The notes under the pieces: model-generated
Databases searched by the model: none
The model's input: only the letters and a program-made list of their open reading frames with translations
What the model was told of the DNA's origin: nothing
Program-made: the position numbers and the translations under genes
Shown here: in pieces, positions 1 to 40,566 of the stretch
Position numbering within the stretch: the first letter of the stretch is position 1
How the letters are laid out: each line of letters begins with the position of its first letter
Virus record (IMG/VR): IMGVR_UViG_3300043395_003236
Location: 1-40,566 of that record
Reading direction: 5' to 3' (one strand)
Length of the DNA stretch: 40,566 nucleotides
From: a virus

Positions 1-156
1 GCTTACCGCGGGTCAGGCTGAGGGCTGGACCCTAAAAAAAATGGCGGGCGTGATACTACCGGCCTCGGAAAACTGAGCGATCGGGGTATGGGGTCAATCT
101 GACTGCCGGCATGGTGCTGGCGGCCGTCAACGAGGTTTCTGACATGGAGCAGCGGC
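1..156 (+). other. Left edge upstream of the first complete gene
   Basis: This stretch holds no complete gene. A frame open from the left edge stops at 33-35 and could be the C-terminus of an upstream gene, but about ten codons are too few to judge. An A-tract lies at 34-41. A Shine-Dalgarno-like GGAG at 146-149 serves the GTG at 157. No convincing promoter is visible. Confidence 0.4.
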
Positions 157-1503
157 GTGGCGAAGAAGAAGAAGGCAGACGAGGCAGCGGCCTCGGCGGC
201 AGTTGGTTCTGGCTCGGAGGGATTGCTTTTCCGGGATCGCGTGAAAGAACTGAGGCGGGTACGCGCGAGCGAACTCGTCCCGAATCCGAAGAACTACGCG
301 GTCCACTCCGACGAGCAAAAGGCGGCCCTCAGGGGTGCGATCGGAGAACTCGGTTTTGCCGGGGCCGAACTGGTGCGGGAGACCGCGGACGGCAGGCTGA
401 TGCTGATCGACGGGCATGCTCGCCGAGAGGTGGTGGGAGACGGCGTGATCCCGGTGCTCGTCCTGGACGTGACTGAAGAGGAGGCTGACAAGCTGCTGGC
501 GACGCTGGATCCGATCGCGGCGATGGCCGAGCGTGACTCAGTGAAGCTACAGGCCCTGCTGGCTGAGATCAGCGTGGAGGACGCGGGGCTGCAGGCGTTG
601 ATCGATGACATGCTGGCGGTATGCAACGAGGCCCTGGCCGAACTGGAGACGGGCGGCGGTGACGAACCTCTGGCGATGGTCGAGGACGACTGCCCACCGG
701 TGAAGCAGGGTGAACCGATCACGAAGTTCGGCGACCTCTATCGCCTCGGCGAACATTACCTGATGTGCGGTGATAGCCGGCGAGCCGACATGGTCAGCAA
801 ACTCTTCGGCGGGGTGAAGCCGTTCCTCATGGTCACGGACCCACCATACGGCGTCAACTATGATCCGCGGTGGAGGCTGGAGGCCGGCGTGAACAAGGCC
901 CACCAGACACGGGCTGAAGGGAAGGTCACGAACGACGACAACGCATCGTGGAAGGCGACGTGGGATTTGTTCCCCGGCATGGTTGCCTACGTCTGGCACG
1001 GTGCCCTGCACGCTGACGTGGTGGCCGGTGACCTGAAGGCCTCGGGCTTCACCATCCGGTCTCAGATCATCTGGGCGAAGCCTTCGCTCGTGATCGGCCG
1101 CGGAGCATATCACTGGCGGCATGAGCCATGCTGGTACGCATCACGCGGCACGGCGAAGTGGAACGGCGGCCGCAAGCAAAACACCGTCTGGGAGATCGCC
1201 AACATGCACCGGACTCAGGGGAAGGTCGACGACGGCAAGACCTTTCACGGTACCCAGAAGCCGGTCGAGTGCATGGGGCGGCCGATCACGAATCACGGAA
1301 CGGCCGAGGACGCGATCTATGATCCGTTCGGTGGATCCGGGACGACAATGATCGCGGCCGAGCAGCTTGGCCGGGTGTGTTACATGATGGAGATCGACCC
1401 AACTTACTGCGACCTGATCGTAGAGCGGTGGGAGAAGCTCACGACAAAGAAGGCGGTCCTGATTTCACAGGCGGAGGAGATTACCGATGGGACGGAGGAG
1501 TGA
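157..1503 (+). CDS. ParB-like domain fused to a beta-class DNA methyltransferase
   Basis: A 448-residue fusion. Residues about 25-135 look like a ParB/sulfiredoxin-type N-terminal domain, with the DGHARRE signature at 85-91. The rest is an amino-group DNA methyltransferase: the catalytic DPPYG is at 228-232 and the AdoMet-binding DPFGGSGTT near 389-397. This order (motif IV before motif I) is that of beta-class N4-cytosine/N6-adenine enzymes. It should methylate a specific sequence in phage DNA, probably for protection from host restriction; ParB-type domains on phage methylases may help recognise DNA. The start is GTG at 157, seven bases after GGAG, giving a lysine-rich N-terminus. It overlaps the next gene by 17 bp and leads the packaging operon. 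The fold is secure; target and base modified are unknown. Confidence 0.88.
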   Translation: MAKKKKADEAAASAAVGSGSEGLLFRDRVKELRRVRASELVPNPKNYAVHSDEQKAALRGAIGELGFAGAELVRETADGRLMLIDGHARREVVGDGVIPVLVLDVTEEEADKLLATLDPIAAMAERDSVKLQALLAEISVEDAGLQALIDDMLAVCNEALAELETGGGDEPLAMVEDDCPPVKQGEPITKFGDLYRLGEHYLMCGDSRRADMVSKLFGGVKPFLMVTDPPYGVNYDPRWRLEAGVNKAHQTRAEGKVTNDDNASWKATWDLFPGMVAYVWHGALHADVVAGDLKASGFTIRSQIIWAKPSLVIGRGAYHWRHEPCWYASRGTAKWNGGRKQNTVWEIANMHRTQGKVDDGKTFHGTQKPVECMGRPITNHGTAEDAIYDPFGGSGTTMIAAEQLGRVCYMMEIDPTYCDLIVERWEKLTTKKAVLISQAEEITDGTEE

Positions 1504-1801
1504 CGCGAGAATGCTGCAACGGGCCATCGAAGAGCGGTGGCCAATTCCTCAGGACATGAAAAAGGCCATGATCCTGATGCAGATGAAGGATGCCATCGAC
1601 AAGACGGCCTCCGCGCGTGAGCGACGGGCGGCTGCAAAAGTGGTCCTGGCGGCTGAGAGGCAGAACCAGTTGGATGAACTCGCCTCTCAGCCAACAACCC
1701 ACGTGCACGCGGTGATCCCGGTGCAGATCACGGAGCAAAATCTGGATGACGCCCGAGCAGCAATACTGCAGGAGTTTGATCGAGTCTGCGGCGACGGCTG
1801 A
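1487..1801 (+). CDS. Small hypothetical protein upstream of the small terminase
   Basis: A 104-residue, mostly helical, charged protein that I do not recognise. The central part is rich in Ala, Arg and Glu (about residues 35-65), compatible with a helical or coiled region, followed by a short beta-like stretch (HVHAVIPVQIT) and an acidic C-terminus. It overlaps the methyltransferase by 17 bp and the small terminase by 56 bp, so it belongs to the packaging operon. Genes here often encode DNA-binding or terminase-accessory proteins, but nothing in this sequence proves such a role. Confidence 0.6.
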   Translation: MGRRSDARMLQRAIEERWPIPQDMKKAMILMQMKDAIDKTASARERRAAAKVVLAAERQNQLDELASQPTTHVHAVIPVQITEQNLDDARAAILQEFDRVCGDG

Positions 1802-2366
1802 GGACCTGCAGGCGGCCCTCGAGTTGTTTAAGGAACTGAAGAGTCAGCCGGCCGCGGCCGTGAAGGCGACGGGGCCGGCTGACTGGTGTTTCCGGACACT
1901 CGGCGAGGTGGCGGCCTTCTTCGGCGTGGCAACGCAGACCGTGAAGCAGTGGCGAACTGAGACGCCGGCGATGCCCGGTGAGGAGGGACGCTATCCATGC
2001 AGGGAGATCGTGTTGTGGCGTGAGGCTCGCCTGCAGCGGAGCGACGCGATCGACGAGCGGCGGCAGCAGGAGATCGAACTCACGCGGATGAAGTTGGAAC
2101 GGGAACGCATGGACCTGGCCGAGCGGCGGGCAGAGGTCGTAGCACTGAACGACGTCGAGCGATGGGCCGGAGTGGCTCTCACCGAATGCCGGCAGGGCGT
2201 CATGCAACTGCCGGGGAAGATAGCGGCAACGATGGATCCGGCGATCCGTGAGGAAGTCAGAGCGGACGTGACGCGGCATTGCGAAGCGGTCCTCGAGGCG
2301 ACGTATCGCCGGCTGGATGCAGCCGAACTCGGAAAGGAGTGGGTGCCTGATGCTGACGACGTTTGA
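1746..2366 (+). CDS. Terminase small subunit, Nu1-like
   Basis: A 206-residue protein with the layout of lambda Nu1-type small terminases. A short helical N-terminus is followed by a winged-helix DNA-binding segment at about residues 48-95 (TLGEVAAFFGVATQTVKQW is the helix-turn-helix). Then come a long charged helix rich in Glu and Arg (about 95-135) and a C-terminal helical part that would contact the large subunit. In this family the small subunit recognises the packaging site and regulates the motor. It overlaps the large terminase gene by 17 bp. The start at 1746 leaves a 56 bp overlap with the preceding gene; the helix-turn-helix lies well downstream, so the call does not depend on it. 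Confidence 0.75.
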   Translation: MTPEQQYCRSLIESAATAEDLQAALELFKELKSQPAAAVKATGPADWCFRTLGEVAAFFGVATQTVKQWRTETPAMPGEEGRYPCREIVLWREARLQRSDAIDERRQQEIELTRMKLERERMDLAERRAEVVALNDVERWAGVALTECRQGVMQLPGKIAATMDPAIREEVRADVTRHCEAVLEATYRRLDAAELGKEWVPDADDV

Positions 2367-4269
2367 GCAACCGCCTCTCCTCAGGCTGAGGGCGACGAAG
2401 CTGATCAGGCCGCCTCGCCGGCTGACGGCACGGGAGTGGCTGCCGAAGCATGTGGTCATGCCCCTCGGTACCGAAACCTCCGGTCAGCCGTTTTCATTCG
2501 CTGACTTCCCACACGTCGCCGGCGTGGTGGATGCGTTCGATGATCCGTCGATCCGATCGATCGCAATGCAGTGGGCGAGCCGCCTCGGGAAGACAACCGT
2601 CTGTTTGGCACTCATGGCCTACGTCGCCGGCCTGTACCCTCGCAACATGATGCTGGCATCGCCATCGCTCGGTGCGGTCACGCGTGTCGTGAAGGGCCGA
2701 CTGTATCCAATCCTCGAATCAACGGACGGCGTTCGCCGGCAACTGGCGAACCCTGCCCACCGGTCGAACCTGCACGTCAAACTGGATCACTGCGCGATTT
2801 ACTGCGGCTGGTCGGGATCCGAGACAAGCCTGGCCGACGTCGGAGCCTTCTTCGGAGTGGCGAACGAGATCGACAAGTGGGTGAGCGTGAAAGAGGAGGG
2901 TGACTCACTCAGGCTGTTCATCAACCGTTTCAAAGGCTTCACGGATCACAAGATCCTTTTTGAAAGTACTCCGACCATCAAAGGCCGGAGCCGCATCGAG
3001 AAGCAGATGCACGCATCGAATCAGCATCGCCGGTTTGTGCCCTGCCCGTTCTGCGGTGAGTTCCAGGTGCTCGTCGCCGGCGTGGAGGGACGGCCGGGCG
3101 GCATCAAGTGGGAGCGGCTGCATGACGGTACCAGCGATCCGGATATCGCCTTCCAGACTGCTCACTACGAGTGTGCATATTGTGAGCAGCGGATCTTCAA
3201 CCATCATCGGCCGAAGATGCTTCGGGCCGGCCGGTGGGTTCCTGAGGGCTGCAGTCTGAACACGGCCGGCGAACTCGTCGGCACTGCTCGGCGGGCGGGC
3301 AGCGATGCGATCGGATTTGGTCCCCTCGCATCGTGGTACGCGCTGACGGAAACGTGGGGTCACTTCGCTCGGGCGTGGATCAACACGAAGGGAAACGCGA
3401 AGGACCGGCAGGACGTGACGAACGGCTATATTGGCGAGACGTGGGAACTCCGAAAATCGCGGGCCACATCGCAGGCCATCGGCAAACGCATCGCGACCGA
3501 TGTTCCGCGGGGCATCGTTCCTCATGGGCACACGTTCCTCACGCTGACGGTCGACCGGCAGGAGGGCGTTCAGGGCGAAGGCAGTTACGTGATCTGGACC
3601 GTGATGGCACATGGCGAGAATGAGCGGTCACACGTCGTTGACTTCGGCCGGCTGGATAACCTGCAGCAGGTTTGGAAGGGGCCAGCAGCCGCGACGTATC
3701 AGCATCAGGATTCTGGGCCCGGACTGCAGGTCGAAGCGATGGCGATCGACTCCGGCTACGACGCGAAAACCACCTATGACTTCTGCTGGGAGCATGACGG
3801 CGTTCTTCCGATCAAGGGTTCCAATAGCGACCTGCGCGGCAGACCGTATGACCTGAAGACGCTGGAGGACTCGAAGGTCGAGGGGGCTGACGGCCTCACG
3901 TTGTTCACGGTAGCGACTGACCTCTGGGAGTACGAACTCCAGGAGCGACTGGAGCGGCGGGAGGCTACCGATGAACTCGGGATCCTGACCATCTTTCAGG
4001 GGGCCGAGCGTGACGCGGAGTTCATGGAACAATTGTGCAACGCACAACTGAGTGAAAAGCGAGACCGGCGTGGGAACACTTCGACCTTGTGGGTGCGGAA
4101 GCGTGAGGATTTCCCGAACGACTTTCGTGACGTGATCCGCTATGGTTTGTGCCTGGCGGTGGCTTTCGTGGATAGTAACGGCGGGGTTCCTCAGCGCAAA
4201 CGCGTGGTTGTACCGGAGCGGCCCCTCGTGATCGTGAAGGGCAGGGAACTGCCGGAAAGGGAGAGATGA
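2350..4269 (+). CDS. Terminase large subunit, lambda gpA family
   Basis: A 639-residue packaging motor close in length to lambda gpA (641). The N-terminal ATPase has the family's deviant Walker A (WASRLGKTT, Lys81), followed by the YPRNMMLASPS region. Two CxxC pairs (CPFCGE and CAYCEQ) form the zinc-like element typical of gpA proteins. The C-terminal half contains DRQEG and AIDSGYD segments consistent with the nuclease that cuts concatemers. An in-frame ATG exists at 2317, but 2350 is preferred: it follows AAGGAG at suitable distance and overlaps the small-subunit stop. The protein docks on the portal and translocates DNA into the prohead using ATP. gpA-type terminases often make cohesive ends, so a cos site may exist nearby, but I could not identify one. 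Confidence 0.92.
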   Translation: MLTTFEQPPLLRLRATKLIRPPRRLTAREWLPKHVVMPLGTETSGQPFSFADFPHVAGVVDAFDDPSIRSIAMQWASRLGKTTVCLALMAYVAGLYPRNMMLASPSLGAVTRVVKGRLYPILESTDGVRRQLANPAHRSNLHVKLDHCAIYCGWSGSETSLADVGAFFGVANEIDKWVSVKEEGDSLRLFINRFKGFTDHKILFESTPTIKGRSRIEKQMHASNQHRRFVPCPFCGEFQVLVAGVEGRPGGIKWERLHDGTSDPDIAFQTAHYECAYCEQRIFNHHRPKMLRAGRWVPEGCSLNTAGELVGTARRAGSDAIGFGPLASWYALTETWGHFARAWINTKGNAKDRQDVTNGYIGETWELRKSRATSQAIGKRIATDVPRGIVPHGHTFLTLTVDRQEGVQGEGSYVIWTVMAHGENERSHVVDFGRLDNLQQVWKGPAAATYQHQDSGPGLQVEAMAIDSGYDAKTTYDFCWEHDGVLPIKGSNSDLRGRPYDLKTLEDSKVEGADGLTLFTVATDLWEYELQERLERREATDELGILTIFQGAERDAEFMEQLCNAQLSEKRDRRGNTSTLWVRKREDFPNDFRDVIRYGLCLAVAFVDSNGGVPQRKRVVVPERPLVIVKGRELPERER

Positions 4270-4270
4270 C

Positions 4271-4918
4271 ATGGCGGAGAAACACAAGAAGATTCAGCCG
4301 TTGTCCGGGCGGCCGCAGCCTCAGCCGGAGCAGCTGCTCGGGCGGCCGCATGAGCCGGGCGTGGGAGGCATGGAGCCAGTGGCGGCCGAGGCCGACAAAG
4401 TTCCGGCTGACCCTTTGCCAGTGGCTGAGGGTCCAACTTTGGTGGAACCTTTGCCAGTGGCCGACCGAGATTTACTCGCACTGCCGGCTGAGGATGCGGA
4501 GCCGGATCCGGAGCCGTTGTCGGTGAAAATGCAGCGGGTGATCGAGACGCTGCCGGCTGACGTTCAGGCGGCCTTCATGGCGGGCGGTGCGATCAATCCG
4601 CGGTTCCCCGGAAGTGTCGAGGACAAAGCGACGGCGGCGGCTGCACAGCCGGCCGCACAGGCTGAGGCACAGCCCGGTGAAGTGTTCCGGGATCCGAGCG
4701 GCCGGGAGATCAAACCGTACCGATACTGCCCGGTGTGTTGGGCGGGCAACCGCGGTTACGGCACCGTCCGGTCAACGTCGCAGACCAAAAGTTACCTAAA
4801 ATGCCAGAACGCCCTGACTGAACGGGGCTCCTGCGGTTTCTCATGGAGCGTTCAGTTCATCGAGGAAACCGTGGTCATTCACTCCAAGCGGCCTTTGCCT
4901 CCCGGTGAAACCCGGTGA
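4271..4918 (+). CDS. Proline-rich protein with C-terminal zinc ribbon
   Basis: A 215-residue protein in two unlike parts. Residues about 1-150 are low-complexity, rich in Pro, Ala and Glu, and probably disordered, with the pentapeptide ADPLPVA-type segment repeated near residues 50-70. The C-terminal ~60 residues hold a probable zinc ribbon (C153-x-x-C156, then C178 and C188) flanked by aromatic and beta-forming residues. It starts one base after the terminase stop with GGGAGA upstream, and ends just before a strong terminator, so it closes the packaging operon. A disordered tether with a nucleic-acid-binding ribbon would suit a packaging accessory, but that is inference. Confidence 0.62.
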   Translation: MAEKHKKIQPLSGRPQPQPEQLLGRPHEPGVGGMEPVAAEADKVPADPLPVAEGPTLVEPLPVADRDLLALPAEDAEPDPEPLSVKMQRVIETLPADVQAAFMAGGAINPRFPGSVEDKATAAAAQPAAQAEAQPGEVFRDPSGREIKPYRYCPVCWAGNRGYGTVRSTSQTKSYLKCQNALTERGSCGFSWSVQFIEETVVIHSKRPLPPGETR

Positions 4919-4952
4919 CACAGTGGCGGCCGGCACTTTGGGCAGGACTTGG

Positions 4953-4978
4953 AAAGCAGGCGTAAAGCCTGCTTTTTT
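4953..4978 (+). terminator. Rho-independent terminator after the packaging operon
   Basis: GCAGGC (4956-4961) and GCCTGC (4967-4972) form a perfect stem, extended by AAA/TTT, around a GTAAA loop, followed directly by a T-tract. It separates the terminase operon from the head genes. Confidence 0.85.
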
Positions 4979-5164
4979 CCTTTGCCCCCACAGCGGCCGC
5001 CTGACGGCCTCGCCCGGAAAAGGCTACGTTGACCGGGGCGAAACTTCCGAACGCGGCAGCGGGGCTGCATCGCAACCGTGGAGCGTGTTTTTTTTTGGTC
5101 GGGCCGGGATCATTAGCGAGATTGGTAATGTGCCGGGATGCGGCCGCGGGTAGAAACCCCGCCC
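4979..5164 (+). other. Intergenic region before the head operon
   Basis: The 246 bp between 4918 and 5165 carry the terminator above, a T9 run at 5088-5096 and a small hairpin (GCGGG/CCCGC, about 5145-5163) immediately before the connector start codon. A promoter for the head genes is expected here, but I could not match -35 and -10 boxes convincingly. No gene is supportable. Confidence 0.45.
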
Positions 5165-5377
5165 ATGAGCATGACCGCCTCAGAAGAACTCGAACTTGTG
5201 GACGCAGCTATCCAGAAATGCCTGGAGGCCCAGAATTACTCCGTGGCCGGTCGGGCGAAGGCGATGGCTCCGTACAAGGACCTGTGTGCGCGACGTGACC
5301 AATTGCTGCAGCAAATCAGCGAGGCGGAATTGGGCGGCGGCGGGATGGCTACCCTCGGACGGATCGTGAGAGACTGA
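5165..5377 (+). CDS. Head-tail connector, gpW-like
   Basis: A 70-residue, largely helical protein matching lambda gpW (68 residues) in size and in its place between large terminase and portal. gpW proteins join the head after DNA packaging and prepare the tail-attachment site. The sequence shows two amphipathic helices (about residues 3-20 and 24-50) and a short C-terminal tail. The start is uncertain: an in-frame ATG also occurs at 5138, and neither has a good Shine-Dalgarno. I chose 5165 because the extra N-terminal residues are unlike the rest. The stop overlaps the portal ATG (ATGA). Confidence 0.6.
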   Translation: MSMTASEELELVDAAIQKCLEAQNYSVAGRAKAMAPYKDLCARRDQLLQQISEAELGGGGMATLGRIVRD

Positions 5378-7044
5378 TGCTACGTGTTTTCGAACGAGCG
5401 ATTGCAGCGATCTCGCCGGCGTGGGCCTTGGCACGGGCTGAGGCACGGGCCTCACTCAGTCAGGTGGAAACCCTGCTCGGGACGCAGGACGGCTACAAGG
5501 CGGGCAAGAACGGCCGCCTGAACAAGCGAGCCGTGATGATGCGAGAGAACGACGTCCCGCGGGAAAACCTGCTCACCGTGAGAGCTCGGTCCTGGCAGGC
5601 CTTTCGGGATGACCCATATGTGCGAAAAGGTGTGCGGGCAATCTCGGCGAAGGTGATCGGTGCCGAGATGACCCTTTCCTCTCAGGCCGTGGCGGCTGAC
5701 GGCAGTCCTTTGACGGACTATCGACGGGCCGTGACGGAACTGTGGAAGGGGCTGCACACAGGTTTTGACTACCGCGGCATGCCCGGTCAGGGTGGGACAA
5801 CGCTCGCCGGCCTTCAGCGGCTGGCTCTTCAGCAGTGCATTCTGAGCGGCGGAGTTCTCTACCGCCTCCGAGTGATTGACCCGGCCGAGCAGGCCCGGAG
5901 GGAACTACCGGTGCCTCTGGTGCTGCAGTTGGTGGACATCAGCCGGCTGGCGGATTCCACAACGGACGGCGTTCAGGTCGCGCAGGGGAATGTGTTTTAC
6001 CGGGGCATCGAACTGACTCCGGAAGGGCAGCGGGTGCGTTACTGGCTGAAGGACTACGACAGCGAAGGCATCTTCCGACGCGTGGTACCGGTAAGCGCTT
6101 CCGAAATGAATCACCTGTTCTGGGAGGACGATGTCGAGCAGATGCAGGGCACCGGCTGGCTGGCGGCCTCACTGGATCCGGCTTCCTCAGTGTCGAACCT
6201 GACGAGCACCGTCCTGACGTCCCTCGAGATGCAGGCCTGTGTCGCGTTGGGAGTCAAACGCGGGGCCGGCAAGCGACGGGTCGGTGTGAACCCTCAGGGC
6301 ACGACGGCCGCGACGGCTGACTCTGACCTCCGCGACGTGAACGGCAACACTCTCACCGAGATGCGGCCGGGCATGATCATGGATCTGGGGCTCGACGGTG
6401 AGATGACCGCCTTCAGCCCGAACAGCAATTCGGCGAACCCGGAGGCCTTCGCCAATCACGTCCTTCGCGGCGTGGCGGCCGGGCTGCCGGCCGTGAAGTC
6501 TTCAACGCTGATCGGCGACTATAGAAACTCCTCCTTCAGCAGCGAGAAGTCAGCCGACAACGATATCTGGCCGGAAGTCGAGCAGCTGCAGGACTGGTTC
6601 GCCTCAGCCTTCATGCAGCCGATCTTTTCGACGGTCGTTCGTTTTGGGATCCTGACCGGAGCGCTCGCCGGCACCGTGACTCCGGACGAGTTTGTGGCAT
6701 CGCCGAAGCGATACCTTTCAGCGAAGTGGCAGGGGCCGGTTGCTCAATCGATCAATCCTGAGAAGGACGAGCAGGCGGCCGCGGCCCGGATGAAGAACGG
6801 CAAGAGTACTCCCCAGATGGAGTGCGCGAGGGCAAACGTGGACTACGACAAGGTCCTCGCCGGCTGGAAGCAGTTCATGGAAGACCTCGAGCGTCTCGGG
6901 CTTCCGAAGGAGGCGGCCCTGACAATGCTCGGCGTGACGATGCCGTCTCAGCCAGCAGGAACAGCGGCCGTTGATGAAGACACCTCGGCGGCCGATGACG
7001 CGGCGGCCGACAAATCAACAGCAGCAGCGGGAGCAGCGGCCTGA
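5377..7044 (+). CDS. Portal protein, lambda gpB family
   Basis: A 555-residue portal protein, close to lambda gpB in length (533). Portals form a twelve-subunit ring at one capsid vertex through which DNA enters and to which terminase and connectors bind. Family-like features are the N-terminal MLRENDVPRENLLTVRAR-like segment, the conserved Arg-rich and Asp-Pro motifs following it, the ISRLADSTTDG region, and the central SNLTSTVLTSLEMQACVA helix. The C-terminal ~40 residues are Ala/Asp-rich and probably disordered. The start overlaps the gpW stop, and its own stop overlaps the capsid-fusion start at 7044. Confidence 0.9.
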   Translation: MLRVFERAIAAISPAWALARAEARASLSQVETLLGTQDGYKAGKNGRLNKRAVMMRENDVPRENLLTVRARSWQAFRDDPYVRKGVRAISAKVIGAEMTLSSQAVAADGSPLTDYRRAVTELWKGLHTGFDYRGMPGQGGTTLAGLQRLALQQCILSGGVLYRLRVIDPAEQARRELPVPLVLQLVDISRLADSTTDGVQVAQGNVFYRGIELTPEGQRVRYWLKDYDSEGIFRRVVPVSASEMNHLFWEDDVEQMQGTGWLAASLDPASSVSNLTSTVLTSLEMQACVALGVKRGAGKRRVGVNPQGTTAATADSDLRDVNGNTLTEMRPGMIMDLGLDGEMTAFSPNSNSANPEAFANHVLRGVAAGLPAVKSSTLIGDYRNSSFSSEKSADNDIWPEVEQLQDWFASAFMQPIFSTVVRFGILTGALAGTVTPDEFVASPKRYLSAKWQGPVAQSINPEKDEQAAAARMKNGKSTPQMECARANVDYDKVLAGWKQFMEDLERLGLPKEAALTMLGVTMPSQPAGTAAVDEDTSAADDAAADKSTAAAGAAA

Positions 7045-9344
7045 TGAAACCTTCAAGAGCAATGCGAAACCTATCGATGCGATCGGCACCGGCCGTCGAG
7101 TCCGAGGTCGAACTGTCAACGCGATCGGTTCACGAGGTTCGCCGGTCAACGATCAACGAGCAGCTTCGAACCATCGAGGCTGACGTGACGACCGAGAATC
7201 CGGTCGACATGCCGGACTTCAGCCGGCAGGCCATGATTCCGGAAGTACTCCTGGCAACCGGAGCGGTGCTGCCGAGAGGCCGTCAGGTTCCTCTGCTCGA
7301 CTCACACAATCGAGGTCGCCTCGGCGATCAACTTGGATCAGTCCGCAACCTGCAGGTGGCGGACGGCGGAAGGGTCACGGGAACTCTGCACTTCGCCTCG
7401 CAGAACGACCGTGAGTTTCAGATGGTTCGCGAGGGCCATGTGAGCGACGTCTCGGCAGGATATCGCGTCCTGAAGAGCGTGTTCATTGCAGCAGGCGAAA
7501 CACGGAACGTCAGCGGCCGCAACTTCACGGGACCCGTGAACGTCGTGACCCGGTGGCGTTTGGATGAAGTAAGTTTGGTCCCGATCGGTGCTGACTCTTC
7601 TGCGAAGCTTCGATCTCTTTCTCCACAAGGATTCGTTATGGATCAGGAAACGTTCGACGCGTTGGTGAAGCGTGGCATGCCGGCGACCTTCACACACGAG
7701 CAGGCCAAGCGATGGATGCTCGACAACGTACTCAACAAGCCGGCTGAGAAGCAGGGAGAAGACGCGGCAGCCGAGGCAGCAGCAGCGGCCGCACAACGAC
7801 AGGCCGGTGGTGGCACCGGTACCGCGACGCTGGACATCGATGTCAATCGCATTGCCGATCGCATCGTGGAAGCGACTCAGGCGGCTGAACGACGTCTCGC
7901 CGAACAGCGAGCCTCCTTCCGGAAGCAGGTCAGCGACCTCTGCAAGATTGCAGACCGTGAGGACCTGCTAGACGAAGCGGCGGCGATGGCTGACCTGAAC
8001 GCGGTGCAGGGATTCCTGCTGCAGCGAAAGGCGACCGACGCGGCTACCTTCTCGACCGGTGCAGTTATCCGGGTTACCCGCGAAGGCCGTGACGAACTGG
8101 TTCGTGACATGGGCAATGCCCTCGTCATGCGTTGTGCGAACAACGTGATCCCGTTCGACGAGCAGCCAATCAACGAGTGGCACGAAAAGGCCATCAAGGC
8201 TCGCCGGGAACGCGCACGAGCGATCGTGATCGGTGACCTCGAAACCCCGGAGATGAAGAAGGGGTGGCAGCAGTTCGACGCGATGGGCCTGTACGACATG
8301 GCCGAGGACATGGTTCGCAATGTCTACGGCGTGAACACCCGAGGCCTCAGCCGGGACAATATCGCGATCATCGCGATGTTCGGTCCTCAGCGAGCCGCGG
8401 ACATGGGTATCAAGTTCCGAAGCGCCAACCCGTATCACACGACTGGCAACTTCGCGAACATGACCCTCGACGCGGTGAATAAGTCCATGATGCTCGGATA
8501 CCAGGAAGCTCCGAGCACCTGGCAGGGACCGATGCGGCAGGGGCCTTCCGTTGATGACTTCAAGAACATTCACCGGCTGCAGTTGGGAGCCATCGGTAAC
8601 CTGCCGGTGTGGAACGACACGGCGGATCCGGAAGTGGCGGGCATCACGGACTCAAAGGAAACCTACGCGGTCGAGGCTCGTTCGATCCAGGTCGACTTCT
8701 CTTACCGCCTGATCGTCAACGACGACATTGGCTTCCTCAGCCGGATCCCCGGTCAGTTGGGAGCGGCTGCTCGTCGTACCGTCAACGCGGTGGCGTGGTC
8801 TCAGATCACGGCCAATGCAACGATGGGTGACGGCGTGGCTCTCTTTGCTGCCGCTACCGGTGCCCGCAAGCGAACCAATCTGACGACCGGAGCAGGGGCT
8901 CCATCTGTCACGACGGTGCAAACGCTGACGAACCTGATGATGCAGATGCGTGGCAACAACACTCCGGAAGGGAACGAAGGTCCTGACCTGCTCGCCCTGA
9001 GTCCGCGGTTTATCATCGGGCCTTCAGCGCTATACACCACCATTATGCAGTTGGTGCTGTCAGCGTGGGACCCTTCCTCAGCGAACCAGGCCTACAACAC
9101 GGCGGCCCGACTGGTGCCAGTGATCGAGCCTCTGCTCGACGCGAACTCCACGACTGCGTGGTACCTGGCGGCGGATCCTTCTCAGATCGAGACGGTGGAA
9201 GTGACCTTCCTCCGCGGTCAGGAAACGCCTCAGCTTCGCACCAACCTCGACTTCAACAAGCTCTCGCAGACCTACACGATCCTGCAATCGTTCGGTGCAA
9301 AGCCGTTGAATCACCGAGGCCTGCAGAAGCACAACGGAGCCTGA
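7044..9344 (+). CDS. Prohead protease-scaffold-major capsid fusion
   Basis: A 766-residue polyprotein. Residues about 60-195 are an HK97-type (U35/S78) prohead protease: the catalytic His lies in DSHNRG (His88) and the nucleophile in SDVSAGY (Ser137), followed by the family signature DEVSLVPIGA. Residues about 199-340 are Ala/Gln/Glu-rich and helical, the expected scaffold or delta domain. From about 340 to the end is an HK97-fold major capsid protein. The protease should cut away itself and the scaffold during maturation. Separate genes are usual; fusions are known. ATG codon 199 (7638) has its own Shine-Dalgarno, so a shorter scaffold-capsid product may also be made. The gene overlaps the portal stop and is followed by a terminator. 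Confidence 0.88.
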   Translation: MKPSRAMRNLSMRSAPAVESEVELSTRSVHEVRRSTINEQLRTIEADVTTENPVDMPDFSRQAMIPEVLLATGAVLPRGRQVPLLDSHNRGRLGDQLGSVRNLQVADGGRVTGTLHFASQNDREFQMVREGHVSDVSAGYRVLKSVFIAAGETRNVSGRNFTGPVNVVTRWRLDEVSLVPIGADSSAKLRSLSPQGFVMDQETFDALVKRGMPATFTHEQAKRWMLDNVLNKPAEKQGEDAAAEAAAAAAQRQAGGGTGTATLDIDVNRIADRIVEATQAAERRLAEQRASFRKQVSDLCKIADREDLLDEAAAMADLNAVQGFLLQRKATDAATFSTGAVIRVTREGRDELVRDMGNALVMRCANNVIPFDEQPINEWHEKAIKARRERARAIVIGDLETPEMKKGWQQFDAMGLYDMAEDMVRNVYGVNTRGLSRDNIAIIAMFGPQRAADMGIKFRSANPYHTTGNFANMTLDAVNKSMMLGYQEAPSTWQGPMRQGPSVDDFKNIHRLQLGAIGNLPVWNDTADPEVAGITDSKETYAVEARSIQVDFSYRLIVNDDIGFLSRIPGQLGAAARRTVNAVAWSQITANATMGDGVALFAAATGARKRTNLTTGAGAPSVTTVQTLTNLMMQMRGNNTPEGNEGPDLLALSPRFIIGPSALYTTIMQLVLSAWDPSSANQAYNTAARLVPVIEPLLDANSTTAWYLAADPSQIETVEVTFLRGQETPQLRTNLDFNKLSQTYTILQSFGAKPLNHRGLQKHNGA
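7627..7640 (+). promoter_or_regulatory. Candidate internal ribosome binding site and start in the capsid fusion
   Basis: AAGGA (7627-7631) lies six bases before the in-frame ATG at 7638, exactly at the junction between protease and scaffold. Initiation here would make a protease-free scaffold-capsid protein of 568 residues, explaining how a few proteases and many capsid subunits could come from one gene. This is a sequence observation; use in vivo is inferred. Confidence 0.45.
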
Positions 9345-9367
9345 TGGCGGCCGGCTGATCATGACGA

Positions 9368-9406
9368 CCTCCCGGCAGTGGCCGGGGGGGTTCTTCTTTT
9401 TCTTTC
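9368..9406 (+). terminator. Terminator after the capsid gene
   Basis: CCCGGC (9371-9376) and GCCGGG (9381-9386) pair around AGTG. The stem extends outward by a wobble and two C-G pairs and is followed by a T-rich pyrimidine tract. Being just upstream of the next gene, it probably lowers rather than abolishes downstream transcription. Confidence 0.7.
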
Positions 9407-9434
9407 AGATCAACCTCCTCATGGAGACGCAGTT

Positions 9435-10127
9435 ATGACAGTGAATCGTGGAGTACTCGAGTGGCCTGCACCGGGCGGAGACCGTTTCGCCCGTTCGCAA
9501 GTCTTCTCGACGACTGCCGGCATGAACGGTTGGGTCATCGCGGACACTTCCGCGGCCGGCACCCCAACTTACCTTTGCGCGACGGAAGACGGCGGGATGG
9601 CCGTTCTCACCCTTGCAGCGACGAACGAAGTCGAAAACGTCTGCCTGTATCAGGGCGACATTCTTTTCCTCGACCTCGCCCAACTGAAGCGGTTCGAGTT
9701 CCTTGCGAAGGTCAGCGGCGTTGATTCCGCGACGACCATCGTGATGGGTCTCGGATCAGCCCGCAACGACACCCCTGACTCGGTGACGGTCAACGCGTGG
9801 TTCCGTATGGAAGGCTCCGTGAGCACCAGTCTCGTTGTCGCCGAGACGGACGACAACACAACCGACAATGATGACAAGGCGACCGCGGTGAGCCTGTCAT
9901 CCACCTGGAAGAAGTTTGTCATCGACTTCACGAACGGCCTGAGTGACGTGCGGTTCTTCATCGACGGCGAGCGCGTGGCAACGGCTACGACCTTCTCGAT
10001 GGCATCCGTGACCAGCGGGCAGAACGTGCAGCCGGTGTTTCAGATCCAGAAGGGATCCGGCACCGGAACGCCGGCCCTGTCGATCACCGGGGTTTATGCC
10101 CTGGCTGGATACGCTCTCGGAGCCTGA
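9435..10127 (+). CDS. Putative capsid decoration protein (beta-rich)
   Basis: A 230-residue protein predicted by eye to be nearly all beta, with alternating hydrophobic strands and many Thr, Ser, Val and Gly. The middle (about residues 70-220) reads like a jelly-roll or LamG-like carbohydrate-binding fold: a WFRMEGSV strand, an ssTWKKFVIDF strand and a VRFFIDGERVATAT hairpin. Its place directly behind the capsid gene, between two terminators, suits an abundant head protein made separately. I infer capsid decoration, with a possible glycan-binding role. Start 9435 follows GGAG by eight bases; an earlier in-frame ATG at 9378 lies inside the terminator and is rejected. Confidence 0.5.
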   Translation: MTVNRGVLEWPAPGGDRFARSQVFSTTAGMNGWVIADTSAAGTPTYLCATEDGGMAVLTLAATNEVENVCLYQGDILFLDLAQLKRFEFLAKVSGVDSATTIVMGLGSARNDTPDSVTVNAWFRMEGSVSTSLVVAETDDNTTDNDDKATAVSLSSTWKKFVIDFTNGLSDVRFFIDGERVATATTFSMASVTSGQNVQPVFQIQKGSGTGTPALSITGVYALAGYALGA

Positions 10128-10147
10128 TGAGTTTTTGGAGCGGCCTC

Positions 10148-10543
10148 ATGACGTTACGCGACCAGATGGAATCCGATGTGGAAGACGTCTTCATCAACGA
10201 GGACGACTTTGCCGAGACCGTGGAGTTCTACCTCCACGGCGGCGGCACCCTCTCGGAGTCAGCCATCGTGGAACTGGACGACGCGGGGCCTTCCGGAAAC
10301 TTCCAGACAGAGTACACGGGCCGGTTATGGATCTCGGGCACGGTGAGGGATCGCCTCCATGCCCGAGGCCGGTTCCCTCTAAAGGTTCTGGCCAAAGGCT
10401 ACGACTGGCACTTGCATGACACGGGCAACGATCAGAACGGAATGTGGCTCCTGAACATCAGCCGGCAGGAGCGGGAACTGTCTGGGGCGATGACCCTCGA
10501 CGGATTGCAGGTGCGGCTGAAAAGGGTCAGTCCTGAACCATGA
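10148..10543 (+). CDS. Head-tail joining protein (FII/gp53-like candidate)
   Basis: A 131-residue protein beginning MTLRDQM and continuing with a DVEDVFINEDDFAETVEFY-like segment, an opening typical of head-tail adaptor or tail-attachment proteins encoded between head and tail genes. The rest is beta-rich, ending with a GLQVRLKR strand. Such proteins form a ring between the portal/connector stack and the tail. The frame also has an ATG at 10127 overlapping the previous stop, but 10148 has a GGAG seven bases upstream and gives the family-like N-terminus. The end overlaps the next start by ATGA. Confidence 0.55.
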   Translation: MTLRDQMESDVEDVFINEDDFAETVEFYLHGGGTLSESAIVELDDAGPSGNFQTEYTGRLWISGTVRDRLHARGRFPLKVLAKGYDWHLHDTGNDQNGMWLLNISRQERELSGAMTLDGLQVRLKRVSPEP

Positions 10544-10956
10544 CGGATCTCTCCGGTATCTTCGAGCAGGGTGCGTTCTCCGGCTTTGCTTCGGCCCTCG
10601 GCCGCAACGGCATGGACTTCACGCCCATCACGGAACACGTCCGAACGAAGGTGGCCGCGGCGGTGAAGGACGTTCTCGAGCGAATCGAGGTTTCGTACAT
10701 CACAACCATCCCGGCGAACCGATCGCGATCGCATCGTTTCACCGGCATGCGAATCGGTCGATCCGGCCGGCAGGGCAGAGCGGGAATTTTCTTTCCTCCC
10801 CGGATCCGGTTCGATCCTCAGGACACTGACACGCAGCGATACGCCCAAACGGCGTGGCGGCGTGTCGGACGTGAATGCGAGAGACTGCTGACGACGGCCG
10901 TTGCTGATGCGATCAAGACGGCACCACAATGTTTCAAAATCACGATTGGGGGATGA
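10540..10956 (+). CDS. Putative minor tail / tail-completion protein
   Basis: A 138-residue protein in the slot where lambda has gpZ and HK97 has gp10, between the head-tail joining protein and the tail tube. An N-terminal helical stretch (EHVRTKVAAAVKDVLERIEV), an Arg-rich central part (SRSHRFTGMRIGRSGRQGR) and a C-terminal helix are compatible with a tail-completion protein, but I see no decisive motif. It starts by ATGA overlap with the preceding gene and lies three bases before the tail tube gene, so the three are translationally linked. Confidence 0.45.
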   Translation: MTDLSGIFEQGAFSGFASALGRNGMDFTPITEHVRTKVAAAVKDVLERIEVSYITTIPANRSRSHRFTGMRIGRSGRQGRAGIFFPPRIRFDPQDTDTQRYAQTAWRRVGRECERLLTTAVADAIKTAPQCFKITIGG

Positions 10957-10959
10957 TCC

Positions 10960-11382
10960 ATGACAATTATTTCCAAAGGCACGGTCCTTCAGCAGGACGT
11001 CGCCGGCAGCCTCGCAGCGATCGCAGAAGTGTTGTCGATCAGCATCAGCGGAGCGAAGAGCGAAACGTTTGAGTACACGAACCTTTCGCAGAGCGCGAGC
11101 GGTCAGGCCCGTCTGGCGACCGGCTTCACGACTCCGCCTGACATCGCGATGGAGTTGTTCTGGCTGCCGACGAATAGCGGCCACCAGTCAATCACTGATG
11201 AACTGACGACGCCAACAACGGTGGCTGCAAACCAACTGGACGGGAAGATCATCTACAGCGACGCGACCGAATTGCCGTTCAAGATCGCGGGCATCGAGGT
11301 GGGTCAGACGTTCCAGATGAATGATGGAGTGAAGGCAAACGTCGGATACACTCTGAACGGGAATCCGACCTGGCCTACGTGA
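10960..11382 (+). CDS. Major tail tube protein
   Basis: A 140-residue protein with the size and pattern of siphovirus tail tube proteins (phage_TTP/gpV type): a short N-terminal strand, the IAEVLSISISG and KSETFEYTNLSQ strands, a loop with GFTTPP, and beta segments near the C-terminus (KIIYSDATELPFKIAG). Hexamers stack to form the tail tube. The neighbourhood supports this: connectors before it, a terminator after it (allowing high expression of this one gene), then chaperones and tape measure. No contractile sheath gene occurs alongside, arguing for a non-contractile tail. Confidence 0.7.
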   Translation: MTIISKGTVLQQDVAGSLAAIAEVLSISISGAKSETFEYTNLSQSASGQARLATGFTTPPDIAMELFWLPTNSGHQSITDELTTPTTVAANQLDGKIIYSDATELPFKIAGIEVGQTFQMNDGVKANVGYTLNGNPTWPT

Positions 11383-11404
11383 TCAGGGCGAGACCTTCTT
11401 CGCC

Positions 11405-11449
11405 GGCCTGGTCGTTCGGTTCGCCGGCGACCGGGCTTTTTCTTTTTTT
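11405..11449 (+). terminator. Terminator after the tail tube gene
   Basis: CCTGGTCG (11407-11414) pairs with CGACCGGG (11428-11435), with one G-T wobble and an extra G-C pair outside, followed by a long T-rich tract. The tract runs straight into the Shine-Dalgarno of the next gene, so termination is probably partial. Confidence 0.7.
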
Positions 11450-11459
11450 GGAGCAAGTC

Positions 11460-11852
11460 ATGAAAGTGCGAATCACCTGCGAACACGAGGCTTCATCACG
11501 GGCACCCGAAGGCACCTATGTGCTGAAGGATTGTGTTGTCGCCGGGCAAACGGTTACAAAGCGCATTCGGCCGGTCGGGCTGATTCTGGAGGGGCCTGAC
11601 GTGTACAAGCTGATCGGAGTTGGGATCGCGGATCCTGCCGACGATGAAGCGAGGGCCAAATTCACTCCAGCACAAATCGCCTTGGCAAAGGCTACGGGGC
11701 ACCCGGCGTTGATGGCGAAGAATGCTGAGGCACAACAGGCGTTGTTGCAGCAGCATGCGGAGCAGCAGGGTGTCGTCGAGCAGGTCGCCGAGGTCGATGT
11801 TTTCGACGAGGTGGAGCATGAAGAAGGCGGATCTGAGGGACCTGCTGCTTAA
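11460..11852 (+). CDS. Hypothetical protein between tail tube and tail chaperone
   Basis: A 130-residue protein that I do not recognise. The first 60 residues are beta-forming (KVRITCEHEA, GTYVLKDCVV). The second half is a Gln/Ala/Glu-rich helix (residues about 80-130) with an acidic tail. Start 11460 has GGAG just upstream. It overlaps the tail chaperone gene by 35 bp. A tail accessory role is inferred from position only. Confidence 0.55.
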   Translation: MKVRITCEHEASSRAPEGTYVLKDCVVAGQTVTKRIRPVGLILEGPDVYKLIGVGIADPADDEARAKFTPAQIALAKATGHPALMAKNAEAQQALLQQHAEQQGVVEQVAEVDVFDEVEHEEGGSEGPAA

Positions 11853-12198
11853 ACCAGCAGAGGCCCGAACGGAGGTCGTTGATCTCAGCGATCTGGCTGA
11901 CGGAGCGAAAGTGATCGTCAAAGGAATGACGGCGAAGGAGAAGGGGGTCTTCGACCTGCAGTTCGTGAAGAACGGGCAGCCTGACCTCGCAAAGCAACGG
12001 CAGATGCGTGAGCGGCTGATCGTTGCATGCTGCTTCGATGAGGACGGCCACAAGCTATTCTCGATCGAGGACGTGGCGGTCCTGAGTCAGCAGGCGATCC
12101 ACATTGTCGACCGTCTTTACGAAGCGGCTGACAGAGTGAACTCCGGCATGACAGCGGAGCAGTTCGAAAAAAACTCAGGAGCCGGCCAGAACTCCTGA
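11818..12198 (+). CDS. Tail assembly chaperone, gpG-like short form
   Basis: A 126-residue protein placed between the tail tube and tape measure genes, where long-tailed phages encode the G/GT chaperones that coat the tape measure during tail assembly. It is mainly helical after a short strand pair (VIVKGMTAKEKGVF). Near its 3' end the codons GAA AAA AAC form a perfect -1 slippery heptamer (A AAA AAC, 12168-12174). Ribosomes that do not slip stop at 12196-12198 and make this form. Start 11818 is chosen because earlier in-frame starts extend into the preceding gene; its Shine-Dalgarno spacing is short. Confidence 0.75.
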   Translation: MKKADLRDLLLKPAEARTEVVDLSDLADGAKVIVKGMTAKEKGVFDLQFVKNGQPDLAKQRQMRERLIVACCFDEDGHKLFSIEDVAVLSQQAIHIVDRLYEAADRVNSGMTAEQFEKNSGAGQNS

Positions 12199-12548
12199 TC
12201 GCGGCGGAGTTGTGTGAGCGGTGGGGGATCATCGATCCCGAGATGCTGCTCGACTCGATGTCGCAAGATCAGATCAACTTCTGGCTGGCAAAGCACCGGG
12301 TCAGCCCCATAGGGATGTCGGGGCTGGTTTCGCTGGTGGCAAGCATTGTGGGTGTATTCGTTTCGACTGAGGATAACTCGGTTCGTCCGGAGATGGTCAT
12401 GCGTGGGTGCCTCCCTCTGGGGCAACCGTGGATGCCGATCGACGCGGCGGAATCGGAGAAGCCGATCACAGGTGCACAACTCAAGACCATGCTGGCCTCG
12501 GCCGGCGTGAGCATGCAAAGGGCGATCGATGGCTTCGTTCATTGGTGA
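11818..12548 (+). CDS. Tail assembly chaperone GT fusion made by -1 frameshift
   Basis: After a -1 slip on A AAA AAC, reading resumes at CTC 12174 and remains open to 12548, giving a product of about 243 residues. The added T-like domain begins LRSRPELLIAAEL and contains CERWGII, a DPEMLLDSMSQDQINFW segment, then a Gly/Val-rich hydrophobic stretch. The pattern of a Leu-Leu-Asp/Ser turn followed by Phe-Trp is common in T domains. The downstream frame has no good start of its own (first possible is a TTG at 12210 without Shine-Dalgarno), as expected if it is expressed only by frameshift. It overlaps the tape measure start by 20 bp, as in lambda-like tails. Confidence 0.75.
12168..12174 (+). promoter_or_regulatory. 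Programmed -1 frameshift site A AAA AAC
   Basis: The heptamer lies in the correct phase (gaA AAA AAC) of the short-form gene, 24 bases before its stop codon. The -1 frame is open through it and continues 375 bases. The GC-rich sequence downstream (12178-12230) could form a stimulatory stem, which I did not resolve. Confidence 0.75.
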
Positions 12549-14067
12549 CCTCGTCGTTCGTGTGACTGCCTCGACCAGCGGCCTTGAAAAAGGCCTCGGT
12601 CGAGTGCAGAGCATGATGCAGGCAACGGTAGGTGTGGTGAAGGCCGGCGTTCAGGCTATCACCCGAAACCTGCTGCTGATCGGCACTCTCGGAGCCGCGG
12701 CCGGAGTGGGGCTCCTGAAGTTATCGGCTGATGCCGAAACCATGCGGACGCAGTTTAAGGTCCTGACGGGATCAGCCGAGAACGCGCTCGTCATGATGAA
12801 GAAGATCGAGAAGTTCGCGGCCTCGACTCCGTATGGGAAAATGGAGATCGGCGACGCGGCGAGACAGCTGCTCGCCTTCGGTGGTTCTCAGGAGCGGGTC
12901 ATCGACGAGTTGAGAGTACTCGGTGACATCGCATCGGGCACCGGAACTCCCATCGGTGAGTTGGCTGAGTTGTATGGAAAGGCTCGTGTCCAGGGCCGTC
13001 TGTACATGCAGGACGTCAACCAGTTCAGCGGCCGCGGAATCAACATCCGTGATTCACTGGCGAGGCAGTTCGGTGACGTGAACAAGGCCGTCGAGCAGGG
13101 GAAGGTGGGGTTCTACGAACTGCAGGTCGCACTCGATGAACTCGCGCAATCGAAGTTCGCGAACATGATGGTCGAACAGTCGTCGACGCTGAACGGCCTC
13201 TGGTCAACCTTCCTCGATACGCTCGAGGCGATCGGCGTTCAGATCGGCGACGCGATCAGTCCGTACATCAAAAACATTCTTTCGGTGTCGTCGACCTTCC
13301 TCGACAACTTCTCGAAGCTCGGGGACAAGATGGCCTTCCTCAAACGGCTGCTTGCCGGGATCTACGAGTGGGCGGTGGCGGCCATCAAATACAGGATCGA
13401 TGATGTCTTCGCGTACATGCTTGAGGCGGGCACCCCGATCATGAAGGCTCTCGGCGAAACCATGCGGGCAGCGATCGATCCGTTCTTCGAACAGACTCCA
13501 GGACGGATCGGAGCAAAGGCAACGACGACAGTTGGCGGTGATCAGTTCGACAAGGCCAATCGCCGGCTGGGAGCATTGTTCGGAGAACTCGGCGGCGGCG
13601 GTGAGGCAACTGGAACCTTCGCCGGCGTCCCTGGCATTGCCGGAGTCATTCCGGCCCCATCAACACTGGTCGATCCAAAGATGGCCGGCAAGCTGAAGGG
13701 CGGCAACGGCCTCACAGGGCTGTTCTCAGGCATCGGTGAGAACCTGCAGGGACCATTGGCCGCGATGACGCAGGCGGCCCTGAACAAGGGCACCGGGCTC
13801 GCAACGCAGGCGGGAGCGTGGGCCGGCGTGTTTGATCGATGGTTCGGTGGCAGCAAGCAGAAGTTTGAAGACGGGCAGTCGGCCGGGGCGATGCGACGCG
13901 GATCCCAGGAAGCCTACTCGTCACTGGTCAAAGCATCGATGCGGGGCAAAGATCCCGTTGTGGCGGCTACCGAGAAGCAGACCGCGGCCCTTCTCGGACC
14001 CCTCGGAGAACTGGTGTCAGAAGTGAAGGCCGGGGGTATCGGGCTGATTCAGGACTTTCTGCCATGA
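12529..14067 (+). CDS. Tape measure protein
   Basis: A 512-residue tape measure protein. The N-terminus (GDLVVRVTASTSGLEKGLGRVQ) and the segment SADAETMRTQFKVLTGSAE are typical of the tape-measure N-terminal domain. A hydrophobic stretch lies at about residues 43-65 (LLLIGTLGAAAGVGLL), others around 230-290, with Gly-rich parts towards the C-terminus. The protein fills the tail lumen and sets its length. At roughly 1.5 angstrom per residue, a rule of thumb for this family, 512 residues would give a tail of about 75-80 nm. It follows the GT frame with a 20 bp overlap and overlaps the next gene by ATGA. Confidence 0.85.
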   Translation: MASFIGDLVVRVTASTSGLEKGLGRVQSMMQATVGVVKAGVQAITRNLLLIGTLGAAAGVGLLKLSADAETMRTQFKVLTGSAENALVMMKKIEKFAASTPYGKMEIGDAARQLLAFGGSQERVIDELRVLGDIASGTGTPIGELAELYGKARVQGRLYMQDVNQFSGRGINIRDSLARQFGDVNKAVEQGKVGFYELQVALDELAQSKFANMMVEQSSTLNGLWSTFLDTLEAIGVQIGDAISPYIKNILSVSSTFLDNFSKLGDKMAFLKRLLAGIYEWAVAAIKYRIDDVFAYMLEAGTPIMKALGETMRAAIDPFFEQTPGRIGAKATTTVGGDQFDKANRRLGALFGELGGGGEATGTFAGVPGIAGVIPAPSTLVDPKMAGKLKGGNGLTGLFSGIGENLQGPLAAMTQAALNKGTGLATQAGAWAGVFDRWFGGSKQKFEDGQSAGAMRRGSQEAYSSLVKASMRGKDPVVAATEKQTAALLGPLGELVSEVKAGGIGLIQDFLP

Positions 14068-14351
14068 CGAACGAGGTTGTAATTCATGACGGGGTGCTCG
14101 TCGCGCGAGCGATCAAGCGCGTGTACCGCCTCGAGGAACGGCTGACTGAGGAAGAACGGAAGGCCTGCAAGTATCGCGAGGTCCGTCAGAACACCGAAGG
14201 CCGTGATCAGGTGTGGGCGGTGTATCCAATCAACACCCTGTTCTACGGTGAGCAGGCAAAGGCCTTGCTGAACGCAGGGCTGGCGGTGGAAGTCATCCGG
14301 GCACAGCCTCCGGGCACCGTGGTTGTCGTTGAACCGAAGGAGCAATCGTGA
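14064..14351 (+). CDS. Small hypothetical tail-module protein
   Basis: A 95-residue protein linked by ATGA overlaps to the tape measure before it and the next gene after it. The N-terminal half is charged (RVYRLEERLTEEERKACKYR). The second half has two beta-like stretches (WAVYPINTLFY and a GTVVVVEP ending). I do not recognise the family. Position suggests a distal-tail or tail-tip accessory. Confidence 0.55.
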   Translation: MTNEVVIHDGVLVARAIKRVYRLEERLTEEERKACKYREVRQNTEGRDQVWAVYPINTLFYGEQAKALLNAGLAVEVIRAQPPGTVVVVEPKEQS

Positions 14352-15190
14352 CCATCACTCTGCATGGAATCAAACCGGCGACGCGTGGCGGCCGGAACTC
14401 GAAGGGGCAGCGGACGTATTCGCGGGTCTACATCCTTTCCTCGACTGACATCAGCGAGAACGAATACGACGTTGGGTCACACCCGAGCCTGCCGTACATC
14501 GGCGAGGTGCATGACGTTGACACCGGGGCCTACTGCTACGACATCGACGTGAAGCAGGTCGCCGGCTACGTGGGATGGGAAGTGACCGTCTCATGGTCAA
14601 CTGAGTGGGTGCTCGATCAGGATCCGACACTCGATGCGGCTGTGATCGAGTGGGACTCAGAGCAGTTCCAGAAGCCTGCGGTCTTCGATCGCGACGGCAA
14701 GGCCATCCTGAACTCAGCCGGCGACTTCTTCGATCCACCGGTCATGATGGACGACAGCCGGCGTATTGTCACGATCCAGAAGAACCTGGCTTCCGTCCCG
14801 GCGTGGATCCTCAGTTACAAAGATGCCATCAACATTGCCGGCTTCACAGTCGATGGGCTGACGGTGGCGGCCGAGACCGCGAAGGTGCAGGCGGTGCGCG
14901 TGGGCGGAAACAACTATCGGAACGGCACGACGTTCCGGAGCCTCACGCTGACGTTGTGCATCGACGAGGACGGTTGGGACCTCTCGCCTCTCGATCAGGG
15001 CTTCCGGAAGATCGGCTACGGTGGCGACCTCGAGAACATTCGGAACCCTGGCGACAACGAGCGGCCGAGCAGCCCGGTGCCTCTCAACGGATCCGGAGGC
15101 GAACTCGCGAACCCATCGCCGTTGAACGCGGTGTTCATTCCGGCGAACGTATACAAACTCAAGGACTTCACGGTCCTGCCGTTGACGTGA
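14348..15190 (+). CDS. Putative distal tail protein
   Basis: A 280-residue, beta-rich protein starting at GTG 14348 with GGAG upstream and overlapping the previous gene by ATGA. Tyr/Asp-rich strands (RVYILSSTD, GAYCYDIDVKQVAGY), a strand run around residues 170-210 and a Pro/Gly-rich loop near the C-terminus (RPSSPVPLNGSGGE) are compatible with a distal tail or tail-tip scaffold. No family motif is certain. It follows the tape measure by one small gene, the usual position of distal tail proteins. Confidence 0.4.
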   Translation: MTITLHGIKPATRGGRNSKGQRTYSRVYILSSTDISENEYDVGSHPSLPYIGEVHDVDTGAYCYDIDVKQVAGYVGWEVTVSWSTEWVLDQDPTLDAAVIEWDSEQFQKPAVFDRDGKAILNSAGDFFDPPVMMDDSRRIVTIQKNLASVPAWILSYKDAINIAGFTVDGLTVAAETAKVQAVRVGGNNYRNGTTFRSLTLTLCIDEDGWDLSPLDQGFRKIGYGGDLENIRNPGDNERPSSPVPLNGSGGELANPSPLNAVFIPANVYKLKDFTVLPLT

Positions 15191-15205
15191 TCAGAGGGGA
15201 AGACG

Positions 15206-15658
15206 ATGGCGAAGGGGAATGCTCTATCGGACACGGCTACCGATCAGGTGCGAAAGCTGATTCGGGAGGATGCTCGGCGGCTGGTCAACGCTCGCCCGCA
15301 CCGAGGGCGATGGCAGGGGGCTGAGGAAGCGAGTGGCGGCGGCGGGAACATCATCGCGTTTCAGATCATCAGCAGCGATCCGACGAACTTCTCAGCCTAC
15401 GTGCAAATCCGGCAACGGTCCTTCCTCGGTGAAGTCTACGGCAGCGACCTCGGTGACACGGTCGTCGACGTGTATGACACGGACGGTTGCTATTTGAACG
15501 AACCGAACGTAGACCTGACGGATCGAAAGGGGCATGCGGTGCTGGTCTACACTGACGACGAGGCCGAGGCCCTGCACTTCGCCGGCTACGGTGGGGCGGC
15601 CCCTGAACGATACTGGAAGGTTATCGGGCTTTGCTGCGCGAATGCGTCTTGCGATTGA
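15206..15658 (+). CDS. Hypothetical tail-module protein
   Basis: A 150-residue protein. After a charged N-terminal helix (residues about 8-30, DQVRKLIREDARRLV) and a Gly-rich hinge (ASGGGGN), the remainder is beta-rich with two strands carrying Tyr and Asp (VVDVYDTDGCYL, GHAVLVYTDD). It ends in CCANASCD, so cysteines enrich at the C-terminus as in the next gene. A Shine-Dalgarno (GAGGGGAAG) precedes ATG 15206. It lies ten bases before the cysteine-rich gene and is probably co-translated with it. Confidence 0.5.
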   Translation: MAKGNALSDTATDQVRKLIREDARRLVNARPHRGRWQGAEEASGGGGNIIAFQIISSDPTNFSAYVQIRQRSFLGEVYGSDLGDTVVDVYDTDGCYLNEPNVDLTDRKGHAVLVYTDDEAEALHFAGYGGAAPERYWKVIGLCCANASCD

Positions 15659-15667
15659 GGGTGAAAC

Positions 15668-17374
15668 ATGGCGGGGAAGGGAGCGGGGCAGGGGAAGTGT
15701 TGTTGTGGCGGCTGCTGGTCGCCACCAACCGATCCTCGGGCTTCAACGACGGCTGACGTGATCGAGGTGCAGGCATACTGCTGCCGGTGCATCCCTCGGT
15801 TTCTCTGCTTCTCGATCACTGACGGTTACGAGGCCGGGTATTCGCTGATCGAACGCGACTGCACGTCGACGGACGGCAGCGGCAATCCGTATCCGGGGGC
15901 TCCGATCCAGTTCCGCGGAAACCTGCTCTTCCAGGGCGAAACCTACACCATCATCGTTCGCCTCGAGGTGCGTTACGAGGAGTGCTGGATTGTCTGGGAG
16001 ATTGAGGAGACCGGCGATACCGGTGAGCGGCTGATCGATCACGCTGACCAGTCAGCATACGACTGTCAGGTGGGCATGCGGACGGAGGCCTGCGTGAACT
16101 TCGGCGGCACGTGGGATCTCTACGACGGCCGCGAGATGAGCCTCAGCCCTCCGGAGGGGCTCGACATCGCAACGAACATCAACTGCGGTGGGTGCGGCTG
16201 CGTCTGCAAATGCCTCTGCCTCTCGGTGCTGAGTCAGGCGGCCGATGGCACCGTCACGATCGTCGGAAGCAACGACGTGGTTTGTGCGGTGATTACGGAA
16301 ACGACGATCAGCAACTGCAGCGGATCCCGGACGGCTGTCGAGCGAACGGCTGAGTGGACGGTGGGCTCCTGGGGCGTGATTCTTCCCGGAGGCGATTGGG
16401 CGGCACCGGCGACGTGCACGGTGACGACCGGCACCGAGGTTGCCTACGCACCCTGCAACCTGCCGGCGATCCTTTCCTTTGCTGATGACGCGGAACTGCA
16501 TCAGATCAACGCGGCGGCCGGCAGCATCTCCGCGACCTACGAGTGGGACATCGACGATCGACTGCCCCTCAGGCTGACGTGGATCGGTTACCTTCACAAC
16601 GCGACCGGGACGGCCCTCTTTGACGTCTGGAACTGGAGTAGCAGCGGATGGGAGGCCCTTGGGAGTCAGGCTGGGCAGGCGGCCGCGGATGACGCGTTGA
16701 AGATCCAGCGATTCACACTGAACTCTGATCACGTTGGCACCGGGGCGAACCTCGGGATCGTGAGGGTCAGGATCTCAGCAACCTCTGCGGCCTCCCTTCA
16801 CTCTGACATGATCCGGCTGAAGACAACGCGGTGCTGTAAGATCGAGTTGGTCGCACCGGTCGAATCAACGACGACGCTGACGAAGGCCGACCTGAGTGAT
16901 CCAACCAACTGCCCGACCGTCTTTCACTATTGGCAGTTCACCGATACCGGAGGAACGAACTGGTATGTGTCGATCGACTGCGCGTGGTGCGGCGGGCAAT
17001 GCGGATCCGTTTCAACGGCCTGCTGCGATCGACCTGTCCCACGAACACTTTTCGCGGAGGTCACGGTCGCCTGCCCTTCATGCGTTACGACCTTCACGGT
17101 CCCGTTGTTCTCGAACGAAGCCGGATCGATCTGGGATGGCACGGCCGAGATGTGCGATCAGCCTTTCGGCCTCAGCCTCTCCTGCAGCGGAACGACGTGG
17201 CACATCCAGACCACGGCGGGGCCGGGTGCCTGCAGCTTTTCGGGCGACGCGACCTCGGTGACGTGCGATCCGGTTTACATCGTCTTCAGCGGCTTCTTTG
17301 CCGGTGGTATCGGCTGCTGCGGAGTTGGTTCTTTGGATACCTCGGTGGCGATCACAATCACGGTGTTTGAATGA
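15668..17374 (+). CDS. Cysteine-rich putative virion / tail-tip protein
   Basis: A 568-residue protein with 38 cysteines (6.7 percent), far above its neighbours. They cluster at the N-terminus (KCCCGGCW, YCCRC), near residues 173-184 (INCGGCGCVCKCLC) and in the last third (DCAWCGGQCG, ACCD, CPSC, GCCG). Between the clusters the sequence is beta-rich with many Thr, Gly and Trp, like an adhesin or tail-fibre body. No signal peptide is present, and the gene sits at the end of the tail operon, so a virion component at the tail tip is the likeliest role. Clusters of this kind may bind zinc or form disulfides after release. The next gene starts by ATGA overlap and also begins with a cysteine cluster. 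Function is unproven. Confidence 0.5.
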   Translation: MAGKGAGQGKCCCGGCWSPPTDPRASTTADVIEVQAYCCRCIPRFLCFSITDGYEAGYSLIERDCTSTDGSGNPYPGAPIQFRGNLLFQGETYTIIVRLEVRYEECWIVWEIEETGDTGERLIDHADQSAYDCQVGMRTEACVNFGGTWDLYDGREMSLSPPEGLDIATNINCGGCGCVCKCLCLSVLSQAADGTVTIVGSNDVVCAVITETTISNCSGSRTAVERTAEWTVGSWGVILPGGDWAAPATCTVTTGTEVAYAPCNLPAILSFADDAELHQINAAAGSISATYEWDIDDRLPLRLTWIGYLHNATGTALFDVWNWSSSGWEALGSQAGQAAADDALKIQRFTLNSDHVGTGANLGIVRVRISATSAASLHSDMIRLKTTRCCKIELVAPVESTTTLTKADLSDPTNCPTVFHYWQFTDTGGTNWYVSIDCAWCGGQCGSVSTACCDRPVPRTLFAEVTVACPSCVTTFTVPLFSNEAGSIWDGTAEMCDQPFGLSLSCSGTTWHIQTTAGPGACSFSGDATSVTCDPVYIVFSGFFAGGIGCCGVGSLDTSVAITITVFE

Positions 17375-18789
17375 ATCCGCATTGCTCATGCCCTCTTCAC
17401 GGTTTCTGCGAACGGCACCAGATGATCAAAGGGCCGGAACTCCACAAGCGATGTCAGGGCATCGCTCCGATCAGGAACTGCGGCCGTGACCTCTGGATCT
17501 GCTGGGAGCAGGGCGGCTGCGGAGCGGTGCCACCAGAGCATCCGGTGCTCGATCCGGAGCCGTTCTGCAGTGAGGCTCGCATTGTGAAGTCGTCGATCGG
17601 AACGCGGCTGGCGGAAATCATCGCGACGGAGACGGGCTCGGAGATCAAGTGCGCTGAGTGTCGGGCTCGGATGGAGGAACTCGACCGGCTGACTCAGGAC
17701 GAGGCAAGGCCTCTAAAGGATTCGATCGTCGAGGCCATCGTCTCGAAGGGCAATCAGGCTACCGGGCTGCAGGCGGCCGGCGTGTGGCTCGATAAGCTGC
17801 TCGGCGGCGGCATGACGCGAGCGATCGTACAAGACTGGTTTGACCGGGCCGTCGAGTTGGGAGCGGAGCCGGCGAGGCCACCCGAAAAAAAAAAGCTGCC
17901 TCTGCGTGCAAGGGCTGCGGATAAGCGGCAGCGGAAGTCCGGCAAACGCAAACCATACACCGGATGGCGATCCGAGGCTGACGGTCCCCATCTTTACCTC
18001 GGCCCGTTTGAGTCACCAACCAGAGCACTGACCTTTCACGTCTGGCCAACCATGCGGAGCGACTGCTGGCGGTGGAACGTGGAACAACTGAGCCGGCGAG
18101 CCGGGCTGTTCAACGGCCCGAAGGTGCTCGGCGTGGCGATCGACGAGACGACTCACTCGGCCGATGAAGTCGTTCGTCAGGCGGCCGCGGGCGGCCTGAC
18201 CTTCGACAAGGTTATCGTCGTGCGGAACAATCCGAAGCTCCGGGAAGTCGTCACGTTTCGCCCAATGCTCGAGGCGATCGGGATGCCCTCGAGGAATTCG
18301 GGGTTGGTCGTCTTCAGCGCTCATGCGAAAGGAACTCAGTACGAGGACGGTTCGTTCACGCGGGACTGGACGGAGTTGATGTACCGGAGTTGTTTGGACT
18401 ATTGGCCTCTCGTCGAGCAGCACCTTCGCCATGCCCTCTTCACCGGATCATTTCGTGAGTTCGGCCTGTTGGGCAAGTGGAAGGATTGGGCGTACAGCGG
18501 GACGTTTTACTGGTGGCGGGCGGCTGAGATCGCGAAGCGAGAATGGTGGGCCGTCGACAACTGGTTTGCGGGCACTGAGTCATGGCCGGGAAAGCTATGC
18601 GATCCCCGTGAGACGCGGTGCCTGTTTTTGAACGATAATCGGCGACTGTACGATGCGGAGTACTTCGACGGCACGGTGCGGCCGGCGTGGGTGACCTGGC
18701 AACGAAAAATGGAAAGGCAGAGCAATGCATACCGAGGCGTTCGAGTGGATCCGCGAGCAGGCGACCGATCAGCCGATCAGCGTGATTGA
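17371..18789 (+). CDS. Cys-rich module fused to a glycosyltransferase-like domain
   Basis: A 472-residue two-part protein. Residues 1-110 contain a cysteine/histidine-rich module (CSCPLHGFC, CWEQGGC, then CAEC at 94-97), followed by a helical part and a basic linker (RAADKRQRKSGKRK, about 181-194). Residues about 200-420 resemble a glycosyltransferase family marked by an N-terminal WP and Trp-rich segment, a strand plus ID, a VFSAHAKGT motif (His-x-Lys-Gly, 314-322) and YSGTFYWW (375-382), analogous to the family's SGNFWW motif. The sugar and acceptor are unknown. It follows the cysteine-rich protein by ATGA overlap and overlaps a methyltransferase gene by 65 bp. I infer that it modifies a virion protein or a host surface glycan. 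Confidence 0.55.
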   Translation: MNPHCSCPLHGFCERHQMIKGPELHKRCQGIAPIRNCGRDLWICWEQGGCGAVPPEHPVLDPEPFCSEARIVKSSIGTRLAEIIATETGSEIKCAECRARMEELDRLTQDEARPLKDSIVEAIVSKGNQATGLQAAGVWLDKLLGGGMTRAIVQDWFDRAVELGAEPARPPEKKKLPLRARAADKRQRKSGKRKPYTGWRSEADGPHLYLGPFESPTRALTFHVWPTMRSDCWRWNVEQLSRRAGLFNGPKVLGVAIDETTHSADEVVRQAAAGGLTFDKVIVVRNNPKLREVVTFRPMLEAIGMPSRNSGLVVFSAHAKGTQYEDGSFTRDWTELMYRSCLDYWPLVEQHLRHALFTGSFREFGLLGKWKDWAYSGTFYWWRAAEIAKREWWAVDNWFAGTESWPGKLCDPRETRCLFLNDNRRLYDAEYFDGTVRPAWVTWQRKMERQSNAYRGVRVDPRAGDRSADQRD

Positions 18790-19222
18790 GATCGGGAGCC
18801 GCAACGTCAACGGCACCGTGAGGGTGCTCTATCCAAACGCGGACTGGTTCGGCATCGACTGCGAGGACGGGCCTGACGTCGACCTCGTCGTTGATGCGAT
18901 CGAATACGATCCCGTCGAGCCGGCTGACCTCGTGATTTGCTGCGAGGTGTTTGAGCATGCCGCGCAGTGGGCTGCCATCATTCGCCGGGCGGCCGGCTGG
19001 CTGAAGGTCGGTGGGGAGATGATCATCACGGTCGCCGGTGCTCACCGGCCGCCTCACTCAGCCTTCGATGGTGGCGAGGTGCGGCCGGGCGAGTACTATC
19101 AAAACGTTTCCGCGGAGGCCCTCGTTGGAGTAGCCTTCGCGGCCGGGCTGCGGGGATACGCGGTCACGGTGAGAGACGGGCAGGATGTCTATTACAGGGG
19201 AACGCTATGCAACCGGACGTGA
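18725..19222 (+). CDS. SAM-dependent methyltransferase (class I)
   Basis: A 165-residue Rossmann-fold methyltransferase. Motif I is VIEIGSRNVNG, the acidic residue ending strand 2 lies in GIDCEDG, and LVICCEVFEH is the motif IV-like strand with post-helix His; the helix after WLKVGGEMIIT gives motif VI. The size suits a stand-alone small-molecule, sugar or protein methyltransferase and not a DNA methylase: it lacks a DPPY-type motif. It lies between glycosyltransferase-like and oxygenase genes with overlaps (65 and 16 bp), so the three are probably co-expressed. Methylation of the same sugar or of a side chain is a reasonable inference. Confidence 0.7.
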   Translation: MHTEAFEWIREQATDQPISVIEIGSRNVNGTVRVLYPNADWFGIDCEDGPDVDLVVDAIEYDPVEPADLVICCEVFEHAAQWAAIIRRAAGWLKVGGEMIITVAGAHRPPHSAFDGGEVRPGEYYQNVSAEALVGVAFAAGLRGYAVTVRDGQDVYYRGTLCNRT

Positions 19223-19839
19223 TCAGGAACGCGATTGACTGTCATTGCCTCGTCGGGGCTCGGGCAACCGTCCCGGAACTGACGTGGCCGCATTGGCATC
19301 GGTACCAGGGAGCGACGGCTGACAAGTATGCGACGGTCGACGCCGGGCGGATCCCGGCCGGAGTCATGCGGGCGATCCACCAGATGGCTGACCGCCTCGA
19401 GCGGCTGCTGCCGGCCGGGTCATTCTGGGACCTCGACCTTCACGGAGCAGGGATCCACGTTCTGCCGGCCGGTGGGTTCCTCAGCCGGCATCTCGACGCG
19501 GCAATGCACCCGATCCGGCCGTGGGTGAGAACGACCTCCGCGGTGCTCTTCCTGAACCGCCTGGAAGGCCCGGAGCCGGGCGGAGAACTCTGCCTCGAGC
19601 AATCAGGCCTTGTTGTTCCTCCCGAGGCGAACACGGCCGTTGTGTTCGACACGGCTGAGGAATGGCATTGGGTCAACCGAACGGCCGCAACGGCCGGTGA
19701 CCGGATCACCCTCGCCTTGTTCGGCTGGCGGCCGGCAATGCCCTATGAACGCGAAGCCGGCCGGCCGGCGAGGGCGACGTTCCGGGAACGGGCCGTCGAG
19801 GTGCCGATGGGCGAGAACGCGGCTTCCGTCGATTTTTGA
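19207..19839 (+). CDS. 2-oxoglutarate/Fe(II)-dependent oxygenase, prolyl-hydroxylase-like
   Basis: A 210-residue double-stranded beta-helix oxygenase. The iron ligands are visible as His95-x-Asp97 (SRHLDAA) and His154 (EEWHWVN). Arg166 (GDRITLALF) is in place to bind 2-oxoglutarate, and GGELCLE is the strand typical of prolyl 4-hydroxylase-like members. These enzymes hydroxylate a protein side chain or small molecule using oxygen and 2-oxoglutarate. The start 19207 follows AGGGG and overlaps the methyltransferase by 16 bp; an upstream extension in the same frame is only a shadow. A 9 bp inverted repeat (19824-19832/19845-19853) straddles its stop codon. Being last in the tail operon, it may modify the cysteine-rich protein or a fibre. 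Confidence 0.75.
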   Translation: MQPDVIRNAIDCHCLVGARATVPELTWPHWHRYQGATADKYATVDAGRIPAGVMRAIHQMADRLERLLPAGSFWDLDLHGAGIHVLPAGGFLSRHLDAAMHPIRPWVRTTSAVLFLNRLEGPEPGGELCLEQSGLVVPPEANTAVVFDTAEEWHWVNRTAATAGDRITLALFGWRPAMPYEREAGRPARATFRERAVEVPMGENAASVDF

Positions 19840-19856
19840 TATTCTCGACGGAATCT

Positions 19857-19896
19857 CTGATTCGCCCCTTGGGAATCAGCCGAACCATGTTACTGT
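19857..19896 (+). promoter_or_regulatory. Promoter P1 with operator dyad
   Basis: TTGGGA (19869-19874) and TACTGT (19891-19896) are 16 bp apart. The -35 is enclosed by CTGATTC (19857-19863) and GAATCAG (19873-19879), the same dyad as in P2-P4. The conserved leader GACGCACGGGGCTGA follows. It drives the amidoligase gene. Confidence 0.6.
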
Positions 19897-19965
19897 TGGG
19901 ACATGACGCGGGACGCACGGGGCTGAACGCGAAACCAAAACAACCGAGACTCAGGAGAGCCGGCC

Positions 19966-20808
19966 ATGATCATCAACGCAAACCAGATCACCTTCGGCTG
20001 CGAATTCGAAACCACCCTGTCAGCAACCGATACCACACCGATCGGACCATACCATCACGGGACGCAGGTTGACTGGCTGCCTCAGGGCTGGAGGGTAGAA
20101 CGCGACGGCAGCATCCAGCCGCGCGTACACGGCCGCAAGGGAGCGGAGTTCGTCAGCCCGAAACTGACCGGCGAAGCAGGCCTGGCCGAAGTATGCACGG
20201 CCCTCGACCGCCTGAACGAACGAGGGGCTCGGGTCAACGAAACCTGCGGATTGCACATCACGGTGACTTGGAACGGCGACGCCGCAGCCCTGGCTCGCCT
20301 GATCAACCTGGTCGCCAACCATGAGAAGGCGATCTACGCCAGCACCGGAACTAGCCGACGCGAACAGGGCAACTATTGCCGGCCGGTGAAGGTATACGGA
20401 AACGCGACACAGGCTGAGGCCCGAGCGAAGGCTGACCGATACCACCTTCTGAACCTGACGCACCTGGCTCGAGGGGCCAACCGGATCGAGTTCCGAGCCT
20501 TCGCCGGTACCCTGAACAAGGAGAAGGTGGTCGGGCACATCAGGATGGTCCTCGGTCTGGTACAGATCGCCCTGGAAGGCGGCCGATCAGCCTCCTGGAA
20601 TTACGAAGTGAAGCCTGGCAAGAAAGGCCCCTGGCACCGTGACTCAGCCGGACCAGGCGAGATCGAACTGAACCGCCTGTACTACCGCCTCGGCTGGACC
20701 AAGGGGCACGCGAAGAAGGTCTACGGGATGATCGAGAACGAGGTCACCGTGAAGGCCACCAAGAAGATCCTGACGAAGATGGCCGCGAAGTATGACAGCC
20801 ACAACTAA
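19966..20808 (+). CDS. Amidoligase (COOH-NH2 ligase, glutamine-synthetase-like fold)
   Basis: A 280-residue member of the Amidoligase_2 family (PF12224 type). Visible motifs in order are FGCEFE (10-15, metal-binding acids Glu13 and Glu15), VERDGSI (44-50), GAEFVSP (59-65), CGLHI (94-98), NLTHL (163-167) and RIEFRAFAGTLN (173-184). The family uses ATP to form amide bonds between a carboxylate and an amine and is linked to peptide tagging, cell-wall and novel metabolite synthesis. The usual partners (gamma-glutamyl cyclotransferase or glutamine amidotransferase) are absent here. The gene has its own promoter (P1) and the start-associated sequence CTCAGGAGAG at 19950-19959. The substrate is unknown; protein or nucleotide modification to aid infection is possible. 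Confidence 0.75.
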   Translation: MIINANQITFGCEFETTLSATDTTPIGPYHHGTQVDWLPQGWRVERDGSIQPRVHGRKGAEFVSPKLTGEAGLAEVCTALDRLNERGARVNETCGLHITVTWNGDAAALARLINLVANHEKAIYASTGTSRREQGNYCRPVKVYGNATQAEARAKADRYHLLNLTHLARGANRIEFRAFAGTLNKEKVVGHIRMVLGLVQIALEGGRSASWNYEVKPGKKGPWHRDSAGPGEIELNRLYYRLGWTKGHAKKVYGMIENEVTVKATKKILTKMAAKYDSHN

Positions 20809-20874
20809 CGGCCCCACGGGGCAACCAGGGGGCCGACGCGGCCGCCTGGCCTTCCTTCCTGATGACGAAAGGCG

Positions 20875-21069
20875 ATGATCATGAAAAGGGCAAGCTACCG
20901 GGAAGCGATCGCGTGGATCGCTCACAACGACAACGCCGGGAACGATGACTCAGAAGAGGACGTCGCCGGCTACGTCACGGTCGGCCTCGTCGCCGATCTT
21001 TTCGGTAAGACCGATGCCGAGGTCGCAGCGGCCGTGATGCGGATCCGACGCAAACTGCCGGCCGGCTGA
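20875..21069 (+). CDS. Small conserved phage protein
   Basis: A 62-64 residue protein. ATG occurs at 20875 and 20881; the AAAGG upstream (20868-20872) fits the second better. The opening SYREAIAWIAHNDNAG and the following EEDVAGYVTVGLVADLFG match a type of short protein I have seen in many phage genomes with no assigned role. It is helical with an acidic turn. It lies 66 bp behind the amidoligase without its own operator-type promoter, and its end is inside the first arm of a terminator. Confidence 0.6.
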   Translation: MIMKRASYREAIAWIAHNDNAGNDDSEEDVAGYVTVGLVADLFGKTDAEVAAAVMRIRRKLPAG

Positions 21070-21090
21070 TCAGCGGCCGGCCGTTTTTTC
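21057..21090 (+). terminator. Terminator overlapping the end of the small gene
   Basis: GCCGGCC (21057-21063) and GCT (21065-21067) pair with AGC and GGCCGGC (21072-21081) around GATC, with one bulged G, followed by TTTTTTC. It closes the amidoligase unit just before P2. Confidence 0.8.
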
Positions 21091-21113
21091 TTTTCCGAAT
21101 TCTCTCCGGATTT

Positions 21114-21154
21114 GCTGATTGCCCCCTTGAGAATCAGCCGAACCATGTTACTGT
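21114..21154 (+). promoter_or_regulatory. Promoter P2 with operator dyad
   Basis: TTGAGA (21127-21132), 16 bp spacer, TACTGT (21149-21154). GCTGATT (21114-21120) and AATCAGC (21132-21138) form an inverted repeat with an 11 bp gap that covers the -35. The common leader with GACGCACGGGGCTGA follows. Confidence 0.7.
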
Positions 21155-21210
21155 TACACCATCACGACGCACGGGGCTGAGTGATGACGAACCTTCTCAG
21201 GAGAGAAAAG

Positions 21211-21426
21211 ATGATGACGGCGAAAGAAACACGCGAGTACGTACACACCGTGATGGAGATCCAGGGAGCCTTGGAGAACCTGACGGAATGGGCCAGCAGC
21301 CTGCCAGCACCGGATTGCGACGGGGAACTCCCAACCACGACGCGTGAGCACCTGGCGGCCCTCAAGAAGATCATGAACGGCCTCTTCGGAGTCAGCGGTC
21401 AGGCTGACGAGTACAGCGAGATCTAG
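21211..21426 (+). CDS. Small hypothetical protein, unit 1 gene A
   Basis: A 71-residue helical protein (from MMTAKETREY) with two predicted helices separated by a Pro/Asp loop (LPAPDCDGELP). Not recognised. The start-associated sequence CTCAGGAGAG (21196-21205) lies five bases before ATG 21211. The leader ATG at 21184 is in the same frame, so a nine-residue extension (MTNLLRREK) is possible but less likely. It is the first gene of a two-gene unit under P2, followed by an intercistronic hairpin. Confidence 0.6.
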   Translation: MMTAKETREYVHTVMEIQGALENLTEWASSLPAPDCDGELPTTTREHLAALKKIMNGLFGVSGQADEYSEI

Positions 21427-21440
21427 TGAATGACCGGGGC

Positions 21441-21461
21441 GGCCGGTCACGGTGACCGGCC
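21441..21461 (+). promoter_or_regulatory. Intercistronic hairpin with CCGGTCAC/GTGACCGG core
   Basis: GGCCGGTCA and TGACCGGCC pair around CGG; there is no T-tract. The same core recurs at 22376-22402 in the equivalent position of the next unit, suggesting a retained RNA-processing, stabilising or protein-binding site. Confidence 0.55.
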
Positions 21462-21496
21462 CCCCTTCCTCAAACCTTTCCTCAGGAGAGAACGAC

Positions 21497-21895
21497 GTGA
21501 AGAAACTGAACCTGACAAAAACGACCGAGACGCGGGTGATCACCACCAAGCAGGTCGAAGTAGATCCCGGCTTCGTAGCGCGGCACCGGGTGGTGACGAA
21601 GGTGCAGGCCTCGACGCTGACACGGGAGTGGCCTGACGGCCCGAGGACCTCGGTGACCTTTGAGATCTGGTCACGGCCCCTTTTCTCGGATATGACCTCG
21701 GTGCGGCTGGAGGCCCCTGAGTTCACCCTCCTCGACCGGGCAGCGATCGCGGCCGCGGTGTTCGCGGTCGCCGGCGAACCGGAGTTCGCCCGGCTGATCA
21801 CGGACAGCAGCCTGCTGATGCTCGAGCAGCCTGAGGCGGCCCTCCTGGCAACGGCGATCGCCGAGTTCGAGAACCGCCTGGCCGCAGGCCGGTAG
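21497..21895 (+). CDS. Hypothetical protein, unit 1 gene B
   Basis: A 132-residue protein starting at GTG 21497, six bases after CTCAGGAGAG (21481-21490). The first half is beta-rich (TRVITTKQVEV, TSVTFEIWSRP). The second half is helical and Ala/Leu-rich (LLDRAAIAAAVFAVA, LLATAIAEFENRLAA). No family is recognised. It is second in the unit under P2 and is followed by a T-tract terminator. An earlier ATG in frame (21452) lies upstream of the start-associated sequence and is rejected. Confidence 0.6.
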   Translation: MKKLNLTKTTETRVITTKQVEVDPGFVARHRVVTKVQASTLTREWPDGPRTSVTFEIWSRPLFSDMTSVRLEAPEFTLLDRAAIAAAVFAVAGEPEFARLITDSSLLMLEQPEAALLATAIAEFENRLAAGR

Positions 21896-21952
21896 TGAAA
21901 AGGGAGGGGCCGGGCCGGGACGTCACCGGGCCGGCCGCCCTCCTCCCCGAGG

Positions 21953-21985
21953 CGGCCGGCTTCCCCCGGAGCCGGCCGTTTTTTT
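21953..21985 (+). terminator. Terminator of unit 1
   Basis: CGGCCGGCT (21953-21961) and AGCCGGCCG (21970-21978) form a perfect nine-base stem followed by seven Ts. P3 begins about 25 bp downstream. Confidence 0.88.
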
Positions 21986-22009
21986 CTTTTCCGAATTCTC
22001 TTCGGATTC

Positions 22010-22050
22010 GCTGATTCCCCCCTTGCGAATCAGCCGAAGGATGTTACTGT
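22010..22050 (+). promoter_or_regulatory. Promoter P3 with operator dyad
   Basis: TTGCGA (22023-22028), 16 bp spacer, TACTGT (22045-22050). GCTGATT (22010-22016) and AATCAGC (22028-22034) flank the -35 with an 11 bp gap. The leader is almost the same as after P2. Confidence 0.7.
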
Positions 22051-22079
22051 TACACCATCACGACGCACGGGGCTGAGTG

Positions 22080-22109
22080 ATGACAAACCTTCTCAGGAGA
22101 GAACGATGA
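22080..22109 (+). other. Possible leader peptide MTNLLRRER
   Basis: A nine-codon reading frame begins in the conserved leader and spans the start-associated sequence; its TGA overlaps the ATG of the next gene (ATGA at 22106). Translational coupling or attenuation is possible. In the P2 leader the same codons are present but run in frame into the gene. Weak evidence only. Confidence 0.3.
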
Positions 22110-22363
22110 CCAAGAAGAACAACACCACACCGGAACAGGCGGCCTACGACGCGAAGATTCGGGCGGCCCTCAGCGGCCTGACACCTGAGGCCTTCCAGCA
22201 GATCCGCGACGCGTACTACAAGGCGGTCGACGGGCTGATCGCCCTGGCTGAGGCCCTCGAGGAAAACGCACCGGCTGAAGGCGGCGTACTGATTGAGGCC
22301 CACCTTTGGGCGTCACAGGCTGAGACGACGCTCGACAAGGCCCGCCTCGGAAAGGTCCTCTAG
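22106..22363 (+). CDS. Small hypothetical protein, unit 2 gene A
   Basis: An 85-residue, mostly helical protein rich in Ala, Leu and Glu, with no recognised motif. ATG 22106 is four bases after CTCAGGAGAG (22092-22101). It takes the same position in its unit as the 21211 gene: own promoter, conserved leader, short helical protein, then the intercistronic hairpin. The two proteins are not obviously similar by eye, so the unit frame is shared while the gene is exchanged. Confidence 0.6.
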   Translation: MTKKNNTTPEQAAYDAKIRAALSGLTPEAFQQIRDAYYKAVDGLIALAEALEENAPAEGGVLIEAHLWASQAETTLDKARLGKVL

Positions 22364-22375
22364 AACGCCGGCCGC

Positions 22376-22402
22376 GGGGGCCGGTCACGGTGACCGGCCC
22401 CC
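22376..22402 (+). promoter_or_regulatory. Second intercistronic hairpin
   Basis: GGGGGCCGGTCA (22376-22387) and TGACCGGCCCCC (22391-22402) form a perfect twelve-base stem around CGG. The core CCGGTCACGGTGACCGG is identical to that at 21443-21459. Confidence 0.6.
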
Positions 22403-22438
22403 CACGGCCTCAGAAACCCCTTCTCAGGAGAGAACGCG

Positions 22439-22693
22439 ATGCGAGTACAACACACAGACGTAGAATACCGGGCCTCTCACGGCAAGGCCCCACGGGGCTT
22501 CGGGGTTTGGGCCTTCTCCTTCGAGGCGATGACACCGGCCGGCAGCGTGACGACGGTCGCCGATTGCTGGTTCGCCCCTTCGGGCACCCTGGCCTCAGCG
22601 AGGAAGGCGGCGGCCGCGAAGGCGAAGGAACTGATCGCGGCCGCAAACGCGACGCACCTGACCGAGGTGGTTTTCATCGACGTGAAAAGCTGA
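22439..22693 (+). CDS. Small hypothetical protein, unit 2 gene B
   Basis: An 84-residue protein with a beta-like N-terminal half (VEYRASHG, GVWAFSFEAM, VTTVADCWFAP) and an Ala/Lys-rich helix followed by a final strand (EVVFIDVKS). It is not recognised. ATG 22439 lies six bases after CTCAGGAGAG (22423-22432). It is the second gene of the unit under P3, and a terminator follows at 22782. Confidence 0.6.
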   Translation: MRVQHTDVEYRASHGKAPRGFGVWAFSFEAMTPAGSVTTVADCWFAPSGTLASARKAAAAKAKELIAAANATHLTEVVFIDVKS

Positions 22694-22781
22694 GACCGGA
22701 AGCGGCCGGGATGGCCGCGGAAGGCAGGGGGAGCCGGCAGGATGAATGAACGAGGGGCCGGCCCCCCTGGGGAATCAGGCG

Positions 22782-22813
22782 GCCGGCCGGGGAAACCCGG
22801 CCGGCTTTTCTTT
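22782..22813 (+). terminator. Terminator of unit 2
   Basis: GCCGGCCGGG (22782-22791) and CCCGGCCGGC (22796-22805) form a perfect ten-base stem capped by a GAAA tetraloop and followed by TTTTCTTTC. The 88 bp between the previous gene and this stem hold no convincing gene. Confidence 0.88.
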
Positions 22814-22832
22814 CTGGAATCTTTTCGGATTT

Positions 22833-22873
22833 GCTGATTGCCCCCTTGCGAATCAGCCGAAGGATGTTATTGT
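22833..22873 (+). promoter_or_regulatory. Promoter P4 with operator dyad
   Basis: TTGCGA (22846-22851), 16 bp spacer, TATTGT (22868-22873), the best -10 of the set. GCTGATT (22833-22839) and AATCAGC (22851-22857) form the dyad. Its leader is shorter and lacks the full GACGCACGGGGCTGA element. Confidence 0.7.
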
Positions 22874-22914
22874 TACACCATCACGCGGGGCAAACAACTC
22901 ACTCAGGAGAGACG

Positions 22915-23007
22915 ATGGAACGCCACCTGGCTCCTGGCTGCCCCCTGCGATACTCAGTAGCCTTGGCCGTGATCATGAAGAAGGCCGGCCTGCCGATCAC
23001 CTTCTGA
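22915..23007 (+). CDS. 30-residue protein under its own promoter
   Basis: A 30-codon gene from ATG 22915 to TGA 23005-23007 (MERHLAPGCPLRYSV...). The C-terminal half is hydrophobic to amphipathic, with VALAVIMKKAGLPITF. The support is contextual: promoter P4 with the operator, and CTCAGGAGAG (22902-22911) three bases before the ATG, the same signals as all other genes of the array. Function is unknown. Confidence 0.5.
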   Translation: MERHLAPGCPLRYSVALAVIMKKAGLPITF

Positions 23008-23025
23008 AATAGCATGATAAACCCC

Positions 23026-23054
23026 TTGCGAATCACGCGGGGGGATGGTACCCT
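23026..23054 (+). promoter_or_regulatory. Promoter P5, divergent copy
   Basis: TTGCGA (23026-23031), 17 bp spacer, TACCCT (23049-23054). The dyad is degenerate (TGATA upstream, AATCA across the -35). The leader element GACGCACGGGGCTGAGTGA is kept, followed by the start-associated sequence at 23094-23103. Confidence 0.5.
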
Positions 23055-23108
23055 TCGACCGTCACGACGCACGGGGCTGAGTGACGGGGCCTTCTCAGGA
23101 GAGAAACG

Positions 23109-23579
23109 ATGACCATGAAGACCGGTGACCGAATGACCTGCGACGGCCGCAAAGGGATCTTCCTGGAATACACACGCGACTACGACCGGGGCGGTCAGGA
23201 GATAAACATGCACACGCTGAACGTCAAAGAAACTAGCACAACCTTGGGCATCAAGCTGAAGCCGTTTGTTTTTCGCGGAGCCTTTGAACTCCACGGGATC
23301 ACGGTGAAGCATACGGTTTGGGACGATGAGTTTGCTGAGGCACCGGAACACGAACACACCGAGTCATGGGACGGGCGGCTGAGAACACGCAAACTGACGG
23401 CCAAGGGGCTGCCGGATCAGCGAACTGAGGATCGGAGCCACTACGCTTCGGGGACCGACGAACTCGCCTGCTGCCATGCTTTCGTCAGGTTGCTCGACGC
23501 CGAGAAGCGGGCGATCTTTGGCGACCGGTTTCGTGATTGTTGGAAACATTCAGTGGCGGAAACGCTGGAGGTGGGATAA
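23109..23579 (+). CDS. Hypothetical protein under P5
   Basis: A 156-residue protein, not recognised. The first half has beta-like stretches (KGIFLEYTRDY, INMHTLNVKE, KPFVFRGAFEL). The middle is charged with many His and Glu (EHEHTESWDGR), and a C-terminal helix contains CCHAFVRLLDAEKRAIFGDRF. ATG 23109 lies five bases after CTCAGGAGAG. This is the last gene carrying the start-associated sequence; the next gene begins immediately after its stop with a different Shine-Dalgarno. Confidence 0.6.
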   Translation: MTMKTGDRMTCDGRKGIFLEYTRDYDRGGQEINMHTLNVKETSTTLGIKLKPFVFRGAFELHGITVKHTVWDDEFAEAPEHEHTESWDGRLRTRKLTAKGLPDQRTEDRSHYASGTDELACCHAFVRLLDAEKRAIFGDRFRDCWKHSVAETLEVG

Positions 23580-23795
23580 ATGAAGCTCGCATTTACCATC
23601 TCAGACGCTGGCCATTTTGTTCACACGGGCGGTCAAGTAACGACAACAACACACATTGTCGATGTGCCAGACGATCGCATTCCAGCAGCGGTCAAGCACT
23701 ACCTTGACAGCCACAAAAACGCTGCCTGCTATTGGTCAATGGCAGTGTCAGTTATCGAAACACCGGAGCAGCCACCGGACTCGCCAGTCGAGTAG
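23580..23795 (+). CDS. Small hypothetical protein
   Basis: A 71-residue protein starting directly after the preceding stop (TAA-ATG), with GGAGG in the end of that gene as ribosome binding site. The sequence suggests beta strands (KLAFTISDAG, TTTTHIVDVP), a helix (AAVKHYLDSHK), and a final strand before a Pro-rich tail. The base composition here is slightly less GC-rich than its neighbours, a possible sign of separate origin. Function is unknown. Confidence 0.55.
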   Translation: MKLAFTISDAGHFVHTGGQVTTTTHIVDVPDDRIPAAVKHYLDSHKNAACYWSMAVSVIETPEQPPDSPVE

Positions 23796-23827
23796 CAAGC
23801 GGCCGAGATCATGGGCGAGGCTGAGTG

Positions 23828-24214
23828 ATGCCAGCAGCGACGACGGGGATCTACATCACAACGGTGTTCGAGATGACCTTCACGCGGCCGTGGATCAAAA
23901 TCCTCGGCCGCAACGTCGCGTTGATTCGCGTGGCACGAACCGGGTCAGAGGACGGCCGGTACCGGGACTTGGTCGACATCATCGATCCGACGAGCCGGGC
24001 GGTCAGTCAGGTCCTGCAGCCGTGGCAGGTTTGGGTCACGGCTGAGGCATGCCTCCGCTACTCCGAGCCTTCACTAGCGAGGACGGCATGGTGGGGTTCC
24101 TTCATGCCGCGCGACATGGGGCCGGTACATTATCGGGAGGCTGAGGCCCTGCTGGAGAAGCTGCTCAAGATCTTCGCGGAATACGACCGGGCCAAAAAGG
24201 AGGCGTGGGAATGA
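23828..24214 (+). CDS. Hypothetical protein
   Basis: A 128-residue protein with Trp-rich strands (TFTRPWIKILGRNVALIRVART, VLQPWQVWVTAEA) and a C-terminal helix (EALLEKLLKIFAEYDRAKKEAWE). A GTG at 23825 directly precedes the ATG and could serve instead. It overlaps the next gene by ATGA at 24211. Family unknown. Confidence 0.55.
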   Translation: MPAATTGIYITTVFEMTFTRPWIKILGRNVALIRVARTGSEDGRYRDLVDIIDPTSRAVSQVLQPWQVWVTAEACLRYSEPSLARTAWWGSFMPRDMGPVHYREAEALLEKLLKIFAEYDRAKKEAWE

Positions 24215-24537
24215 CGGAGGACGACTGGTTCGATCAACTGACAATCACGTCGAGGAAGACGCTGCGGCCGAGCGGTTTTCGGCAACTGATGAACCACCTT
24301 GTCACGGTGACGGAGGTGGAAGAACGAGGCCTTTCTATAGCCGAGTGGGTAGAACTCAGCCGGCTATGGGATCAGGAAAGGAGAGCGACCGATGGCATTG
24401 CGTCTTCAGCGATATCACGGCGAAAGTTTCTGGGTGGGTTTCCTGCAGGACGACGGCAGCCGGAAGATGGCACAGGTCATGACTGTGGGCGGCCTGACGG
24501 TGAACCGGAAGATGGTCATCGCCAGAGTGATCAGTGA
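24211..24537 (+). CDS. Small hypothetical protein with overrunning 3' end
   Basis: A 108-residue reading frame. Residues 1-60 look like a real helical protein (SGFRQLMNHLVTVTEV, LSIAEWVELSRLWDQERR). From about residue 61 the sequence becomes Gly/Arg/Asp-rich and overlaps the start of the next gene by 146 bp, so the true protein may have been shorter, with an ancestral stop lost. The start overlaps the previous stop (ATGA). Not recognised. Confidence 0.45.
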   Translation: MTEDDWFDQLTITSRKTLRPSGFRQLMNHLVTVTEVEERGLSIAEWVELSRLWDQERRATDGIASSAISRRKFLGGFPAGRRQPEDGTGHDCGRPDGEPEDGHRQSDQ

Positions 24538-24844
24538 GAAGGTGGAGGCGGTCAGCCAGACACCGGCACAGGCAAACGGCGACTGGTATCTGGTACCGGG
24601 TGGCGACGGCATCACGCTGAACGGCGGCCGTCACGACTGCAAGGTTTGGATCGACGGCGTGCGCGGCCGTCAGGTGGCATGGGCGATCGACGCTGACCGT
24701 GAAGGGGTGCAGATATGGCGAGACGAAGTACTGGCAAGAGAGGCCGCACTAGCGCTCCAAAGCGGAAGTCGACGGTCGCTCGAACGCGTGCTGGAGAAAA
24801 ATGGACTGAGGCACAGTTCTGGCAATTCATCCGGCAGGCACTAA
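24392..24844 (+). CDS. Hypothetical protein with a CsrA-like C-terminal segment
   Basis: A 150-residue protein with AAAGGAG upstream of ATG 24392. Residues about 71-117 resemble the CsrA/RsmA fold in order: GITLNGG, a VWIDG strand, VRGRQVAWAID, then GVQIWRDEVLARE, with Arg110 at the position of the RNA-binding Arg44 of CsrA. The N-terminus (LRLQRYHGESFWVG) also echoes the CsrA opening, as if about 55 residues were inserted between. CsrA dimers bind GGA motifs in mRNA leaders and control translation. The match is by eye and could be chance in a small beta protein. The last ~40 residues overlap the HNH gene by 130 bp and look like overrun. Confidence 0.4.
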   Translation: MALRLQRYHGESFWVGFLQDDGSRKMAQVMTVGGLTVNRKMVIARVISEKVEAVSQTPAQANGDWYLVPGGDGITLNGGRHDCKVWIDGVRGRQVAWAIDADREGVQIWRDEVLAREAALALQSGSRRSLERVLEKNGLRHSSGNSSGRH

Positions 24845-25311
24845 GGCAGGCGAGCCGGCGTTGGCCTCCGATCCACGAGGCCAAGAAACGTTGTCGAAGG
24901 GCGGCCTTGAACACCGGGGCCTCAGGCAAGAAGAAGTTTGAGTATCAATGTGCCGGCTGCCGGCAGTGGTTCCACGAACGTGACGATGAGCAGAAGAGCC
25001 TGCTGACCGTCGACCACATCGAGGAATGCGGCAGCCTCAATTGTTATGACGACCTGCCGGGCTTCGTCAGGCGACTCCTCTGTGAAGTCGCCGGCCTGCA
25101 GGTGCTTTGTCGGGTTTGTGATAAGCTGAAGAAGAAAGGGCAGAAGTATGACGGAGAACGTTCAAAACCCATCGACGGAGGAAAGCGGTCAGCCGGCCGT
25201 CGAAAAGCCTCCGGTGATTCACGTCCACAAGATCACGCTGGTTCATCAGATCCATGCGGACGCGGTGACGGACCTCTTCGACCGGATCTTTCGGACGACG
25301 GCCGTGGCTGA
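24715..25311 (+). CDS. HNH endonuclease
   Basis: A 198-residue reading frame whose core (about 25-140) is an HNH nuclease. C79-x-x-C82 and C132-x-x-C135 form the zinc site that braces the fold, with the catalytic VDHIEE (Asp100-His101) between; LPGFVRRLLCEVAGLQVLC is a typical late segment of phage HNH proteins. Such enzymes nick or cut DNA and act in packaging or as homing nucleases. The basic N-terminus (residues 1-30) fits DNA binding. After residue ~145 the frame overlaps the next gene by 164 bp and becomes low complexity, so the functional protein may end near 25150. GAAGGGG precedes the start. Confidence 0.75.
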   Translation: MARRSTGKRGRTSAPKRKSTVARTRAGEKWTEAQFWQFIRQALRQASRRWPPIHEAKKRCRRAALNTGASGKKKFEYQCAGCRQWFHERDDEQKSLLTVDHIEECGSLNCYDDLPGFVRRLLCEVAGLQVLCRVCDKLKKKGQKYDGERSKPIDGGKRSAGRRKASGDSRPQDHAGSSDPCGRGDGPLRPDLSDDGRG

Positions 25312-25465
25312 GGAGCGAACGATCATCGTGCAGAACGGTGAGCCAACAAACCCGATCGAGGCGGCCGGGTACAAGGAGTTCGGCGATCACCTGCTGAACC
25401 TGACCGGCTGCCGGCTGCTCGGGATCCGTTACGAATACCTCGGAACACGGGCTCCGGCATCATGA
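25148..25465 (+). CDS. Hypothetical protein
   Basis: A 105-residue protein. A disordered N-terminus (about 1-22, Pro/Glu/Ser-rich) is followed by a strand with repeated His (VIHVHKITLVHQIHA), a helix (AVTDLFDRIFRT), then a strand (RTIIVQNGE) and a final beta part. AAAGGG precedes ATG 25148. It overlaps the HNH frame by 164 bp and the next gene by ATGA. Not recognised. Confidence 0.55.
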   Translation: MTENVQNPSTEESGQPAVEKPPVIHVHKITLVHQIHADAVTDLFDRIFRTTAVAEERTIIVQNGEPTNPIEAAGYKEFGDHLLNLTGCRLLGIRYEYLGTRAPAS

Positions 25466-25800
25466 CGACGGCCTTCGGATGGTGGTGGAAGCATGCCGGT
25501 GCTGCGCTGAGCGACGCCGGCCTGCTGACCGAACGAACGCCGCGGGGGTGGCACTGCACGAACGGTGACCTGCAGGCATATGCCCTCGAGGCGAACGTCG
25601 AAGCAAACGCGTTTACGGAGGGGCAGCAGCGGACCAATCCTCTTGCCGAGAAGGCCCGGCGTTGGATTGCGGAACAGGCGGCCGAAAGAGAAGCGCGTGA
25701 CGTCGAGTGGTTCGACGTCGATCGACTGGAGTTGTTGCGGATAGCGAGAGAGGCTGACTCAGATGGCGAACGGGATGTTGAAGGAGCAGGCGAAGGCTGA
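25462..25800 (+). CDS. Hypothetical protein
   Basis: A 112-residue protein starting by ATGA overlap. The N-terminus is Trp-rich (FGWWWKHAG), the middle has GWHCTNGDLQAYALEANVEA, and the C-terminal half is a charged helix ending in an acidic Gly-rich tail that overlaps the next gene by 38 bp. Family unknown; a small accessory of the recombination module is possible by position. Confidence 0.5.
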   Translation: MTTAFGWWWKHAGAALSDAGLLTERTPRGWHCTNGDLQAYALEANVEANAFTEGQQRTNPLAEKARRWIAEQAAEREARDVEWFDVDRLELLRIAREADSDGERDVEGAGEG

Positions 25801-26806
25801 CTTCGGACTGCTCATGGGGCGGGTGAAAGAGATGGCCGGCGAACTGGCCTCGGCTGAGGAACTGATGCGGCCGGTGGTCATGGCCTACGCGATCAGCGCG
25901 TATCGTGAGGCCCTGACTCCGGCCTGCGTGGCAGCGATCAGGCAACTGAGTGGCACGTCGATGGGCTTCCAGGTCGATCGAGACGACTATCCTGACGAGG
26001 TGATCCGGACGGCCGTGATCGAGGCCTTCCTGAACGACGTGAGCATTGTGGGCAACCAGTTCAATGTCATCAGCGGCCGGTTCTACCTGGCGAAAAACGG
26101 GTGGACGGTGAAGCTGAAGAAAGCCGGCTGCACCCAGATCGTCCCAAACGTTGGGGCTCCTGAGGACGTGGCGGCCGGTCAGCCGAACGCGAAGGGCTTT
26201 CGGAAGTTCACGGCCCTCTTCAAGGCGACGGCGACGTGCATGCGGGACGGTCATCGCCAGGAGACCAAGGCCGGCTTCGACAGGGATATGGATACCCGCA
26301 TCGAGGCGACGGCCTACGGCCGGGATCTCAGTGAGGCCCTGTCCCAACTGAAGGGCAAGGCTGAGGCGAGGATCCTCAGAAAGCTCTGGTTCCACGTCAA
26401 CGACGCGGTCGAGACCGATGACGATGACGGGGGCTCGGTGGACGTGACCAGCATCCCGGTGCAGCAGGTGGATGACGGCATCATCGATGCGGAGATTGCG
26501 ACGCCGGCAGCCGACGTTTCCGATACCGTATCGGAGACGGAGCCGGCCGCGGCGGCCGGGGACGGTGACTCGCACTTGGCGAAGCGGGATTTGCTGGTCA
26601 GGCGGCTGGATCGAATTCTCGAGGCCCGAGGCGAATGCGGGGTTGTGGTGGCGGCCCGGCTGATCTGGCGGGCTCCGACTGTGGCAGCGGTTGCCAAGGT
26701 GATCTCCGGGCACGGAGGCGGCCTGGAGGCCCACGACGCTGATCTGCTGAGTCAGGTGGGCAACTGGCGGGCTGAGGACCTGAAGCGGGCGAACCACGCA
26801 AACTGA
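25763..26806 (+). CDS. Putative single-strand annealing protein, RecT-like
   Basis: A 347-residue protein. Residues about 30-225 have the general look of phage annealing proteins: a helical start (EELMRPVVMAYAISAY), then NDVSIVGNQFNVISGRFYLAKNGW (about 91-114), a strand pair, an ATATCMRDG strand, and RIEATAYGRDLSEALSQLKGKAEARILRKLW with the basic helix near the end. The middle-to-C-terminal linker (about 230-275) is acidic and Ala-rich, and the final 70 residues are helical, possibly an SSB- or nuclease-interaction part. Such proteins anneal single strands in phage recombination. The position upstream of initiator and helicase genes fits. Family match is by eye only. Confidence 0.42.
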   Translation: MANGMLKEQAKADFGLLMGRVKEMAGELASAEELMRPVVMAYAISAYREALTPACVAAIRQLSGTSMGFQVDRDDYPDEVIRTAVIEAFLNDVSIVGNQFNVISGRFYLAKNGWTVKLKKAGCTQIVPNVGAPEDVAAGQPNAKGFRKFTALFKATATCMRDGHRQETKAGFDRDMDTRIEATAYGRDLSEALSQLKGKAEARILRKLWFHVNDAVETDDDDGGSVDVTSIPVQQVDDGIIDAEIATPAADVSDTVSETEPAAAAGDGDSHLAKRDLLVRRLDRILEARGECGVVVAARLIWRAPTVAAVAKVISGHGGGLEAHDADLLSQVGNWRAEDLKRANHAN

Positions 26807-26813
26807 TGGATTT

Positions 26814-26853
26814 TGATTAACCCCTTGCAATCATTCCGGACGAAGTCTATGTT
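26814..26853 (+). promoter_or_regulatory. Promoter P6 with operator-like dyad
   Basis: TTGCAA (26825-26830), 17 bp spacer, TATGTT (26848-26853). TGATT (26814-26818) and AATCA (26829-26833) flank the -35 with a 10 bp gap, one base shorter than in P2-P4. It stands 45 bp before the ribbon-helix-helix-like gene, so this gene may be under the same control. Confidence 0.6.
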
Positions 26854-26897
26854 GTCGGGAGGCTGGTGTTTCTCGGGGCTTTTGACGGGGTGCTGCA

Positions 26898-27158
26898 ATG
26901 ATCACTTTGGAGACGAATGAGATGGCGAAGAAGAAGGAAGCGGAGCCGGTGCGGCCGAGCGTAGGCGGCCGGCGTGAGGGAGCCGGGCGAAAGGCCGGCG
27001 AACACGGCCGGAAGATCCAGAAGGATGTCTACCTGACCCCTGCGGTTTTGGAATTCCTGACCCGTGACGGTTGGGCGGCCGGAGTGGCGATCGAGCAGAT
27101 GGTTCGAAAGTCAGCGGCGTTCAAGGCCTGGCAAAGGGTTCTGGAGGAGAACCGATGA
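26898..27158 (+). CDS. Ribbon-helix-helix-like DNA-binding protein candidate
   Basis: An 86-residue protein. After a basic linker with the common opening GGRREGAGRKAG (about 33-44), residues about 50-80 read DVYLTPAVLEFLTRDG followed by AAGVAIEQMVRKSAAFKAW: a strand and two helices in the pattern of ribbon-helix-helix proteins, which bind inverted repeats as dimers of dimers. ATG 26898 (GGGG upstream) and ATG 26922 (GGAG at 26909-26912) are both possible starts. It is preceded by P6, which carries the array-type dyad, and is therefore a candidate for the regulator of that operator. That link is inference. Confidence 0.5.
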   Translation: MITLETNEMAKKKEAEPVRPSVGGRREGAGRKAGEHGRKIQKDVYLTPAVLEFLTRDGWAAGVAIEQMVRKSAAFKAWQRVLEENR

Positions 27159-27442
27159 AGAAGGCCCCAAAGAAAGCAAAAGTATTCGGCGTTTCTGTTT
27201 GTGAGCCTGCTCCAAATGCGTTGTTTGACAAGTTTACGCATGCCGTGACTCGCTTCTTGATATTCGACAAGCCAGTGAAGTGTGCTCACTGTGGCAAGAC
27301 ACGAAAAAAGCACTGGACGCAACTGATCTTCTTTCGTGTGATGGAGCCGACTGGCTTCGTTCTGAAAGCAAGCGAAACAGAGTACCCACCGCTTACACCT
27401 GTGTGTAATGACCATATCCTCGGTCTCGGAGACGATAAATGA
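27155..27442 (+). CDS. Small zinc-binding protein candidate
   Basis: A 95-residue protein with C43-x-x-C46 (KCAHCGK) and C84-x-x-H87 (PVCNDH), enough for one zinc site. Between lie aromatic strands (HWTQLIFFRVM). The N-terminus is lysine-rich. It starts by ATGA overlap with the previous gene and ends by ATGA overlap with the next. The base composition is lower in GC than its surroundings. Function is unknown; nucleic-acid binding is plausible. Confidence 0.55.
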   Translation: MKKAPKKAKVFGVSVCEPAPNALFDKFTHAVTRFLIFDKPVKCAHCGKTRKKHWTQLIFFRVMEPTGFVLKASETEYPPLTPVCNDHILGLGDDK

Positions 27443-27567
27443 AAGAGGTCCTGATCATTGCGGCCGTGATTGCGGTCGCCATTGGGTTGTCAGCGGTCAT
27501 CGGCATGAGTGAGCCTCCGATGATCGACGCGGACTTCGGGGTGACCTTCGGGGAGCCTCAGTCCTGA
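27439..27567 (+). CDS. 42-residue single-pass membrane protein
   Basis: A short gene starting inside the previous stop (ATGA). Residues about 4-23 (VLIIAAVIAVAIGLSAVIG) form one hydrophobic helix after a Lys-Glu start, followed by an acidic tail (MIDADFG). It could be a small membrane-inserted phage protein. The call rests on the tight coupling and clear transmembrane segment; there is no family match. Confidence 0.5.
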   Translation: MKEVLIIAAVIAVAIGLSAVIGMSEPPMIDADFGVTFGEPQS

Positions 27568-27605
27568 TGAGGGCGGCGGCTGGCTCGTTGTCAGCCGCAC
27601 CGAGC

Positions 27606-27643
27606 GGGGGCTGCGGAGTAGTGACCGCGGCTCCCGTTTTTTT
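27606..27643 (+). terminator. Terminator
   Basis: GGGGGCTGCGG pairs with CCGCGGCTCCC (27625-27635) with two wobble pairs, around AGTAGTGA, followed by GTTTTTTT. It closes the P6 unit. Confidence 0.8.
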
Positions 27644-27666
27644 GTTTCATTTTGACGGAGTGAGCG

Positions 27667-27867
27667 ATGGACAGAAGTGATGGTCGTTGGTTGCTTGCGG
27701 GGCTGATCGGGATCGTGCTGACGTGGTTTCTTGACAGCGTTTTTCCGGAGCCGCCTCAGCAGCCGGCATCGGTCGGCAGCGGGCTTTTTTCCCCTGATGA
27801 ACCGGTTGTGGATCCGTTGGATCATGGCGAGGCGATGCGACGCAACAAACAGCAGTCCGGAATCTGA
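27667..27867 (+). CDS. Small membrane protein
   Basis: A 66-residue protein with one transmembrane helix at about 8-24 (WLLAGLIGIVLTWFLDS), then a Pro-rich segment (FPEPPQQP) and a polar tail with acidic residues. GGAG lies before ATG 27667, just after the terminator's T-tract. It has the N-short/C-long layout of small phage membrane proteins. No signal-peptidase motif is evident and function is unknown. Confidence 0.5.
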   Translation: MDRSDGRWLLAGLIGIVLTWFLDSVFPEPPQQPASVGSGLFSPDEPVVDPLDHGEAMRRNKQQSGI

Positions 27868-27912
27868 CTTGCGTTTTCCGATACGGATCGGCACATTCCC
27901 CGGCCGGCCTGG

Positions 27913-27940
27913 TTGAATGACACGCAACGGCCGCTATCAT
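27913..27940 (+). promoter_or_regulatory. Promoter P7 upstream of the replication genes
   Basis: TTGAAT (27913-27918) and TATCAT (27935-27940) with a 16 bp spacer make the best sigma70-like promoter in the window. It lacks the array operator. A hairpin-plus-T-tract lies between it and the initiator gene. Confidence 0.65.
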
Positions 27941-27966
27941 CTGAATCAGTCCCTCCCAGGGATCAA

Positions 27967-28008
27967 GGCTCGTCAGCGTAGTGTCAGCGCTGACGGGCCT
28001 TCTTTTTT
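27967..28008 (+). terminator. Terminator or attenuator in the leader of the initiator gene
   Basis: GGCTCGTCAGCG (27967-27978) and CGCTGACGGGCC (27988-27999) form a twelve-base stem with one wobble, followed by TTCTTTTTT. The GGAG of the initiator gene begins directly after. Being between P7 and the gene, it could act as an attenuator. Confidence 0.75.
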
Positions 28009-28019
28009 GGAGATCGCCT

Positions 28020-29204
28020 ATGACGCAGGCGACGGCAGAACTGACTCGGGCCGAGTATCCGGCCTCGAGGGCTTCGACGAAGGGCATCTTTGCCCTGGAA
28101 TACATGCGGGGGCTTCCGCCAGAAGGGCTGACGGCTGCGGAGCGGGTTTTCCTGCATCACGTCGTCACGACTGAGGACGCGGCGTACTACCGCGGCCCGG
28201 TGACCTTCTGGCTCCGGCAGCTTGCCGGAATCATCGGCTGCTCGACCGATACGGTCGCAAGGGTTCGTCAGCGGCTGATTGACGGCGGCTGGCTTGCCTA
28301 CATCCCCCCAGATGCTCCCCGACTCCCCGGCCGCTATTGGGTGATTCAGCGGGAAGATCCCGAGCGGGATTTTGACCGCACTGGTGCGGCTAAACCGGGC
28401 CGGTTTGACCGCTCTGTTGCGGCCCATTCTACCCTATGCCCTAGAACAGATACCTCGGGCCGGAGGCCCGAGGCCGGAGGGCGGCCCCCAAAGGCCGTCC
28501 CCCACCGGCCTACGGGCCACACCGGCCCTGCAGCGCTGGATCAGGAAACGCAGTCCTTTGAGCAGCAGGCACCGGGCCGGCTGCCGCCTCAAACCCCCAA
28601 AGCGGCCCACAGGCCGCCTGAGAAGCCGGAAGGCGACCGAATGAACGAACCAAACACCGAAACGCCCCAGACGGCCGCTAATGCGACGACGCGAAGCGAA
28701 ACGCCACCTTTCCCCCTGCTGACCGCGGCCGCGGCCGAGTGGGCGGAGTTGATGGGTGAAAACCCGGTGCCTGCCTGCCTGGCTGAGTTCCAACTGGAAT
28801 TGCTGGATTGGGCTCGGTACCGGCGAAGCAGCCTCGGGCCGAACTGGGATCCCTTCTGCCTCGAGCCGGATCTGGTCAGGGCGGCCCGTATCGGCTGCAA
28901 ACTGAAGACGGCCGTTGATTGGGCGATCAGGATGCGGAAGGACAAGATCCCGGATCCGAAGCACGAGTGTGACCTCCCGATGGAGCGACTCGCCTCCTGG
29001 CATCGGCTGAGGCTGCGGGCTGACAGCGAAGGCTGGACCGGGCTCGACGATCGCACTCGCCGGCTGCTGAAGCGAGTGGGGGAGGCTGAGGGCTTCCACG
29101 GCAAAGAAGAATTCCTGGCGGCCCTGACGACCGACAGCGGCCGTCATGACCTGAAGCGAGCGGTGGCGTATTTCAAGGCCTTGGACGAGGAAACGAAGCG
29201 ATGA
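28020..29204 (+). CDS. Replication initiator, lambda O-like candidate
   Basis: A 394-residue protein. Residues about 36-110 contain a winged helix (WLRQLAGIIGCSTDTVARVRQRLIDGGWLAYI, 64-95), as in phage initiators. Residues about 115-215 are Pro/Arg-rich and probably disordered; the DNA coding this part carries two 20 bp iteron-like repeats. Residues about 220-394 form a helical C-terminal domain that would recruit the helicase. Position before a DnaB-type helicase gene supports an initiator or loader. ATG 28020 follows GGAG; a GTG in frame at 27981 lies inside the terminator stem region and is rejected. It overlaps the next gene by ATGA. The O-like call rests on architecture and context. Confidence 0.6.
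   Translation: MTQATAELTRAEYPASRASTKGIFALEYMRGLPPEGLTAAERVFLHHVVTTEDAAYYRGPVTFWLRQLAGIIGCSTDTVARVRQRLIDGGWLAYIPPDAPRLPGRYWVIQREDPERDFDRTGAAKPGRFDRSVAAHSTLCPRTDTSGRRPEAGGRPPKAVPHRPTGHTGPAALDQETQSFEQQAPGRLPPQTPKAAHRPPEKPEGDRMNEPNTETPQTAANATTRSETPPFPLLTAAAAEWAELMGENPVPACLAEFQLELLDWARYRRSSLGPNWDPFCLEPDLVRAARIGCKLKTAVDWAIRMRKDKIPDPKHECDLPMERLASWHRLRLRADSEGWTGLDDRTRRLLKRVGEAEGFHGKEEFLAALTTDSGRHDLKRAVAYFKALDEETKR
28371..28423 (+). repeat. Two iteron-like direct repeats inside the initiator gene
   Basis: TTTGACCGCACTGGTGCGGC (28371-28390) and TTTGACCGCTCTGTTGCGGC (28404-28423) are identical at 18 of 20 positions, 33 bp apart, and each holds a CCGC/GCGG dyad. In lambda, the origin iterons lie inside gene O; these are a candidate equivalent. 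They encode a repeated FDR peptide, so coding duplication is the alternative. Confidence 0.45.
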
Positions 29205-30103
29205 ACGTTGGTGACCGGGTGATCTATCCGAAGTTCCTGAACGGGACGGAGAAGCCGATAGGGGTCTACACGGAAGAAGCGGCGTGGAAGCGAAGTGATC
29301 ATTTCACTGAGCAGAAACGCGGCATCCTGACGTCGGTGCATGGCGATACTGCCTATGCCAAGTTTGATCACGGCGGCGGGGTGCTGGCGAATCAAACCGA
29401 CTTCATCGCGACGGACCTCGACGGGCGGCCGCGGCCGGGGGATCCGCACGAGACCTGGCTGGTCTACGCTGACATGCTGGAGGACGCCGGAGACAGCGAC
29501 TGCGAGCGGTGGCGTGATGCCTACGCGATCTCCGGCGAAGGGATGGTCCTGCAGGCGAAGTTCGACCTGCTGCTCAAATACGGCTACTGGCCGCGGGCGG
29601 TCACTGGCAAGAGGCTGACACTGAGGCGTGGTTTGTACGAGACGACCGTCGACCACATGTACGGCATCTGCCTTTTTTGGTGGGGCTTCGGGCCGGGCGG
29701 CAGCGAGCGGCAGTACGAGCGGCGGCTGGAAGTGCTGCGATCAGCGGCCGCCTCCACGGACCTTATCCATCCCTTCGAGGCATCGTTCGAACCGACGAAC
29801 GGCGTTCGCCACACCGACGCGAGCGGTAACCGAGGATCCAATCCCTACATCATGCCGGCTATGCGGCATCTCGCAGAGATGCTCGTTTGGTGCTTTCGGC
29901 CGATGGCCTACGACCGAGCACTTGCCGGCGAGGTCGTCGAGCCAGTTGGGCTGCAGTTAGTGGAGACGGTTTTCTTCATGACGGAGCAATCAGTCATGAC
30001 GGAGCAGCTGATCGAGCAACCGCTCAGAAACTTTCGGATCTATGCCGACAACGGGGTTCATCTGATGAAGCATCCCGGCATCATCAAAGCAGGTGAAACA
30101 TGA
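29201..30103 (+). CDS. Hypothetical protein with TIGR02996-like segment
   Basis: A 300-residue protein between initiator and helicase genes, joined to both by ATGA overlaps. Residues about 80-106 (GDPHETWLVYADMLEDAGDSD and following) resemble the TIGR02996 repeat-companion domain, whose core is a LVYADWLEERGD-like motif typical of Planctomycetes. The N-terminal 70 residues form a beta-rich part (GDRVIYPKF...GILTSVHGDTAYAKF) like an SH3-type barrel. The C-terminal half contains Trp-rich segments and a helical end. It is unrecognised as a whole; a helicase-loader role is possible only by position. Confidence 0.55.
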   Translation: MNVGDRVIYPKFLNGTEKPIGVYTEEAAWKRSDHFTEQKRGILTSVHGDTAYAKFDHGGGVLANQTDFIATDLDGRPRPGDPHETWLVYADMLEDAGDSDCERWRDAYAISGEGMVLQAKFDLLLKYGYWPRAVTGKRLTLRRGLYETTVDHMYGICLFWWGFGPGGSERQYERRLEVLRSAAASTDLIHPFEASFEPTNGVRHTDASGNRGSNPYIMPAMRHLAEMLVWCFRPMAYDRALAGEVVEPVGLQLVETVFFMTEQSVMTEQLIEQPLRNFRIYADNGVHLMKHPGIIKAGET

Positions 30104-31272
30104 GCGACAGACGTGATCTGGAGTTTCTGGTGTTGTGCGCGGCGTGTGACCGCGGTGGCCTCGAGGCAGCGATGATGTACATCGACGACGGCTGCTTCGC
30201 TCACGATGACCTCCGGGGAATCTGGAAGGTGATCATGAAGCTCCGGGCGACGGGCATCGACGGAGTGGACTACGCGATGCTTGCGGATGCCGTCAGCGAT
30301 GCCGGCATCGATGTGGCGAAGGACTACCTGCAGCGAATCGCCTCAGCCGCATGGGAGGCCGGGCACGCGCAGTATCATGCAAGGCGGCTTCGCGACGTCG
30401 TCAGGGCTGATCGCCTGAGGCTGCTCGGCATGAAGATGGAACGGATGACGGTGGCACCGGATGATGTTGTCAGGGAACTGAAGCAGGATCTCGATGACAT
30501 CACGGGCGAGGCTGAGTCAGGCGAGCAATCGATCGGGCAACTGCTCCTTGCACCGACGATCGCCTCAGTGATTGTTCCCACCGGCTTCCCGATCCTCGAT
30601 CAGAAACTCGGCGGCGGCCTGCGGTCGAAGCAGCTGCTCGTTATTGGCGGCCGGCCAGGTACCGGCAAGACCAGTTTGATGGGCCAGATGGCCGCGCAGA
30701 TGGCGATGGCCGGCTACCGCACGATGCTGGTCACCATCGAGATGTCAGGCCGTGAGATGGTCAGCCGGCTGAAGCGAGCGGTCTCCGTCGAGCGACTGAG
30801 CGAACTGCAGTTGTTCATACGGGACGACCTCGATCACTTTCACCAGATCGACTCAGCCTGCAGGACGGCGATCAGGCAGCGGGGGCTGCATGCTGTTTTT
30901 GTGGACTACATCCAGCGGGTATCGGTGCCCGGTCAGGAGAACCGCGAAAAGGAGATCCGCATGATCAGTTCGGGCTTGAAAGATTTGGCGAGGCATTGCA
31001 ACATCCCCGTCGTCGCGGGCAGTCAGTTGAAACGGGGTGAAGGTCGACCGAAGTTGTCGGACCTTCGTGAGTCAGGGGCAATCGAGCAGGATGCTGACGT
31101 AGTGATCCTTCTGGGGCATCACGACGACGGCGAGGGGCTGCGAACCTTTGATGTAGCGAAGCAACGCAACGGAGCGACCAGTCAGAACGATATCGCGTTT
31201 GACGGGCCTCGCACTTGGTTCTCAGAGGTGGTCTCTGAGACCGTCAGTCCTGCGGCATACGACAATTGGTGA
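30100..31272 (+). CDS. dnaB: Replicative DNA helicase, DnaB-like
   Basis: A 390-residue ring helicase. The N-terminal domain (about 1-110) is short and helical as in DnaB. The RecA-like domain has Walker A GGRPGTGKTS (183-192, Lys190), Walker B AVFVDY (265-270), SQLKR (308-312) and DLRESGAIEQDADVV (321-335), which matches the DnaB signature with the acidic/Gln motif; KQRNGAT completes the C-terminal part. It unwinds the template 5'-3' at the fork and recruits primase. The protein is somewhat shorter than bacterial DnaB (about 470), as common in phages. It follows by ATGA overlap and is the last gene of the replication operon before a small gene and a terminator. Confidence 0.9.
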   Translation: MSDRRDLEFLVLCAACDRGGLEAAMMYIDDGCFAHDDLRGIWKVIMKLRATGIDGVDYAMLADAVSDAGIDVAKDYLQRIASAAWEAGHAQYHARRLRDVVRADRLRLLGMKMERMTVAPDDVVRELKQDLDDITGEAESGEQSIGQLLLAPTIASVIVPTGFPILDQKLGGGLRSKQLLVIGGRPGTGKTSLMGQMAAQMAMAGYRTMLVTIEMSGREMVSRLKRAVSVERLSELQLFIRDDLDHFHQIDSACRTAIRQRGLHAVFVDYIQRVSVPGQENREKEIRMISSGLKDLARHCNIPVVAGSQLKRGEGRPKLSDLRESGAIEQDADVVILLGHHDDGEGLRTFDVAKQRNGATSQNDIAFDGPRTWFSEVVSETVSPAAYDNW

Positions 31273-31285
31273 AGAAGGAAAAAAC

Positions 31286-31621
31286 ATGAGCACACCGAAC
31301 CCGGCGACCGGCCGTGCACTGATCGACACTGCTATCGATGCCTGTTACCTGGGGTTTGACCGGCAGTTCAGCGGGATCATCGACCAGGCCGTCGAGGCCT
31401 TGGCTCCTGAATTGCAGAAGGTAAAGGAGGCAGACGAGCAGCGGCGTTCCAAAGCACAGGGCGTCATCAACGATGTCATCAGCAAGATCGGAAAGGCCCT
31501 CGGAGTGGAGCCGGGTAGCATGCGACCGATCAGCAAGGAGCGGGCTACAGAGATGATCGACAAAGGGACGGAGGTCACATCGGTGTCGATGCCGATCAGT
31601 ATCGACGAAGCCTCAGCCTGA
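31286..31621 (+). CDS. Hypothetical protein
   Basis: A 111-residue protein with AAGGA before ATG 31286. It is helical (ALIDTAIDACYLGF, IIDQAVEALAPELQKVKEADEQRRSKAQGVI) with a beta-like C-terminus (EVTSVSMPIS). Not recognised. It lies thirteen bases behind the helicase gene and just before a stem-loop, so it probably closes that operon. Confidence 0.55.
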   Translation: MSTPNPATGRALIDTAIDACYLGFDRQFSGIIDQAVEALAPELQKVKEADEQRRSKAQGVINDVISKIGKALGVEPGSMRPISKERATEMIDKGTEVTSVSMPISIDEASA

Positions 31622-31639
31622 CGGCACTCGGTGTGTGGT

Positions 31640-31688
31640 GGGGCCGGTCGATCGTTCGGGTTGTCTCCCGCGACCGGCCCCCTTCTCG
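31640..31688 (+). terminator. Strong stem-loop after the replication operon
   Basis: GGGGCCGGTCG (31640-31650) and CGACCGGCCCC (31671-31681) form a perfect eleven-base stem with a 20-base loop, followed by CTTCTCGTTT. The T-tract is weak, so this may be a terminator or a 3' stabilising hairpin. Confidence 0.55.
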
Positions 31689-31710
31689 TTTGGAATGAAA
31701 GGCAGAGATC

Positions 31711-31809
31711 ATGAGTCAGGCGGGAAAACGGGATTGGACGAAGGGGCTGAGTCCAATCGCCTTGCGAATAGCAAACAAGGTGCAGTCCCACGTGGAACAG
31801 GCTATGTGA
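31711..31809 (+). CDS. 32-residue basic peptide candidate
   Basis: A 32-codon frame with AAAGG upstream of ATG 31711. The peptide (MSQAGKRDWTKGLSPIALRI and so on) is basic and could form a helix. Its TGA overlaps the ATG of an eleven-codon frame (31809-31844). Nothing else supports it, and it lies at the edge of a structured non-coding region, so expression is uncertain. Confidence 0.3.
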   Translation: MSQAGKRDWTKGLSPIALRIANKVQSHVEQAM

Positions 31810-31883
31810 TGAAGCCGTTTGAACAGCAGGTGGATCAGGCATAGACTGAGGCCGCGGGGGGCTGAGAAAGACAATGGGAAGCG

Positions 31884-32022
31884 GCTGCCTGCCTGGCATC
31901 GGATTGAGTCCTCGACCTGCATCAGCCCCGACAACGGCGAGTAGAATTCTCCATCCAGGCAGGCAGCATGCCTTACAAGTTTCATCGAGGGAGCGTCCCT
32001 CGTTTCACCGGGGCGACGCCCC
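31884..32022 (+). ncRNA. Structured intergenic element, possible RNA
   Basis: A 13-base perfect inverted repeat GCTGCCTGCCTGG (31884-31896)/CCAGGCAGGCAGC (31955-31967) encloses a 58-base interior that can fold further: CTCG (31911-31914) with CGAG (31938-31941), and a small CCG-ACAA-CGG hairpin inside. Two further stems follow, CGAGGGA/TCCCTCG (31986-32002) and GGGGC/GCCCC (32010-32022). No tRNA T-arm or other tRNA features are seen. It could be an untranslated leader of the next gene, a small RNA, or an origin or packaging element. Confidence 0.35.
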
Positions 32023-32042
32023 AAAACCTGAAGGAGTGACTG

Positions 32043-32636
32043 ATGACAGATTCCAAAAACCGAGTTCACCGTATGCAGGTGTTCAAGGAACATTCACGAC
32101 GCATTGCCTACGCGGCCGGGGCAAAGCTCGGCTTTGACCCGGTGACCATCACGGCGATCGCCACGATGATCACTCAGATCTTCAACCTTGTGACCTCCTG
32201 CGCTCGCAGAAACGTCGACCCGGATCCGGATACCCTTTCCGAATCAATTCACGCGGTGTGCGAATCACCAACCAAGCGACGCAACATGCGGAACAAACTG
32301 GCTCGCCGGGTGGCGGGCTCTTCTGACGTTCCGTTGACTGGTGAGCAGGCAAAGGTGATTGCTGACTGCTGGCTCGACGAAACTCTGGCGGCCCATCCGC
32401 GACGAGTGGCAGCGATCGCACAGGCGGTGCGGCAAGACGAGTATGACAACGCGGAGGCCGTTCCTCAGGACTTCGTTGTCGATCAGTACATCGACGTCGA
32501 CCTGATGAACCGTGAGATTAACCAGCAGCCTCAGGCCTTCACGGTGGCACCGAAGGTTTACAATCCACCGGCCGAAGCAGCACCAGCGGCGGCTGAGTCA
32601 GCGGTTGACGTCCAGCCGGAGGGGCCGACAGCGTAA
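32043..32636 (+). CDS. Hypothetical protein downstream of the structured region
   Basis: A 197-residue protein with AAGGAG upstream of ATG 32043. Residues about 1-110 are helical with basic patches (KNRVHRMQVFKEHSRRIAYAAG, SPTKRRNMRNKLARRVAG). Residues about 28-50 are hydrophobic (VTITAIATMITQIFNLVTSC), resembling an amphipathic or membrane-associated helix. The last 60 residues are Pro/Ala-rich and disordered. No family match. It is isolated between a structured leader and two hairpins and so may be regulated on its own. Confidence 0.5.
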   Translation: MTDSKNRVHRMQVFKEHSRRIAYAAGAKLGFDPVTITAIATMITQIFNLVTSCARRNVDPDPDTLSESIHAVCESPTKRRNMRNKLARRVAGSSDVPLTGEQAKVIADCWLDETLAAHPRRVAAIAQAVRQDEYDNAEAVPQDFVVDQYIDVDLMNREINQQPQAFTVAPKVYNPPAEAAPAAAESAVDVQPEGPTA

Positions 32637-32673
32637 AACCGGTCGGTAGTGTTTGCAGCTTCGACCGACCAGT

Positions 32674-32704
32674 CCCGTCAGGGGTGTGCCCTGACGGGTT
32701 TTTT
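32674..32704 (+). terminator. Terminator
   Basis: CCCGTCAGGG (32674-32683) and CCCTGACGGG (32689-32698) form a perfect ten-base stem with a GTGTG loop and six Ts. A preceding GGTCGGT/ACCGACC pair (about 32641-32670) makes a second hairpin. Confidence 0.88.
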
Positions 32705-32725
32705 CATGCCTCGGGAGTTTCCGAT

Positions 32726-33574
32726 ATGAATCGAATCGTTTGTTTTTGTGTCATCATGGCGGCGGCCGTGGCGAGAGGCCAAGACCAGATCCCGGCAGTT
32801 ATCTGGCCGGTCACGGTCAGCCCTGCGGTGCCTGTCGTGCAGCCGGAGCCGGCAGCGGTGGTGAAGGTGCCTTTCGATCAGGCCTTTGTCATCGCCTGCC
32901 GGCAACGGATGTTTGCTTTCACATCGCCGATGGACGTCGCCGATGTTACTGAGTCAGCCGGCCCTCTGACGATGATTGCCACCTTTGCCGGGGGCAGCGG
33001 CCGGCGAGAGACGCGTCACTTCGACGCACCGTGGGTTTACGTCCTCGAGCCAAAAAAGGCCGGCACCGTCGAGGTGATCCTTGTGCCATACGGGGCTGAG
33101 GATGACTCGGGGAACGCTCGTCAGACGCTGGAGGTCACCGAGCCGCGGCCGGGGCCGGAGCCAAAACCTGTCGATCCCGTCGAACCGGTGGATCCGGAGC
33201 CTCAGCCTCAGCCGGTGAAGGAGTTCGGCAAGCTGCAGGTGCTGATCGTCGAAGAGACGGCTGACCGGTCGGAGATCAACCTGAAGAAGCCGGGCCAACT
33301 GACGGCTATGATGTCGATTGCTGTGCGAGAATATCTCAAGACGCACGGTAAACTGACGGACGGCCAAGCAGATTATGCGAAGCTCGATAAAGACAACGAG
33401 CCGGGGCAATCTTCCGCGGCCTGGCTGCAGGCGGCATGGCGGGAGTGGAAGGCTCGGGGCAACGGCAAGACGCCATTCCTCGTTTTGTCGAACGGCAAGC
33501 GGGGCATCGCGACACCAATGCCTGAGTCAGAAGAAGCGTTTCTTTCACTGCTCAAAGAATACGGAGGCGAATGA
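32726..33574 (+). CDS. Exported two-domain protein with proline-rich linker
   Basis: A 282-residue protein beginning with a signal peptide (MNRIVCFCVIMAAAVARG, cleavage probable near residue 18). Residues about 45-138 are a beta-rich domain, 139-166 a Pro/Glu/Asp-rich linker (PGPEPKPVDPVEPVD), and 167-282 an alpha/beta domain beginning KLQVLIVEETADRS. The end KTPFLVLSNGKRG plus a final helix resembles the cis-Pro strand and last helix of thioredoxin folds, but it has no CxxC. Start 32726 follows GGGAG, right after a terminator. It is coupled to the papain-like gene, so both may act outside the cytoplasm. Confidence 0.6.
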   Translation: MNRIVCFCVIMAAAVARGQDQIPAVIWPVTVSPAVPVVQPEPAAVVKVPFDQAFVIACRQRMFAFTSPMDVADVTESAGPLTMIATFAGGSGRRETRHFDAPWVYVLEPKKAGTVEVILVPYGAEDDSGNARQTLEVTEPRPGPEPKPVDPVEPVDPEPQPQPVKEFGKLQVLIVEETADRSEINLKKPGQLTAMMSIAVREYLKTHGKLTDGQADYAKLDKDNEPGQSSAAWLQAAWREWKARGNGKTPFLVLSNGKRGIATPMPESEEAFLSLLKEYGGE

Positions 33575-34359
33575 TGTATCTGATTTCCGATCACACCCCG
33601 ATCACGCAACTGAACCTCGACGGCGGCCTGCTGGCACGAGACTGGACGCGGGTTCCTCTGGGATCGATTCCCGGCGTACCGATTCTCGGAGCCTCGGACG
33701 TCACTCGGATCCCAATGGAAGCCTGGCCGGACCTGATTGCCGATCGTCGCCGGCGAAAGGCGACGCTGAAGGCCATGTGGCAGGCGTCCCGTATCGGAGT
33801 CTGGAACCAGAGCAGCCTCCGGTATTGTCACTCCTTCTCGACGGCAATGGGCGTGGCGTTCTGGCGTGAGCAGCAGGGGCTGCCGTTCGTCGAACTCTCG
33901 CCATCGTCAGTGGCCGCACCGATCACCGGGTACCAGAACAAGGGCTGGTACATCGACGGTGCCCTCGAGCAGGCGGTAAAGGTGGGAGTGGCAACGACCG
34001 AGTTTGTACCGCGAGGCACGAGTCGCCGAGCCGACTTCAAGCCGGGGTGGGAAGCCTCAGCCGCAAAGAACCGGGTGGTGGAGTGGGCTGAAGGCCGGAG
34101 CCGCGACATTGTCCTGCAGGGCACGCTGCTGCTGAACGGCATGGGCTACGTCGCCGGCCTGAACTGGTGGGGTCATGCGATCTGGTGCGTTGAACTCCTC
34201 GACCTGGCTCCGGGCAAGCCGGCAACGGACTGGAACCGATACGGGATCGAATACCTGAACTCGTATGGGCGGGAATGGGGCGAAGATGGGTGGGGTGTTC
34301 TCACCGGGCAACGGGCGATCGCCGACTCGATCACGATCCCTCGACAGGTGGTGGTATGA
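33571..34359 (+). CDS. Papain-family cysteine protease
   Basis: A 262-residue protein with all four papain-type active-site residues in order. Gln80 (oxyanion) is six residues before Cys86 (RYCHSFS), as Gln19 and Cys25 are in papain. His202 is in WGHAIWCV, and Asn230 in the NSYGREWGEDGWGVL segment that mirrors papain's NSWG-x-x-WGE-x-G. Residues 1-65 could be a propeptide or N-terminal extension. No signal peptide is visible. The gene is coupled to the exported protein (ATGA) and lies in a region with exported and membrane proteins and no recognised peptidoglycan hydrolase. A lysis role against a protein-containing cell wall, or processing of a host or virion protein, is inferred. Confidence 0.82.
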   Translation: MMYLISDHTPITQLNLDGGLLARDWTRVPLGSIPGVPILGASDVTRIPMEAWPDLIADRRRRKATLKAMWQASRIGVWNQSSLRYCHSFSTAMGVAFWREQQGLPFVELSPSSVAAPITGYQNKGWYIDGALEQAVKVGVATTEFVPRGTSRRADFKPGWEASAAKNRVVEWAEGRSRDIVLQGTLLLNGMGYVAGLNWWGHAIWCVELLDLAPGKPATDWNRYGIEYLNSYGREWGEDGWGVLTGQRAIADSITIPRQVVV

Positions 34360-34661
34360 CGGACTGGAAGGAAAGCACAACCCCGCAGGCGGCCCTGTGT
34401 CGGCGGCGGTTGAAACAGGAGGGAGCGATCGACGTGCGAACGATCGAGAGCGGCGACCTGGTCGACGTCAGCAGCCTAAACCCTGTGCCCGGCCGGCCGT
34501 CGAACTGGATTCGATTGGTCACAGTCAGTCGCGACAAGAAACCGGTCTCGAAGCGTGAGGCCAAAGAAGTAGCTCGAAGTCTTTACCCTGAACCCGACAT
34601 CGTGGATGTCAGCATCGAGCAGAAAATGACAGCCGTCTGGTACGCAACGGAGAAAAGATGA
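34356..34661 (+). CDS. Hypothetical protein
   Basis: A 101-residue protein starting by ATGA overlap with the protease gene and ending by overlap with the next. The N-terminus has a basic helix (AALCRRRLKQEG). The rest has alternating strands and Pro (GDLVDVSSLNPVPGRP, IRLVTVSRDKKPVSK, and a final TAVWYATEKR). It is not recognised. The tight coupling makes it part of the protease operon. Confidence 0.5.
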   Translation: MTDWKESTTPQAALCRRRLKQEGAIDVRTIESGDLVDVSSLNPVPGRPSNWIRLVTVSRDKKPVSKREAKEVARSLYPEPDIVDVSIEQKMTAVWYATEKR

Positions 34662-35158
34662 TGTCGACTGAGCAAAAAACCTGCTGCCGGTGCAATGAGC
34701 CTCTCGAAGGATGGGAGGAAGAGTGGTGCGAGCGCTGCAAGATGGAACGGGAGCAGCGTATTCGCGTGGACGCGAACGGGAACGGCTTTGAGTACATTAT
34801 CGGCCTGACTGACCGAGCGGTGTGTTTGGTCCTGGACTCCGCATGGGCGGATCCGGAGAAGACGATCGAGGCCTTCGAGCGGGCGGGCGTTCAGGCGTTC
34901 GTCCTCACGAACGTTCATGCGGTCGGTGTGACGGAGGGCGGCCCTCAGTTTGTGAGCAGTCGCAACGGGGACTTCGGAACCCTGCGCGACGCGAACGGCA
35001 ACGAGCCGGGCATGGCGATCTGTGCTGACCTGAAGACCGGATGGGTTGGGCACCTCCTGTTTCAGGGCGGCCGCAAGATGATCGAGTTCCGAAGGCATCC
35101 GGCACCGATGACGTTCGAACCGAATGACCGGCGGGTGCGTAGAGACTCGGGGGCCTGA
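34658..35158 (+). CDS. Zinc-ribbon protein, first of a CxxC series
   Basis: A 166-residue protein with an N-terminal zinc-ribbon-like segment (CCRC at 9-12 and C24-x-x-C27). An alpha/beta region follows (residues 38-120, FEYIIGLTDRAVCLVLDSAW) with a GRKMIEFRRHP strand and basic tail. The first of four consecutive genes with CxxC motifs. It is linked by ATGA overlaps on both sides. A nucleic-acid-binding adaptor is possible; function unknown. Confidence 0.5.
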   Translation: MMSTEQKTCCRCNEPLEGWEEEWCERCKMEREQRIRVDANGNGFEYIIGLTDRAVCLVLDSAWADPEKTIEAFERAGVQAFVLTNVHAVGVTEGGPQFVSSRNGDFGTLRDANGNEPGMAICADLKTGWVGHLLFQGGRKMIEFRRHPAPMTFEPNDRRVRRDSGA

Positions 35159-35400
35159 TGGACGGGCGTGATTTGGTGACGAGGGCGGAGGCGGCGGTCA
35201 TGGGGTGCGATCGACGGAAGATCGCGTCCCGTGTCTGCATCATGTGCGGGAAGGCGATCGGCCGGCAGCCGGCACTCGGGTGGACCATCTTCGCGAGGTT
35301 CGGCACGATGCTGTGGCTCCATCGCCGATGCGTGATGGAAGATCGGGTGGGGCATGCACGTGCAAGTGAGCAGAAAAAACCTGTTCGGCGACGACGTTGA
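35158..35400 (+). CDS. Small zinc-finger-like protein
   Basis: An 80-residue basic protein with C27-x-x-C30 (RVCIMCGKAIG) and His55/Cys58 (WLHRRC), a likely single zinc site. The Arg/Lys-rich C-terminus (KKPVRRRR) suits nucleic-acid binding. It starts by ATGA overlap; its end overlaps the next gene by 47 bp in another frame. Not recognised. Confidence 0.5.
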   Translation: MDGRDLVTRAEAAVMGCDRRKIASRVCIMCGKAIGRQPALGWTIFARFGTMLWLHRRCVMEDRVGHARASEQKKPVRRRR

Positions 35401-35743
35401 AGTGCTGACCGTCAAACGTCGAAGAAGGCACATTGTCATGGGCGGCCGGGATCAACGCCGGCTGCTGTGCAACAACTGGCGGGTGGTAGAACACCGGTGC
35501 AGGATGGAGGTGGCCTCGGCGATCGACTGCGCAAACTGCCGGAAGGTGATCCGGATGGTGTTGTTTCAGAACGCAAAGGCGGCGGGCGTGATGCTCGACG
35601 GGCCTGACGCCCTCGAGGTGTTCGCGGACATGCTGCTGGAGATGGCTGAACGGGGTGAGCGAAACGCGATGGTCGCGTATCGCCTGGCAATGGTGGCTTT
35701 GCATGGGAGGGTGATCACGTCGTGGATGAAATCAAGCAAATAG
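35354..35743 (+). CDS. CxxC protein
   Basis: A 129-residue protein with Cys39, Cys49 and C59-x-x-C62 (DCANC) as likely zinc ligands. The N-terminus is basic (KRRRRH) and the C-terminal half is helical (DALEVFADMLLEMAERGERNAM). It overlaps the genes on both sides (47 and 22 bp). Not recognised. Confidence 0.48.
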   Translation: MHVQVSRKNLFGDDVEVLTVKRRRRHIVMGGRDQRRLLCNNWRVVEHRCRMEVASAIDCANCRKVIRMVLFQNAKAAGVMLDGPDALEVFADMLLEMAERGERNAMVAYRLAMVALHGRVITSWMKSSK

Positions 35744-36375
35744 AGATCACGGTGCGTTCCGTGACGGTCAACGGGAACAGCGGCCCAGCGCGTGGCATGA
35801 CCCTGAAGAACCTGCACCTGATGACACCGGAAGGCCGGGCACAGGTGTTGGAAGCCTCAGCCGCATGTGTGGGGCGAACCTTCGTGGAAATGCAGCAGGA
35901 GGCGGCGGCGGCCGTCCCCGAGCGGCGTTACCAGCAACCGGGTGAACGGATTCCTCAGATCCTGAACGTCTGCCCGGCCTGCGGTGCAACGCGGGCTGAG
36001 GGCCTGCTCGGTCGGTTCGGAGACGCGTGGGCAAGGGTCACGGCGAACGGCAAACTGGTCGGAGCTATGGAGGCTGACGGCGGCCCGGTGCTTTGTGTGA
36101 CGGGGCAACGGCGGTGCGAAGGCTGTCAGCATATCTGGCTGCCTCGGTACCTGGCGTTTGCCGGCGACGACCATTACCCGAGCGGCGGCTGGTCGGACTT
36201 CATCGGGGCCTTTGACACGGCCGAGCAGGCACGCGACGCCATCTGCGAGCAGGAACCTACCCGTATCGCCGGGAAGCGGCGGTGTGTAAACTCGTGGGGG
36301 CACATCGTGGATGCGGTGACCGCGATGCGGATCACCGAGGACGAGATCAGGCCTTGGGAATTTCTCGAACAGTGA
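35722..36375 (+). CDS. Zinc-ribbon protein
   Basis: A 217-residue protein starting at GTG 35722. Two CxxC pairs, C84-x-x-C87 (NVCPACG) and C132-x-x-C135 (RRCEGCQ), 45 residues apart, make a probable zinc ribbon. The N-terminus is beta-like (KQIEITVRSVTVNG), and the C-terminal part is helical with WGHIVDAVTAMRI. It is the longest of the CxxC series, and the series ends here. Function unknown. Confidence 0.52.
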   Translation: MDEIKQIEITVRSVTVNGNSGPARGMTLKNLHLMTPEGRAQVLEASAACVGRTFVEMQQEAAAAVPERRYQQPGERIPQILNVCPACGATRAEGLLGRFGDAWARVTANGKLVGAMEADGGPVLCVTGQRRCEGCQHIWLPRYLAFAGDDHYPSGGWSDFIGAFDTAEQARDAICEQEPTRIAGKRRCVNSWGHIVDAVTAMRITEDEIRPWEFLEQ

Positions 36376-36385
36376 GGGGGTACTG

Positions 36386-36574
36386 ATGCTGATTTACAGC
36401 CACAAGGCCACACACGACGTGGAGGATCAGTTACCAGAGGATCTTCCACCAAAGGCCCGCGATGCGATTTTGCGGGTGGCTATCGCAGCCCGAACTCCCG
36501 GAACGGCTAAGGTGTCTGGCGGAAATACTGGCGGCGGCTGTTCGAGAGCGAAACGAACTGCAAGTGGAGATTGA
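36386..36574 (+). CDS. Small uncertain frame upstream of the thioredoxin-like gene
   Basis: A 62-residue frame opening MLIYSHKATHDVEDQLPEDL, with a plausible amphipathic start but a Gly/Ser-rich low-complexity end (GGNTGGGCSRAK). The second half overlaps the 36462 frame, whose sequence looks more natural. A frameshift joining the two would make a sensible single protein; otherwise these are two overlapping small genes. Confidence 0.35.
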   Translation: MLIYSHKATHDVEDQLPEDLPPKARDAILRVAIAARTPGTAKVSGGNTGGGCSRAKRTASGD

Positions 36575-36629
36575 CGATCGGGATAAGTGGGCCATGCCGA
36601 TTGCGTATTATCGTTTGCGGAATGACTGA
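36462..36629 (+). CDS. 55-residue helical protein candidate
   Basis: A 55-residue frame starting ATGCGATTTTGCGGG with AAAGG just upstream. It codes for a well-formed helical peptide (PELPERLRCLAEILAAAVRERNEL, then QVEIDDRDKWAMPIAYYRLRN) that reads like a real C-terminus. It overlaps the 36386 frame by 113 bp in another phase. It may be an independent gene or the shifted continuation of that gene. Confidence 0.42.
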   Translation: MRFCGWLSQPELPERLRCLAEILAAAVRERNELQVEIDDRDKWAMPIAYYRLRND

Positions 36630-36663
36630 GGCCCCGTGGAACATTTGTGCAAAGGAGCGACGC

Positions 36664-37326
36664 ATGCTTTGGGCCATTATTTTCGGGCTGGCCGTCCTGT
36701 GGGATCAGCCCTTCGTGGTGACGGACTCAGTTGGTTCCTCAGGCGATCAGGCGTTTGTGGTCACGGTGACGGAGCAGCCTCTCGAAACCGTCGAAGTGAC
36801 GGCCCGGCCGGAACTGAACTTCTACACGCAGCCGAACTGCGGCCCCTGCCTCACGATGGAACGCGAGGTTCTACCGGTGCTCGAGGCGGCCGGCTGGAAA
36901 ATCAACCGGATCAACATCCGGGAAGTGAATTCCCCGAGTGTCAGCCGCACTCCCACAAGCCGGCTGGTCATCGACGGGAAGGAGGTGGGCAATTGGAAAT
37001 TGGGCGTATGGTCAGCCGAAAGCCTGCAGCAGGCCTTTGCACAGAGTTCGCCAGTGGCGGGCACAGTGGCCGGCACAACTGTGGGCGGCGGCCCAAAGCG
37101 GAATCCTTCCTTGTGGCGGCCGGGGGGCGACTGCTATGAATCACGCGAAGCAATGATTCGGCACCTGCTGAATAACGGGATCCACCGTGGAACCGTGAGC
37201 AGGGAAACGCTCGACGGGCTGAGTGACGATGCTCTTTCGCAGATGCACGAGTCTCAGCACCGGGCGGCCGGCGATGTCGTTCGGAACGGGAGATGGGTGC
37301 AACGATGGAGTTCAAAACCCCGATGA
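36664..37326 (+). CDS. Exported thioredoxin-like protein
   Basis: A 220-residue protein starting at ATG 36664 after AAAGGAG. A short hydrophobic N-terminus (MLWAIIFGLAVLW) is a likely signal peptide or anchor. Residues about 48-140 are a thioredoxin/glutaredoxin fold with active site C59-G-P-C62 (FYTQPNCGPC) and a TPTSRLVIDGKEVG cis-Pro strand. The C-terminal 80 residues (GGGPKRNPSLWRPGG, then helical) are of unknown role. If exported, it could reduce, oxidise or isomerise disulfides outside the cytoplasm, which is of interest beside the cysteine protease and the cysteine-rich virion protein. A GTG/ATG frame upstream of 36664 is not needed. Confidence 0.7.
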   Translation: MLWAIIFGLAVLWDQPFVVTDSVGSSGDQAFVVTVTEQPLETVEVTARPELNFYTQPNCGPCLTMEREVLPVLEAAGWKINRINIREVNSPSVSRTPTSRLVIDGKEVGNWKLGVWSAESLQQAFAQSSPVAGTVAGTTVGGGPKRNPSLWRPGGDCYESREAMIRHLLNNGIHRGTVSRETLDGLSDDALSQMHESQHRAAGDVVRNGRWVQRWSSKPR

Positions 37327-37739
37327 GGAGCAAGACCGTGATCTTCGGCCTGCTGCAGATCACGGTGGCGGTTTGTGCAGTTCTTTTGGCTGACGGCTGG
37401 ATCCAATCGCATCCGCGGGCGATCTCAGCGATCGGCATCGTCAGCGGCATCGCAACCATCGTCCTGCGATTCCTCACGACGGGGCCGATCGCCTGGCCTG
37501 ACGAACAGCGGCTGGATATCAACGGGAACTCACGCACGACGTGGTATTTCCAGCAGTACCGTGAGATCCCGCCAAACACCGAACTGCGATCCGGGGACGA
37601 GTGGTCGATCGCCGGGGCGAAGGAACCAGTGTGGTGGCCGATCCGGCCTGAGGAGATCGGGCGTGTCATTCCGCCTTTCAGCGACTACAGTTATCGGCGG
37701 CCTGTGCAAAGTTCCGCGGGGGACTTGGGGCCAAAGTGA
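37323..37739 (+). CDS. Holin-like membrane protein
   Basis: A 138-residue protein with two transmembrane helices, about 5-24 (TVIFGLLQITVAVCAVLLAD) and 33-52 (AISAIGIVSGIATIVLRFLT), with a basic N-terminus and a polar C-terminal domain. The opening MRSKTVIFG and the LRFLTTGPI end of the second helix resemble small phage holin-type proteins. The start overlaps the thioredoxin-like stop (ATGA); an upstream in-frame ATG at 37305 is the alternative. Its place in the exit region, followed by another membrane protein, supports a holin, but the cytoplasmic tail is longer than usual. Confidence 0.5.
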   Translation: MRSKTVIFGLLQITVAVCAVLLADGWIQSHPRAISAIGIVSGIATIVLRFLTTGPIAWPDEQRLDINGNSRTTWYFQQYREIPPNTELRSGDEWSIAGAKEPVWWPIRPEEIGRVIPPFSDYSYRRPVQSSAGDLGPK

Positions 37740-37767
37740 CCAAGTGACTGGCAAAGGGGAACGGGCA

Positions 37768-38109
37768 ATGTTCGCAGCGACGACGCAGTTGGCGGATCTC
37801 TCGATCTGGGATAAGTATGGGCTTCCGGGCCTGATCATCGGCTTTCTGCTGATCGCGTTTGTGTGGTTTGGGCGGTGGGTTCTCGCGCGAACGGCTGAGG
37901 CTGACGTGCGGCAGCAGGAGTTTCTTGACCGGCTGCTCGAGCAACATCGTGAGGAACGCCGCGAGTGGCGGGTAGATGCTGACAGCCGATCGGCTGAACA
38001 TACCGCGGCCCTCCGCGAACTCCACACGCGGACTCTGGAAGCCTGCGACCGAAACTCAGCAGCCTGCACGGCCCTGGCAACCGAGATCCGCCAGTGGTCG
38101 CCAAGTTGA
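37768..38109 (+). CDS. Single-pass membrane protein with coiled coil
   Basis: A 113-residue protein with one transmembrane helix at about 18-39 (GLPGLIIGFLLIAFVWFGRWVL), followed by an Arg/Glu-rich coiled coil (about 45-110). This N-anchor plus helical tail is the layout of Rz-type spanins and of some holins or antiholins. No signal peptide apart from the anchor. It follows AAAGGGGA at 37754 and ends just before a terminator. Lysis accessory is an inference. Confidence 0.5.
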   Translation: MFAATTQLADLSIWDKYGLPGLIIGFLLIAFVWFGRWVLARTAEADVRQQEFLDRLLEQHREERREWRVDADSRSAEHTAALRELHTRTLEACDRNSAACTALATEIRQWSPS

Positions 38110-38119
38110 CCGAAGTTCG

Positions 38120-38145
38120 AGCCGGCACTGTGGTGCCGGCTTTTT
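38120..38145 (+). terminator. Terminator after the membrane protein gene
   Basis: AGCCGGCAC (38120-38128) and GTGCCGGC (38133-38140) pair around TGTG, followed by TTTTT. It separates the exit genes from the last two genes. Confidence 0.85.
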
Positions 38146-38187
38146 CCATTTGTGCAAAGGCGGCCGACAAACTGTGGAGAGCAGGGC

Positions 38188-38613
38188 ATGAAGCCGGGTG
38201 AACTGATTCTGCTGATCAATCTCTTGATGGGCCTCCTGACGATCGGCGTGGCGGGGCTAGTGCTCCAGATCTGGATGCCGACGTTTCGGAAGTGGGACCG
38301 GCGAACATGGATGGGGCCACACGAATGGCTGCTGCTTGGAATAACGCTCGGGTTCACAGCAACGATGGGTGATAACATCTTCTGGGGGATCACCTGGTAT
38401 TCAAAACTGCGGGCGTGGCCGACTTCACAATGGTGGTTTGATCACGGGCCGTGGGCAAACCTGGCGTTCCGTCACATCGGAAAGATCTGTGCAGCGATGT
38501 GCCACCTTGAGGCGGCCCGGCAGGCCAGCGTGATCACTTCGGAGGATCTGGCAACGCGAACCGCAGTGGTGATCGCGGGATCGACGACGGCCTTTGTGGT
38601 TTTGCTTTTCTAA
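38188..38613 (+). CDS. Three-helix membrane protein
   Basis: A 141-residue protein with hydrophobic helices at about 6-29 (LILLINLLMGLLTIGVAGLVLQIW), 46-69 (EWLLLGITLGFTATMGDNIFWG) and 124-141 (TAVVIAGSTTAFVVLLF), with a Trp-rich segment and an Ala/His-rich helix between. It could be a second holin or another membrane protein. The start 38188 has weak GGGC upstream; earlier in-frame ATG codons extend into the previous intergenic region. Not recognised. Confidence 0.5.
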   Translation: MKPGELILLINLLMGLLTIGVAGLVLQIWMPTFRKWDRRTWMGPHEWLLLGITLGFTATMGDNIFWGITWYSKLRAWPTSQWWFDHGPWANLAFRHIGKICAAMCHLEAARQASVITSEDLATRTAVVIAGSTTAFVVLLF

Positions 38614-38625
38614 GGGGAAGTTTCC

Positions 38626-40566
38626 ATGCCGGTGTTACCAATCCATCAAGCAGCGGATATGAGCTTCGATCCGTCAGCCTGCGTAGTCCTGACGGCAGCA
38701 AACCTGCAGGCAGCGCTGCTGGAGGTCGACACGGAGTTGGCAGCAATCCCGTCGTCCTATCAACCACTGGACGCTGACCTGACGGCGATCGCGGCCCTCA
38801 CCGGCACCAACACTCTATACTATCGGCAGGCTGCAAACACGTGGGCGGCGGTCACCATCGGCGGAGGTCTCTCGTTCTCAGGCGGCACGCTGCAGACCAG
38901 CGGGGTGCTGCTGACCGCCAACAACCTTTCCGAACTGACGGCAACGGCCGCGACGGCCCGGTCGAACCTCGGGCTCGGAACAATGGCCGTGGAGGCGGCA
39001 TCGACGTATCTGACGGTGGCGGCGGCCGCGGCCGGGTACCAACCTCTCGACGGGGATCTTTCAGCGATCGCGGCCCTCACGGGCACGAACACCCTGTACT
39101 ATCGGTCGGCAATCAACACCTGGTCAGCGGTGACGATCGGGACCGGGCTATCCTTCTCAGCCGGCACACTTTCATTTACTGGTGGTGGAATCACGTCGCT
39201 CGGTGGTCAGACTGGAGCAACGCAGACATTCTTAACAAGCACAACCGGCACTGACTTCACGATCAGCAGTTCCGCGAACGTTCATACCTTCGCAATCCCG
39301 GATGCTAGTGCTACGTCGCGGGGACTGGTGACGACCGGAGCACAGACGTTTGCGGGACAGAAGACGTTTGCGCAGGGAACGCTGACATCGTCCGCTCCAT
39401 TAACGCTCACGCAGACGTGGAACAGCGGTGCCACGACATTCACTGGTGCATTGGTCAATATCACCGACACTGCCTCTGCTTCTGCTTCACTGCTCCAAGA
39501 TTGGCAGGTTGGTGGTTCGAGTAAAGTGACTCTCCGAAAAGACGGTCAAATGTCTTTCTGGGGAACTGGAAGTGGACTTGGTCTTGCTCAGTTGCAAGGT
39601 GGAGGAGGTAGCTCTTGGTTCATCTATTCAGGTGGAACATTTCAATCACCATTGTTTAACTGCAACGGTTGGTTCGGAATGGTTGATGGTGCCGCTGGTG
39701 GTGTGCAGTTCTTTTCTGGTCACGGAATTGTCTGGTCAGGAACAGGAGCGTCAGGGTTGCTTACACGAAACAGTCTGACTGGTGACATTGGCTTGTTTCG
39801 TGGCGGGGCGGGAATAATAGAGCAACGATACAGTACGACCGCTCAGTCTTACTTATTGTACAATACTTATTCTTCATCAACTAATAATGAGTCTTTTAAG
39901 ACTTCTTGGGTTTCTAATGAAGCTAGAATGGGCACTGCCGTTGGTTCTGCTGGAGGCACCCGTAGAAACGTAGTTCTTGGATCATGGAGTTCTGCTGGAA
40001 CATGGTCTCCTGCAATTACAGTAAATGGAACATCACAAGCTACAACAATAAATGGTACACTTACATGTAACAATGCTGTAACCTTTGGTGGAAATCTTTA
40101 TGTTGGTGGCCATATTGATTTACCGTATGGTCTATCTAAATTAAGATGTTTTGAAGACACCACTACCAATATCGCGCTCGCCCCCGACTCAGTAATTATT
40201 GCTGCGAACTCAAGAACAGTAATAGACCTTACATCCTCCTATTGCAATTTTACACCGCAAGGTGCAGTTACCGTTGCTCCAGCAGCCTCAACCAGTGGAT
40301 CAAAGACTGATTTTGTAGTAACTGCTCCAGCCCATACGGCTCAAACAGCTTCCACAGAGTCACCATCTGTAAACTTTAACCTAAGTGCGACAAAGCAGTT
40401 TGCTACTGGCAGCATCACGACGCAGCGAGCCTTCCGCATTCAGGCACCGACGTATGCCTTTGCATCTGCAAGTACAATCACAAACGCAGCAACACTTTCG
40501 ATCAGCGGTGCTCCTGTCGCTGGCACCAACGCAACACTAACAAACAGCTATGCCCTCTGGGTTGAA
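38626..40566 (+). CDS. Tail fibre / receptor-binding protein, cut by window end
   Basis: A frame open for 647 codons from ATG 38626 (AGGGGAAG upstream) to the right edge, without a stop. The N-terminus has Ala-rich segments (VLTAANLQAALLEVDTEL) and two copies of a 45-residue beta module (about 45-89 and 138-182), followed by NLGLGTMAVEAAST-type and FAGQKTFAQGT segments that are common in tail fibres. The C-terminal part is Gly/Ser/Thr/Asn-rich beta sequence. The GC content falls from about 68 percent (39001-39060) to about 28 percent (39841-39900), suggesting a swapped distal domain. Receptor-binding is inferred; the end and any chaperone domain lie outside the window. Confidence 0.75.
   Translation, partial: MPVLPIHQAADMSFDPSACVVLTAANLQAALLEVDTELAAIPSSYQPLDADLTAIAALTGTNTLYYRQAANTWAAVTIGGGLSFSGGTLQTSGVLLTANNLSELTATAATARSNLGLGTMAVEAASTYLTVAAAAAGYQPLDGDLSAIAALTGTNTLYYRSAINTWSAVTIGTGLSFSAGTLSFTGGGITSLGGQTGATQTFLTSTTGTDFTISSSANVHTFAIPDASATSRGLVTTGAQTFAGQKTFAQGTLTSSAPLTLTQTWNSGATTFTGALVNITDTASASASLLQDWQVGGSSKVTLRKDGQMSFWGTGSGLGLAQLQGGGGSSWFIYSGGTFQSPLFNCNGWFGMVDGAAGGVQFFSGHGIVWSGTGASGLLTRNSLTGDIGLFRGGAGIIEQRYSTTAQSYLLYNTYSSSTNNESFKTSWVSNEARMGTAVGSAGGTRRNVVLGSWSSAGTWSPAITVNGTSQATTINGTLTCNNAVTFGGNLYVGGHIDLPYGLSKLRCFEDTTTNIALAPDSVIIAANSRTVIDLTSSYCNFTPQGAVTVAPAASTSGSKTDFVVTAPAHTAQTASTESPSVNFNLSATKQFATGSITTQRAFRIQAPTYAFASASTITNAATLSISGAPVAGTNATLTNSYALWVE
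38758..39171 (+). repeat. Tandem duplication inside the tail fibre gene
   Basis: A 45-codon module at 38758-38892 recurs at 39037-39171, starting YQPLD and ending GLSFS-x-GTL, with 38 of 45 residues identical. The two copies are 279 bp apart. The DNA is less conserved than the protein, implying an old duplication under selection. Confidence 0.75.

Follow-up and report, generated by a model that had tools for sequence, protein, structure and literature searches.

The promoter-early stem-loops (PeSLs) of T4-type phages are reportedly the subject of Arbiol 2010 and Comeau 2014. PeSLs are described as composite motifs of a terminator and an early promoter placed between small accessory genes, with a suggested role in gene shuffling by recombination (PMC4503421, PMC3950731). 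The haloarchaeal virus HGTV-1 has a conserved promoter and an inverted repeat before most ORFs of one genome half, an arrangement that was likened to PeSLs (PMC3950731). In cluster K mycobacteriophages, a gene family keeps its extended start-associated sequence (ESAS) from one genome to the next (PMC3203893), and in Adephagia the ESAS comprises a SigA-like promoter, an inverted repeat and a start-associated sequence (SAS) before the ATG (PMC11373665).

The DNA analysed here (the window, a 40.6-kb viral record taken at its full length) encodes a gpA-type terminase and a lambda-family portal. It is not a cluster K mycobacteriophage, since no nucleotide match was obtained among 50,697 phage records; its terminase is 25-28% identical to the best phage records, and a terminase profile search of bacterial genomes gave one distant match. 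Within it, one repeated switch (promoter, operator, leader except at P4, and SD tag) precedes five sets of unrelated small genes. Probably (roughly 0.7), the early region of a tailed phage begins here, as a series of tandem stand-alone expression cassettes with gene exchange at the start codon.

The preliminary description had compared the array with cluster K, and the likeness holds in architecture. Indeed (i) as in the SAS, an asymmetric AGGAG-core sequence lies 3-7 nt before unrelated genes in the non-structural half (PMC3203893, PMC11373665), here as seven decamers forming a repeated SD sequence, and (ii) as in the ESAS, which in cluster K accompanies only a subset of SAS, an inverted repeat holds a SigA-like -35/-10. 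The likeness does not extend to sequence: the cluster K SAS consensus GGGATAGGAGCCC (13 bp, at most 2 mismatches) is absent before the array starts, its one 2-mismatch match in the window lies on the - strand outside the array, and with up to 3 mismatches 9 matches were found versus 13 expected. Furthermore, the inverted repeat TGATT-N11-AATCA differs in sequence, and terminators, a leader hairpin and a sequence break at the start codon are added. Whereas the cluster K ESAS follows a gene family, in the relatives described below the frame stays and the gene changes.

With PeSLs the array shares predicted terminators (21059, 21949, 22781) that run into P2, P3 and P4, and shuffling bounded by the motif, which is seen for the sister frame of the relatives and, for the window's own frame, by units 2 versus 3 only. 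Unlike in PeSLs, the conserved block includes an operator and extends through leader and SD to the start codon, and the phage is small and has a terminase of the gpA type, which sets it apart from T4-like myoviruses. HGTV-1 differs by its archaeal TATA-type promoters, and exchange behind a fixed frame is not reported there. By analogy, the array could work like cluster K SAS/ESAS and T4 PeSL cassettes, from which it is unrelated in sequence, and would carry these ideas beyond mycobacteriophages and T4-type phages, into environmental phages of an unrelated group.

Organisation of the array

The features of the array are as follows, all on the + strand.

19857-19896, +, predicted promoter P1: operator 19858-19878; -35 TTGGGA at 19869; extended -10 TGTTACTGT, -10 at 19891-19896
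19907-19931, +, P1 leader hairpin: loop GACGCACGGGGCTGA 19912-19926; arms CGCG 19907-19910 and CGCG 19928-19931, after a G.A mismatch
19950-19959, +, decamer CTCAGGAGAG, P1 unit, 6 nt upstream of ATG 19966
19966-20808, +, unit 1 gene A: amidoligase-family protein, 280 aa (PF12224, E 4e-19)
20875-21069, +, unit 1 second gene: 64 aa, homologue in Dinoroseobacter phage vB_DshS-R4C (57%); without decamer
21059-21093, +, predicted intrinsic terminator of unit 1: overlaps the 3' end of the 64-aa gene; T-tract enters the P2 block
21115-21154, +, predicted promoter P2: operator 21116-21136; -35 TTGAGA at 21127; -10 TACTGT 21149-21154
21160-21186, +, P2 leader hairpin: CATCAC-GACGCACGGGGCTGA-GTGATG
21196-21205, +, decamer, unit 2 gene A, 5 nt upstream of ATG 21211
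21211-21426, +, unit 2 gene A: 71 aa, no known family
21438-21467, +, A/B joint palindrome GGCCGGTCACGGTGACCGGCC: hairpin without T-tract, repeated at 22376-22405
21481-21490, +, decamer, unit 2 gene B, 6 nt upstream of GTG 21497; promoterless
21497-21895, +, unit 2 gene B: 132 aa, no known family, GTG start
21949-21990, +, predicted intrinsic terminator, closes unit 2
22011-22050, +, predicted promoter P3: operator 22012-22032; -35 TTGCGA at 22023; -10 TACTGT 22045-22050
22056-22082, +, P3 leader hairpin: CATCAC-loop-GTGATG
22092-22101, +, decamer, unit 3 gene A, 4 nt upstream of ATG 22106
22106-22363, +, unit 3 gene A: 85 aa, no known family
22376-22405, +, A/B joint palindrome, second copy
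22423-22432, +, decamer, unit 3 gene B, 6 nt upstream of ATG 22439
22439-22693, +, unit 3 gene B: 84 aa, no known family
22781-22812, +, predicted intrinsic terminator, closes unit 3
22834-22873, +, predicted promoter P4: operator 22835-22855; -35 TTGCGA at 22846; -10 TATTGT 22868-22873; without leader hairpin
22902-22911, +, decamer, unit 4, 3 nt upstream of ATG 22915
22915-23007, +, unit 4 ORF: 30 aa, similar to the C-terminal half of the gene swapped in L101/L104/L106
23015-23054, +, predicted promoter P5: imperfect operator TGATA-N11-AATCA 23015-23035; -35 TTGCGA at 23026; -10 TACCCT 23049-23054
23059-23087, +, P5 leader hairpin: CCGTCAC-loop-GTGACGG, paired changes versus P2/P3
23094-23103, +, decamer, unit 5, 5 nt upstream of ATG 23109
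23109-23579, +, unit 5 first gene: 156 aa

A pattern search of the whole window found exactly seven exact copies of the decamer (19950, 21196, 21481, 22092, 22423, 22902 and 23094, all on +), followed after 6, 5, 6, 4, 6, 3 and 5 nt, respectively, by the start codons listed; its reversed control pattern gave no match in the window, and in 499 of 500 first-order Markov resamplings of the 3.4-kb region no 10-mer occurred more than three times. Two copies (21481 and 22423) lie before second genes that have no promoter of their own. The predicted promoters are of the extended -10 type (TGnTAnnnT): TTGNGAATCA occurs five times on the + strand and never on the - strand of the window, and TTG-N3-N13/14-TGnTAnnnT matches solely at 19869, 21127, 22023, 22846 and 23026. 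A stricter E. coli-type consensus scan recovered none of the five, because their -10 is TAnnnT and not TATAAT. In every promoter the operator TGATT-N11-AATCA, an imperfect copy in the case of P5, overlaps the -35. The 15-nt leader GACGCACGGGGCTGA is present in four exact copies (19912, 21166, 22062, 23066), and allowing 1-2 mismatches added no further copy in the window. The preliminary description, which had reported one decamer 3-6 nt before seven starts, five promoters with a common TTGxxA and TAxxxT, and a leader after P1, P2, P3 and P5, is therefore accurate on these signals, none of which recurs elsewhere in the window.

The leader forms the loop of a predicted hairpin that begins at about +1; it is lacking, together with its hairpin, at P4, which heads the 30-codon ORF. 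Taken whole, the leader RNAs are not more stably folded than shuffled sequences (z 0.2 to 0.75), the 21-mer leader core had no match in 84,980 species genomes, and a search of Rfam returned none. The 22 matches to the 15-mer in viral contigs were judged to be due to chance because of their flanks, which have stems of 0-2 bp and no promoter. The SD decamer could itself sit in a hairpin (TTCTC-AGGA-GAGAA), but this candidate was rejected because pairing beyond the decamer's own CTC-GAG is lost at three of the seven sites, where the outer pairs are broken.

Units 2 and 3 have in common the order A, hairpin, B, terminator. Their terminator-to-start blocks are 88% identical (shuffled 47%), with 94% identity across 124 nt between the P2 and P3 blocks, and their A/B joints are 74% identical, versus 51% for gene A (shuffled 47%) and 44% for gene B (shuffled 42%). 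The proteins behind the signals thus differ, as had been noted, the genes of units 2 and 3 being near shuffled identity and the products unrelated. No terminator was found within about 900 bases after the first gene of unit 5, so P5 could drive the remainder of the predicted early region. Homology of this gene to the first early gene of relative G001 was considered and dropped, the similarity being too weak. Searches of plasmids with the array proteins, and of viral sequences with the helicase and the 64-aa protein, gave no match, and the amidoligase and the promoter DNA are absent in 19 terminase relatives.

Gene replacement behind a sister frame in relatives

Twelve related viral contigs carry a frame of about 100 bp, which consists of a promoter flanked by TGATATCA, a leader and AAGGAAAAGAACG, and ends at the ATG (TGATATCA-TTGACG..TGATATCAT-GCCCGCACCGAGACGCAAAACACTGGCAAGGAAAAGAACG/ATG). 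When seven representatives that differ in their gene are compared, identity is 92.3% (84-97%) over the 95 nt upstream of the ATG and 48.2% (shuffled 46.4%) over the 100 nt downstream. Pairwise BLASTN blocks end at +2 to +13, mostly at +3, and identity resumes in one common downstream gene of 51 aa; the seven swapped proteins are mutually unrelated (phmmer, all E > 0.2). One whole extra unit is present in G007 compared with G001 and G022. At sequence level, these comparisons establish the architecture, its exact boundaries and, for the relatives, that genes are replaced while the frame before them stays fixed. In the same phages, different genes also follow another joint, which has no promoter (TTGAGGGGGCAGGG/ATG), so the start-codon boundary may be a general feature of this phage group.

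In their exact form, the decamer array and the leader belong to the window phage alone. They were not found in the relatives, and neither the leader plus decamer (exact or gapped) nor the full window promoter had a match in viral contigs. A search of relatives for the same signals before different genes, proposed earlier, thus recovers the architecture (12 contigs, seven unrelated genes) and not the exact decamer and leader, so that exchange for the window array rests on units 2 and 3 and on the sister frame. On these two grounds, the earlier idea of plug-in units that keep their control frame and exchange their gene gains support. The unit 4 ORF resembles part of the swapped gene of L101/L104/L106 (tblastn E 0.007, the best match in the window; phmmer E 2e-4).

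Candidate regulator and competing explanations

The operator type of the window is present in the near-identical relatives G006/G007, and an operator pattern search added one contig, L126/G029. In these phages, a shared leader wording stands before different genes. The scan gave four new loci, of which L126 alone is genuine; L127, L128 and L129 are chance-like matches inside other DNA. One gene of the window accompanies the operator.

26898-27158, +, candidate regulator of the TGATT-N11-AATCA operators: 86 aa, GGxREGAGRK...

Its homologue is encoded in 4 of 4 operator-bearing records and in none of 26 others (Fisher 4e-5, uncorrected for relatedness); the association rests on three independent phages because G006 and G007 are near-identical in this region. 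In G029, the homologue lies about 14 kb away from the operator. The protein had no significant Pfam or PDB match, and its AlphaFold model has a pLDDT of 63, both AlphaFold models made being of low confidence. Co-occurrence makes this protein a candidate, albeit unproven, for the regulator of these operators.

In the favoured reading, each unit would consist of a sigma70-type extended -10 promoter, an operator at the -35, a leader (not in P4), an SD tag and one or two small genes, units 1, 2 and 3 being closed by putative intrinsic terminators. Host polymerase would read every unit upon entry, until a phage regulator, most likely the GGxREGAGRK protein, bound TGATT-N11-AATCA and silenced the units jointly; any inserted gene would receive the same mRNA start and ribosome site from the leader hairpin and SD tag. 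The control DNA could serve as recombination homology, as it is near-identical between units and between phages; in this way units would duplicate or come and go, and one coding sequence would take the place of another, joined on at the start codon. Since the frame is near-unchanged up to the start codon while the gene is replaced, the switch may be a socket for trading early genes. Whether a clade of uncultured phages keeps such a promoter-operator-leader-SD dock, ending precisely at the start codon, into which small early genes are swapped by homologous recombination and so fall under the phage's regulator, the dock having multiplied into a five-unit hairpin-leader array in the window phage, stands at about even odds.

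Different genes behind the promoterless joint would also be expected if these were the usual mosaic joints of phages, where SDs and promoters stay conserved since only functional junctions survive, and the frame has no special role in exchange. This is possible, on the unlikely side: the frame of about 100 bp reaches far beyond the SD, its 92% identity drops to about 51% further upstream, and there is gain and loss of entire units. A further alternative, in which a promoter-gene unit was duplicated locally in tandem and its coding parts then diverged quickly without outside genes, agrees with the near-identity of the P2 and P3 blocks in one genome and with the common order of units 2 and 3. 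It is very improbable, as coding DNA near shuffled level beside 88% identical non-coding DNA requires extremely constrained control DNA, and duplication cannot yield seven unrelated genes behind a single frame between conserved flanks in the relatives.

Two further alternatives concern control. A phage protein or RNA acting on the decamer or leader hairpin could switch all units at translation, as was proposed for the cluster K SAS; conservation exceeds the SD core, and the loop is invariant in four copies while the stem arms vary in pairs, a stem that the chance copies of the 15-mer lack. Translational control is nevertheless unlikely, given that the hairpin is missing at P4 and in the relatives, whose leaders are unstructured, that decamer pairing breaks as described above, and that no candidate binder was found. 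That the operator is the site of a host regulator, the phage tapping host regulation, draws on the fact that the window has no gene recognised as a repressor or an integrase and that the phage regulator is assigned by co-occurrence only; the perfect co-occurrence of operator and phage-encoded protein makes it distinctly doubtful.

The cassette reading touches the old question of how phages put newly acquired small genes under proper control. Inspection is enough to tell control DNA from cargo (a single frame with seven cargos, cut at the ATG), so the role of shared regulatory DNA in driving gene exchange becomes testable. Such frames also provide a search handle, as small genes of no known role just past them are likely early, swappable accessory genes, and hence candidates for host takeover or counter-defence. 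The small ORFs of the array have coding-like GC by codon position, with a GC3 of 0.77-0.86.

Control signals of the array

The array is composed of five tandem small-gene units with promoters P1 to P5, and every element assigned to it in the preliminary description was found at its coordinates in the window. Indeed, (i) the start-associated decamer CTCAGGAGAG occurs exactly seven times in the 40,566 bases, each copy lying on the + strand within 19950-23103 and 3-6 nt 5' of a start (the top 10-mer count was 2-3 in 499 of 500 first-order resamplings of the array region), (ii) the 15-nt leader GACGCACGGGGCTGA is present in exactly four copies, downstream of P1, P2, P3 and P5, and (iii) the five promoters are the sole matches in the window, with both strands counted, to TTG-N3-N13/14-TGnTAnnnT. 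Since TG precedes TAnnnT, these are extended -10 promoters. An inverted repeat, or operator, TGATT-N11-AATCA encloses every -35; it is exact at P1-P4 and reads TGATA-N11-AATCA at P5, and the four exact occurrences in the window all fall within the array. Intrinsic terminators close units 1, 2 and 3, leading directly into P2, P3 and P4. Units 2 and 3 also have a repeated joint between gene A and gene B, in which the decamer comes after a 21-bp palindrome that might stabilise the mRNA or serve as a further protein site.

Hairpin arms around the leader, and palindrome of the A/B joints
P2 and P3: arms CATCAC/GTGATG
P5: arms CCGTCAC/GTGACGG, which differ from those of P2 and P3 by a two-sided change and an extra pair
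P1: arms CGCG/CGCG, beyond a G.A mismatch
21438-21467 and 22376-22405: 21-bp palindrome GGCCGGTCACGGTGACCGGCC in the A/B joints of units 2 and 3, lacking a T-tract

The leader forms the loop of a hairpin, whose onset would be near +1, assuming a transcription start 7 nt past the -10. At least six pairs around a 15-nt loop are found at 0.4% of window positions and at least seven at 0.14%, and 22 copies of the same 15-mer in viral contigs have arms of just 0-2 pairs. The evidence for a hairpin loop element is modest, because the element is missing at P4, P2 and P3 are copies, and the whole leaders show no better folding than shuffled sequences.

The proteins had been described as differing, and the comparison of units 2 and 3 agrees with this: the control block (terminator-promoter-leader-SD) and the A/B joint share 88% and 74% identity (shuffled 47% for both), whereas gene A (51%; shuffled 47%) and gene B (44%; shuffled 42%) are near the shuffled level, and no relationship was detectable between the proteins of the two units. 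The sole array protein with a known family is the unit 1 amidoligase (PF12224); a 64-aa protein of unit 1 has a homologue in a Dinoroseobacter phage.

Gene replacement behind a sister frame

The phage encodes a gpA-type terminase, a lambda-family portal and a DnaB-type helicase. None of 50,697 phage records matched it at the nucleotide level, and relatives of its terminase (~55% identity) were obtained from 41 uncultured viral contigs. The proposal that different genes sit behind the same signals in relatives held for a sister frame but not for the array itself, which was not found in the 19 terminase relatives searched. Three relatives (G001, G006, G007) carry, at the structural/early junction or inside the early region, another conserved control frame with different genes behind it, in which two TGATATCA palindromes flank TTGACG-N16-TATCAT (also fitting TGnTAnnnT), followed by the leader GCCCGCACCGAGACGCAAAACACTGGCAAGGAAAAGAACG and ATG. 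A pattern scan recovered this frame in 12 contigs, with seven different genes behind it, coding for proteins of 47-80 aa (MTRGTRV.., MATTTKT.., MTKYDIA.., MNEIINT.., MSYSKAC.., MSRHESR.., MTTQITI..) without mutual relationship. Among seven representatives (21 pairs), identity was 92.3% (range 84-97%) over the 95 nt upstream of the ATG and 48.2% over the 100 nt downstream, versus 46.4% for shuffled sequences; 150-nt blocks at -300 and -450 averaged 51-52%.

Pairwise BLASTN blocks end at +2 to +13, mostly +3, and restart 150-980 bp further in one common gene, coding for a 51-aa protein (NPQLLLRVPPELQKPLADEATKTGESRQGVLWRIAAKYF) with a weak HicB-like Pfam hint, below cut-off, which is a candidate regulator of the TGATATCA frame. 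This gene is highly conserved and directly 3' of the exchange slot in the frame relatives (e.g. +152 to +310 from the frame ATG in G001, +339 to +494 in G022). Contigs G021 and G027 share 1.48 kb of upstream homology through the frame to the ATG, then differ in the gene before homology restarts, which is a clean replacement. G007 has one whole extra unit of ~900 bp compared with G001 and G022.

A second, promoterless joint, ..TTGAGGGGGCAGGG|ATG, which combines a gene's 3' end with the next SD, also has different genes behind it in G021, G022, G023, G024, G026, G027 and G007 (RuvC-like, RusA-like and HNH-like, as judged by eye). Because this joint behaves alike, a dedicated mechanism may not be needed to explain the start-codon boundary, which could instead result from selection for junctions that work. 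Cargo appears to be common to the two frame types, because the swapped gene of loci L101/L104/L106 resembles, in its C-terminal half, the 30-aa P4 gene (phmmer E 2e-4; 55% over 20 aa), which is also its best tblastn hit across the window.

The operator in relatives and a candidate regulator

The extra unit of G006/G007 has the window operator geometry, TGATT-N11-AATCAGCCGA..ATGGTAATAT, with an unrelated gene behind, and ends in AAGGAAAAGAACG|ATG, identical to the ending of the neighbouring frame. A scan for this operator-promoter gave one further locus judged genuine, L126/G029, where the leader has related wording (CATAGTCGAACAACACAAAC) and the gene behind it differs again. Among the relatives, just G006, G007 and G029 encode a homologue of the window protein 26898-27158; operator and homologue were both present in 4 of 30 records and both absent from 26 (Fisher 4e-5), representing three independent phages, with several of the records being fragments. 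Since the search that found G029 used the operator alone, the homologue in this record counts as a true prediction. The G007 homologue gives a weak BrnA-antitoxin (ribbon-helix-helix) hint, below cut-off, and the AlphaFold model of the window protein (pLDDT 63) has helices in the conserved half only; we infer that this candidate regulator binds DNA.

Known systems and proposed mechanism

The array had been likened to the start-associated sequences of cluster K phages. These combine a SigA-like promoter and an inverted repeat with an AGGAG-containing tag that lies 3-7 nt from the starts of unrelated genes (ESAS/SAS; PMC3203893; PMC11373665). The likeness extends to the parts but not to the sequence. 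Moreover, a gene family with an ESAS in one cluster K genome has it in others (PMC3203893), so that the ESAS stays with the gene family, whereas in relatives of the window phage different genes occupy the place behind a constant frame. T4-type PeSLs are described as terminator-promoter cassettes tied to shuffling (cited in PMC4503421, PMC3950731). The array works like both systems and by sequence belongs to neither.

Most likely, the host polymerase would read every unit early, a phage regulator would shut all operators together, the terminators would hold the units independent, and the leader and SD tag would make translation uniform across units. The repeated control DNA would double as homology for gene trading.

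Elsewhere in the window, a DNA methylase (N6_N4_Mtase) with an N-terminal extension is encoded just upstream of the terminase genes (157-1503). The structural region ends (18725-19839) with a small methyltransferase gene and, next to it, an overlapping 2OG-Fe(II) oxygenase-like frame; the methyltransferase is conserved at this junction in G001, G027 and G028. A repetitive tail-fibre-like reading frame (38627-40566) continues beyond the right end of the record, and the drop in GC within it, from 61% to 46%, suggests that the receptor-binding end was acquired recently. In the relative G015 (L048), a 27-nt repeat (ACCGGTCGCGGACGCTGCTCC...), whose length keeps the frame, is present at least 12 times at contig positions ~28990-29400 and probably encodes a repetitive protein.
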